Shown here piece after piece: positions 1-44,052 of a stretch of 44,052 bases of DNA (position 1 is the first letter of the stretch; the number at the start of each line of letters is the position of its first letter). The stretch is from an uncultured Prevotellaceae bacterium (GTDB lineage: Bacteria; Bacteroidota; Bacteroidia; Bacteroidales; Muribaculaceae). The notes under the pieces were generated by a model that saw only the letters and a list, made by a program, of their open reading frames with translations, ran no database searches and was not told the DNA's origin. A program made the position numbers and the translations under genes. The DNA is taken from positions 1-44,052 of the forward strand of contig ONKU01000021.1 of the NCBI GenBank assembly GCA_900318535.1, in the 5' to 3' direction.

Positions 1-1
1 T

Positions 2-187
2 GTGACCATCAAGTGGAAGGAGAAACACCCAATCTATGGCAAGTTTGTCAACAAGACAAAGAAGTACCACGCTCATGACGAGAACAACGAGTGCAACGTT
101 GGCGACACCGTTCGCCTGATGGAGACCCGCCCGTTGAGCAAGACCAAGAGGTGGAGATTAGTTGAAATCATCGAAAAAGCCAAGTAA
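2..187 (+). CDS. rpsQ: 30S ribosomal protein S17, 5'-truncated by the window edge
   Basis: This is the C-terminal part of S17, a primary 16S rRNA binding protein of the small subunit. The visible 61 residues cover the OB-fold core and tail ([34 protein letters not shown]). Bacteroidales S17 is about 85 residues, so roughly 24 N-terminal residues lie left of the window. The GTG at position 2 is therefore an internal Val codon, not a start. The stop is 9 bases before rplN, in the usual spc-operon order. Confidence 0.95.
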
Positions 188-196
188 TTACAGATT

Positions 197-562
197 ATGA
201 TACAGACTGAAAGTAGATTGACAGTTGCCGACAACAGCGGCGCCAAGGAAGTCCTCTGCATCAAGGTGCTGGGCGGTTCCGGTCGTCGTTACGCTTCGGT
301 AGGTGACATCATCGTGGTCACCGTCAAGAAGGCTATCCCCGCTTCAGAGGTGAAGAAGGGTACCGTTTCCAAGGCAGTCGTTGTACGCACCAGCAAGGAG
401 ATCCGCCGTCAGGACGGTTCCTACATCCGCTTCGACGACAACGCCTGTGTATTGCTCACTAATACCGGTGAGTTGCGCGGAACGCGCATCTTCGGCCCCG
501 TAGCCCGTGAGCTGCGTGCCACCAACATGAAGATCGTTTCGCTCGCTCCCGAGGTTCTTTAA
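197..562 (+). CDS. rplN: 50S ribosomal protein L14
   Basis: L14 binds 23S rRNA at the subunit interface and contacts L19 and 16S rRNA in an intersubunit bridge. The 121-residue product has the family length. It opens with [19 protein letters not shown], the highly conserved L14 N-terminus, and carries the [10 protein letters not shown] segment near the end. It is co-oriented between rpsQ (9 bases upstream) and rplX (29 bases downstream). Nothing about it is unusual. Confidence 0.98.
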
Positions 563-591
563 TCAATCTTTAAAATAGCAATAAACTATAT

Positions 592-921
592 ATGGCTACA
601 TTAAAAATCAAGAAGGGTGACACCGTCTATGTTCTCGCCGGTGACGACAAGGGCAAGACAGGTCGCGTGCTGAACATCCTGCCCGAGCAGGGTAAAGCCA
701 TCGTCGAGGGTGTCAACATCGTGTCCAAGAGCACGAAGCCCAATGCCAGCGCCCCCCAAGGCGGCATTATCAAGAAGGAAGCCCCCATCAACCTGAGCAA
801 CCTGGCTGTCGTTGACCCCAAGAGCGGTCGCGACCCCAAGCCCACCCGCGTTGGTTTCAGGTTTGATGAGAATGGCAAGAAAGTTCGTTATTCTAAAAAA
901 TCAGGAGAGGAGATCAAGTAA
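592..921 (+). CDS. rplX: 50S ribosomal protein L24
   Basis: L24 is an assembly initiator that binds the 5' domain of 23S rRNA near the peptide exit tunnel. The 109-residue product begins with the KOW motif ([22 protein letters not shown]), followed by EGVNIVSK and the APINLSNL segment typical of L24. Its stop TAA at 919-921 shares its last base with the ATG of rplE, so the two are probably translationally coupled. Confidence 0.97.
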
Positions 922-1463
922 TGAGTACCACGCTGAAGAAACAATATGACGAGAAGATTGCTCCCGCTTTGATGAAGCAATTCAACTACAGCACCCCGAT
1001 GCAGATTCCCCGCCTGGTGAAGATCGTCCTCAACGAGGGTTTGGGTGACGCTACCCAGGACAAGAAGATCATCGAGACCGCTATCAACGAGCTCACCGCC
1101 ATCACTGGCCAGAAGGCCGTGCAGACGCTCTCCAAGAAGGACATCTCGAACTTCAAGGTTCGTAAGAAGATGCCTATCGGTGTCCGCGTGACCCTGCGCC
1201 GTGACCGCATGTACGAGTTTATGGAGCGTTTCATCCGCATCGCCCTGCCGCGTATCCGCGACTTCAAGGGTGTTAACGGCAAGCTCGACGGACGCGGCAA
1301 CTACACCGTTGGCGTTACCGAGCAGATCATCTTCCCGGAGATCAACATCGACAACGTGACCAAGATGACCGGTATGAACATCACCTTCGTCACCACCGCC
1401 AAGACCGACGAGGAAGGCTACGCCCTGCTCAAGGAATTCGGAATCCCGTTTAACAACAAATAA
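921..1463 (+). CDS. rplE: 50S ribosomal protein L5
   Basis: L5 binds 5S rRNA with L18 and forms part of the central protuberance. The 180-residue length matches the family. It has the [15 protein letters not shown] segment near the N-terminus, [16 protein letters not shown] in the middle and [14 protein letters not shown] toward the end. The start ATG overlaps the rplX stop by one base. The S14 gene follows after 14 bases. Confidence 0.98.
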
Positions 1464-1477
1464 TTGAGAGTTAAATT

Positions 1478-1747
1478 ATGGCAAAAGAATCAATGAAAGC
1501 CCGCCAGGCCAAGCGTGAGCGCCTCGTCGCCAAGTACGCTGCCAAGCGCGCCCAGCTCAAGAAGGACGGTGACTATGAGGCACTGCAGAAGCTGCCCCGC
1601 AACGCATCTCCCGTGAGACTGCACAACATCTGCAAGATGTCTGGCCGCCCCAAGGGCTACATGCGTCAGTTTGGCATCTCCCGCATCAACTTCCGCGAGA
1701 TGGCTTCCAACGGTCTGATTCCCGGCGTGCGCAAGGCCAGCTGGTGA
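1478..1747 (+). CDS. rpsN: 30S ribosomal protein S14 (zinc-free form)
   Basis: S14 is needed for assembly of the 30S head. The 89-residue product is the longer, zinc-independent type: it lacks the CxxC...CxxC zinc ribbon of the 61-residue form. It ends with the conserved [19 protein letters not shown] and PGVRKASW segments. It lies between rplE and rpsH. The 84-base gap to rpsH is longer than most gaps in this cluster and holds a small perfect hairpin. Confidence 0.97.
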
Positions 1748-1793
1748 TTTCAACCACAATATTTCAATTAAAAACATCAAGTATTAAATATTG

Positions 1794-1808
1794 TTCGACA
1801 AGGTCGAA
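1794..1808 (+). other. small inverted repeat in the rpsN-rpsH gap
   Basis: TTCGAC (1794-1799), a 3-base loop AAG, then GTCGAA (1803-1808) form a perfect 6-bp hairpin 23 bases before the rpsH ATG. It could be an RNA processing or translational control site. The stem is short and no function can be shown from sequence. Confidence 0.3.
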
Positions 1809-1831
1809 TCAATTTAAAACAAGTTACAATA

Positions 1832-2233
1832 ATGACAGATCCTATTGCAGATTATCTGACTAGATTGAGGAATGCGATCAAGGCACAGCACCGTGTCGTT
1901 GAAATCCCTTCTTCGAAGCTCAAAAAGGAGATCACCAAGATCCTCTTCGACCAGGGTTACATCCTGAACTACAAGTTCGTCGAGGAAGAAAACTCTCCCC
2001 GTGGCACCATCAAGATCGCGCTCAAGTATGACAACGTGGACCACGTTAGCGCCATCAAGTGCCTCACACGCGTTTCCAGGCCCGGCCTGCGCCAGTACAC
2101 TGGCTACAAGGACATGCCCCGCGTGCTCAATGGTTTAGGTATTGCCATCATCTCCACCTCCAAGGGCGTTATGACCAACAAGGAGGCCAAGAACCAGAAG
2201 ATTGGTGGCGAAGTATTGTGTTACGTTTATTAA
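1832..2233 (+). CDS. rpsH: 30S ribosomal protein S8
   Basis: S8 binds the central domain of 16S rRNA and in enterobacteria also represses the spc operon by binding its mRNA. The 133-residue product starts with TDPIADYLTRLRNA, the family hallmark, and contains SRPGLRQYTGYKDMPRVLNGLGIAIISTSKGVMT split across the conserved C-terminal half. The chosen ATG follows the long rpsN-rpsH gap; rplF starts 15 bases after the stop. Confidence 0.97.
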   Translation: MTDPIADYLTRLRNAIKAQHRVVEIPSSKLKKEITKILFDQGYILNYKFVEEENSPRGTIKIALKYDNVDHVSAIKCLTRVSRPGLRQYTGYKDMPRVLNGLGIAIISTSKGVMTNKEAKNQKIGGEVLCYVY

Positions 2234-2248
2234 TGGAGGAACTGCGCT

Positions 2249-2803
2249 ATGTCAAGAATCGGTAAATTGCACATCGCCATCCCCGCTGGCGTAACTGTTG
2301 AACAAAAGGACAACATCCTCACCGTCAAGGGCCCCAAGGGCGAGCTCAAGCAGACCCTGAACCCCAACATCACGGTCGAGATCGAAGACAATGAAATCAA
2401 GGTGACCCGCCCCAACGACGAGCGTGAGTCACGCGCTCAGCACGGACTGTACCGTGCCCTGATCAACAACATGGTTGTTGGCGTGAGCGAGGGTTTCAAG
2501 AAAGAATTGGAAATTGTCGGCGTTGGTTACCGCGCCACCAGCAACGGTCAAGTGCTCGAGCTGGCTCTCGGTTACTCACACGCTATCTACTTGAAGATGC
2601 CGCCCGAGGTCAAGGTTGACGCCAAGACCGAGCGTAACAAGAACCCGCTCATCACGCTCGAATCGTGCGACAAGCAGCTCCTGGGACAAATCTGTGCCAA
2701 GATCCGCTCCTTCCGCAAGCCCGAGCCTTACAAGGGTAAAGGTGTTAAGTTCGTTGGCGAGGTTATTCGCCGCAAGTCTGGTAAAACGGCAGCTGCCAAG
2801 TAA
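2249..2803 (+). CDS. rplF: 50S ribosomal protein L6
   Basis: L6 sits near the factor-binding site at the base of the stalk. The product has 184 residues, close to the family norm, and begins MSRIGKLHIAIPAGVTV. It contains VGVGYRA in the middle and the C-terminal PEPYKGKGVKFVGEVIRRKSG signature that is diagnostic of bacterial L6. It is followed after 19 bases by rplR. Confidence 0.98.
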   Translation: MSRIGKLHIAIPAGVTVEQKDNILTVKGPKGELKQTLNPNITVEIEDNEIKVTRPNDERESRAQHGLYRALINNMVVGVSEGFKKELEIVGVGYRATSNGQVLELALGYSHAIYLKMPPEVKVDAKTERNKNPLITLESCDKQLLGQICAKIRSFRKPEPYKGKGVKFVGEVIRRKSGKTAAAK

Positions 2804-2822
2804 TTAAGAGAAAGGAAACATC

Positions 2823-3164
2823 ATGATATCCAAATCTGATAGAAGAAACAAGATTAAGGCTCGCATCCGTGGCCGCATCAGCGGTACGGCCGAGCGTCCC
2901 AGGCTGTGTGTATTCCGCAGCAACAAGCAAATTTATGCCCAGGTCATCGACGACATCGCTGGCAACACCCTCTGCTCTGCTTCCTCTAAGGGAATCACCG
3001 AGGGCAACAAGAGCGAGATCGCCGCTAAGGTGGGCGAGGCCGTTGCCAAGAAGGCCATCGAGGCCGGCATCACTACGGTTGTGTTTGACCGCAATGGCTT
3101 CCTGTTCCATGGTAGAGTTAAATCGTTGGCCGACGGCGCACGCAAAGGCGGACTTAAATTTTAA
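2823..3164 (+). CDS. rplR: 50S ribosomal protein L18
   Basis: L18 binds 5S rRNA and brings it to the large subunit together with L5. The 113-residue product has the family length. It shows [20 protein letters not shown] near the N-terminus and ends with [25 protein letters not shown] split across the conserved tail. It lies 11 bases before rpsE. Confidence 0.97.
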
Positions 3165-3175
3165 GAGACAACATC

Positions 3176-3694
3176 ATGCTGAAGAAAAATAATCGAGTAA
3201 AGATCGCTGCCGACGCCGAACTCAAGGAGCGTCTGGTTGCCATCAACCGCACCACCAAGGTTACCAAGGGTGGTCGCACGTTCACCTTCGCCGCCATCGT
3301 TGTCGTTGGCGACGGCAATGGCGTTATCGGCTACGGCTTGGGTAAGGCCAATGAGGTTACCACCGCAATCAGCAAGGGTACCGAGGTGGCTAAGAAGAAC
3401 CTGATCAAGGTCCCCGTTCACAGGGGCACCATTCCTCATGAGGTAGTTGCCAAGTTCGGCGGCAGCCGCATCATCATGAAGCCCGCCAGCGCCGGTACCG
3501 GTGTGAAGGCTGGTGGCGCTATGCGTGCCGTCTTTGAGACGGTCGGCATTACCGATGTTATTTGTAAGTCCAAGGGCTCGAGCAACCCTCACAACCTGGT
3601 GAAGGCCACGCTCAAGGCTCTCGACGAGATGCGCAGCCCGGCTACCGTGGCTCACTATCGCGGCATCACAGTGGACAAGGTGTTTAACGGTTAA
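3176..3694 (+). CDS. rpsE: 30S ribosomal protein S5
   Basis: S5 lies at the mRNA entry region of the 30S subunit and affects decoding fidelity. The 172-residue product has the double-stranded RNA-binding-like N-terminal half ([12 protein letters not shown]-type segment, here [17 protein letters not shown]) and [17 protein letters not shown]. The C-terminal half contains [20 protein letters not shown]. The stop at 3692-3694 comes 17 bases before the rpmD ATG at 3712. Confidence 0.98.
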
Positions 3695-3711
3695 TGATTT
3701 GTTTACGAGTT

Positions 3712-3894
3712 ATGGCAAAGATTCAGATTAAACAAGTGAAAAGCCGCATCAATCGTCCGGCTCGCCAAAAGAGGACCCTCGACGCTCTGGGTCTCAAGAA
3801 GCTGAACCACACCGTTACCCTCGAGGCTACGCCTCAGGTGCTCGGCATGGTCAACGCAGTTCGTCATCTGGTGGAAGTCACCAATGTTGATTAA
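3712..3894 (+). CDS. rpmD: 50S ribosomal protein L30
   Basis: L30 is a small 23S rRNA-binding protein. I place the start at the ATG at 3712 (MAKIQIKQVKSRINR), giving 60 residues, the normal length. An in-frame ATG at 3694 would add six residues that overlap the rpsE stop and do not resemble the family. The GLKKLNHTV and MVNAVRHLVEV segments match L30. L30 is missing in some bacteria but is present here. Confidence 0.96.
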   Translation: MAKIQIKQVKSRINRPARQKRTLDALGLKKLNHTVTLEATPQVLGMVNAVRHLVEVTNVD

Positions 3895-3925
3895 TTCTTA
3901 ACGCTAATTAAAGAACAACATTATA

Positions 3926-4372
3926 ATGGAATTACATGATTTAAAACCTGCTGTAGGTTCAAATAAGAAGAAAACTCGCATTGGCCGCGGTCCCGGTTCG
4001 GGTAAGGGCGGTACGTCCACTCGTGGTCACAAGGGTGCAAAGTCGCGCTCGGGCTACAAGCAGAAGGTCGGCTTCGAAGGCGGCCAGATGCCCCTGCAGC
4101 GTCGCGTCCCCAAGGGTGGTTTCAAGAACATCAACCGCGTGGAGTACAAGGCCATCAACGTTGCTGTGCTTGAGGCACTCGCCGAGAAGAACAATCTCGA
4201 AAAGATTACCGTTGCCGACCTTATCCAGGCTGGTATGGTACGTAAGAACCAACTTGTTAAAATTTTGGGCCAGGGCCAGCTCAACCACAAGATCGAGGTT
4301 GAAGCCCATGCTTTCTCTAAGAAGGCCGAGGAGATTATCACCGCTGCCGGTGGCTCAATCGTAAAACTCTAA
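3926..4372 (+). CDS. rplO: 50S ribosomal protein L15
   Basis: L15 is a late assembly protein of the large subunit. The 148-residue product has the Gly/Arg/Lys-rich extended N-terminal arm ([20 protein letters not shown]), then [17 protein letters not shown], and a globular C-terminal half ending in AAGGSIVKL. It is separated from secY by only 7 bases, the usual L15-SecY coupling. Confidence 0.98.
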
Positions 4373-4379
4373 CCCGACG

Positions 4380-5717
4380 ATGAAACTCATTGAAACATTA
4401 AAAAACATCTGGAAGATTGAGGACCTGCGCAAGCGCCTCATCACCACATTCCTGTTCATTGTGATTTACCGCTTTGGATGCCATGTGGTGCTGCCGGGAA
4501 TCAACCCCAGCGACCTGGAGGCTATGCGCAACTTCACTAACAGTGGCCTGATGCAGCTGCTCGACATGTTCTCGGGCGGTGCCTTTGGCCAGGCCTCGAT
4601 CTTCGCTTTGGGTATCATGCCCTACATCACCGCCTCTATCGTTATCCAATTGATGGGTATGGTAGTGCCTAGCTTCCAGAAGATGCAGCGCGAGGGCGAG
4701 AGTGGCCGCATGAAGCTCAATCAGTACACCCGTTACCTCACTGTAGCCATCCTTCTGGTTCAGGCTCCTGCCTACCTGATGAACCTTCAGTACCAGGTCA
4801 ACGCAGCCGGTGGCCATGCCCACATCGGGGGCTGGACGATGATCTATCTGTCTATCGTGCTCACCGCAGGTGCGATGTTGATTATGTGGCTCGGTGAAAA
4901 GATCACCGACAAGGGTATCGGCAATGGTATCTCACTGATCATCTTGGTGGGTATCCTCGCACGTTTCCCTGGTGCCATCGTTCAAGAGTTTACCGGCCGC
5001 TTGAACACTGCTCAAGGTGGTCTGGTGATGTTCCTCGTCGAGATTGTTATCCTGTTCGCTGTTACCGCTGGTGCCGTTATGCTCACCCAGGGTACCCGCA
5101 AGGTCCCCGTGCAGTATGCCAAGCGCATCGTGGGTAACAAGCAGTATGGTGGTGCCCGCCAGTACATCCCCCTGAAGGTCAACGCCGCTAACGTGATGCC
5201 CATCATCTTTGCCCAGGCTTTGATGTTCATCCCCATCACTCTGGCCGGCTTTGGCGCCCGTCAGGACGCTGGTGGCATCGGTGGCTGGATCGCACGCAAC
5301 TTTGGTGACATGAACGGTTTCTGGTACAACGCAATCTACTTCCTGATGATTGTTGCCTTCACCTACTTCTACACCGCCATCACCGTGCGTCCCACCCAGA
5401 TGGCTGAGGAGATGAAGAAGAACAGCGGTTTCATTCCCGGCATCAAGCCGGGCAAGAAGACTGCCGAGTATCTCGACTCTATCATGTCGCGCATCACTCT
5501 GCCGGGTTCGCTGTTCTTGGGTATCGTTGCCATCCTGCCCGCATTTGCGCGCTACTTTGGCATCAACCAGCAGTTCGCCCAGTTCTTTGGCGGCACCTCG
5601 TTGCTGATTACCGTCGGTGTTGTTCTCGACACGCTCCAGCAGATCGAGACTCACCTGATGATGCACCACTACGATGGTTTGATGAAGTCTGGTAAGCTTA
5701 AAGGTCGTAACCGCTAA
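4380..5717 (+). CDS. secY: preprotein translocase subunit SecY
   Basis: SecY is the channel subunit of the SecYEG translocon in the inner membrane. The 445-residue product is typical in length and has about ten hydrophobic segments. Conserved features include GINPSDLE and LDMFSGGAFGQASIFALGI in the plug region, MPYITASIV, and the cytoplasmic loop signature MAEEMKKNSGFIPGIKPGKKT. It lies inside the ribosomal cluster and is followed after 43 bases by map; no adk gene lies between them, as is common in Bacteroidetes. Confidence 0.98.
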   Translation: MKLIETLKNIWKIEDLRKRLITTFLFIVIYRFGCHVVLPGINPSDLEAMRNFTNSGLMQLLDMFSGGAFGQASIFALGIMPYITASIVIQLMGMVVPSFQKMQREGESGRMKLNQYTRYLTVAILLVQAPAYLMNLQYQVNAAGGHAHIGGWTMIYLSIVLTAGAMLIMWLGEKITDKGIGNGISLIILVGILARFPGAIVQEFTGRLNTAQGGLVMFLVEIVILFAVTAGAVMLTQGTRKVPVQYAKRIVGNKQYGGARQYIPLKVNAANVMPIIFAQALMFIPITLAGFGARQDAGGIGGWIARNFGDMNGFWYNAIYFLMIVAFTYFYTAITVRPTQMAEEMKKNSGFIPGIKPGKKTAEYLDSIMSRITLPGSLFLGIVAILPAFARYFGINQQFAQFFGGTSLLITVGVVLDTLQQIETHLMMHHYDGLMKSGKLKGRNR

Positions 5718-5760
5718 TAAAAAGGCGTTAACACGTTTATCAACTGATTTCAATCGCACT

Positions 5761-6546
5761 ATGATATATCTCAAGACAGACGAGGAGATCGAGATGCTGC
5801 GCAAGGCCAATTTGGTCGTTGCCGGCACACTCGCCGAGGTGGCCAAGTGGGTCGCTCCCGGTGTGACCACCCGTCGCCTCGATCAAATCGCTGAAGAGTA
5901 TATCCGTTCTCAAGGCTGCACGCCCGGTTTCAAGGGTCTGTACGGCTTTCCCGCCACGCTCTGCACCTCGGTCAACGAGGTTGTAGTGCACGGCATCCCG
6001 TCGAACTACGTGCTCGAGGATGGCGACATCGTGTCGTGTGACTGCGGTGCCGTCACCCCCGAGGGGTTCAACGGCGACAGCACCTACACCTTCTGTGTGG
6101 GCAACGTCGCTGAGGAGACCCTGCAGCTGCTGCGCACCACCAAGGAGTCGCTCTACGTGGGCATCGAGCACGCTGTGCCCGGTAACCGCATCGGCGACAT
6201 CGGCAACGCCATCCAGCAGTATTGCGAGCGCCGCAACTACAGCGTCGTGCGCGAGATGTGCGGACACGGCGTGGGGCGCAAGCTGCATGAGGATCCCGAG
6301 GTACCCAATTACGGCCGACGTGGAACCGGTCCGCTGTTGCGCAATGGTATGACCATCGCTATCGAACCCATGATCAACATGGGCAGCAAGAACATCATCA
6401 CCGAGCATGACGGCTGGACAACCCGCACTCGTGACCGCAAGCCTAGTGCGCACTTTGAGCACTCCATCGCCATCCATCATGGCAAGCCCGACATCCTCTC
6501 CTCCTTTGACGGAATCAAGGAGGTCCTGGGTGACAGGTTCATTTGA
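5761..6546 (+). CDS. map: type I methionine aminopeptidase
   Basis: This metalloenzyme removes the N-terminal Met from new proteins. The 261-residue product is a pita-bread fold M24 peptidase without the N-terminal zinc-finger extension. Metal ligands and active-site residues are visible in order: the VNEVVVHGIP His, the Asp residues of SCDCGA and FNGDSTYTF, the His of CGHGVGRKLHEDP, Glu of AIEPMIN, and Glu of FEHSIAI near the C-terminus. It sits between secY and infA. Confidence 0.97.
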   Translation: MIYLKTDEEIEMLRKANLVVAGTLAEVAKWVAPGVTTRRLDQIAEEYIRSQGCTPGFKGLYGFPATLCTSVNEVVVHGIPSNYVLEDGDIVSCDCGAVTPEGFNGDSTYTFCVGNVAEETLQLLRTTKESLYVGIEHAVPGNRIGDIGNAIQQYCERRNYSVVREMCGHGVGRKLHEDPEVPNYGRRGTGPLLRNGMTIAIEPMINMGSKNIITEHDGWTTRTRDRKPSAHFEHSIAIHHGKPDILSSFDGIKEVLGDRFI

Positions 6547-6599
6547 TTGAGACCAATTTATTTAGTTGACAAAACGATAACGCATTTTTAAAGATTTAT

Positions 6600-6818
6600 A
6601 TGGCAAAACAGACAGCAATAGAATTAGACGGTACGATCGTTGAGGCCCTGTCCAACGCAATGTTCCGCGTTGAACTCGAGAACGGCCACCAGATCACCGC
6701 TCACATCAGCGGCAAGATGAGGATGCACTACATCAAAATCTTGCCCGGTGACAAGGTGAGGGTGGAAATGTCCCCCTACGATCTGACCAAAGGAAGAATC
6801 TCATTCAGATACAAATAA
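6600..6818 (+). CDS. infA: translation initiation factor IF-1
   Basis: IF-1 binds the 30S A site during initiation. The 72-residue product is a single S1-type OB fold with [16 protein letters not shown] and [19 protein letters not shown], and ends with [12 protein letters not shown], all typical of the family. It lies between map and rpmJ as in most Bacteroidetes. The start is at the only suitable Met, 53 bases after map. Confidence 0.98.
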
Positions 6819-6836
6819 CAAAACCACAATACAATT

Positions 6837-6953
6837 ATGAAAGTTAGAGCATCTATCAAGAAGCGCAACGAGGACTGCAAGATTGTACGTCGCAAAGGGC
6901 GCCTGTATGTGATTAACAAAAAAAATCCCAAGTTCAAACAGCGTCAGGGATAA
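6837..6953 (+). CDS. rpmJ: 50S ribosomal protein L36 (zinc-free form)
   Basis: This short gene encodes 38 residues starting [20 protein letters not shown] and ending NPKFKQRQG, the L36 pattern. L36 organises 23S rRNA around helices near L16. Only one Cys remains; the CxxC and the later Cys/His zinc ligands of the classical form are replaced (CK at 14-15, [10 protein letters not shown] later). This is the zinc-independent form. It starts 18 bases after infA, and the promoter for rpsM follows at once. Confidence 0.96.
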
Positions 6954-6963
6954 AAAAAAGTAT

Positions 6964-6971
6964 TAACTTTG
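6964..6971 (+). promoter_or_regulatory. internal promoter -7 element before rpsM
   Basis: TAACTTTG matches the Bacteroidetes -7 consensus TAnnTTTG and sits 22 bases before the rpsM ATG. No TTG is seen at the expected -33 spacing. It would allow the rpsM-rpsK-rpsD-rpoA-rplQ block to be transcribed separately from the upstream cluster. Confidence 0.55.
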
Positions 6972-6993
6972 CAAAAATTTTTGAATTAGATAT

Positions 6994-7374
6994 ATGGCAG
7001 TAAGAATTGTCGGGGTTGATATCCCCCAAAACAAGCGCGGCGTCATCGCTTTGACCTACATCTTTGGTATCGGGCGCAGTTCAGCCGCTACGATCCTCAA
7101 GAAGGCCGGTGTCGACGAGAACACCCGCGTTAAGGATTGGACCGATGCCGAGGCAGCAGCTGTTCGTGAGGTCATCGGTAACGAATATAAGGTAGAGGGT
7201 GACCTGCGTAGCGAGGTCCAGATGAACATCAAGCGATTGATGGACATCGGTTGCTATCGCGGCATCCGTCACCGCAATGGTCTCCCCGTGCGCGGTCAGA
7301 GCACCAAGAACAATGCCCGCACCCGCAAGGGCCGCAAGAAAACTGTTGCTAACAAGAAGAAAGCTACTAAATAA
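6994..7374 (+). CDS. rpsM: 30S ribosomal protein S13
   Basis: S13 is in the 30S head, contacting the P-site tRNA and the large subunit. The 126-residue product starts [22 protein letters not shown] in the family manner, has the helix-two-turn-helix segment [14 protein letters not shown], and ends in the Arg/Lys-rich tail after [19 protein letters not shown]. It is first in the alpha-operon part of the cluster, behind its own predicted promoter. Confidence 0.98.
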
Positions 7375-7389
7375 CATTATTGAATTATT

Positions 7390-7779
7390 ATGGCTAAAAA
7401 GACAGTCGCAGCTAAGAAGAGAGTCGTTCGTGTTGACGGTATTGGTCAACTGCACGTGCATTCTTCATTCAACAACATCATTGTGTGCCTCGCCAACGGT
7501 GAGGGACAGGTAATCTCGTGGTCATCGGCTGGCAAGATGGGTTTCCGCGGTTCTAAGAAGAACACCCCCTACGCTGCCCAGATGGCTGCCGAAGACTGTG
7601 CAAAGGTCGCTTACGACCTCGGCTTGCGCAAGGTGAAAGCCTACGTCAAGGGTCCGGGTAATGGCCGCGAATCGGCTATCCGCACCATCCATGGCGCCGG
7701 CATCGCTGTTACCGAGATCATCGACGTCACGCCGCTGCCCCACAACGGCTGCCGTCCTCCCAAGCGCAGAAGGGTCTAA
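7390..7779 (+). CDS. rpsK: 30S ribosomal protein S11
   Basis: S11 lies on the 30S platform near the Shine-Dalgarno groove. The 129-residue product contains [37 protein letters not shown] and the C-terminal [18 protein letters not shown], all standard. It lies 15 bases after rpsM. An unusually long 174-base gap separates it from rpsD. Confidence 0.98.
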
Positions 7780-7953
7780 GAGAGTTAGGCGCTTCGTGCT
7801 GAAAAACTACTGTTTTAACAGGTTTTATTAACAAACTTTTTTTCGCGAATCTCTATCAGTGAATGGATTGCATTTTTAACGACCTCTCTGCAATCGCGGC
7901 TGCACTGAAGCGATTCCAATTCACAATGTTAATTATTATTTAAGAAAAAGACT
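7780..7953 (+). promoter_or_regulatory. rpsK-rpsD gap with competing hairpins, possible leader of rpsD-rpoA-rplQ
   Basis: This gap is far longer than others in the alpha region. GATTGCA (7866-7872) can pair with TGCAATC (7889-7895), and AATCGC (7892-7897) can pair with GCGATT (7910-7915). The two helices share bases 7892-7895, so they exclude each other. Bases 7861-7867 can also pair, with one bulge, with 7915-7922. S4 autoregulates its operon in some bacteria, so an S4-responsive leader is one possible reading; no known S4 target motif was recognised. Confidence 0.35.
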
Positions 7954-8562
7954 ATGGCTAGATACACCGGTCCAAAATCTAAAATTGCACGTAAACTGGG
8001 TGAGCCCATCTTCGGCGAGGACAAGTACTTTGCCAAGAAGAACTATCCCCCGGGCCAGCATGGTGCCAACCGTCGCAGGAAAATGTCCGAGTACGGCACA
8101 CAGCTTCGCGAAAAACAGAAAGCAAAGTACACCTACGGTGTCCTTGAGCGTCAGTTCCGCAACCTCTTCAACAAGGCATCCCGCATGAAGGGTGTTACCG
8201 GTGAGGTGCTCCTGCAATTGCTCGAGGCTCGTCTCGACAACGTCGTTTACCGTTTGGGTATCGCTCCCACCCGTGCTGCTGCACGTCAGCTCGTGCTGCA
8301 CCGTCACATCACCGTTGACGGTAAGGTGGTTAACATCCCTTCCTACTCGGTCAGCGAGGGTCAGATTGTTGCCGTTCGTGAGAAGTCCAAATCGCTCGAG
8401 GTCATCCAGGACGCCCTGGCAGGCTTCAATCACAGCAAGTACCCCTGGATCGAATGGGACGAGAACATCAAGGGCGGTAAGCTCCTGCACCATCCCGTTC
8501 GTGAAGACATCCCCGAGAACATCAGGGAGCAGTTGATCGTCGAGTTGTATTCTAAACAGTAA
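7954..8562 (+). CDS. rpsD: 30S ribosomal protein S4
   Basis: S4 is a primary 16S rRNA binder that starts 30S assembly and, in some species, represses its own mRNA. The 202-residue product begins [20 protein letters not shown] and lacks the N-terminal zinc cysteines. It contains the S4 RNA-binding domain around residues 93-155 ([32 protein letters not shown]). It is followed after 11 bases by rpoA. Confidence 0.98.
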
Positions 8563-8573
8563 AATTTTTATCC

Positions 8574-9566
8574 ATGGCTATTTTAGCATTTCAGAAACCC
8601 GACAAAGTCTTGATGTTGGAAGCCGACAACTCGTTCGGCAAGTTCGAGTTCCGTCCCCTGGAGCCCGGTTACGGCGTTACCATTGGCAACGCACTGCGCC
8701 GCATCCTCCTTTCAGGACTCGAAGGCTTTGCGATTTGCAGCATCCGCATCGACGGCGTGCAGCATGAGTTTGCCACCATCCCCGGGGTGAAGGAAGATGT
8801 CACCAATATCATCCTCAACCTCAAGAAGGTGCGCCTCAAACGCATTGTCGAGGATACCGACACCGAGAAGGCCGTTGTCAAGGTTTCAGGTCAAAGCGTC
8901 TTCAAGGCAGGCGACATTGGCAAGGTGCTCAGCGCATTCGAGGTGCTCAACCCCGAGCTCGAGATCTGCCACATCGATCCCGCCAGCGGTTTCCAGATCG
9001 AGCTCTCGATCAACAAGGGCAGGGGTTACCTTCCCGCCGAGGAGAACCGCAACGCCAATGACCCCATCGACGTGATCGCTATCGACTCGATCTACACGCC
9101 CATCTTGAACGTGAAGACCGCCGTCGAGAACTTCCGTGTCGAGCAGAAGACCGACTACGAGAAGCTCGTCATCGAGATCACCACCGATGGCTCCATTCAC
9201 CCGAAGGACGCTCTCAAGGGCGCTGCCGAGATCTTGATCCAGCACTTCCAGCTCTTTACCGATCGTGAGATTGTTCTCGACAATACCGAGAACAACGCCA
9301 ACGAGGAGTTTGACGAGGAGGTACTCAAGATGCGTCAGCTGCTCAAGACCAAACTTGTTGACATGGACCTCTCTGTGCGCGCACTCAACTGCCTCAAGTC
9401 GGCAGAGGTCGAGACGCTTGGAGAACTCGTGGTCTTCAACAAGACCGACCTGCTCAAGTTCCGCAACTTCGGTAAGAAGTCGCTCAGCGAGCTTGAGGAG
9501 CTGTTGGCCACCCTCAATCTGCACTTTGGCATGGATATCACTAAATACAAATTAGAAAAAGAGTAA
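8574..9566 (+). CDS. rpoA: RNA polymerase alpha subunit
   Basis: Alpha dimerises to seed RNA polymerase assembly. The 330-residue product has the N-terminal dimerisation domain (about 1-235; [18 protein letters not shown]) and a C-terminal domain with helix-hairpin-helix folds (about 255-325; [39 protein letters not shown]). The conserved Arg of the UP-element/activator surface lies in SVRALNCLK. It lies 11 bases after rpsD and 6 bases before rplQ. Confidence 0.98.
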
Positions 9567-9572
9567 AAAACA

Positions 9573-10061
9573 ATGAGACACAATAAGAAATTCAACCACC
9601 TGAGCCGCAAGAGCGCCCATCGTGAAGCCATGTTGGCCAACATGACCATCTCGCTGATCATGCACAAGCGCATCGTTACGACCCTTGCTAAGGCTAAAGC
9701 TCTGCGCATGTATGCCGAGCCCATCATCAACAGGGCTAAGGACGATACTACCGCATCGCGCCGCATTGTCTTCAAGAGTCTCCAGAACAAAGAGGCCGTT
9801 AAAGAGTTGTACTCGACCGTAGCAGCCAAGATCGCTGACCGTCCCGGTGGATACACCCGTATCCTGAAGTTGGGCAACCGCCTTGGTGACAACGCCAAGA
9901 CCTGTTTCATCGAGCTCGTTGACTTCAATGAGGCTATGCTCGAGGCTAAGAACCAGGAGAAGGCAGCTGCTAAGAAGAGCACCCGCCGCAGCCGCAAGAA
10001 AGCTGCTGCTCCTGCAGCCGAGGCTCCCGCAGCCGAAGAGGCTCCCAAGACCGAAGAGTAA
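9573..10061 (+). CDS. rplQ: 50S ribosomal protein L17 with Ala-rich tail
   Basis: L17 is at the base of the large subunit near the tunnel exit. The conserved core spans about residues 1-120 ([50 protein letters not shown]). The product has 162 residues, longer than the roughly 120 of enterobacterial L17, because of a low-complexity Ala/Lys/Glu tail, a usual Bacteroidetes trait. It closes the cluster; a strong hairpin follows 34 bases later. Confidence 0.97.
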
Positions 10062-10095
10062 ACACTACTTACTGCTTATAACTATAAGCGATATT

Positions 10096-10136
10096 GCAAC
10101 GAACCCCGCAGCCTATTACGGCGCGGGGTTCGTTGC
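10096..10136. terminator. terminator-like hairpin between rplQ and a convergent lipoprotein gene
   Basis: A perfect 14-bp inverted repeat, GCAACGAACCCCGC (10096-10109) and its complement (10123-10136), encloses a 13-base loop. There is no T tract on either side, so intrinsic activity is uncertain, but the position between convergent genes fits a bidirectional stop. A second small palindrome (GCTTATA/TATAAGC) lies just upstream around 10074-10089. Confidence 0.65.
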
Positions 10137-10159
10137 TTCATGTGATTGGAATCTGATTC

Positions 10160-10522
10160 TTAATTGAGGGGTTGTTTCTCATCCACGGGTTTCAAGGGAA
10201 TCACCTTGGAGTCTTGCGGTTGGGCTGTTTGCTGGAAAGCAGCCTCCATCAGGCCCTTATTGGTATTGAGCGTGTCCCCTTCAGGCGATATGATATAGAT
10301 AACCTTGGCCGGGGCTTCTTGAGGCTGGGAAAACGTTTTTACCATCCTGTCAAGGAATATCTTGGCAGCGACAGTGTCGTTCTCTGCCTCGATCTTCTCG
10401 ACAACCTCCTTGCCGTCAGGCATCACTTTTACATAGCGATAACTCTTGGGCTTCTCGTTGCAGGATACCAGGCATCCGCAGCAAACAGCCACAAGAAGCA
10501 TCACGTGGAATAACTTTCTCAT
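10160..10522 (-). CDS. small predicted lipoprotein of unknown function
   Basis: I do not recognise a family. The 120-residue product starts with a basic n-region and hydrophobic stretch, MRKLFHVMLLVAVCCGCLVS, and a lipobox (LVSC, Cys at about 21), so it is probably a lipoprotein. The mature part is short and charged and contains YRYVKVMPDGKEV and a Gln/Pro-rich C-terminal half. The gene starts 11 bases after the ROK kinase stop on the same strand, so the two are likely co-transcribed. No catalytic motif is visible. Confidence 0.7.
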   Translation of the reverse strand: MRKLFHVMLLVAVCCGCLVSCNEKPKSYRYVKVMPDGKEVVEKIEAENDTVAAKIFLDRMVKTFSQPQEAPAKVIYIISPEGDTLNTNKGLMEAAFQQTAQPQDSKVIPLKPVDEKQPLN

Positions 10523-10533
10523 TGCAGCTGCTC

Positions 10534-11496
10534 TTACTCCTTGATTTCCCAGCCGAGTGCGCTGGCGCCCAGGACGGCGGCATCGCTCTCCTTGAGCTCG
10601 CTGATGAGGATCTTAACTTTGCCCTTGTAGATACCCAGCACGTTGCGGTCAAAGGCCTCTTTCACGGGATTCATGATCAGGTCACCGCTCTTGGTCAGGC
10701 CGCCGAACAGTACAAATGCCTCAGGGCTTGAGAAATTGGTGAAATCGGCCAATGCCTCACCCAGGATGTTGCCCGTGTACTCAAAGATGTCCTTTGCCAG
10801 CTTGTCACCGGCAACGGCGCAGTCATACACGTCCTTGCTTGTGATAGCCTCGATGTCATAGTCGCGCAGCTTCGACGGCTCGTCGCGCAGCTCCAGGAAT
10901 TCGCGTGCCGTGCGTGCCACACCCGTTGCCGAGCAGTAAGCCTCCAGACAGCCCGTGCGACCGCAGCCGCACACGCGGCCGTTGGTGCGCTTCACGATCA
11001 CGTGGCCCAGCTCACCGGCAAAGCCGTCATGGCCGTAAACCATCTGGCCGTTTACCACGATACCGCTACCCACGCCAGTGCCCAGCGTGATCATGATAAA
11101 GTCCTTCATTCCGCGTGCCACACCATAGGTCATCTCGCCGATGGCGGCAGCGTTAGCGTCGTTAGTAATGAGGCACGGAATGCCGAATTTTTCAGTTACC
11201 ATGTCGGCCAGGTGGATGGGCATGGGCCAGGGCAGGTTAGGCGCCTGGTCAATCATGCCAGTGTAGTAGTTGCCGTTGGGGGCGCCAATGCCGATGCCGT
11301 TGATCTTGCCCTCGGCGTCATTGTCCTTTATCAGACGAGACAGTTCGGTGTGCAGCTCGTCGATATAGTCATTAAAGTCGCTGTGCTTGCCAGTCTTGAT
11401 AGAACTGCTTGCAATCACGTTACCACGGGCATCTACAATACCAAAGACGGTGTTTGTGCCGCCCATGTCGATACCGATTACATAAGGTTTTGCCAT
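10534..11496 (-). CDS. ROK family sugar kinase, probable glucokinase
   Basis: ROK kinases phosphorylate glucose or related hexoses with ATP in the cytoplasm. The 320-residue product has the ATP phosphate-binding motif IDMGGTNT (about 9-16), the catalytic Asp in TNDANAAAIGE (D113), the substrate/zinc motif GELGH (161-165) and the ROK zinc-binding cysteines in CGCGRTGCLE (176-185). There is no N-terminal DNA-binding domain, so it is an enzyme rather than a ROK repressor. Glucose is the likely substrate, but other hexoses or N-acetyl sugars cannot be excluded. A predicted -7 element lies upstream. Confidence 0.92.
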   Translation of the reverse strand: MAKPYVIGIDMGGTNTVFGIVDARGNVIASSSIKTGKHSDFNDYIDELHTELSRLIKDNDAEGKINGIGIGAPNGNYYTGMIDQAPNLPWPMPIHLADMVTEKFGIPCLITNDANAAAIGEMTYGVARGMKDFIMITLGTGVGSGIVVNGQMVYGHDGFAGELGHVIVKRTNGRVCGCGRTGCLEAYCSATGVARTAREFLELRDEPSKLRDYDIEAITSKDVYDCAVAGDKLAKDIFEYTGNILGEALADFTNFSSPEAFVLFGGLTKSGDLIMNPVKEAFDRNVLGIYKGKVKILISELKESDAAVLGASALGWEIKE

Positions 11497-11548
11497 GATT
11501 TTGGTTCTTTTTTATAGGTTGATAATAAAAGTTTACTTTGTTAGAGGG

Positions 11549-11556
11549 CAAAGATA
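11549..11556 (-). promoter_or_regulatory. promoter -7 element for the ROK kinase gene
   Basis: Read on the - strand, TATCTTTG matches TAnnTTTG and lies 52 bases before the kinase ATG. No TTG is found at the expected upstream spacing, so the call rests on the -7 box and position only. Confidence 0.45.
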
Positions 11557-11621
11557 ATAAAAAAATCGATTCCTCTCTTTTGAGGTTTCATTTTTTTATC
11601 TCATAGTCGCTCCGTGATGGA

Positions 11622-14003
11622 TCAGAAGCTTGCTGACAGGCGGACGTTGAGCTGGCGGCGGGTCAGGTAGTTGGGGACGGCATACTGGATGTCGTTCACG
11701 TCGGTGACCCAATAGTAGCTGCTCACGTTGGAAATGTCCATCAGGTTGAAGCAGTCAAGTCCCAGCCAGATTTCCTTGAAATGGCTGAACAGGCCGCTGC
11801 TGGGGCGATTGTCCTTGCCGATGAGCTCGTAGCTGAGCCCGACGTCCACACGCTTGTAAGAGGGCTGGCGCACGTAGGAGTCGGCGCGCGTCAGGTGGGG
11901 AGCCGTCGTGGGCAGACCGTCGCTGATGATGCCCTTGAGGCTGAACTTCAGGCGCGGAATGTTGGGGAAGTAGTCGGTGAAGAACAACGCGATGCTGTAG
12001 CGCTGGTCGGTGGGACGCGGCACCTTCACGCCATTGAGGTCTTCCTGCGTCTTCATCAGCGAGAAACTCAACCAGGAGTCAGTGCCCTCGACGAATTGGC
12101 CGAAGAGTTTCATATCCAAGCCGGCAATGTAACCCTTGGAGGAATTGACGCCGCTATAGACGAGCTTGAGGTTGTCAATCTCATAGGGGATGAGGTTCGA
12201 CAGGTTCTTGTAATAGGCCTCGGCGGTCAGCTTGAAGGGGCGGTCCAGGGCTCGGAAGGTGTAGTCGCTGCCCAAGATCACCTGAATGCTGCGTTGTGAC
12301 TTGATGTCCTTGTTCAACAGGATGTTACGGTTACCCAGTGTGTCCATCACCTGCTGCCGGTATTCCTTGTAGAAGGGGGCCTGGTAATAGACACCGCCTG
12401 CCAGACGCAGCGACAGGTTGCCGTTGCGCTCGGGCACGAATCCCAGGCTCACGCGCGGCGAGACAAGGGTCTCTCCATTGAAGTTCCAGTGCGACAGGCG
12501 CACACCCGCGTTAAATGACCAGTAACCCGCAGCGGTGTTGAAGCGCCACGTGTCCATGAGCCATCCGGCCAGGCGCGTGGTGTTCAGGTCATTGCTCGAA
12601 ATCTCGGTGAAAATGACATTGACCTGGTCGGGGATGTGGGGCAGGGAGTAGCCTGCACTGTCGCGCCACTGCCACTGGCGTGAGCGGTCGTAGATGTCCT
12701 CCTTGCGCATCGACATGCCGTAGGAGATGCTGTTGTTGTTGATGCCGATGTTGCCGCGCAGGGTAAGGTCCAACACGTTCATCTTCAAGCGTGTGCGCTC
12801 GTGTTCATGGTACTTGCCCACACCCAGCTCCTGACCGGCCTGGTCGAGCCAGTACTCGCCGTGGATGTCATAGGCCACCAGCTCGTCGGTGCGGTAACCC
12901 GAGGCTTGCAGCGTCAGGTCGGTGCCCTTGTTGTTGAATTTATAGGTGATGGCTCCAGCGCCAAAGTAGGTCTGGAACTTGTCCTTCTCGTAGCCGTCGA
13001 AATAGACGGTGAACGACTTCACGTCCTCGCTGGTACCGAAGCTTGTCTCGCGGTTGACGGGCGTGAAGCGGTAATCGTTGATGCTCACGTTGCCCAGCAG
13101 GGCGATGCGCAGTTTGTCAGTGGGTTTGAATACAAGACTCGTCTGATAATCAAAATATTGCGGGTCATACTCGCCCTTGCTCTCAAGCGAGCCCATCAGT
13201 GACGAGTTGCGCTTGTAGCGCACACCGTGCATCTGGCTGTAATGGCTCGTGCTGTGGCCCAGCATCAGGCTGCCTCCCTGCAGACTCGCTGCCAGGGCTC
13301 CCTCAAAGGCTTCGGGTTCACGGTAGGTGATGTCCAGCACCGACGACATGCGGTCGCCGTAGGCGGCGCTGAAACCACCTGTCGAGAAGTCGACCTTGCG
13401 TACCATGTCGGGGTTGATGATACTCATGCCCTCCTGCTGGCCGCTGCTGATGAGCTGCGGACGATAGACCTCAATGCCGTTGATATACACGCTGTTCTCG
13501 TCGTAGGAACCGCCGCGCACCATGTATTGTGACGACAACTCATTCTTGGAGCTGACACCCGCCATCGTCGTCAACACTGCCTCAACGCTGCCTCCCGAAG
13601 CGTCGGGCGTGCGCCGCAGCATGTCCACGTCGATGCCCTGCATGCCCGTGGTCTGCTTCTTGTATTCGGTGATTTCCACCTCACCCAGTTCCAGCGTCTT
13701 TTCATACAGCTTCGGGTTGATAGTCACGGTACCCTCAGGCTTGATGAGCTGTCTTGTCACCGTCGAGTAGCCCAGGCATGAGAATTCCACCATCACGGTA
13801 TCGGCCTTGGGGACGGTCATCTCATACTGGCCCTTGGTGTCGGTATTGGTGCCCACAGCAGTGCCCAGAAGTCGCACCGTGGCAAACTCGATGGGTTCGC
13901 CGGCGGCATCGACGACCTTACCGGTAATCTTGACTTGTGAGAAAGCGACTGTGGCGCACAAGAGGCACATCGCAATCATCAATATGCGGGAACGGAATTT
14001 CAT
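11622..14003 (-). CDS. TonB-dependent outer membrane receptor
   Basis: This 793-residue protein is an outer membrane active transporter energised by TonB. I place the start at 14003 (MKFRSRILMIAMC), which gives a clean signal peptide to about residue 22; the open frame extends 26 codons further up without resembling a signal. Next comes a carboxypeptidase-like regulatory domain (about 23-105; ITGKVVDAAGEPIEFATV), a plug (about 120-225; YMVRGGSYDENSVYINGIEV, AAYGDRMSSVLDI) and a beta-barrel ending in NVRLSASF. No SusD partner is adjacent, so the substrate is unknown. It lies 74 bases downstream of the DUF4292 gene, probably in the dut operon. Confidence 0.93.
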   Translation of the reverse strand: MKFRSRILMIAMCLLCATVAFSQVKITGKVVDAAGEPIEFATVRLLGTAVGTNTDTKGQYEMTVPKADTVMVEFSCLGYSTVTRQLIKPEGTVTINPKLYEKTLELGEVEITEYKKQTTGMQGIDVDMLRRTPDASGGSVEAVLTTMAGVSSKNELSSQYMVRGGSYDENSVYINGIEVYRPQLISSGQQEGMSIINPDMVRKVDFSTGGFSAAYGDRMSSVLDITYREPEAFEGALAASLQGGSLMLGHSTSHYSQMHGVRYKRNSSLMGSLESKGEYDPQYFDYQTSLVFKPTDKLRIALLGNVSINDYRFTPVNRETSFGTSEDVKSFTVYFDGYEKDKFQTYFGAGAITYKFNNKGTDLTLQASGYRTDELVAYDIHGEYWLDQAGQELGVGKYHEHERTRLKMNVLDLTLRGNIGINNNSISYGMSMRKEDIYDRSRQWQWRDSAGYSLPHIPDQVNVIFTEISSNDLNTTRLAGWLMDTWRFNTAAGYWSFNAGVRLSHWNFNGETLVSPRVSLGFVPERNGNLSLRLAGGVYYQAPFYKEYRQQVMDTLGNRNILLNKDIKSQRSIQVILGSDYTFRALDRPFKLTAEAYYKNLSNLIPYEIDNLKLVYSGVNSSKGYIAGLDMKLFGQFVEGTDSWLSFSLMKTQEDLNGVKVPRPTDQRYSIALFFTDYFPNIPRLKFSLKGIISDGLPTTAPHLTRADSYVRQPSYKRVDVGLSYELIGKDNRPSSGLFSHFKEIWLGLDCFNLMDISNVSSYYWVTDVNDIQYAVPNYLTRRQLNVRLSASF

Positions 14004-14077
14004 TGACTGTTTTATGTTATATGTATAATAACATAACGCAGGAAAGGGTGATTTATTGCGGTAAACGCCAGTGTGGC

Positions 14078-14908
14078 TCAATTGGAGAACATCGAGAACA
14101 GGTCGCGGGCGCTCATGCGGCTGTAACCGTTGGGCAGGCTGCGGTCAATCTTCACATTGCCGTTCCAGTCGATGTTCTTGTAGGTGAGCGAGAAAGCCAT
14201 CTTTTTCTTGTCGATGGTGGCATCGGCATTGATGCTGTGGGCGATGTTGCCTGCCGATGTGCCGCGTACGTCGCTATACTTGACCTGATAGGCTGCTGTG
14301 GCGTTTCCGGTGGGCGTGATGTTGAGCGAGGCGATGCGTCCAGTCTTGTCAAAGTTGAAGACGTAGCCATAGCCCTTGTAGCTCTCGTTGGCAGCCAGTA
14401 CTAGCGGAGAAGTCTCGCTGACGGTCACTTGGGACTTGAGTGCCTCGTTCAGTGTCCCCCTGCCCAGAATGAAGGGCCTGCCCAGGAACATGTCCTGCAC
14501 GTCGCTCACGGTAACCGGGATGCCCGAGGTGAGGATCGAGACCTTCTCGGCGATGTAGCGCTTGTGCAACTTGTCCACGGCATAGAGGCTGTCGGCCGTG
14601 ATGAGCAGCCGCCCCACCTCAATGCCCAGCATGGGACGCAGCGAGATGAATATGGCCTCGTCACGCACCATGCGCACTTGGATGGCTGACGAGAAGCTGC
14701 TGCCGGCACTGAGCTTGATGTTGCCGCCCGTCTGCATTGTGCGCCATTGGCCCAATGAGGCAATGACGTCATCCACGGGGTCGGTATTGACTGTCGGGGT
14801 CGTCGTTGTCGTTGTTGTCGTGTCGGGCGTTGTAGCGGCTTTCTTGAAAGTTCCGCAGGCGGTCATCATAGCCGCCAGCATAATCAGTATGGCTATTTTA
14901 TTCTTCAT
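14078..14908 (-). CDS. DUF4292 family lipoprotein
   Basis: The 276-residue product carries a lipoprotein signal (MKNKIAILIMLAAMMTAC, Cys at 18), a striking run of eight Thr within a Thr/Pro linker (about 30-45), then a LolA/LolB-like beta-rich domain matching DUF4292 (SAIQVRMVRDEAIFISLRP, LGIEVGRLLITADSLYAV). DUF4292 proteins in Bacteroidetes usually sit beside a TPR gene and dut, as here, and are thought to act at the envelope. Its start overlaps the end of the TPR gene by 11 bases, implying translational coupling. Confidence 0.85.
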   Translation of the reverse strand: MKNKIAILIMLAAMMTACGTFKKAATTPDTTTTTTTTPTVNTDPVDDVIASLGQWRTMQTGGNIKLSAGSSFSSAIQVRMVRDEAIFISLRPMLGIEVGRLLITADSLYAVDKLHKRYIAEKVSILTSGIPVTVSDVQDMFLGRPFILGRGTLNEALKSQVTVSETSPLVLAANESYKGYGYVFNFDKTGRIASLNITPTGNATAAYQVKYSDVRGTSAGNIAHSINADATIDKKKMAFSLTYKNIDWNGNVKIDRSLPNGYSRMSARDLFSMFSN

Positions 14909-16628
14909 AATAGGTCTTATCCTTTACTTTGCGTTGCAATAATTCGTTGTCTGAATCCATCTCCAGGGCCTTGGACCACTGTTCAACGGCAGCATCCTTC
15001 TCGTCGCTGAACCACAGGATGTCGCCGTAATGCTCCAGGAAGTGCTCGTCCTCGCCTTTCTCGACGGCATCTTTGATGTAGAGAAGTGCCTTGGTGTAGT
15101 CCTTCTTGGCGAAAAACACCCATGCATAAGTGTCGATGAAATTGGCATTCTCGGGCTCATACTTCACGGCGAGAGCGGCCATGCGCTCGGCACGGTCCAG
15201 GTCCTGCCCGCGCTGGGCCAGGTAGTAAGCGTAGTTGTTGAGGGCACTTGAATTGACGGGATCGATTTCCAATGCCTTTTCATAGCATTCTACCGTTTTG
15301 GCGCTGTCGCCGAGTTCGCTGTAAGTATCACCCATGCCGGTAATGACCTCAGAACGCAATTCCAGATCAGTCGAGTCGACCAGTTCCAGTATCTTCATGT
15401 AGGTGGAGATGGCCTTGGAGTAAGACTTCATCTGGTGGTAGCAACCGGCGACATACCGGTACAGGTCCAGGTTGTCGGGGTTGTACTCGAGGGCCTTTTC
15501 CGAGGCCTTGATGGCGTCGGCATAGTTGTCGTCGAGCATGTTCAGGATGACCATGTTGCGCCAGCTGTCGGCGTCAGTGGGATTGACGTCCAGACTGTAC
15601 TCCAACTGCTCGATGGCGCCTTTCATGTCCTTCTTGGCATAGAGGTACTCGCTGTATAGCTGATGGATCTTGGCCTCATGTGGATGCTGCTCGATGAGGA
15701 TGGTGAACAGGTTGTCGATGCGCTGCGTGGTGTCTTCTTTGGCAAGCTGCTGGCGGATGTAGCCCAGCAGGACATCTAGCTTGGAGTCCACGTCGAGTTG
15801 CTCGGCAGTGAGGGCGCTGTAGATCTGCTGCTCGTAAGCCACACTGTCGCCTGCCGAGTTGTAGTACTGGGCGCGGGCGAGGTAGATGTAGCCGTTATTG
15901 GGCTCATATTGCTGGGCGCAGTCCAGATAATAGAGCGCGCTGTCGGCCATGCCGTAGTGCTGGTATAAGCCGCTCATCGCGATGTTATAGGTCGCGTTTT
16001 GCGGTGCCGTGGCGAGTAGGCCGTGCATTTCTTTCAGTGCACCGGCGCTGTCGTTCATCGCCATGTAGTTCTCGATTTTGCTCGACGTGATCTGGATAGC
16101 GTTGCCAAAGATGGCTGCAATGCTGTCATAGGTAGCGTTGCTCTGGGCGAAGTCTCCCGATTGGGAATAGGCTTCGGCCAGACGCACCTGCAGTTCCAAA
16201 CGGTTGGGATTGTACTCGTTAAGCACCTTCAGCGCACGCAGGGCCTCCTCGGGATGGCCCAGCTGCATGTTGGCATCGCTGTAGAAGGTCGTCTCGTACA
16301 GGTCCTCGGGTTGAGCGTCAAAGTGGGCCTTCATCAGTGCCAGGCCCTGGTCACACCGTTCCTTGGTCGTGTTGTTCATCTTCAACAGGCACATGCCCAT
16401 GTAGAACGAGATTGCGGTGTTTTCTGGGTCAATCTCATGGGCATAGGCTATTAAATCATAGAAAGCGTCATAGTTGTTGCTCAACTTCTGCTTCTGTGCC
16501 TCCATGAAAATGTATTCCGCCTTGCGCTGGTCGGCCAGGCTGACGGTTTTGACCGCAGGCTCCTTCTTGCCTGCAACAGCACTCAGGGCCAGCAGCGCTA
16601 TGGTCAGTATTACAATATGTCGTTTCAT
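14898..16628 (-). CDS. TPR-repeat exported protein
   Basis: I start this gene at 16628 (MKRHIVILTIALLALSAVAG), which gives a standard signal peptide; an upstream Met adds ten residues that break the signal. The 576-residue product is made of many tetratricopeptide repeats, for example AISTYMKILELVDS, KTVECYEKALEIDPVNSSALNNYAYYLAQ (in part) and AMALAVKYEPE-like units. TPR solenoids bind other proteins, so it likely scaffolds an envelope complex with its neighbours. It is the second gene of dut-TPR-DUF4292. Confidence 0.9.
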   Translation of the reverse strand: MKRHIVILTIALLALSAVAGKKEPAVKTVSLADQRKAEYIFMEAQKQKLSNNYDAFYDLIAYAHEIDPENTAISFYMGMCLLKMNNTTKERCDQGLALMKAHFDAQPEDLYETTFYSDANMQLGHPEEALRALKVLNEYNPNRLELQVRLAEAYSQSGDFAQSNATYDSIAAIFGNAIQITSSKIENYMAMNDSAGALKEMHGLLATAPQNATYNIAMSGLYQHYGMADSALYYLDCAQQYEPNNGYIYLARAQYYNSAGDSVAYEQQIYSALTAEQLDVDSKLDVLLGYIRQQLAKEDTTQRIDNLFTILIEQHPHEAKIHQLYSEYLYAKKDMKGAIEQLEYSLDVNPTDADSWRNMVILNMLDDNYADAIKASEKALEYNPDNLDLYRYVAGCYHQMKSYSKAISTYMKILELVDSTDLELRSEVITGMGDTYSELGDSAKTVECYEKALEIDPVNSSALNNYAYYLAQRGQDLDRAERMAALAVKYEPENANFIDTYAWVFFAKKDYTKALLYIKDAVEKGEDEHFLEHYGDILWFSDEKDAAVEQWSKALEMDSDNELLQRKVKDKTYYEE

Positions 16629-16658
16629 CGTTATGGTTGTCAATGATGAAAAGTTCAT

Positions 16659-16686
16659 TAATCTCTAATCACTAATCTCTAATCAT
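16659..16686. repeat. two 14-base tandem units between dut and the TPR gene
   Basis: TAATCTCTAATCAC (16659-16672) is followed directly by TAATCTCTAATCAT (16673-16686), differing only in the last base. Each unit itself contains two TAATC cores. The array sits in the short dut-TPR spacer, next to a perfect hairpin. Confidence 0.8.
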
Positions 16687-16709
16687 CAAATTCTCAACCG
16701 AGAATTTGA
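16686..16709. other. perfect hairpin just after the dut stop
   Basis: TCAAATTCTC (16686-16695) and GAGAATTTGA (16700-16709) form a 10-bp stem with a 4-base loop, starting one base past the dut stop codon on the - strand. It lacks a T tract, so it may be an mRNA processing or stability element between dut and the TPR gene rather than a terminator. Confidence 0.6.
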
Positions 16710-16710
16710 T

Positions 16711-17154
16711 TCACTTCGTTCCCGTGTGCCCGAAGCCGCCTGCTCCGCGTTCGGTCTCGTCCAGGTCATTGACGAGCGTCCACTCCACGGTGCTGTGACG
16801 GGCCACTACCATCTGGCAGATGCGTTCACCGTTCTCGATGGTCTGTGGCTCATCGCTCAGGTTCACCATGATGACACCCACCTCACCGCGGTAATCCGCA
16901 TCAATCGTGCCAGGGGTGTTCAGCACCGTCAGGCCCCGTTTCAAAGCCAGACCGCTGCGAGGCCTGATTTGGCACTCATAGCCCTCGGGCAGGGCAATAT
17001 AGATGCCCGTGTGTACCAGTGCACGCTGCAGGGGTTGCAGCGTCAACGGCTCCTCCAGCCATGCGCGCAGGTCCATCCCTGCACTCAGCGCCGTCCCATA
17101 TTGCGGCAGCTCATGCGGCCCACGGTTCACGATCTTCACCTCAATCTTCTCCAT
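16711..17154 (-). CDS. dut: dUTP diphosphatase
   Basis: The enzyme hydrolyses dUTP to dUMP and pyrophosphate, keeping uracil out of DNA and feeding dTMP synthesis. The 147-residue product is a trimeric dUTPase with the five motifs in order: SAGMDLRA (motif 1), [10 protein letters not shown] (2), [17 protein letters not shown] (3), [10 protein letters not shown] (4) and the Gly-rich [11 protein letters not shown] (5). It heads the - strand run dut-TPR-DUF4292-TonB receptor, behind a predicted promoter. Confidence 0.97.
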
Positions 17155-17174
17155 GCTTCAAATGTTTTAGAAGA

Positions 17175-17182
17175 CAAAATTA
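17175..17182 (-). promoter_or_regulatory. promoter -7 element for the dut operon
   Basis: TAATTTTG on the - strand matches the Bacteroidetes -7 consensus and lies 20 bases before the dut ATG. The rest of the 198-base dut/S41 divergent gap is AT-rich; a TAATTTTG also occurs on the + strand at 17291-17298, facing the S41 gene. Confidence 0.5.
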
Positions 17183-17290
17183 CATTAAAAAAGAATAGTA
17201 ATCCCATCTCGACCAGTTTTTCTTTCACACAACAGGACTAGAAGCGACCACTATTCTGCATTGATGGTGGTAATATTGTATTTTTTTGTG

Positions 17291-17298
17291 TAATTTTG
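17291..17298 (+). promoter_or_regulatory. promoter -7 element for the S41-type gene
   Basis: TAATTTTG lies 54 bases before the ATG at 17353. No TTG sits at the usual -33 distance. Its survival suggests that the broken protease gene may still be transcribed. Confidence 0.4.
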
Positions 17299-17352
17299 TT
17301 CCGTCAATGAGATTTATAACAACTTCGTCACATACCGTAAACACTATTAGAA

Positions 17353-18459
17353 ATGATGAAAAAATGGATTAGCCTTGTTTTATGCCTGTTTGTGGCATTG
17401 GTTTCATTTGCACAGTTGCCCGAATTGACTGTAGAGCAGAACCTTGAGGACTATGACTTCGCTGTGAAGTATATCGAGGACAACTATTCAGGTTTCCTCG
17501 ATAAGGTTGTTGACAGTAATCGTGCCAATTATGAGTCGATGAAGTCGTGCCTACGCGCACAAGTTCAGCAGGGTGAGCGTCCTGGTTGGGACGCCGTGGG
17601 TGAATAAACGGCATGGTTCAACGACACGCACTTGAGTGTCCACATCTATTTTAAGGACGATGAGGGCAATAGGATAGGGTTGACCGAGAAATATAATCTC
17701 AAGAAGAAGAGAATCCATTACGAAAGCCAGATGGAATATGCCCCCAAACCTGTTGCTTGCAAGGTAACCGACAAGACTTTCTTGATTCGTTTCCCCTCGT
17801 GTGGTGGTGATCCTGACATGAAGTGGATCAAGAAATCCGTTAAGCTATTCAAGAAATCACATTGCAGGAACTTGATCCTCGACATTCGCGGGAATGGGGG
17901 AGGGGACGATCGCAATTGGTATCCCTATCTGGCTCTTGTGTGTGACCACAATGCGTGGGAATCAACATCAGAATACCGAAACACACCTCAAAACATTTCC
18001 TATGTGCAAAAGACGGGATGGCCTATTGCCAATGTCTTGAAAAAAGAGTCTGTCAAGTACCCGGAAGCTCAGTACCTGCGTGGTGGACTGTTCCAAAGAG
18101 TATATGTGCGCCGGCCCGATAAGCGAGTCCAGAAAGCCGCTGTCATCGTCGACAATGGGGTAGCCAGTGCGGGTGAAGGTATGGTGCTGAGTTTCAGGGC
18201 ATATTCTAATCGTGTGACTGTTTTTGGCCGGGATAATACGCTGGGATGTTTGGATTATGCCAACGTCGCAACGATCGAGATGGAGCATTGCGGCCGCACC
18301 TTCCAGATGCCCATGTCACGCAAATTCGGTCTACCTGATGGTGCCATCGATGCCACGGGCATCGCGCCTGACGTGCGCATCCCGTTGCCGCTGCCCGCCC
18401 GCTTGACCGACAATATCGACGAGTGGGTCATCTGGGTAGCCGAACAACTGGAGAAGTAA
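17353..18459 (+). pseudogene. S41-type serine peptidase gene with one in-frame stop
   Basis: Two open stretches in the same frame, 17353-17604 and 17608-18459, are split only by TAA at 17605-17607. Read through, they give one 368-codon protein: signal peptide (MMKKWISLVLCLFVALVSFA), helical N-terminal region, AWFNDTHLSVHIYF directly after the stop, and an S41 catalytic domain with LDIRGNGGG and DNGVASAGEGMVL, whose Ser is the expected nucleophile. Such exported peptidases cleave peptides at the envelope. The Lys of the classical Ser-Lys dyad is not in the VFGRDNTLGCLDY segment, pointing to a tricorn-like variant. No other damage is visible, so the mutation is recent, a sequencing error, or a read-through stop. 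Confidence 0.8.
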
Positions 18460-18499
18460 ATCACTCAATTACAATCAGATAGGATTTTACCATAAAGTG

Positions 18500-18533
18500 A
18501 TTATCATTTTATGATAATTAGATTATGATAATT
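18500..18533 (+). promoter_or_regulatory. ATGATAAT repeats before the ATPase promoter, candidate operator
   Basis: ATTATCAT (18500-18507) and ATGATAAT (18511-18518) form an 8-bp inverted repeat with a 3-base loop. An 11-base direct copy, TTATGATAATT, occurs at 18509-18519 and 18523-18533. The second copy would cover the -33 region of the promoter whose -7 box is at 18547, which suits a repressor or activator site. No binding protein can be named. Confidence 0.45.
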
Positions 18534-18546
18534 TGTGGAATTGTTG

Positions 18547-18554
18547 TATCTTTG
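18547..18554 (+). promoter_or_regulatory. promoter -7 element that fixes the ATPase start
   Basis: TATCTTTG matches TAnnTTTG. Transcription would begin near 18560, which is downstream of the first in-frame ATG at 18535 and upstream of the ATG at 18580, so the latter is the real start. Confidence 0.6.
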
Positions 18555-18579
18555 CAGCGAGAATCAAAACAAAAGCGAT

Positions 18580-19710
18580 ATGAAAAATCCATTTGTGACC
18601 AATGGCTATGCTGGCGAGCATTACTTCTGTGACCGCGTGGAAGAGACAAGACGGCTTACAGACCTGTTGACCAACGGGAATAATGTGGCACTGATTTCAC
18701 CGCGCCGCTTGGGAAAGACTGACCTTATCCGTCATTGTTTTGCTCAACCTGTAGTCAAGGACAATTATTACACGTTCTTGATAGACATCTATGCGACATC
18801 ATCACTGCAGGATTTTGTCAACGTTTTGGGGCGTAGTATCATTGACGCGCTCAGACCTTTTGGCAAAAAAGTGTTGCAGCGTTTTATTGACATCGTGGCA
18901 TCATTGCGACCCGACATTACATTTGATGTGTTTGGACAGCCTTCATTGGGCGTTAGCATGGGCTCGATTGACAAGCCAGAGGCGTCTATCGACGAGATTT
19001 TTCGTTTTCTTGAAAATGCTGATCGTCCTTGTCTGGTGGCTATCGATGAATTTCAACAGATTGCATCTTACAATGATGGGGCCAATGTGGAGGCCATGCT
19101 GCGCACCTATATACAGCGTTGCCGCAATGCTAACTTCGTGTTTGCTGGTTCGCAGCGGCATCTGATGGATAACATGTTTACTTCACCTTCGCGACCCTTT
19201 TACCAATCGGTGACCTTGATGAATCTTAAACCACTGGATTCAGGCGTTTATCGAGATTTTGCCGTTGGATTGTTTAACGAGGCCGGCAAGGTCCTTTTGC
19301 CCGAGGTCGTAGATCAAGTGTATCGTGATTTCAACGGTGTTACCGCTTATATGCAGCGTTTGATGAATGTGTTGTTTATGCGCACACAACAGGGCGAAAC
19401 CTGTACTCCCGAAATGATAGATGGTGCTATCAACTACACGTTGGACATGGCTAATGATACCTACGAGGCGTTGTTGCGCCAGATGCCCGAAAAGCAACGC
19501 AATGTTTTCATTGCCATCGCCATCGAGGGTGAGGTAGCGAATGTGACAAGTGGAGCCTTTGCCCGCAAATATCATTTACCATCGGCCAGTTCGGTCAATT
19601 CGGCTGTCAAGGGTTTGCTTGTTAAAGATTTCATTACACTAGGCAAGAATGGCTATCATGCCTACGATAAATTGTTTGCTTTGTGGGTAAAACGATATAT
19701 GAATATTTGA
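18580..19710 (+). CDS. AAA-type ATPase of the archaeal-ATPase-like group
   Basis: The 376-residue product is a P-loop NTPase. It begins MKNPFVTNGYAGEHYFCDR, has a Walker A-like SPRRLGKTDLI (40-50), Walker B CLVAIDEFQQI (about 151-161) and a sensor-like NFVFAGSQRHLM. The C-terminal part looks like a winged-helix domain (ALLRQMPEKQRNVFIAIA, SSVNSAVKGLLVKDFI). Such proteins are numerous in Bacteroidales and archaea, resemble STAND-type switches and often lack a known role. The start is set by the -7 box at 18547. The gene lies 12 bases before the dGTPase gene, so they may be co-transcribed. Confidence 0.82.
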   Translation: MKNPFVTNGYAGEHYFCDRVEETRRLTDLLTNGNNVALISPRRLGKTDLIRHCFAQPVVKDNYYTFLIDIYATSSLQDFVNVLGRSIIDALRPFGKKVLQRFIDIVASLRPDITFDVFGQPSLGVSMGSIDKPEASIDEIFRFLENADRPCLVAIDEFQQIASYNDGANVEAMLRTYIQRCRNANFVFAGSQRHLMDNMFTSPSRPFYQSVTLMNLKPLDSGVYRDFAVGLFNEAGKVLLPEVVDQVYRDFNGVTAYMQRLMNVLFMRTQQGETCTPEMIDGAINYTLDMANDTYEALLRQMPEKQRNVFIAIAIEGEVANVTSGAFARKYHLPSASSVNSAVKGLLVKDFITLGKNGYHAYDKLFALWVKRYMNI

Positions 19711-19722
19711 ATCGATGAAGAT

Positions 19723-21057
19723 ATGGAGAGAATGAACTGGGACCGATTGATTTCGGATAAACGCTTGGGACTGGAACATTACCACGACAATAAGGGTGGG
19801 GGAGTGCGAAGCGACTTTGAGCGCGACTACGACCGCTTGGTGTTCTCGTCGCCTTTCCGCCGCCTGCAGAATAAGACGCAGGTGTTTCCGCTGCCTGACA
19901 GCATTTTTGTGCATAACCGACTGACACACAGTCTTGAAGTGTCGAGCGTGGGTAAGTCGATGGCGCGTGAGGTGGTCATGCGCCTCATGCCGCGATACAA
20001 GAATGAGCCGTGGGCCGAGAAACTACGCGACATCGGTGAAATCGTCGCTGCAGCCTGTCTGGCGCACGATTTGGGCAACCCGCCGTTCGGTCACTCGGGC
20101 GAGAAAACCATCGGGGCCTACTTCAGTGAGGGTAAAGGCTTGGAATTCAAGGACAAATTCACTGTTGAGCAGTGGAACGACCTTATCCACTTTGAGGGCA
20201 ACGCCAACTCGTTCCGCACCTTGGTGCACCAGTTCAAGGGACGCCGTCCCGGCGGCTTTGCTATGACCTATTCGACATTGGCTGCCATTGTAAAATACCC
20301 CTATTCGTCGATGCATGCAGGTGTGAAGGGCAAATTCGGCTTTTTCACGACAGAAAAAGAGATTTTCAAGCGCATTGCCGGCGAGATGGGACTCATTCGC
20401 CTGGAAGAGGACCGCTACTGCCGTCATCCGCTCGTCTATATTGTTGAGGCTGCCGATGACATCTGCTACCAGATCATGGACATCGAGGATGGCCACAAAC
20501 TGCGGATAATCGGCACCGACGAGACTATCGACTTGCTGATGGGTTTCTTTACCGACGAGCGACGTGCTCACTTGCGTGAACACATGGACCGTGTGGCCGA
20601 TCCCAACGAGAAGATCGCCTACCTGCGCTCCTGCATCGTGGGACTGCTGGTCGAGCAGTGTGCTGCCGCCTTTGCCGCCCACGAGGACGAAATCATGGAG
20701 GGCCGCTTCGAGGGCAGCCTCATCGACTGTGTTGACCCGCTGTCGGCCAGTGCCTATCAGGCTTGCAGCGCTTTGGCTCAGGAACGCCTCTACAGGGCTG
20801 GTTATGTGGTGGATGTGGACCTGGCCGGTAACCGCATCATCAACCTGCTGCTCGAGAAACTCATCGAGGCCGTCATGCACCCCGAGCGCAACTACTCGCA
20901 GCTATTGATGAATAAGTTCCCGCAGCAGTATGACGTGCATGCCCCAACGCTGTTCGAGCAGGTGCAGGCCGTTCTTGACCACATCAGCGCCATGACCGAC
21001 GTGTATGCCCTCAACCTCTACCGCCAACTCGACGGCATCTCGATTCCAACCGTGTAA
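19723..21057 (+). CDS. dgt: deoxyguanosinetriphosphate triphosphohydrolase family protein
   Basis: dGTPases split dNTPs into deoxynucleoside and tripolyphosphate and affect dNTP pools and phage resistance. The 444-residue product has the HD-domain metal ligands: His of THSLEVSSVGKSMA (H69), HD of AACLAHDLGNPPFGHSGE (H115-D116), and a later Asp in VEAADDICYQIMDIED. FSSPFRRLQNKTQVFP near the N-terminus is typical of the family. Substrate preference (dGTP or broader) cannot be read from sequence. Confidence 0.93.
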   Translation: MERMNWDRLISDKRLGLEHYHDNKGGGVRSDFERDYDRLVFSSPFRRLQNKTQVFPLPDSIFVHNRLTHSLEVSSVGKSMAREVVMRLMPRYKNEPWAEKLRDIGEIVAAACLAHDLGNPPFGHSGEKTIGAYFSEGKGLEFKDKFTVEQWNDLIHFEGNANSFRTLVHQFKGRRPGGFAMTYSTLAAIVKYPYSSMHAGVKGKFGFFTTEKEIFKRIAGEMGLIRLEEDRYCRHPLVYIVEAADDICYQIMDIEDGHKLRIIGTDETIDLLMGFFTDERRAHLREHMDRVADPNEKIAYLRSCIVGLLVEQCAAAFAAHEDEIMEGRFEGSLIDCVDPLSASAYQACSALAQERLYRAGYVVDVDLAGNRIINLLLEKLIEAVMHPERNYSQLLMNKFPQQYDVHAPTLFEQVQAVLDHISAMTDVYALNLYRQLDGISIPTV

Positions 21058-21077
21058 AAACTAAGGACTGCGAAGGC

Positions 21078-23306
21078 CTAGGGGCGCCTCTCACTCATGA
21101 CAAATTCCAGTGTTCCACCCGCCATGATGTCTTGATGCTTGAGTTTGAAACCCTGCAGCCGCTTGCCGTTGAGGCGGATTTCCTTGACGTATATACCCTT
21201 GCCGCCCTTGCGGATGATGGTAAACTCCTTGTCGCCGGCCAGGTGCAGAGTGGCATGCTGGAACAGTGGCGTGCCGATGACATATTCGGCAGCACCCGCA
21301 TTGAAGGGATAGAAGCCTAATGCCGAGAAAATGTACCACGCCGACATCTGTCCGCAGTCATCGTTGCCGGCATAGCCTGCTGGAGTGGCATTATAGAACT
21401 CGGAGCGCACTTGGTTGACCAATTCTTGAGTGCGCCAAGGGCAATCGGCGAAGTTGTAGAAATAGACGGTGTGGTGGCTGGGTTCATTGCCGTGGGCATA
21501 CTGGCCGATAAACGCCGAGGCATTGCCGTTAGTCTCACGGTTGGCGGTAGTGAGGCTGAAATTCTCATCTAATTTTTTCAGAAATGACTTTTTGCCACCC
21601 ATGAGCTTGATGAATTGCTCGGGGGCATGAGGTACAAACCACAGGTATTGCCAGGCGTTTCCCTCAATAAAGCTGTTGTCTTCATAGCTGAGCGGATCAA
21701 ATGGCTCTGCCCATTGTCCGTTGTCGTCACGTGCTCTGAAGAACCCCGTTTTTTCATCATACAGGTTCTTATAGTTAGTCGCCCTCTGGGCAAAGTGTTG
21801 ATAGTCGTCTTTGTGCCCCAGTCGCTCGGCAACGGCGGCGACGCACCAGTCGTCAAATGCCTGCTCCAGTGTGATGGAAACCGAAGATCCTTGCTTGTTG
21901 CAGGGCATGTAGCCCAGTCTTTCCCACAGGTCAAACTGCGAGTTGGTGTGCGGCCTTGTGCTGCTCTCGACCATCGCCCGATAGGCTTTCTCAACATCGA
22001 TGCCGGGCAGGTCGGCGAGAATGGCGTCGGCGATGACAGGGATGGCATGGTTGCCTATCATGCAGTAGTTCTCTTGTCCCCACAGGTCCCAGATGGGCAG
22101 GTAGCCATAGGTGTCGTGATGGCGCACCATGTCGTTCACAAACTGTGCCGCCAGGTCGGGTTTGAGCAAGAGGTAAAGCGGATGCGCGGCGCGGAAGGTA
22201 TCCCACAGCGAGAATGTGGAGTGGTAACTCTGTCCCTTGGGCATCTGGCGTACCTCGTAGTTGGTGTCCATGTATCGGCCATCGACATCACTCATGGTGT
22301 TGGGCTGCAACAACACGTGGTAGAGTCCGGTGTAGAAGATCTGCTTTTGCTCATCTGTACCGTCAATATCGATGCATGACAACTGCCGCTTCCACTCGTC
22401 GTGGGCTTGACGGACATATTGGTCAAAATCCCAGCCTGGAGCTTCGGCGGCGAGGTTTCGACGTGCTCCGTCGATATCGACCGCCGAGAGGGCGACCTTG
22501 ACCGTCAATTGATGATCATCTGCAGTGTCAAACGACAGGGCGCAACGCAGCGTGCGCCCGTTGATGACCGTAGCATCCCCCACTGTGCGCGTGCCGTCCA
22601 TGAGCAGGTGCCCGGTGATAGGACGGGAAAACTCGGCGCGGAAATAGACTTTGCGCAGCTTGGCCCAGCCGGTGATGACGCGGTAGCCTTCCACCGTGTG
22701 GTCGTCGACAAGGCGGAGCTGGGCTTGGATGATGTCATAACTGCGGCGCCCGCTATAATAGGCCTGGCCGCGAAAGGTGGAGTGGTCGAGGTCAAGAATG
22801 ACCTGTTGCGGCTTCCCTTGGGGGAAAGTATAGCGGTGGATGCCAGTACGGGTGGTAGCGCTGAGTTCGGCTTTTACTCCGCTTTCCTGAAGTAAAACCC
22901 AATAGTATCCAGGACAAGCCCCTTCTTGCTCGTGTGAAAATGTCTGCCCGAAGTTGCCTGTCGCCAGATACTCTGGAGTCACATTCCAGGTCACTGGCAT
23001 GAGCGAGATGTCAAACAGGTCAGTACAGCCCGTGCCGCTCAAGTGGGTGTGGGAGATGGCGTAGATGCTGTCACTGTTGTAGTCATAGCCAGAGCAGGGA
23101 TCCCAGGTTACCATCTGCTCGGTGTCGGGGCTCACCTGCACCATTCCCTGTGGCATCGTGGCGCCGGGGAACGTGCTGCCGCTCAAGGCGCCGGTGGCAT
23201 CGGTCTGCGTGCCGATAAACGGATTGACATATCGGGTGTAATCGGTTGTAGTGGCTTGCAGCAGCAATGTGCACCACACGGCTAAAAGTAAGATAGTCTG
23301 TTTCAT
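21078..23306 (-). CDS. GH92 family alpha-mannosidase, exported
   Basis: GH92 enzymes are calcium-dependent inverting exo-alpha-mannosidases acting on N-glycans and yeast mannan. The 742-residue product has a signal peptide (about 1-20), then the family opening YVNPFIGTQTDA and FPGATMPQGMVQVSPDT. The catalytic (alpha/alpha)6 part contains IWDLWGQENYCMIGNH, whose Glu near residue 411 matches the general acid position, and GYAGNDDCGQMSAWYIFSALG with the expected Asp base near residue 650. It is convergent with dgt and has no SusCD genes next to it. Linkage specificity is not determinable here. Confidence 0.95.
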   Translation of the reverse strand: MKQTILLLAVWCTLLLQATTTDYTRYVNPFIGTQTDATGALSGSTFPGATMPQGMVQVSPDTEQMVTWDPCSGYDYNSDSIYAISHTHLSGTGCTDLFDISLMPVTWNVTPEYLATGNFGQTFSHEQEGACPGYYWVLLQESGVKAELSATTRTGIHRYTFPQGKPQQVILDLDHSTFRGQAYYSGRRSYDIIQAQLRLVDDHTVEGYRVITGWAKLRKVYFRAEFSRPITGHLLMDGTRTVGDATVINGRTLRCALSFDTADDHQLTVKVALSAVDIDGARRNLAAEAPGWDFDQYVRQAHDEWKRQLSCIDIDGTDEQKQIFYTGLYHVLLQPNTMSDVDGRYMDTNYEVRQMPKGQSYHSTFSLWDTFRAAHPLYLLLKPDLAAQFVNDMVRHHDTYGYLPIWDLWGQENYCMIGNHAIPVIADAILADLPGIDVEKAYRAMVESSTRPHTNSQFDLWERLGYMPCNKQGSSVSITLEQAFDDWCVAAVAERLGHKDDYQHFAQRATNYKNLYDEKTGFFRARDDNGQWAEPFDPLSYEDNSFIEGNAWQYLWFVPHAPEQFIKLMGGKKSFLKKLDENFSLTTANRETNGNASAFIGQYAHGNEPSHHTVYFYNFADCPWRTQELVNQVRSEFYNATPAGYAGNDDCGQMSAWYIFSALGFYPFNAGAAEYVIGTPLFQHATLHLAGDKEFTIIRKGGKGIYVKEIRLNGKRLQGFKLKHQDIMAGGTLEFVMSERRP

Positions 23307-23346
23307 ATATTAATAGCATCGAAGTTGGTTTCTCACTTTATGGTGA

Positions 23347-23354
23347 CAAAAATA
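23347..23354 (-). promoter_or_regulatory. promoter -7 element for the GH92 gene
   Basis: TATTTTTG on the - strand fits TAnnTTTG and lies 40 bases before the mannosidase ATG. The -33 element is not evident. Confidence 0.4.
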
Positions 23355-23406
23355 AAAAAAATTAGTGCAAGTCGAATACAGAACAAAAGAATTCATTCTT
23401 TTTTAT

Positions 23407-23433
23407 GTTGAGACGCAGCCGAATTTATTCAAA
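23407..23433 (+). repeat. dispersed repeat copy A upstream of hflX
   Basis: This 27-base segment (starting GTTGAGACGCAGCC, ending ATTTATTCAAA) matches copy B at 23489-23515 with four mismatches. It also matches the reverse complement of 37882-37905 with four mismatches over 24 bases. It lies just upstream of the hflX -7 box. Confidence 0.65.
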
Positions 23434-23449
23434 AACCACAGCTTTTTAG

Positions 23450-23457
23450 TAATTTTG
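23450..23457 (+). promoter_or_regulatory. promoter -7 element for hflX
   Basis: TAATTTTG lies 76 bases before the hflX ATG, between repeat copies A and B. Copy B would therefore be in the 5' untranslated region. Confidence 0.5.
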
Positions 23458-23488
23458 CACCAAAATCTGTGAAAGCTTCACTTTAATG

Positions 23489-23515
23489 GTTGAGGCGCCG
23501 CCAAATTTATCCAAA
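23489..23515 (+). repeat. dispersed repeat copy B in the hflX leader
   Basis: Starting GTTGAGGCGCCGCC and ending ATTTATCCAAA, this differs from copy A at four of 27 positions and lies 82 bases downstream in the same orientation, ending 18 bases before the hflX ATG. Confidence 0.65.
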
Positions 23516-23533
23516 TAATGAAAAGATGACTCT

Positions 23534-24775
23534 ATGGGACTCATTGACGATAAAAAACGTGTTAACGAAATAGAAGCGCTCGAGGAACGCGCCATTCTTG
23601 TGGGACTGATTACTCCCCAACAGGGCGAGGCCAAAGCCAAAGAATATCTAGACGAACTCGAGTTTCTCGCCGAAACGGCGGGAGCCACTACCGTGCGCAC
23701 TTTCCTGCAGCGGTGTGACGGCCCCAACAGCACCTCTTATGTGGGCAAAGGAAAACTCGAGGAAATTGTGGCCTATGTCCAAGAGAATGACATCAGCCTC
23801 GTTATCTTTGATGATGACCTCACACCCAAACAGGTCGCCTTTATCGAGAAGGCCGTCCAGGTCAAGACGCTCGACCGCACGAGCCTCATCCTCGACATCT
23901 TTGCCAAGCGTGCCCAGACGGCCAGCGCCAAGATGCAGGTCGAACTGGCCCAGTACCAGTACCTGCTGCCGCGACTGGCGGGCATGTGGACCCACTTGGA
24001 GCGCCAGCGAGGCGGTATCGGTATGCGTGGACCTGGTGAGACGCAGATTGAGACCGACCGCCGTATCGTCAAGACCAAAATCTCCCTGCTCAAGGAGAAA
24101 CTGGCCCAGCTCGACAAGCAAAAGATTACCCAGCGCAAGAACCGCGGCAAACTCACCCGCATCGCCCTCGTGGGCTATACCAACGTGGGCAAATCCACGC
24201 TGATGAACGTGCTGAGCAAGAGCGAGGTCTTTGCCGAGAACAAACTGTTCGCCACCCTCGACACCACGGTGCGCAAGGTGGTGATTTCAAACTTGCCTTT
24301 CCTGCTGACCGACACCGTCGGCTTCATCCGCAAGCTGCCCACCCACCTGGTGGAATCTTTCAAGAGCACCCTCGATGAGGTGCGCGACAGTGACATCCTC
24401 GTCCATGTCGTGGACATTTCCCATCCCCAGTTCGAGGAGCAGATCGAAGTGGTGAACCGCACGCTGCAGGAGGTGTGCGATGCCGGCGATAAGGAGATGA
24501 TCATGGTGTTCAATAAAATAGACCAGTTCACCCATGTTCCCAAGGATGAGGACGACCTCACCCCGCGTCTGCGCGAGAACATCCCCCTCGAGGAACTTGA
24601 GGAGACTTGGATGGCACGCATGGGCGAGAATTGCGTCTTCATCAGCGCCAAAAAGCAGCAGAATATCGACGCCCTCAGGAAGTTGCTCTATAACAAGGCC
24701 AAGGCTGTCCACACCGCCCGTTTCCCCTACAATGACTTCCTGTTCCAGACCTACGACGACCTGACCGACGAGTAA
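23534..24775 (+). CDS. hflX: ribosome-associated GTPase HflX
   Basis: HflX binds 50S subunits and splits stalled or hibernating ribosomes. The 413-residue product has the HflX N-terminal domain (TSYVGKGKLEEI, FDDDLTPKQ, DRTSLILDIFAKRAQTASAKMQVELAQ in part), the GMRGPGETQIETDRR signature, and a G domain: G1 GYTNVGKST (about 213-221), G3 DTVGF (about 258), G4 NKID. The C-terminal tail FPYNDFLFQTYDDLTDE is repeated in diverged form at 25906-25956 beyond the next gene, so the 3' end was involved in a recombination event. Confidence 0.97.
   Translation: MGLIDDKKRVNEIEALEERAILVGLITPQQGEAKAKEYLDELEFLAETAGATTVRTFLQRCDGPNSTSYVGKGKLEEIVAYVQENDISLVIFDDDLTPKQVAFIEKAVQVKTLDRTSLILDIFAKRAQTASAKMQVELAQYQYLLPRLAGMWTHLERQRGGIGMRGPGETQIETDRRIVKTKISLLKEKLAQLDKQKITQRKNRGKLTRIALVGYTNVGKSTLMNVLSKSEVFAENKLFATLDTTVRKVVISNLPFLLTDTVGFIRKLPTHLVESFKSTLDEVRDSDILVHVVDISHPQFEEQIEVVNRTLQEVCDAGDKEMIMVFNKIDQFTHVPKDEDDLTPRLRENIPLEELEETWMARMGENCVFISAKKQQNIDALRKLLYNKAKAVHTARFPYNDFLFQTYDDLTDE
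24721..24775 (+). repeat. hflX 3' end, left copy of a duplicated segment
   Basis: Bases encoding FPYNDFLFQTYDDLTDE and the stop are matched by 25906-25956, which encodes FPNNDFIYQTYDDLTE and a stop. The shared CAGACCTACGA core is identical; the rest differs mostly at third codon positions, so both were once functional hflX ends. Confidence 0.85.
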
Positions 24776-24835
24776 GAACGACCCTAAAGAAGTTGCATTT
24801 TGTTGATTTTCAATAGTTTAAAAGGAAAGTTGGAA

Positions 24836-25873
24836 ATGGCGAATAATAGAATCATTTCATTTGATGTTCTTAGGATTATTGCTGCATTCGCTGTCGTGAT
24901 TTTGCACGTTACAAGTCAACGATTGGATACTTCTTTTCCTTCAAGTGAGTGGGAAATCAGAACCGTGTATGACTCTTTTGTGCGATGGTGTGTACCGGTT
25001 TTTTTTATGATTTCGGGAGCATTGTTTTTGAATCATGGAAGAAAGCTCTCTGTAGGTAGATTATACAAAAAAAACATTCTCCATCTTATTTTCATCTTTT
25101 TTGTTTGGTCATTCATCTATGCAATCTATTTAGCGATTGTCAAATGCGATTATAGTATTGGTCATATATTATTAAGGATAATAGAAGGGCCTGTTCATTT
25201 TTGGTTTTTGAAGATACTGATTGGCTTATATGTTACGATTCCAATTCTAAGGATGATCACTCAGAATAAGCAATCAGAAGAATACTTTTTAATCGTAGCA
25301 TTAATTACAGCATTCGTTCTCCCAATGATTTTTACTTTCATCGGGTTGTATAACGAGTCATATAAATCATTTGCTCTTTATCATTATAATGCATATGGAA
25401 TAAGAATAGCATCGGGTTATGTCGGGTATTTTGTTCTTGGGCATTATCTCTATACTTATCGATTGTCTGGCCTCATGAAGAGATTTGTTTATATAATGGG
25501 TTTGTTCAGTGTGTTATCTGTCATATTTCTCACTCATTGGTATTCTCACCACATTAACGAATCAAGTGAGTTGTTTTATGACAATCTGAATGTTTTCACA
25601 TTGTTTGAGTCCATTGCTGTTTATTTGGCAATTATTGAATTTAAATTACCCACGAAGTATAATTCTTTAGTGTATAGGATATCAAATCTCAGTCTTGGTG
25701 TCTATCTTTCACATTTTCTAGTGTTAATGCTGTTTAACTACTTTGGAATAGATTCCAATTCATTTAATCCATTGTTTTTTATTCCGTGTTATAGTTTAAT
25801 CGTTTTTGTGTTATCATGTCTGGTGGTTTCATTAATAATGAAAATACCGATATTGAAAAAGTTGGTTGTGTAA
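24836..25873 (+). CDS. acyltransferase family 3 membrane protein (horizontally acquired)
   Basis: This protein likely transfers acyl groups to surface glycans or lipids in the inner membrane. The ATG at 24836 (MANNRIISFDVLRIIAAFAV) gives 345 residues; an upstream ATG at 24800 would add 12. The opening FDVLRIIAAFAVVILHVTSQ with its His is the hallmark of the OafA/WecH-type family, followed by about ten hydrophobic segments (VPVFFMISGALFL, FLKILIGLYVTIPIL, LGVYLSHFLVLMLFNYFG). The gene is clearly richer in A+T and uses different codons from its neighbours, and it is bracketed by two hflX 3' ends, so it was inserted. It has no clear promoter and may rely on hflX transcription. Confidence 0.88.
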   Translation: MANNRIISFDVLRIIAAFAVVILHVTSQRLDTSFPSSEWEIRTVYDSFVRWCVPVFFMISGALFLNHGRKLSVGRLYKKNILHLIFIFFVWSFIYAIYLAIVKCDYSIGHILLRIIEGPVHFWFLKILIGLYVTIPILRMITQNKQSEEYFLIVALITAFVLPMIFTFIGLYNESYKSFALYHYNAYGIRIASGYVGYFVLGHYLYTYRLSGLMKRFVYIMGLFSVLSVIFLTHWYSHHINESSELFYDNLNVFTLFESIAVYLAIIEFKLPTKYNSLVYRISNLSLGVYLSHFLVLMLFNYFGIDSNSFNPLFFIPCYSLIVFVLSCLVVSLIMKIPILKKLVV

Positions 25874-25905
25874 ACGAGTATTTTTTCTTGAATCAATATG
25901 ACTTG

Positions 25906-25956
25906 TTTCCAAACAACGATTTCATTTACCAGACCTACGATGACCTGACTGAATAA
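25906..25956 (+). pseudogene. remnant of an hflX 3' end
   Basis: In frame, TTT CCA ... TAA encodes FPNNDFIYQTYDDLTE*, matching the intact hflX C-terminus in 13 of its 16 residues. No further hflX sequence lies upstream of about 25890. It ends 11 bases before the ClbS/DfsB-like gene, so hflX and that gene were probably adjacent before the insertion. Confidence 0.85.
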
Positions 25957-25967
25957 GTGTTACTGAT

Positions 25968-26504
25968 ATGGCAAACCCGACAACAAAACAAGAATTGCTG
26001 GCATCCATGACCGATGGATATGCCAAACTGTGTGAACAAATCGCCAAAATGAGTGAAGAAGAAAAGACCCGGTCGTTTGACTTTGCCGCCGACCCAAAGA
26101 AATGCGGCGTGCGCTGGCAGTATGACCGTTGCCTGCGTGACCTGCTGATTCACCTTCACGAGTGGCAGGTGCTCATGTGCGATTTCGTGCAGAACATCCG
26201 TGATGGTCATCCCAGGGATTATCTGCCCGACGAGTATCGCCGCAACTACCACGAGATGGATAAGATGCTGGTCGAGAAGCATCAAGACACTGCATTGGAT
26301 GATGCCATCGGCCGTTTGCAACAGACGCAAGAGGAGATGCTGAGCCTCGCCGAGAGTTTCACTGAGGAAGAACTCTTCACCAAAGGCTATTACAAGAACA
26401 CTTATACGACCACCATGGCCGCTTATTTCGTGAGCGTCACCACCAGCCCCTATGGTCAGGCGCTAAAATTGCTCAAGACCCACCAGAAGAATTGCCGCAA
26501 GTGA
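25968..26504 (+). CDS. ClbS/DfsB family four-helix protein
   Basis: The 178-residue product matches the ClbS/DfsB (DUF1706) family: TTKQELLASMTDGYAKL at the start, RDLLIHLHEWQVLM in the middle, and TYTTTMAAYFVSVTTSPYGQALKLLK near the end. ClbS itself protects colibactin producers by opening the toxin's cyclopropane, and DfsB is a related DinB-like protein; most family members in Bacteroidales have no tested role. No colibactin genes are in the window. It follows the hflX remnant by 11 bases. Confidence 0.85.
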   Translation: MANPTTKQELLASMTDGYAKLCEQIAKMSEEEKTRSFDFAADPKKCGVRWQYDRCLRDLLIHLHEWQVLMCDFVQNIRDGHPRDYLPDEYRRNYHEMDKMLVEKHQDTALDDAIGRLQQTQEEMLSLAESFTEEELFTKGYYKNTYTTTMAAYFVSVTTSPYGQALKLLKTHQKNCRK

Positions 26505-26571
26505 GAAAGGCACTCATTTGTGGCATAATTATTGCAGATCAGTAAAAGTAACCTTTAATTGACTGAATGCG

Positions 26572-27054
26572 ATGAAACGATTGTTGTATCTGGCCCTGAT
26601 GGGCATGTTGATGGTGACCTTCACCGGTTGTAAAGAGAATTATTCGGTGGGCGAGAAAGTAGGAAACCTGATTGAGTTTACCAAGAAAGGTGTTATTTGG
26701 GACTCTTGGGAGGGACGCATGAACCTTACCCAAACGGGTATGAACACGAGCGGTGCTCCTTTCCAATTCTCGTTTGACAATGACCGTGACGACCAGGATT
26801 CGCTGGTGCAACTGCTTTACCAGGCTCAGGTCGAGGGATGGAAAGTGAAACTCAAATACCATGCCGTGTGGGGCTTCAAGAACGTCTTCAACAACCGTGG
26901 CGAGACCGATTATTTTGTCGATGACGTCGAGGTGCTGGACAAGGATTTTGCCAACCCGCTCCGTCAGTTGGGTAGCGGTCAGGGCCGCGTGGTAGATACC
27001 GTTTGGGTCGTCGTTGATAAAGCCGAGATGCCCAAGCACATGAACGGCAAATGA
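26572..27054 (+). CDS. predicted lipoprotein, 160 residues, unknown function
   Basis: The start MKRLLYLALMGMLMVTFTGCKE gives a lipoprotein signal with lipobox FTGC (Cys at 20). The mature part is beta-rich and contains VGNLIEFTKKGVIWDSWEGR and LKYHAVWGFKNVFNNRGETDYFV. Similar small lipoproteins are common in Bacteroidales, sometimes carrying misleading enzyme names, but I see no catalytic motif. It stands alone between the ClbS-like gene and a convergent TPR gene. Confidence 0.75.
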   Translation: MKRLLYLALMGMLMVTFTGCKENYSVGEKVGNLIEFTKKGVIWDSWEGRMNLTQTGMNTSGAPFQFSFDNDRDDQDSLVQLLYQAQVEGWKVKLKYHAVWGFKNVFNNRGETDYFVDDVEVLDKDFANPLRQLGSGQGRVVDTVWVVVDKAEMPKHMNGK

Positions 27055-27077
27055 GGCCTCGACGTGCAGTCGAAGCC
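27055..27077. terminator. hairpin after the lipoprotein gene
   Basis: GGCCTCGAC (27055-27063) and GTCGAAGCC (27069-27077) pair over nine bases with one mismatch around a 5-base loop, starting at the base after the stop. No T tract follows. Between convergent genes it is a plausible terminator. Confidence 0.4.
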
Positions 27078-27111
27078 GAAATAAATTGCCTAGGCATCAA
27101 TTGATGACCGA

Positions 27112-27396
27112 TTAGGGATTGTAGTAGTCCTTGTTGTAAAAGTCGAGCAGCTCCTGGATGTGGCGGTAGGCCTCGGCGGCAGGACCGTCGGGGTCGAGTT
27201 CCATCGACTCGAGGTAGCTGTTGAGCGCCATGCGCACGTTGCCTTGTTGGCGGTAGGCATTGCCGCGCAGGTAGTAGGCCATGGCGAGCGTTTCGCGGCC
27301 CGTTGTCTTGTTCTCGACAATTTCATTGGCGGCCGTGAGTGCATCTTCTCCCTCGCTGCGGGAGAGCATATCTTTGATTTCCTGTATGGTTTTCAT
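27112..27396 (-). CDS. small TPR-repeat protein
   Basis: The 94-residue product holds about two tetratricopeptide units: ETLAMAYYLRGNAYRQQGN and VRMALNSYLESMELDPDG, with a short helical N-terminus (MKTIQEIKDMLSRSEGEDAL). No signal peptide is present, so it is cytoplasmic. Such single-module TPR proteins mediate protein contacts; no partner is evident. It diverges from the TerB-like gene and has its own predicted -7 box. Confidence 0.75.
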   Translation of the reverse strand: MKTIQEIKDMLSRSEGEDALTAANEIVENKTTGRETLAMAYYLRGNAYRQQGNVRMALNSYLESMELDPDGPAAEAYRHIQELLDFYNKDYYNP

Positions 27397-27416
27397 TTTG
27401 ATAGCATTTTGTGGGG

Positions 27417-27424
27417 CAAAATTA
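27417..27424 (-). promoter_or_regulatory. promoter -7 element for the small TPR gene
   Basis: TAATTTTG on the - strand lies 20 bases before the ATG at 27396. Confidence 0.45.
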
Positions 27425-27476
27425 CACCAAGTTCGTGAAATATCATTACCTTTGCTATTATTTTTATTTTGTGAAA

Positions 27477-27875
27477 ATGGAACCGAAAAAAGAAAACATG
27501 AAGGATAAGCAGCGCTTGGGTCAGCTCAAGAACCTGGTGATGCTCGCCTCGGCTGACGAAAACGTCACCGACTCGGAGATGGCCGTATTGATTGCCGTTG
27601 CCTCGCGTGAAGACATCACACCCGAAGAGTTCAACAAGGTCATGGATGACCCCGACAGCGTTAAAATCGAGCTGCCCGAGGATGAAGAGACCAAACTGGC
27701 CTACCTGCGCGACATGGTGGCCATGATGATGATCGACGGTGAGCTCGACGAGCATGAGATGGCCATTTGCAAGCTGTACGCAATGGCGCTGGGTTACCGC
27801 GGCAGCATCGTTGACGGTATGATTGCCGGTGTTATTGATATGCTCGACGCTCAGGAGGCTGCTACCGATGAATAA
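27477..27875 (+). CDS. TerB-like domain protein
   Basis: The 132-residue product from the ATG at 27477 (MEPKKENMKDKQR) is all-helical and acidic, and resembles the TerB domain: LGQLKNLVMLASADENVTDSEMAV (in part), VMDDPDSVKIELPEDEETK, and MVAMMMIDGELDEHEMAICK, where the Asp/Glu-rich repeats match metal-binding positions of TerB. TerB domains occur in tellurite and phage resistance and envelope stress systems, but a lone domain gives no specific role. Starting at 27498 is also possible. Its stop overlaps the next gene by 8 bases. Confidence 0.75.
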   Translation: MEPKKENMKDKQRLGQLKNLVMLASADENVTDSEMAVLIAVASREDITPEEFNKVMDDPDSVKIELPEDEETKLAYLRDMVAMMMIDGELDEHEMAICKLYAMALGYRGSIVDGMIAGVIDMLDAQEAATDE

Positions 27876-28299
27876 GCTGAGATTACTATTTGTCCTGTTA
27901 GTCGCATTGCTGTGTCCTGTTATTGGACAAGCCCAGGACGATGATGCGATTGATTTTGAGGCCGTTGTCGCGCCATTGAGCACTCACTGTCCTCACGATG
28001 GCGGAGGCGGCTGGCTCGTGACCAGTGTCGCTGTTGCCGAAGACACCATTGTCGTTGACCTTGAAACTCCTGCATCGATCAGCGGTTTCCTTTCTGCATT
28101 GACGGGTAATAACCTTAATGTCAAGCGCCTGTGGCTCAAGCATCTGTTGGGCTTTGGAGAAGAGTGGAAGCATCTTGCAGAACTCATGACAAAGGAAGGG
28201 CGCTCGCTCCTGCTGAGAATCAAACCGCAGCGCGATGAGGAGTTTTCCTGCGTTCTCATCAGTGGAAGGGAAATTGGCACAATTCTTGCAAATCTGTAA
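27868..28299 (+). CDS. exported protein of unknown function
   Basis: The ATG at 27868 overlaps the TerB gene stop and gives 143 residues with a clear signal peptide (MNKLRLLFVLLVALLCPVIGQAQ). Upstream in-frame Met would put the signal inside and is rejected. The mature part has HCPHDGGGGWLVTSVAV and VKRLWLKHLLGFGEEWKHLAEL; no known family is recognised. The overlap implies translational coupling to the TerB-like gene. Confidence 0.7.
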   Translation: MNKLRLLFVLLVALLCPVIGQAQDDDAIDFEAVVAPLSTHCPHDGGGGWLVTSVAVAEDTIVVDLETPASISGFLSALTGNNLNVKRLWLKHLLGFGEEWKHLAELMTKEGRSLLLRIKPQRDEEFSCVLISGREIGTILANL

Positions 28300-28356
28300 T
28301 ACAGCGGCGTTTGATCGCCGTGCTTATGTATAACCAGAATAATAGAGATTGAACAG

Positions 28357-29010
28357 ATGAACAAGAAAACAGTCTTTGCGGGTTTATTGGTGTCGGCCCT
28401 GATGATGACGAGTTGCCAGTCCATGCACCAGTTCTATGGCGCGACAACAGGAGCGTCGATTGGCGGCATCTTCGGCTCTGCGATTGGCGGTATGGCCGAC
28501 GGCCCCCGTGGCAGTGACATGGGTACCGTTGTGGGCATGGCCATAGGCGGAATTATCGGTGCAGCTGCCACAGCCCCCAAGACCGATGACGGCAATTATC
28601 GCTCGTCGGACTACTATTATGACTACGATATGGATGATTATCGTGAAAACAATGCCTATAGCCCCTTTGCCAACATCGAGATTGAGGAGTTGCGCTTTGT
28701 TGACGATAACAACAATCGTGCTCTTGATGCTGGTGAGCACGCCAGATTGGTGTTCATCATGCGTAACACGGGTCGCGACTATGTCTATGACATCGCTCCG
28801 GTCATCACCGTGAGCGGGACCAAGGAAATCTACCTGTCGCCCACAGCCATCATCAAGGAGCTGGGGCCCGGTAAAGCGGTGCGTTATCAGAGCGAGATCA
28901 TTGCCACCAAGAAACTCAAGAGGGGCAAAGTGGACTTCTCCATCGGTTTATCGGATGGCGATAAGCTCTACACCATGCGCTCATTTGAACTGCGCACCAA
29001 CAAATGGTAA
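28357..29010 (+). CDS. glycine-zipper lipoprotein
   Basis: The 217-residue product has a lipoprotein signal (MNKKTVFAGLLVSALMMTSC, Cys at 20), then a Gly-zipper segment (GATTGASIGGIFGSAIGG, VVGMAIGGIIGAAA) that may insert in or sit along the membrane, a Tyr/Asp-rich linker (SDYYYDYDMDDY), and a beta-sandwich-like C-terminal domain starting ELRFVDDNNNRALDAGEHAR. Such proteins often sit at the outer membrane of Bacteroidales. A strong terminator follows its stop. Confidence 0.8.
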   Translation: MNKKTVFAGLLVSALMMTSCQSMHQFYGATTGASIGGIFGSAIGGMADGPRGSDMGTVVGMAIGGIIGAAATAPKTDDGNYRSSDYYYDYDMDDYRENNAYSPFANIEIEELRFVDDNNNRALDAGEHARLVFIMRNTGRDYVYDIAPVITVSGTKEIYLSPTAIIKELGPGKAVRYQSEIIATKKLKRGKVDFSIGLSDGDKLYTMRSFELRTNKW

Positions 29011-29039
29011 AGAATAGTGGACCCGTAAAGGTATATTCG

Positions 29040-29065
29040 AGCCGTGGCGATGCCGCGGCTTTTTT
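29040..29065 (+). terminator. intrinsic terminator after the glycine-zipper lipoprotein gene
   Basis: AGCCGTGGC (29040-29048) pairs with GCCGCGGCT (29052-29060) through nine pairs, one of them G-T, with loop GAT, followed by five T. This is a textbook intrinsic terminator. Confidence 0.88.
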
Positions 29066-29077
29066 ATTTAACGGGGG

Positions 29078-29926
29078 TTATAGAATGATGCGGTGGGCAT
29101 CAACAGGCTCGTTGACAAACACGCTGGCCAGGGGCGAGAAGTGGTCGGGATCCTCAGTGGTGAAGTATTGGCAGGTGCCGCCGCGGCTGCAATGGCACTC
29201 GATTTCGGGATGCCGTTGCAGATAGTCGGCAAGACTGTCGGCAACGATAGGTCCCTGCTGGATCACGTTCACACCTTCGGGCTTGAAACGGTTGATTTTG
29301 TCGATGAGTAGGGGATAGTGGGTGCATCCCAGGATAACCGTGTCGATATCGGGGCAGTCCGCCATGAGCTGGCTGATGTCTTTCTTGACAAAGTAGTCGG
29401 CCCCATCGCCGTTGCTCTCGCGGTTTTCGACCAGGGGAACCCACATGGGGCAGGCATGGCCATGTACCTTGAATTGAGGGTACATCCCTTCGATTTCGAT
29501 GTTATAGCTGCGGCTGGCAATGGTGCCTGGCGTGCCAAAGACGCCGATGTGGCCGGTGCGCGTTTGAGAGCCGACATATTCCACCGTGGGACGCACGACA
29601 CCCAACACGCGGCGCTCGGGTGCCAGGGTGGGGAGGTCCTGCTGCTGGATGGTGCGCAACGCCTCGGCCGAAGCCGTGTTGCATGCCAGAATCACCAGGT
29701 GGCAGCCTTGCGCAAACAGATGTTTGACGGCCTGCAAAGTGAACTCATAGACCAGCTCGCGGGAACGTGTTCCGTAAGGTGCCCGAGCATTATCGCCCAC
29801 AAACAGATAGTCGTATTGCGGCAGCACGCGCCTGATGTCGCGCAGGATGGTCAATCCGCCAAATCCTGAATCAAAAACGCCGATGGGCGCCCGCTTGATG
29901 TCATTGTCTTCTATAGTTGTCGCCAT
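29078..29926 (-). CDS. murI: glutamate racemase
   Basis: MurI makes D-glutamate for peptidoglycan without a cofactor. The 282-residue product has IGVFDSGFGGLTIL at the start with the catalytic-site Asp, VILACNTAS with Cys82, and VILGCTHYPLL with Cys201, the two catalytic cysteines, plus VGDNARAPYG. It diverges from folP across a short gap in which the -7 boxes of both genes lie back to back. Confidence 0.97.
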   Translation of the reverse strand: MATTIEDNDIKRAPIGVFDSGFGGLTILRDIRRVLPQYDYLFVGDNARAPYGTRSRELVYEFTLQAVKHLFAQGCHLVILACNTASAEALRTIQQQDLPTLAPERRVLGVVRPTVEYVGSQTRTGHIGVFGTPGTIASRSYNIEIEGMYPQFKVHGHACPMWVPLVENRESNGDGADYFVKKDISQLMADCPDIDTVILGCTHYPLLIDKINRFKPEGVNVIQQGPIVADSLADYLQRHPEIECHCSRGGTCQYFTTEDPDHFSPLASVFVNEPVDAHRIIL

Positions 29927-29946
29927 GTCTTGTCATTTCTTTACTG

Positions 29947-29954
29947 CAAAGGTA
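29947..29954 (-). promoter_or_regulatory. promoter -7 element for murI
   Basis: TACCTTTG on the - strand, a perfect TAnnTTTG match, lies 20 bases before the murI ATG. Confidence 0.6.
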
Positions 29955-29977
29955 AGCCATTTTTCGGATATTTTTTG

Positions 29978-29985
29978 TAATTTTG
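29978..29985 (+). promoter_or_regulatory. promoter -7 element for folP-cdaA
   Basis: TAATTTTG lies 23 bases before the ATG at 30009. Transcription from about 29992 supports an ATG start over the upstream GTG at 29997. Confidence 0.6.
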
Positions 29986-30008
29986 CAGGTTAAAAAGTGA
30001 CAATCGCA

Positions 30009-30878
30009 ATGATGCAGCCGTTCAAGCCATATTGCCTCAACCTGAAAGGGCAGCTGGTAACCATCGACCACCCGTGGGTGATGGGCATCGTTAATGTCAC
30101 GCCCGACTCCTTTTACAGCGGCAGCCGTGTCGCTGATGAGCCGATGCTCGTTGAACGGGTGCTGGCTATGGTGGCCGAAGGTGCTGATGTAATTGACGTG
30201 GGCGCTTGCTCAACGCGCCCAGGCAGTGAATCGGTTGATGCAAGGGAAGAGATGAAACGTCTGGAATGGGCGTTGGCCGCCATTAGACGTGTAGCTCCCG
30301 ACGTGATCCTGTCGGTGGACACCTATCGTGCCGATGTGGCACGATGCTGCGTGGAAGAGTGGGGCGCTGACATCATCAATGACATCTCGGGTGGCACGCT
30401 TGATGAGGCGATGTTCCCGACCATAGCCAGCCTGCAGGTTCCCTACGTGCTCATGCACATGCGGGGCACTCCTGAGACCATGTCGAAGTTGACGGATTAC
30501 AACAATGTCGCATCGGACGTGCTGGAATGGATGGCTCGCCGCATCGATGAATTGAGGCAGATGGGAATTGCCGATGTCATCGCTGATCCGGGGTTTGGAT
30601 TCGCCAAGACGATGGAGCAGAACTACGAGCTGATGGCCAGTCTCAACGCATTTCATGCACTGGATGCCCCGCTGCTGGTGGGTGTGTCGCGCAAACGCAT
30701 GATCTACATGCCGCTTGAAACCGATGCCGAACATGCCTTGAACGGCACAACTGTGCTGAATACGATGGCCCTCATGCAAGGAGCCCACATCCTGCGCGTG
30801 CATGATGTGCGTGCAGCCGTTGAGGCGGTCAAACTGGTGACGCTGTTGCGTCAAGGCATCACCCAAACGAATAAATAA
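30009..30878 (+). CDS. folP: dihydropteroate synthase
   Basis: The enzyme joins p-aminobenzoate to dihydropterin pyrophosphate in folate synthesis and is the sulfonamide target. From the ATG at 30009 the product has 289 residues and contains VMGIVNVTPDSFY, DVIDVGACSTRPGSE (pterin loop), ILSVDTYRADVA, IINDISGG, LMHMRGTPETM and IADPGFGFAKT, the TIM-barrel signature set. The GTG at 29997 is too close to the predicted transcription start. It lies 10 bases before cdaA, a common pairing in Bacteroidetes. Confidence 0.96.
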   Translation: MMQPFKPYCLNLKGQLVTIDHPWVMGIVNVTPDSFYSGSRVADEPMLVERVLAMVAEGADVIDVGACSTRPGSESVDAREEMKRLEWALAAIRRVAPDVILSVDTYRADVARCCVEEWGADIINDISGGTLDEAMFPTIASLQVPYVLMHMRGTPETMSKLTDYNNVASDVLEWMARRIDELRQMGIADVIADPGFGFAKTMEQNYELMASLNAFHALDAPLLVGVSRKRMIYMPLETDAEHALNGTTVLNTMALMQGAHILRVHDVRAAVEAVKLVTLLRQGITQTNK

Positions 30879-30888
30879 CAACACGATA

Positions 30889-31674
30889 ATGCCAACATCG
30901 ATTTTTACTCTTTTCAGTATCAAGGACTTGATCGACATCTTGCTGGTGGCGACCTTGCTCTACTACCTGTACCGCACGATGAAAAATTCGGGCTCGCTCG
31001 ACATCTTTGTCGGTGTGCTTGCCTTTGTCGTTGCTTGGGTGGTGATGTACAAGATTCTGGACATGCGCCTGATAGGCACATTCATGGACAAATTCATTGA
31101 CATCGGTCTGTTTATCCTTGTTATCCTGTTCCAGGACGAGATCAAGCGGTTCCTGACCGAGCTGGGTTCCCGCAGGGGCCTCAAAATCTTTGAAAAACTG
31201 TTCAAGAGCAAGTCTGAAATCGAGGATGAGAAAAAGTGGATTCTGCCGGTGGTTTATGCCTGCATGAACATGTCCAAAACCAAGACGGGCGCCCTCATCG
31301 TCATCCAGCAGACGATACCGCTGACCGACTATGAGCGCACGGGCGATATGATCAAGGCCGACATCAATTCGCGCCTGATCGAGAATATCTTCTTTAAAAA
31401 CAGTCCCTTGCACGATGGCGCCCTCATCATTGCCGGCAGCAAGATCATGAGCGCTGGCTGTATCCTGCCTGTGTCCCACGACACTAACATTCCCCGCTAT
31501 CTGGGATTGCGACACCGTTCGGCAAAGGGTATTTCCCAGGCTACTGATGCCATTGCCATCGTCGTGAGCGAGGAGACCGGTCATATTTCTTATGCCCATA
31601 AGGGTGAATTGCACCTGAAGCTTTCCAGCACCGATTTGGAGCACGCCTTGTCGGCTCTTGTTGAGAACGAATAA
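30889..31674 (+). CDS. cdaA: membrane diadenylate cyclase
   Basis: CdaA joins two ATP into c-di-AMP, a second messenger for osmolyte and cell wall balance. The 261-residue product has three N-terminal membrane segments (about 13-28, 38-55, 68-82) and a cytoplasmic DAC domain with the diagnostic DGA (176-178, in LHDGALIIAG) and RHR (208-210, in LGLRHRSAKGIS). The folP-cdaA pairing here is typical of the phylum. Confidence 0.96.
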   Translation: MPTSIFTLFSIKDLIDILLVATLLYYLYRTMKNSGSLDIFVGVLAFVVAWVVMYKILDMRLIGTFMDKFIDIGLFILVILFQDEIKRFLTELGSRRGLKIFEKLFKSKSEIEDEKKWILPVVYACMNMSKTKTGALIVIQQTIPLTDYERTGDMIKADINSRLIENIFFKNSPLHDGALIIAGSKIMSAGCILPVSHDTNIPRYLGLRHRSAKGISQATDAIAIVVSEETGHISYAHKGELHLKLSSTDLEHALSALVENE

Positions 31675-31693
31675 AATGATAAGAGACTGAGGC

Positions 31694-32275
31694 ATGTTTG
31701 ATATCAACGGGACTTTAGTGAGTTTGGATCTGGTGGAGCGCTTCTTCTGCTGCGATCTTGACACCTGCCTGGGCGGTTGCTGCATCGAGGGCGACTCGGG
31801 TGCACCGTTGACCGAGCAGGAATACCAGCAGCTCAAGGAGATATTGCCCGAGGTGTGGAACGACCTGCTGCCTCAGGCCCAAGAGCAGATCAAAGAGCAT
31901 GGTGTAGCCTATGTTGACGTCGAGGGAGAACTGGTCACCCAACTCGTTGGCGGAGCCAACTGCGTGTTTACTACCTACGAACGCGGCGGAATGTGCCTGT
32001 GTGCCATCGAGAAGGCTTATCGTGAGGGCCGCATCAAGTGGCGCAAACCCATGTCGTGCTACCTGTATCCGGTACGCATCAAGCGCTATCCCGGCTATGA
32101 GGCTGTCAATTTCGACCGTTGGAAAATCTGCAAGTGTGCCGAGGTGTTGGGCCGTCGTGAGGGCATCCGCTTGTATCAGTTCCTGCGTGAACCGCTCATC
32201 GAGCGTTATGGCCAGGAATGGTACGACCTGCTTGCAGCATCATGTGAATTGTATATCAAAGAATATTTAGAATAA
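31694..32275 (+). CDS. DUF3109 family Cys-rich protein
   Basis: The 193-residue product is rich in cysteines: RFFCCDLDTCLGGCCIEGDS near the N-terminus, then ANCVF, GMCLCAIE, MSCYLYPVRI and WKICKCAEV. The pattern, similar to YkgJ-type CxxCxxCC proteins, fits DUF3109, which may bind metal or an iron-sulfur cluster. No enzymatic role is established. It lies 19 bases after cdaA and 23 bases before the CotH-like gene, so all four genes from folP on are probably one transcript. Confidence 0.85.
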   Translation: MFDINGTLVSLDLVERFFCCDLDTCLGGCCIEGDSGAPLTEQEYQQLKEILPEVWNDLLPQAQEQIKEHGVAYVDVEGELVTQLVGGANCVFTTYERGGMCLCAIEKAYREGRIKWRKPMSCYLYPVRIKRYPGYEAVNFDRWKICKCAEVLGRREGIRLYQFLREPLIERYGQEWYDLLAASCELYIKEYLE

Positions 32276-32298
32276 AAAACAAACTACAGGATATTATT

Positions 32299-34023
32299 AT
32301 GAAACGTACAATTGTGGCTCTTGTGGCATTTTTCATGTGTTTTGCCACATCGTTTGCACAACTGACCATCGGTGGTAAGCGAATGGCTTATGACAAGCGG
32401 TCGAATACCTACTTGTTGACTGTACCCCGTTCGGCTTACGGCTCTTCTCTCACGCTGCCGATTGCGATCGACGACACGGTGTCTTGGATGATTATTGGCA
32501 GTAGCCAAGTGCGGACCAGTGTTGAGTTCCCTCTGGTTGACGGTGAGGTGAACTATCCTATCCTTTTCTCTCACAATAAGAATCTTACGACGGCTAAGAT
32601 TCGTTTTACCTATCATCCCATCTTGTGCTTGACGGGTGATTTCAATGCCGAGTATTCGATAGGACAGGTACAGATTACCGAGCCTGACAGCAGCCAGACG
32701 GTCGATCTGCGCGCCCGCATCAAGTGGGCCGGCGGTACGACACTTTATGACTGGATCGAGAAGCACAACTATCACATCAAGTTCATTGATGAGTATGGCG
32801 AAAAACTGGATTTGTCATTCTTTGGCTTGCGTAAAGACAACCACTGGAGGCTGGATGCCGGAATAGTGGATATGTTGCGTTTCCGCAACAAAGTGGCCCA
32901 CGGTATTTGGGCCGGTTTTGATTCAAAACCTTACTATGCCGAGTCACAGCCTGAGGCCCGCAACTATTCGCGTGGTGAACATGTTGAGATGTTTCTTAAT
33001 GGAGAGTACATGGGCTTCTTTGACATGGCGGAGTTTCTGGACCGGAAGCAGATGAAGTTGAAGAAGTATGACGAGACGACGGGCACATTTAGGGGTCTGA
33101 TGTGGAAAGGCAAGGAGGTGACCCGACAGACGTTGTTCAGTAGAGATTCGGTTGTCGTAGATACAGTTGAGCGATGGTGTGGATTCGATATCATGTACCC
33201 TGACTTTGATGATGTGTATCCTACTGACTATTCGGTATTGAACCGTGCCATCAATTTTGTGGCTACGAGTGACGATTCAACGTTTGCCGAGCATGTGGGC
33301 GAGTATTTTGACTTGCCGGTGCTGGCTGACTATTATGTGTTTATCCAGATGCTTTTTGCTATTGACAACTCAAGCAAGAATATCATCTGGGGATGTTACA
33401 ACAGTGCACTCGACCAAAAGTTGACGCTGTCGGTGTGGGATCTGGAAGCTACAGTGGGACAGCACTGGTATGATGGCCAGGGCTATTATCATGCCAGTGA
33501 AATCCAACCCGAGAATGATTTGGAGACTTGCCGGTTCACTGCATTGAGCCGTAGTAAATTGTTCATGCGCCTGAAGCAAGTGCCCGCCTTCTGGCAGCGG
33601 GTGATGGACCGGTATTGGGAGTTGCGTAACACGGTACTTGATCCCGACAGTCTGATAGCCCGTTACCAAGCCACCTTTGACGTGCTAAGGACGAGTGGGG
33701 CGCTGGAGCGCGAGCGGGAACGATGGACTGGCTCGCGAGATCTGGCCAACCGTCAGCTGGATTTCCAGGGTGAATTGGATTACTTGAGCGACTGGATCAG
33801 GAGGCGTGTCAATTATCTGGATCATAACACATTTGCCATCTACCTTCTAGGGGATGCTAATGGTGACGGCTTGGTCACAATCAGTGATGTGACCCTGATT
33901 ATCGATTATCTGCTCACGGACGACGGCTCGGCGTTGACAGCAATCAATGCCGACGTTGACCTTGACGGCAACATCACGATTGCGGATGTGACGGCATTGA
34001 TCGACATGCTGTTGGTCGGCTAG
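32299..34023 (+). CDS. exported CotH-kinase-like protein with C-terminal dockerin-type repeats
   Basis: The 574-residue product has a signal peptide (MKRTIVALVAFFMCFATSFA). The central region resembles the CotH protein kinase fold: RARIKWAGGTTLYDW, HVEMFLNGEYMGFFDMAEF, DNSSKNIIWGCY and SVWDLEATVG near residue 380, the last replacing the usual DLD of the metal site by DLE. Bacterial CotH phosphorylates exported proteins with ATP. The end (about 517-574) holds two dockerin type I calcium motifs, DANGDGLVTISDVT and DVDLDGNITIADVT. The same module ends the amylase at 40.5 kb. Confidence 0.82.
   Translation: MKRTIVALVAFFMCFATSFAQLTIGGKRMAYDKRSNTYLLTVPRSAYGSSLTLPIAIDDTVSWMIIGSSQVRTSVEFPLVDGEVNYPILFSHNKNLTTAKIRFTYHPILCLTGDFNAEYSIGQVQITEPDSSQTVDLRARIKWAGGTTLYDWIEKHNYHIKFIDEYGEKLDLSFFGLRKDNHWRLDAGIVDMLRFRNKVAHGIWAGFDSKPYYAESQPEARNYSRGEHVEMFLNGEYMGFFDMAEFLDRKQMKLKKYDETTGTFRGLMWKGKEVTRQTLFSRDSVVVDTVERWCGFDIMYPDFDDVYPTDYSVLNRAINFVATSDDSTFAEHVGEYFDLPVLADYYVFIQMLFAIDNSSKNIIWGCYNSALDQKLTLSVWDLEATVGQHWYDGQGYYHASEIQPENDLETCRFTALSRSKLFMRLKQVPAFWQRVMDRYWELRNTVLDPDSLIARYQATFDVLRTSGALERERERWTGSRDLANRQLDFQGELDYLSDWIRRRVNYLDHNTFAIYLLGDANGDGLVTISDVTLIIDYLLTDDGSALTAINADVDLDGNITIADVTALIDMLLVG
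33850..34020 (+). other. dockerin-type calcium-binding duplicate in the CotH-like protein
   Basis: Two F-hand loops (DANGDGLVTISD and DVDLDGNITIAD) each followed by a helix (VTLIIDYLL, VTALIDMLL) form a dockerin type I pair at the C-terminus, ending two residues before the stop. Confidence 0.85.
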
Positions 34024-34076
34024 ACCCTCCAGAAGGTCAAGTTTTGAGATAATAATAAAAAAGTTTTGTTTAGCGC

Positions 34077-34106
34077 TTGCTGTTTCAGGAATTTGTACTA
34101 CCTTTG
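34077..34106 (+). promoter_or_regulatory. complete promoter for rplS
   Basis: TTG (34077-34079), 19 bases, then TACCTTTG (34099-34106) match both elements of the Bacteroidetes housekeeping promoter. The rplS ATG at 34191 lies 84 bases downstream, leaving a leader of about 75 bases. Confidence 0.75.
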
Positions 34107-34190
34107 CACCGCTTTTCGTAATCTCTGACAAGAAATAGAGTGGCTTGTGTATATTACGAAGTGATTATTAACGCATTAAAGACATATAAA

Positions 34191-34817
34191 ATGGACTTGA
34201 TTAAAGTTGCTGAACAGGCATTTGCTACGAACAAGCAGCACCCGCAGTTTTTCCCGGGTGACACAATCACGGTAGCATACCGCATCAAGGAGGGTAACAA
34301 GGAGCGTATCCAGATGTACCGTGGTGTGGTGATTAAGATCAATGGCGAGGGTGAGAAGAAGCGTTTCACCGTGCGCAAGATTAGTGACAACATCGGCGTT
34401 GAGCGTATTTTCCCGCTCGAGTCTCCGTTTATCGACAGCATTACCATCAACAAGCATGGTAAGGTGCGTCGTGCTAAGCTGCGAGGCACACTATCAGCGC
34501 TTCGGCCCTGTCTTTTTTCAATGGAAAAGCAACAACTGGATAACCGTCAACAGCCGGGTGGCGCAAAAAAGGCACTGGAGGCTGTCAAGCAGTGGCTCAG
34601 CCGCTTATCGTTCCGAACCGGGGTGATTGTGCTGTCATTGTGTGTGCTGTGCTATATTTTCTCATTTGCGCAAATGGCATTGCCGATCAGTGCCAAGGCC
34701 AAGGGTATCCTGTGGGTGGTTTTCTTCGGTCTGGCCAAGACTTTCCAATATGGCGGCCTAACAATTCTGGGCGTTGAGGGGTGGAAGCGGCTTAAGGCCC
34801 GCTTCAAGCGTCAGTGA
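34191..34817 (+). CDS. rplS: ribosomal protein L19 fused in frame to a small membrane protein
   Basis: Residues 1-97 are L19 (MDLIKVAEQAFATNKQHPQF, YRGVVIKINGEGEKKRFTVR, ERIFPLESPFIDSI, GKVRRAKL). L19 normally continues KLYYLRxLxGKxARIxE and stops near residue 115; here KL is followed by a 13-residue linker (RGTLSALRPCLFS) and then, at Met111 (34521), a 98-residue protein that looks like an independent gene: a Lys/Gln-rich start, SFRTGVIVLSLCVLCYIFSF and a second membrane span, ending WKRLKARFKRQ. L19 sits at the 30S-50S interface, so loss of its C-terminus is striking. A deletion fusing two neighbouring genes, or an assembly artefact, is likely. The start at 34191 is preferred over 34140 from homology. 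Confidence 0.75.
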   Translation: MDLIKVAEQAFATNKQHPQFFPGDTITVAYRIKEGNKERIQMYRGVVIKINGEGEKKRFTVRKISDNIGVERIFPLESPFIDSITINKHGKVRRAKLRGTLSALRPCLFSMEKQQLDNRQQPGGAKKALEAVKQWLSRLSFRTGVIVLSLCVLCYIFSFAQMALPISAKAKGILWVVFFGLAKTFQYGGLTILGVEGWKRLKARFKRQ

Positions 34818-36764
34818 CTATTTGATTGTTCTCATCAGGCGCAGCGAGTTGAGCACACACAGCAGCGCCACGCCCACATCGGCAAACACGGCTTCCCACA
34901 TGTTGGCGATGCCGACAACACCCAAAACCATTACAAGCACTTTTACTCCAATGGCGAACGCGATGTTCTGCCTGACGATGCTGCGTGTGCGGTGTCCCAG
35001 TTTCACGGCATCGGCCACTCGTGAGGGCTGGTCGGTCTGGATAATCACGTCGGCGGTCTCGATGGCCATGTCACTGCCCAGGGCACCCATGGCGATGCCC
35101 ACGTCGCTCAATGCCAGCACCGGAGCATCGTTGATGCCGTCGCCCACAAAGGCCACTTGATGGCCCTCTTCTTCCTGTAGTTGCCGGATGTGTTCGACCT
35201 TACCCTGCGGCAGCAGATCGCCATACGCCTGAGTTATGCCCAGCTGGCGTGCCACGTCGTCGACCATGCTCTGCCTGTCTCCCGACAGCATCACTGTGGC
35301 GATGCCCATGTCGTCCAGGGCTTCGATGGCGCGGGCGGCATCCTCTTTAGGCTTGTCGTTGAGAAGGATGTGTCCTGCATATTGCCCGCAGATGGCCACG
35401 ACGACCATGGTGCCGCTGATACCGCGCAAAGTGGCTGGGAATGCGACACCCTCGCGTTCCAGCAGGCGGGTGGTGCCCACAAGCCACGTCTGGCCCTCGA
35501 CAAGGGCGCTCATGCCATAGCCCGCGATGTTCTTTACGTCGGTCACGGGTGTGTCGCCGGGTTTGCAGTAGTCGTTGATGGCCCGGGCGATGGGGTGTGG
35601 GCTGTGCTGCTCGATATTGGCGACTGTCGCTGCCTGTTCATGTGTCAAGCCTTCCACGTGGGTCACTGAGAACTCTCCCGTTGTCAAGGTTCCCGTTTTG
35701 TCCATAACCACCGTGTCTACGCCTGCGAGGGCATCCAGGTAATTGCTGCCCTTGAACAGGATGCCGCGGCGTGAGGCGGCACCGATGCCTGCAAAATAAC
35801 TCAGCGGGATGCTGATGACCAGGGCACACGGACAGGAAATGACCAGGAAAATGAGCGCGCGGTGCAGCCACTGCTGGAAGTCATAGGAGAATGACGCAGG
35901 CGCAAGCAGCGAAAAGAGCCAGGGTAGGGCAACTACCAGCACGGCGAGCCCAACGACAACGGGGGTGTAAACCTTGGCAAAACGGCGGATGAACAGTTCG
36001 GCGGGTGCCTTGCGTTCGCTGGCTTCCTCAACCATCGTCAACACACGCGAAACAGCGCTCTCGCTTGAGGGGCGTGTGACGGTCAATCGGACGGTGCTCT
36101 CGCTGGCGATCATGCCAGCCAGCACTTCGTCACCGCTCTCGATGATGCGTGGCAAACTCTCACCGGTTAATGCAGCCGTGTCAAAAGCTGCTGCTGATTC
36201 TGTCAGTCTGCCGTCAACGGGTACACGTTCGCCAGCTTTCACTTCAATGAGGTCGCCTACAGTGACTTCATCGGGAGTAACCGTTAAGCGCTGGCCGTCA
36301 CGGATGATGACTGCTTGGTCTGGGCGTAAGGCGATGAGTGATTTGATGTTGCCTCTGGCTCGGTTCACGGCGCGGTCCTGCAGGGCCTCGCCGATACAGT
36401 ACAATGCCATCACGGCGACAGCTTCAGGATATTCGCCGATGGCAAAGGCGCCAAGGCTTGCAACGGTCATCAACAGGAATTCGCTGAAAAAGTCACCTTC
36501 TCGCGCCTCCTCAATGGCTTCTCGCAACACGCCCAGCCCCGTAGGCAACCAAGCCAAGGCATACCAGGCCAGTTTTACCCATCCGTTCCTGAACAAACTG
36601 ATGTCCATTGTGCCCATGATGATGCCTGCTACAAGCATCGTCAGTGATAAAGCCGGTTTCCACCAGTTCATTTCCTCTTCCTCGTGGTGGTCGTGTCCCT
36701 GCTCACAACAGCAACTGCAGCCGTGGCTGTGGCAATGTTCTTCGTGCTCGTTATGATGTGCCAT
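34818..36764 (-). CDS. P-type ATPase exporting zinc/cadmium-type metals
   Basis: A P1B-type pump that expels divalent metals across the inner membrane. The start at 36764 gives 648 residues beginning with a His/Cys-rich stretch (HHNEHEEHCHSHGCSCCCEQ) instead of an HMA domain. Motifs: TGES (200-203), CPC (311-313, in VISCPCALVIS), phosphorylated Asp355 in DKTGTLT, SPHPIARAI, and GDGINDAPVLALSDVGIAMG. Lys in QNIAFAIGVKVLV and Asp in FADVGVALLCVLNSLRL fit the Zn/Cd/Pb subgroup. Its stop directly abuts the stop of the convergent rplS fusion gene. Confidence 0.93.
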   Translation of the reverse strand: MAHHNEHEEHCHSHGCSCCCEQGHDHHEEEEMNWWKPALSLTMLVAGIIMGTMDISLFRNGWVKLAWYALAWLPTGLGVLREAIEEAREGDFFSEFLLMTVASLGAFAIGEYPEAVAVMALYCIGEALQDRAVNRARGNIKSLIALRPDQAVIIRDGQRLTVTPDEVTVGDLIEVKAGERVPVDGRLTESAAAFDTAALTGESLPRIIESGDEVLAGMIASESTVRLTVTRPSSESAVSRVLTMVEEASERKAPAELFIRRFAKVYTPVVVGLAVLVVALPWLFSLLAPASFSYDFQQWLHRALIFLVISCPCALVISIPLSYFAGIGAASRRGILFKGSNYLDALAGVDTVVMDKTGTLTTGEFSVTHVEGLTHEQAATVANIEQHSPHPIARAINDYCKPGDTPVTDVKNIAGYGMSALVEGQTWLVGTTRLLEREGVAFPATLRGISGTMVVVAICGQYAGHILLNDKPKEDAARAIEALDDMGIATVMLSGDRQSMVDDVARQLGITQAYGDLLPQGKVEHIRQLQEEEGHQVAFVGDGINDAPVLALSDVGIAMGALGSDMAIETADVIIQTDQPSRVADAVKLGHRTRSIVRQNIAFAIGVKVLVMVLGVVGIANMWEAVFADVGVALLCVLNSLRLMRTIK

Positions 36765-36795
36765 AGTGATCTCTCCTTTGTTGTTATTGTGGCAG

Positions 36796-36803
36796 CAAAG
36801 GTA
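36796..36803 (-). promoter_or_regulatory. promoter -7 element for the P-type ATPase gene
   Basis: TACCTTTG on the - strand lies 31 bases before the chosen ATG at 36764. The in-frame ATG at 36806 would lie upstream of the promoter, so it is rejected. Confidence 0.6.
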
Positions 36804-36834
36804 CATACAATTCGGTGCAACCGGGTTGCAAAGA

Positions 36835-37815
36835 TCAGTACAGGAGGCGGGCGATACGGGCTGAGCCGCGTTTGCCGGCAGCGATGCGGGAGAACAGGCG
36901 GCGGGTTATGGGGGCGACGATCCAGCGCCACTGGCGGCTGTTGCCATAGGTGTCGTGCAGTGCGGTGTAGGCTTTCTGGCACAGTGGCTTAGCCAATTCT
37001 GGCTGCCCTTCTCGTTCATATTGCGCGGCAAGCACCATTCGGCGGTATTCCAGTAACCGCTCAAAGCGCTTTTTGTGCTTGGCCTTAAGTTGGGAGCAAC
37101 GCACCTCGTTTTTCATGATGTCGATGACGTATTCCCACTCACCGTGACGGCTGTGGAACTCAGTGCCGGTGATGGAGTCGGCACCGTTGTGGTTGATGGT
37201 GACGCGTGACTTGCCGCCCATGTAGGCCACATGAGGGTTGGCGAGCAAGAGCCTCAGTCCCACTTCCCAGTCGTTCCAACGCGGGAGGTCGATGTTCCAG
37301 CCGTCGGTAGAGGCAAAGAACTCCCGTCTCACTGCATAGCGCTGGGTTGCCAGTTGTCCGTGCAGGATGTGGTTGGCAAACAGGTCACCGCGGTGGAACG
37401 GAGCTTGACGAGAACTGCCGTCAGGGAAAACGAGTGTCGAACGGGCACTGATCAGGTCCAGAGCTTTACCTTTGCGCTGGGCCCGTTCAATCATCTTGAC
37501 ATAGGATGCCACCAGCCCTTCTTCCATCAGGTCGTCACTGTCAAAAAACAGCACCCATTCGCCTGTTGCCTGCTCGAAACCGCGGTTTCGAGCAGCTCCG
37601 GCGGTGTGGTGCCCTTCACGGGTGACGACGATATTGAAGTCACCGCTCTGGTGTGCCTGCTTGAACTCCTCCAGCACCTGTAGTGAACCGTCAGTGCTGT
37701 CGTTGTCCACCAGTACCACCTGCAGCGGGCGATGGCTCTGGGCTAGCACGCTATCAAGTGTTGCACCAACGACTGCGGCACGGTTATACACGGGTATGAT
37801 GACAGTTATCTCCAT
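36835..37815 (-). CDS. family 2 glycosyltransferase
   Basis: GT2 enzymes move a sugar from a nucleotide donor, usually in envelope or capsule glycan synthesis. The start at 37815 (MEITVIIPVYNRAAVV) gives 326 residues; upstream in-frame codons overlap the promoter. It has the GT-A fold features VDNDSTDGSLQVLEEF and FFDSDDLMEEG with the DxD-type motif DSDD (92-95), then AAGAARNRGF-like TAGAARNRGFEQATGEW. The C-terminal part is basic. It diverges from a GT4-type gene, so both may serve one glycan. Donor and acceptor are unknown. Confidence 0.9.
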   Translation of the reverse strand: MEITVIIPVYNRAAVVGATLDSVLAQSHRPLQVVLVDNDSTDGSLQVLEEFKQAHQSGDFNIVVTREGHHTAGAARNRGFEQATGEWVLFFDSDDLMEEGLVASYVKMIERAQRKGKALDLISARSTLVFPDGSSRQAPFHRGDLFANHILHGQLATQRYAVRREFFASTDGWNIDLPRWNDWEVGLRLLLANPHVAYMGGKSRVTINHNGADSITGTEFHSRHGEWEYVIDIMKNEVRCSQLKAKHKKRFERLLEYRRMVLAAQYEREGQPELAKPLCQKAYTALHDTYGNSRQWRWIVAPITRRLFSRIAAGKRGSARIARLLY

Positions 37816-37837
37816 GCGATGGCTTTCTAAATTGGGG

Positions 37838-37868
37838 TAAAGGTACTGCTTTTTTATATAAGGTGCAA
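37838..37868 (-). promoter_or_regulatory. promoter for the GT2 gene
   Basis: On the - strand, TTG (37868-37866), 20 bases, then TACCTTTA (37845-37838) match the -33 and -7 elements with one change at the last -7 base. It lies 22 bases before the ATG. Confidence 0.55.
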
Positions 37869-37871
37869 AAA

Positions 37872-37885
37872 TTGCTCTAATTTTG
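37872..37885 (+). repeat. first copy of a TTGCTCTAATTTTG repeat
   Basis: Identical to 37942-37955, 70 bases downstream. This copy includes a TAATTTTG -7-like box but has no TTG at the right distance and overlaps dispersed repeat copy C. Confidence 0.7.
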
Positions 37886-37905
37886 GATAAATCAGGCTGC
37901 GTTTC
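37882..37905 (-). repeat. dispersed repeat copy C
   Basis: The reverse complement (GAAACGCAGCC ... ATTTATCCAAA) matches repeat copy A at 23407-23433 over 24 bases with four mismatches. A more degenerate relative is visible at 40315-40344 in the + orientation. Confidence 0.6.
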
Positions 37906-37907
37906 GG

Positions 37908-37933
37908 AAAAGCTCAAATATTATTTGGCTTTT
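37908..37933. other. near-perfect inverted repeat in the glycosyltransferase promoter region
   Basis: AAAAGCTCAAATA (37908-37920) and TATTTGGCTTTT (37922-37933) are complementary with one extra base. The right arm contains the TTTG used as -33 element for the GT4 gene, so a cruciform or a dimeric regulator here would affect that promoter. Confidence 0.55.
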
Positions 37934-37955
37934 CTCTCAACTTGCTCTAATTTTG
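37924..37955 (+). promoter_or_regulatory. promoter for the GT4-type gene
   Basis: TTTG (37924-37927), 20 bases, TAATTTTG (37948-37955) match both promoter elements. The ATG is only 8 bases past the -7 box, so the mRNA is predicted to be almost leaderless. Confidence 0.65.
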
Positions 37956-37963
37956 CATCCGCT

Positions 37964-39079
37964 ATGAAAATACTCTTTGCTGGAGACGCCAGTAATATGC
38001 ACAACTGCCTTGCCCAGGAGCTGCGGCGCATGGGGCACGAGGCAACGGTGGCATCCGACGGTTCGCGCTGGATGGACACCCACCGGGACATTAACCTGAA
38101 ACGTGAGCCCGGCTTGCTCGGAGCGCTGCGTTACCTCTTCGATATCAAACGTGCATTACCCTTGATGACGGGTTATGACATTGTACAGATTGCGTCACCC
38201 ATATTCTTGAGATTGAAACCTCATCGTGTCGCTAAGGTGTTTGACTACCTCAAGGCTCATAACAGCCATGTCGTTTTGTCGGCACTCGCTACCGATGTCG
38301 TTTACTATGATGCATGCCATGATGGGCACACCTTCCGTTACAATGACTACATGCTCGGTGATGAGCCTTCCCCCTACGTAAACTCGGCCGAGTATGTTGC
38401 CCAACAGCAGGATAATTGGCGCCAGCCGTTCATGCGTCAACACAGTGACCATATCCTTGGCGCTATTGACGGGGTGGTGGCTTGCCTGTATGAATACTAT
38501 GCCGCCTACCAACCCAAATTTGGCGACCGTGTGGCCTATGCAGGCCTTCCCATTGATACCGAGTCGCTGACGTTTCGCCCGCTGGACAAAGCGCCCGAAA
38601 AGGTCCGGCTGTTCATCGGTATCCAGCGCGACCGCCATGTTGTTAAAGGCACCGATCGCTTACTGGCCGCCATGAAACGTGTCCATGACCGCTACCCGGG
38701 CATTACCGAGCTTGAGGTGGTTGAGAATTTGCCCTATGCCGAATACACGCGCCGGATGCGCGACTCACATGTGATTCTTGACCAGCTCTATAGCTATACG
38801 CCCGCGACCAATGCGCTCATAGCGATGGCTCAGGGACTGGTGGCAGTATCTGGTGCCGAACCTGAGTATTACGACTTTATTGGAGAGACCGTCAATAAAC
38901 CGATTGTCAATGTCTCGCCGCTTGTCGAGGGCGACATCGATGCCAAGCTGTCGTGGCTTGTCGAACATCGCGACCAATTGCCGCAGATGGCCCGTGCCAG
39001 CCGTGCGTTTGTCGAGAAACACAATGCGGCGGCTGTCGTGGCACAGCGGTATCTCGATTTTTGGAACGGCTTGATGTAG
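37964..39079 (+). CDS. GT4-like glycosyltransferase
   Basis: The start at 37964 (MKILFAGDASNMHNCLAQEL) gives 371 residues with a GT-B opening, a Gly/Asp strand and helix that matches glycosyltransferase family 4-type enzymes. The second half has RLFIGIQRDRHVVKGTDRLL, where a Lys-Gly pair contacts the donor phosphate in such enzymes, and HVILDQLYSYTPATNALIAMAQGLVAVSGAEPEY, resembling the donor-binding EX7E region. It diverges from the GT2 gene; both likely build a surface glycan. The substrate is unknown. Confidence 0.85.
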   Translation: MKILFAGDASNMHNCLAQELRRMGHEATVASDGSRWMDTHRDINLKREPGLLGALRYLFDIKRALPLMTGYDIVQIASPIFLRLKPHRVAKVFDYLKAHNSHVVLSALATDVVYYDACHDGHTFRYNDYMLGDEPSPYVNSAEYVAQQQDNWRQPFMRQHSDHILGAIDGVVACLYEYYAAYQPKFGDRVAYAGLPIDTESLTFRPLDKAPEKVRLFIGIQRDRHVVKGTDRLLAAMKRVHDRYPGITELEVVENLPYAEYTRRMRDSHVILDQLYSYTPATNALIAMAQGLVAVSGAEPEYYDFIGETVNKPIVNVSPLVEGDIDAKLSWLVEHRDQLPQMARASRAFVEKHNAAAVVAQRYLDFWNGLM

Positions 39080-39097
39080 GCCGAATAATAGCAAACG

Positions 39098-39134
39098 AAG
39101 GGGGAAACGGTCAGTAGCCGTCTCCCCCTTTTTA
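39098..39134. terminator. terminator between the GT4 and TlpA-like genes
   Basis: AAGGGGGAAACGG (39098-39110) and CCGTCTCCCCCTT (39118-39130) pair over 13 bases with one mismatch, followed by TTTAT on the + strand. It separates convergent genes and may act in both directions. Confidence 0.85.
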
Positions 39135-39151
39135 TCGGAATGATTACTCAA

Positions 39152-40234
39152 TCAGAAATATTTGCCCACTGCAGCCTTGAGGCGCGTAGCGTCTTCGACA
39201 CGTTCCACGATTTCACTGTTCTTGATGATGAACGTGGTGGGAATGCCGGTGACATTGTAGGCTCCGATATTCTGTGAATTGATGCTCATGGGATCAAAGA
39301 CGGTGATCCACGGCAGATTCTGGGCCGCACGGCGCCAAGCCACATTGTCCTGGTCAACACTGATCTGGTAGATCTGCAATCCGCGATTGTGGTATTGCTG
39401 GTAGATGTCGTTGAGCAGTTTGTTGAGTTGCGGCGAGATTTCGGTGGTGTAGGCGGTGAAATCGAGCAGCACGATGTGGTTAGCGGCAGCAGTGCCTGAC
39501 AAGGTCTGCTCCTTGCCGTTATTGTCCTGGAGCTTGATGTCGATGAGCGAGGCATAGTCGGCATACACGGTATCGTTTGCCGCACTCATGGCACGACGAC
39601 GGCGCTGACCGTCCAGCAACACGTTAACCAGATAGTTGGTGCGGGGGTCATCGGGGCGGAACGAGTTGAAAGAGTTGGCCACGGCGCCGATAATGCGCAG
39701 GTCATTGTCATTCAACGGGTCAAACAGCGGTTTGCCGTCAATGTACTTGTTGATGACATAGTAGGCTACGATACCGCTCGGGTCAGCGACGATTTGGCGT
39801 GCCAGCTTGTCCTTCCATGCCTGCAGGTCGGCCGCAGTGCCCTTGCCACCGGCAAACTTCATTGCCTCCTTGTCAATCTTCATCACCTGCTCGGCATGCT
39901 CGCTGCCTGCGATGGTGTAGTCCGCAGCCAGGTGCGGCAGTTTGGCGGTAATGGTGATGTGGTCGAGGCTGTCGATGGGGAAACAGATGGATTGGTCTCC
40001 CAGTCGCAACTGATAGATATTGGGGACCTCGGGGGCGGGAGCGCTGACGCTGAACTTGCCGTTGTTGCCCACCTTGACACTGTCAACAATGAGCCACTCG
40101 CCATTGCTCGACTGCTCGAGAACGAGTGTTGTGGTGTCACTGGCACCCTCGATGGTGCCGTCGATATGGAACTTGTTACCGTCACAGGCGGTCAGTGCCG
40201 CAAGGACTGTCATCATCAGTAAGAATTTCTTCAT
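39152..40234 (-). CDS. TlpA-like thioredoxin-fold lipoprotein without redox cysteines
   Basis: The start at 40234 (MKKFLLMMTVLAALTAC, lipidated Cys17) gives 360 residues; upstream codons overlap the promoter and do not form a signal. The N-terminal half resembles DUF4369 (FHIDGTIEGASDTTTLVLEQ); the C-terminal half is a thioredoxin fold (HIVLLDFTAYTTEISPQ, ISVDQDNVAWRRAAQ, NVTGIPTTFIIKN with its cis-Pro). Where WCxxC is expected there is YTTEI (262-266), so no disulfide chemistry is possible. A binding or sensing role is more likely than redox activity. Confidence 0.88.
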   Translation of the reverse strand: MKKFLLMMTVLAALTACDGNKFHIDGTIEGASDTTTLVLEQSSNGEWLIVDSVKVGNNGKFSVSAPAPEVPNIYQLRLGDQSICFPIDSLDHITITAKLPHLAADYTIAGSEHAEQVMKIDKEAMKFAGGKGTAADLQAWKDKLARQIVADPSGIVAYYVINKYIDGKPLFDPLNDNDLRIIGAVANSFNSFRPDDPRTNYLVNVLLDGQRRRRAMSAANDTVYADYASLIDIKLQDNNGKEQTLSGTAAANHIVLLDFTAYTTEISPQLNKLLNDIYQQYHNRGLQIYQISVDQDNVAWRRAAQNLPWITVFDPMSINSQNIGAYNVTGIPTTFIIKNSEIVERVEDATRLKAAVGKYF

Positions 40235-40261
40235 GTCTTGTAGTTGATTATAAAAACGGTG

Positions 40262-40291
40262 CGAAATTACACTTTTTTCCCCGCCTGACAA
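40262..40291 (-). promoter_or_regulatory. promoter for the TlpA-like gene
   Basis: On the - strand, TTG (40291-40289), 19 bases, then TAATTTCG (40269-40262) match the two promoter elements with one change in the -7 box. The gene starts 27 bases downstream. Confidence 0.55.
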
Positions 40292-40340
40292 AATCTGGTC
40301 TTCAGTTTCTGGCAGGATAAGGCTGCAGCAGGTTTCGGCA

Positions 40341-40373
40341 AAAGAAAAAGACCCGCCGTCACGGCGAGTCTTT
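40341..40373 (-). terminator. terminator hairpin downstream of the amylase gene
   Basis: AAAGACTCGCCG, loop TGA, CGGCGGGTCTTT on the - strand pair over 12 bases (one G-T), then T-rich sequence. It lies 141 bases past the amylase stop and could instead end a short RNA begun at the -7 box at 40428-40435. Confidence 0.8.
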
Positions 40374-40421
40374 ATTCCCAAAAAGCTTTACCTTATGAAA
40401 AAAATTATTACCTTCAAATTA
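40345..40421 (-). ncRNA. candidate small RNA between a -7 box and a terminator
   Basis: TACTTTTG on the - strand at 40435-40428 fits TAnnTTTG; transcription would begin near 40421 and stop at the hairpin at 40373-40347, giving an RNA of about 75 bases with an AU-rich 5' half. No coding frame of note lies in it and no TTG sits at the ideal -33 distance (one is 22 bases away). No known RNA family was recognised. Confidence 0.3.
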
Positions 40422-40513
40422 TCGGTGCAAAAGTACTGCCAAATGAATTCACAGCACCAATGATTTTCATTAAAAAAGGTTAAATCTGCCTATTGGGTAA
40501 TATATAACAGTGT

Positions 40514-43500
40514 TTAATGCAGTATGATGTCGATGGTTGCGGTAACATCGCCTATATTTACTTCATGATCACCGTTCACATCACTGCGTGCCAGTCTAGC
40601 AGCATCGGCGGGTGCACCAAGAATAATGTCGATAATCGCCGTGACGTCACCGATGTTCACCTCTCCGTCACCGTTCACGTCTCCTATGCGATAACTGAAC
40701 TGGCCGGTGATATCAGCAACGGTATATTTGTTGGTGGTTGAGGTGATCTCGAGGTAGATGTCCTGGTTGATGCCGGTCACGTCAACACTCTGGTGACCGC
40801 TGTCCCCCTGGTTGAGCACGACATTGAAGGTGTAATCATCGCTAACGACGTTGAACGTGCGGTAATAGAACCGCTGGCCCATGACCATTTTTGTGTCGGA
40901 GATGCTCACGCCTGGCCAGCTGTCGCTGATGGCTCCCGTGGAATCCCATGCATAAATATAGACACTGCTCCAGTTGTTAGGCTCGCTTGTCGGGTCCTTG
41001 AGATAAACTGTTGCCGTGTAGGGGGCAAAACCATGGAAAATGTATTCCCGTTGCACGATATTGCGCACCCTGCCGTCATGGAGTACCCCTGCGGTAAGAA
41101 CGGTGTTGTCGGTAAAGGTGAATCTAGCTTGCCCTACCGCTTGACGACTGGCGGCTGTGGGCCTGCTGCCATCGGTGGTATAAACGATAACGGCGTTCTC
41201 ATCGCTGGCGGTAATCGTCACTGTGACGCTGCCTTCATACCAGCCGCTATCCATGTCTATTGAGAGGGTGGGGGCTGATGATGTGTAGTTGGTCACCTCG
41301 TGGTCCCATGTGCTGTCGATGTAGTAGCCATGGTTGCGGTAGGTCAAGTCGCTTGTCTGCTGCCCGTCGGTGACGAATATGATTCCTGTTGGTTCAGTGG
41401 TGAGGGCGCCGTCATAGGTCCATTTCCAGATTTTGCGGGTCCCGTCACTGGTGGTTCCCATCAGGGTCATCGTTTGCCCTGGCCATGTGCCTCCAGTGAA
41501 ATTGCTGCTATTGTTCCACACCCAAGTCGTTACACTGCTCACATTTATTCCGGTTTCAAGGAACACGCTCATGTCGTCTTCCTCGCAACTGGGCTCATAA
41601 GGGTCCAGTGTGCTGGGCTGGCTGCTGCCATTGCCCTCACCGTCATTGCTCGACAATTCTTCCTCGGTGCCGTCGTAGCTTAATACGTTGCCGGTATTGG
41701 CGTTGCTGGTGTACAGGTAGGGCCCGTCTTCACCGATCTTGCCTGGGGCGGGAGTCAGACTGGTCGAAAGGACATACACGCGCAGGTTGCCCTTACCGGA
41801 GCATGATGTGGTCGTCAAGGTGCCGTTGGTCACCGTTTTGACATCGCCCGTCACACAGTCGGTGTAGGTGCCGTTGAGCACTCCAGTGAATGTGGCTGGG
41901 CCATTGATGGTCACGAGAGCATAACTGTCGGTCGTGTCATCGGTATATCGACGCTTGAAGGCATAACCTCCCGTCGAGGAACAGCCCGTGGTACTGTATT
42001 GGCCCTTGCGAAGAGCGGGAACGGCCTGGCGAATGCGGTTGAGGCGTTGCAGATGCTTGACCAGGGGCTTGGATAGTGTGGCTGCGAGATTCCCGCTCGC
42101 GCTGCTGGCCACGCCAAAGTCACTTGTTGCCACATTGCCCTTGATATAGCCACCATAGTAGGCTCGACCACTGTCCTTGAGTGAACCGTTGCCACCCGGA
42201 TCAATGGTCTTGCCGGCCTTGAACTCGACCTCACTGCCATAGTACAGGCAGGGGATACCGCGGAAGGTGAACATCAGCGACAGGTTCTCGGCCCATTGTG
42301 CCGTGCCCTCGTTGAAACGGATGTTGTCGTTGGGGCCAGGGCTGTAGTCATGGCTATCGACATACACGACGTTGTAAGTGGCGTCATTATAATATTTGTC
42401 ACCGGTGACGGCGAGGTCCCATACGCTGGCAATGTTGTGGAACGAGTAGTGAACGGGAAAGTCAATGACATTCAGGCCCGAGGCCCTGCTCACGTCGGGT
42501 GCGTGATAGTTGTTGCCGTCGAGCACTGCGTTGTTAGAGGTGGGCATGGCACTGCTCGTTTCCGTATTGTTGTCATTATACATCTGCTGGCAAGAGCTGA
42601 TGTTATCCAGGGAGTTCAAATCGGTGCTCTCATAGATAGCGATGCCATCCCAGTAGCTGGCGCTATTGTTCCAACTGTAGTTCTTGCTCTCGGCCCAAGT
42701 GTAGAAATAGGGTGACAGGGCGGGCTGGTTGCGGTAGGTGACACTGCCCTGGTAACGGGCGCACACCTCGGTACACATGTAAAAATCAGCCTGATTGAGA
42801 CGTTTGCTCCTGTATTGCTCGCCCAGAGCCTTGAATGCAGGGATATAGATCTTGTTGAAAGTCAATCTGGAGATGTGGCCTCCGGTGTCAATTCTAAAAC
42901 CGTCAACACCCATCTTGATGAACGTGCCGTAGCAGTTGATTAGATATTCGGCAACGGCAGGGTTTTCGGTATTCAAGTCAACGCAGTCGCCGGCTATCTG
43001 AGCCCACCAACGTGTGTTGTCGTCCCAATTGAATTGGCCGAAGTGATGCCAGTAATTGTGCGTGTCGTGGTTCTGGTTGTCGGTATTCTTCATCTGCTTC
43101 AGACGGTTGTCATATTGCTGGCCTGCAGGCAGGTTGGCGTAGTTGGTCGGTAACACGCCGCCCACCGAGTCGGTGGTGTAGGGCAACATGCACTCGTTGA
43201 TCTTGAACTGGTTGGCGTTCCAATCGCGAGTGAACAGTTTGCACAGATGTTCTTCACCGAAGTTGCCCGTGTGGTTCAGCACCACGTCAAGCAGCACCTT
43301 CATGCCTCGGGCATGGGCCTCGTCGATAAGCGTTTGGAAGGTCGTGTCACCGCTCTCGTAACGGTGGTCGACCCGACTAAAATCGCGGGCGTGATAGCCA
43401 TGATAGTCGAGTCCTGACGCATTCTCGACAATTGGGGTAACCCACACTGCTGTGAATCCCAGTGCCTTGATGTAGTCTAATTTCTCAATCAGGCCTTTGA

Positions 43501-43723
43501 AGTCACCGCGCCAGCACGGGTCGCCATGGTTGGCCGAGGCTCCGTCCCAGCATTGCGCATTGTTACTCGGGTCGCCATCATAGAAGCGGGTAGTAATCAC
43601 AAAGTAGATGCTCTCGTCGCGGAAATCGTTGCGTGGTCCCACAAAAGCCGCCCATGCCTCAAGCGTAGACGCCATCATCACAATCATCAACAAACACTTG
43701 AAAAGGGTCTTTCTACATTCCAT
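40514..43723 (-). CDS. exported multimodular GH13 alpha-amylase with starch-binding and dockerin-type domains
   Basis: This 1069-residue enzyme likely cuts alpha-1,4-glucans outside the cell. The start at 43723 (MECRKTLFKCLLMIVMMAST) gives a signal peptide. The GH13 barrel has region I DVVLNHTG (near 148), region II GFRIDTGGH with nucleophile Asp (near 273), acid Glu in CTEVCARY (near 318) and region IV VDSHDY (near 454). After it come a CBM26-like starch-binding module (about 715-800; TWVWNNSSNFTGGTWPG), a chitobiase-C-like domain (820-897; VIVYTTDGSRPT), a second CBM26-like module (897-995; VYIYAWDSTGAISDSWPG) and dockerin repeats (1011-1069). No sus genes are adjacent. Confidence 0.93.
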   Translation of the reverse strand: MECRKTLFKCLLMIVMMASTLEAWAAFVGPRNDFRDESIYFVITTRFYDGDPSNNAQCWDGASANHGDPCWRGDFKGLIEKLDYIKALGFTAVWVTPIVENASGLDYHGYHARDFSRVDHRYESGDTTFQTLIDEAHARGMKVLLDVVLNHTGNFGEEHLCKLFTRDWNANQFKINECMLPYTTDSVGGVLPTNYANLPAGQQYDNRLKQMKNTDNQNHDTHNYWHHFGQFNWDDNTRWWAQIAGDCVDLNTENPAVAEYLINCYGTFIKMGVDGFRIDTGGHISRLTFNKIYIPAFKALGEQYRSKRLNQADFYMCTEVCARYQGSVTYRNQPALSPYFYTWAESKNYSWNNSASYWDGIAIYESTDLNSLDNISSCQQMYNDNNTETSSAMPTSNNAVLDGNNYHAPDVSRASGLNVIDFPVHYSFHNIASVWDLAVTGDKYYNDATYNVVYVDSHDYSPGPNDNIRFNEGTAQWAENLSLMFTFRGIPCLYYGSEVEFKAGKTIDPGGNGSLKDSGRAYYGGYIKGNVATSDFGVASSASGNLAATLSKPLVKHLQRLNRIRQAVPALRKGQYSTTGCSSTGGYAFKRRYTDDTTDSYALVTINGPATFTGVLNGTYTDCVTGDVKTVTNGTLTTTSCSGKGNLRVYVLSTSLTPAPGKIGEDGPYLYTSNANTGNVLSYDGTEEELSSNDGEGNGSSQPSTLDPYEPSCEEDDMSVFLETGINVSSVTTWVWNNSSNFTGGTWPGQTMTLMGTTSDGTRKIWKWTYDGALTTEPTGIIFVTDGQQTSDLTYRNHGYYIDSTWDHEVTNYTSSAPTLSIDMDSGWYEGSVTVTITASDENAVIVYTTDGSRPTAASRQAVGQARFTFTDNTVLTAGVLHDGRVRNIVQREYIFHGFAPYTATVYLKDPTSEPNNWSSVYIYAWDSTGAISDSWPGVSISDTKMVMGQRFYYRTFNVVSDDYTFNVVLNQGDSGHQSVDVTGINQDIYLEITSTTNKYTVADITGQFSYRIGDVNGDGEVNIGDVTAIIDIILGAPADAARLARSDVNGDHEVNIGDVTATIDIILH
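40517..40690 (-). other. dockerin-type calcium-binding duplicate in the amylase
   Basis: Two F-hand loops, DVNGDGEVNIGD and DVNGDHEVNIGD, each followed by a matching helix (VTAIIDIIL, VTATIDIIL), form a dockerin type I pair at the extreme C-terminus. Confidence 0.88.
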
Positions 43724-43758
43724 ATCGCAATAAAGATTTAAACACAATAATCGACCCT

Positions 43759-43766
43759 CAAAGATA
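43759..43766 (-). promoter_or_regulatory. promoter -7 element for the amylase gene
   Basis: TATCTTTG on the - strand lies 35 bases before the chosen ATG at 43723 and leaves only about 5 bases of leader for the upstream ATG at 43747, favouring 43723. Confidence 0.5.
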
Positions 43767-43831
43767 TTAAAAAAATCTCAATACCCCTTCCATCCTCACT
43801 AATTTACTCCGCCACCCCCGTCCAGTAGGTT

Positions 43832-43886
43832 CAGGTCCCCTGTGCCGGGGCACCGCCACCGTCATCCAGGTCCCCTGTGCCGGGGC
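43832..43886. repeat. two 20-base direct repeats with internal hairpins
   Basis: CAGGTCCCCTGTGCCGGGGC occurs exactly at 43832-43851 and 43867-43886, period 35. Each holds a CCCC/GGGG mini-hairpin. Similar GCC/GGC-rich fragments lie on either side. Confidence 0.85.
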
Positions 43887-43928
43887 TTCGCCACGGCCCC
43901 ATTTTCTGGAAACATCATGTCACGTGGG

Positions 43929-43950
43929 CGGTGGCTCCGCCACCGTTTTT
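43929..43950 (+). terminator. orphan + strand terminator
   Basis: CGGTGGC (43929-43935), loop TCC, GCCACCG (43939-43945), then five T. No + strand gene lies upstream in the window. Confidence 0.7.
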
Positions 43951-43956
43951 GACTGA

Positions 43957-44052
43957 CTTGAACTAGAAAAAGTTGACAGATTCGAGAGGCAAAAAAAGAT
44001 TGCCAAATGCAAGAATTTGTACAACGATCCACGGTTACGGAAGTGGACCCCA
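43957..44052 (+). other. open reading frame running off the right edge, no clear start
   Basis: From 43957 the frame reads LELEKVDRFERQKKIAKCKN, then LYNDPRLRKWTP to the last base. The amino acid makeup (charged, helical) looks coding, but no ATG or GTG start is seen after the stop at 43954-43956. It may be the 5' part of a gene with an unusual start, or a remnant. I do not recognise a family. Confidence 0.35.

Follow-up and report, generated by a model that had tools for sequence, protein, structure and literature searches.

The present study analyzes the interval behind hflX in a window of 44,052 nucleotides (contig ONKU01000021.1 of assembly GCA_900318535.1) from an uncultured Prevotellaceae bacterium placed by GTDB in the Muribaculaceae. 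Among the best 80 of at least 593 matching stretches in a genome collection, the nearest came from drafts labelled Muribaculaceae, Bacteroidales, Prevotellaceae, or Porphyromonadaceae, several of them of ruminant gut origin, and by these relatives the window would come from a gut bacterium. The genome of the window is referred to as G000, and the remaining G- and L-numbers denote compared genomes and loci. The hflX gene is intact and is the only full-length hflX match in G000; it is followed by an acyltransferase gene, by a second hflX end lacking the body of the gene, and by a DUF1706 gene at a spacing of 11 bp from the stop codon of that remnant (Table 1). The C-terminal end of hflX reads FPYNDFLFQTYDDLTDE and the remnant, which is probably untranslated, reads FPNNDFIYQTYDDLTE. 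The repeated hflX end had been reported in the first-pass annotation and was confirmed, with a start one base later than the 24721 given there; the reported length of 17 codons plus stop holds for the copy in hflX but not for the remnant.

Table 1. Features of the hflX locus in the window
Feature	Position	Strand	Supporting match
Intact hflX for a ribosome-associated GTPase; anchor on the left of the hotspot	23534..24775	+	TIGR03156, 423.9 bits
Present hflX 3′ end, repeat copy 1, 17 codons plus stop	24722..24775	+	
Cargo, AT-rich membrane acyltransferase of the O-acetyltransferase kind	24836..25873	+	PF01757, E 1.6e-36; phrog_3333 O-acetyltransferase, E 4e-18
Displaced hflX tail, 16 codons plus stop, without gene body	25906..25956	+	
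DUF1706 gene (ClbS/DfsB in the first-pass annotation), right neighbour at the empty site	25968..26504	+	PF08020, E 1.2e-35
160-aa protein; follows in synteny in part of the clade	26572..27054	+	No match in Pfam and NCBIfam scans
94-aa TPR-like gene	27112..27396	-	

In a repeat search positions 24722-24768 paired with 25906-25952 at 79% identity over 47 nt, and the local alignment of tail and remnant scored 45, compared with 17 on the opposite strand and a maximum of 24 in 100 dinucleotide shuffles. The hflX tail scored highest among 42 non-overlapping ORF tails of the window in the same test; one other tail scored at least 30 (34), a lysine-rich tail of what was read by eye as ribosomal protein S13, and it matched another lysine-rich gene. 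Over the first 15 codons tail and remnant differ at 2, 1, and 7 sites in codon positions 1, 2, and 3, with silent changes in 6 codons and replacements in 3. Because the differences fall mostly at third positions, as the first-pass annotation had observed, the two tails resemble alleles from different species more than the products of a recent duplication. Insertions with long target duplication also leave genes flanked by a duplicated stretch of target, but the hflX copies show a divergence like that of alleles from separate species and are not copies of one target. The AT-richness noted earlier for the inserted segment was borne out by base composition, with a GC content of 0.32 in 24776-25905 compared with 0.53 in the whole window. 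A phage or plasmid source of the acyltransferase gene was considered and rejected, as the 16 plasmid and 9 phage records that matched were all below 60% identity, and the eight matches listed of each kind were below 30%.

hflX was present in 93 of 101 genomes of the same genus, and 60 hflX-centred stretches were compared. The main set consisted of 39 genomes, G000 included and G023 excluded, in which hflX was at least 91% identical. Three of the 39 (G009, G044, and G131) have an empty site, where hflX and the DUF1706 gene are separated by 2, 12, and 12 bp, spacings that fit the earlier proposal that the 11 bases between remnant and DUF1706 gene are ancestral. Most of the remaining genomes carry unrelated fillings between the same flanks. 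In 17 genomes (18 with G133) the first gene behind hflX belonged to a single cluster of secreted proteins, three scanned members of which had dockerin, C10-peptidase, or esterase domains. The filling was a 134-aa membrane protein in six genomes, an acyltransferase of the window type in three (G000, G018, and G045), and two acyltransferases in tandem in G036; others were a Sir2 gene, a nuclease-like gene and, by eye, acetyltransferases and nucleotide-sugar enzymes. In G112, G123, and G129 the 84-251 bp behind hflX held no ORF of 80 codons, and in G054 the contig ended with no placeable gene behind hflX. The DUF1706 gene was absent from seven genomes (eight with G133), in which the TPR-like gene was the next conserved gene. 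The comparison proposed in the first-pass annotation, for empty sites and differing cargo between hflX and the DUF1706 gene, thus came out as anticipated there, and the interval behind hflX is a hotspot with varied fillings in one clade of a Muribaculaceae genus. In one draft, G133 (L074), the hflX reading frame was interrupted, which could be an assembly error or a pseudogene.

On a tree of flanking genes and the hflX body for 37 genomes, which left out G133 for its broken hflX frame and G020 because its hflX is cut by a contig end (G020 was also left out of the sliding and sister comparisons), fillings required 22 parsimony changes; the minimum possible was 17 because 12 of 18 states occurred in a single genome. 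Shuffled labels required 23 to 29 changes, none of 1000 shuffles being as low as 22, and the fillings keep some phylogenetic signal. G021 and G024 are the sisters of G000 (support of 1.0 with concatenated genes and 0.93 with the hflX body) and have other fillings, whereas the acyltransferase cargo of G000 is shared with the non-sisters G018 and G045, which group elsewhere in the tree. Matches to the acyltransferase were found in 19 of 101 genomes of the genus, and the five full-length matches of at least 55% identity (G000, G018, G045, G036, and G037), the ones whose genomic context was read, all stood behind an hflX tail; weaker matches were a split one of 40-54% in G014 and others of at most 43%. 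In G045 (L064) hflX, the acyltransferase gene, and the flanks were 100% identical to those of G018 over most of the shared stretch and a second hflX was present at 83%, so that this draft is possibly contaminated.

Association between cargo and hflX was tested in 11 sliding windows with 28 genomes and 50 same-filling pairs, and peaked in the last 45 nt of hflX (divergence ratio 0.72, p 0.002), but among the same 11 it also reached p 0.002 at 150-300 and p 0.018 at 1000-1100. Because upstream segments were also significant, ancestry contributes to this linkage, and as proof that tail and cargo travel together it was only partly useful, one upstream segment being equally significant.

Displaced hflX ends were not restricted to the window. 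The last 150 nt of each hflX were compared with the interval up to the next gene, or up to the contig end or 4 kb in G002, G021, G045, and G054, with a threshold score of 30; G133 and the empty sites G009, G044, and G131 (interval below 30 nt) were left out. Of the 35 near-clade intervals that could be scored, 7 held displaced pieces at or above this threshold (G000, G019, G036, G037, G057, G059, and G134), compared with 0 of 35 on the opposite strand. Within these, the score of G019 (31) was barely above its own shuffle maximum of 30, and the scored piece in G134 derives from about 150-125 nt before the hflX stop. G017 scored 26, higher than its 100 shuffles, but the match lay within the cargo gene and was left uncounted. 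Displaced pieces were sometimes stacked. By eye, a second, decayed hflX trace stands directly before the DUF1706 gene in G036 and G037, and the trace in G134 resembles it, with the same final bases and different cargo. A last trace, CTGAATAAG ... TGATATGGC, was likewise seen by eye before the DUF1706 gene in G018 and G045, but scored no better than shuffles. Three remnants, those of G000, G036, and G059, have their start points 47-54 nt ahead of the stop; for the rest these points are -32/-33, -90, and -150, where the query ends, or beyond. In G019 (L068), G057 (L070), and G127 (L037) about 200 bp with a hairpin-like stretch lie between hflX and a second tail-like stretch, a layout that by eye is possibly the leftover of a deleted cargo; the second tail of G127 was seen by eye and scored just 21, which was not significant. 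The generality of displaced tails beyond the clade was also considered and rejected, in that a search of the last 100 nt of hflX against 3 kb downstream found a score of at least 30 in 0 of 101 loci, and in 1 of 101 on the control strand, loci that are not all independent because some represent the same contig twice (e.g. L118/G003).

The one arrangement in which both joints are resolved is that of G037, which is sister to G036 with 96% identity in the hflX body and a different first filling. Of the sites that distinguish G036 from G032, G037 was donor-like at 22 of 136 as far as position 1130 in the alignment of hflX, at 7 of 8 between 1130 and 1170, and at 8 of 13 past 1170, and with G122 as the donor proxy the same three segments gave 23/134, 7/8, and 7/13. 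The switch to donor-like sites lies between 1124 and 1136, and sites beyond 1170 were mixed, with 4 of 13 like G036. Behind the switch there follows a secreted-protein gene with 78-79% protein identity to its counterparts in G032 and G122, and next a second DUF1706 gene, of which 32-33 codons are present and whose upstream sequence is like that of G032/G122. At codon 33 this gene breaks off at AAGGCC, a 6-base match between the DUF1706 gene of G122 and the resident hflX tail, and the resident tail resumes, with the older acyltransferase still standing behind it. G037 shows a homologous crossover at one end and a micro-homology joint at the other, seen as a single event in which G032 and G122 are stand-ins for the donor.

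Two pairs of sister genomes whose fillings differ also lose identity towards the end of hflX. The last approximately 105 nt differed at 17 of 96 sites in G021/G024, where 3.0 were expected, and at 20 of 102 in G036/G037, where 4.0 were expected, with no such loss in four pairs with the same filling. Recombination is detectable in the flanking core gene hflX in these two pairs, which together with the well-resolved event in G037 favors the homology-assisted recombination that the first-pass annotation had offered as one of its two explanations.

We consider the most probable reading, with a probability of roughly two in three, to be that cargo accretes at this core-gene hotspot by homology-facilitated illegitimate recombination, without a visible integrase. 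Pieces of foreign chromosome that carry an hflX 3′ end and a neighbouring gene would pair by homology with the conserved end of the resident hflX. If both flanks were homologous, a clean swap of the filling would result; if homology was confined to the hflX end and a few matching bases sufficed to join the other, the tail of the resident hflX would be pushed downstream, and a remnant would then separate the new cargo from the gene that follows. hflX would stay functional because the incoming piece supplies a complete 3′ end, and co-directional cargo may be transcribed by read-through from hflX. It is possible that the DNA enters by transformation. ComEC and DprA families are present in the G000 genome, which allows for transformation, but these families are widespread and do not demonstrate competence; a search of the same genome for Ku gave no match. 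Against the mechanism, the nearly common start of the remnants in G000, G036, and G059 is unexpected for a random joint. The mixed sites past 1170 in G037, the share of ancestry in the linkage of cargo to hflX, and the phylogenetic signal of the fillings likewise count against it.

We infer that the remnant of G000 arose in the same way as that of G037. The front tail of G000 differs from its sister G024 at 11 of 99 sites, where 8.1 were expected, and from its sister G021 at 19 of 96, where 7.4 were expected, and an incoming segment may have brought this tail along, as suggested earlier, the tail being foreign by comparison with G021 and not clearly foreign by comparison with G024. There was no clear source for the remnant, which had a best identity of 81% with four genomes and 79% with its own tail. 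Because G018 and G045 share the acyltransferase gene and perhaps the trace, G000 may have acquired the block in finished form through plain homologous exchange: a block of the tail or part of it, the acyltransferase gene, the remnant, and the start of the DUF1706 gene would have entered G000 by double homologous recombination, the remnant being older and formed elsewhere. We rate this at slightly less than an even chance; it concerns the window only and complements the accretion of cargo by homology-facilitated illegitimate recombination, and the likelihoods of the two are not exclusive. The acyltransferases of G018/G045 have 81-82% protein identity to that of G000, the trace CTGAATAAG ... TGATATGGC seen by eye occurs in these non-sisters, and the front tails of G000 and G024 are alike, all as expected for such an import, but the DUF1706 proteins of G018 and G000 are only 84% identical, the trace is no better than shuffled sequence, and import of a finished block leaves the origin of any remnant unexplained.

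The same layout of tail, cargo, and tail would be produced if a tail-bearing piece circularized and then integrated through one homologous crossover within the tail (Campbell type), and in E. coli linear DNA is reported to circularize and recombine by a single crossover (PMC3240628). We regard this as unlikely: in G037 the donor-like sites at 1136-1154 lie upstream of the point at which the resident tail resumes, 1161, and a circle closed at the G037 joint is insufficient for this reason, barring later exchange. Slightly less likely again is site-specific integration, in which non-autonomous cassettes consisting of an hflX tail and a gene would be moved by a recombinase acting in trans, with tail and remnant as the attachment sites. 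The target is the 3′ end of a gene and is rebuilt on insertion, the start points of the three remnants mentioned above are only a few bases apart, and the pairs G036/G037 and G021/G024 lose identity at roughly one position, all of which would suit such a system. However, the other remnants start at scattered positions, the joint in G037 lies within the DUF1706 gene at a 6-base match, and there is neither an identical attachment core nor a fixed joint, tail and remnant of G000 being only 79% identical with a short longest shared run. Because three remnants start within a few bases and the others are scattered, the site-specific cassette reading is kept at low probability. A bolder version, an unrecognized recombinase-driven cassette system that would use the hflX 3′ end as its attachment site and insert cassettes of one tail and one gene always at the front, the tails forming an ordered record of insertions, seems to us improbable to a marginally greater degree.

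Recombinases were also looked for directly. None was recognized among 52 cargo ORFs read by eye or in a Pfam scan of eight representatives from 6 of the 18 cargo clusters. A search confined to tyrosine-recombinase families found seven matches in the genome, all on contigs other than that of the window, and a viral collection contained no exact match to a degenerate pattern of the hflX tail. These results speak against site-specific integration, and with them the other explanation of the first-pass annotation, an element targeting the hflX 3′ end, was abandoned as the leading view insofar as it would act by its own integrase. Least probable of all, and hardly to be credited, is a local tandem duplication of the hflX end with insertion of a gene between the copies, or an assembly artefact; either would be conceivable in one draft genome by itself, but most differences between the tails are at third positions, the pattern found between species, and similar layouts occur in several other genomes of the genus.

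Both this type of hotspot and the mechanism are already known, and what is new is a clear instance anchored on a housekeeping gene. Effector-immunity modules of the Vibrio cholerae T6SS are displaced sequentially, and a process like homology-facilitated illegitimate recombination has been proposed for them, with Rhs loci mentioned alongside for the displacement of older 3′ modules (PMC5361080). The hflX site is similar in having an anchor of upstream homology, an illegitimate other end, and older 3′ material shifted downstream into an array. In V. cholerae an effector locus provides the anchor and genes that have been shifted persist as immunity genes, whereas at hflX a housekeeping GTPase serves as anchor, different genomes hold unrelated cargo, and the displaced tail is apparently a non-coding scar. 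Hotspots without mobile elements that recombine at flanking core genes have also been described, and the account in PMC5635113 resembles the hflX site in its variable fillings between conserved genes and in exchange extending into the flanking core gene; no integrase is recognized there, nor was one at hflX among the 52 cargo ORFs read by eye and the eight representatives scanned. The model given there is double homologous recombination, which alone would leave no displaced tails, unlike the hflX site. Homology-facilitated illegitimate recombination, with one homologous and one illegitimate end as at hflX, has been reported for competent species and for conjugation in E. coli (PMC3240628, PMC2884548). 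The cases in these papers are laboratory events or strain comparisons accompanied by a proposal, whereas hflX offers a natural series at one site across species. A literature search for hflX as a genomic island or integration site found nothing in the papers covered, and one on natural transformation and homologous recombination in Muribaculaceae found nothing relevant.

Hotspots without recognizable mobile elements are common, but the first entry of non-homologous genes into them is seldom visible. Displaced ends are scars that reveal the direction and order of events and tell an additive insertion from a clean swap, and the scar in G037 exposes both joints. A survey of genomes for gene tails that are both displaced and diverged could gauge how frequently genes are gained by this route.

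Several duplications were observed further downstream on the right side of the hotspot. In G020 (L093), at about 1.7-3.2 kb behind hflX, copies of the TPR-like gene stand on both sides of the DUF1706 gene; they are identical at 240 of 282 nt and are followed by a stretch identical at 138 of 140 nt, which breaks off inside the next gene. This layout looks like a right-anchored mirror case of the hflX arrangement. The TPR-like gene is present in more than one copy in G009 and G044 as well. Behind the DUF1706 gene, G009 (L046) has two further copies and G044 (L059) three, one of them partial, in both cases around other inserts, and G044 also has a 52% match to residues 326-396 of hflX.
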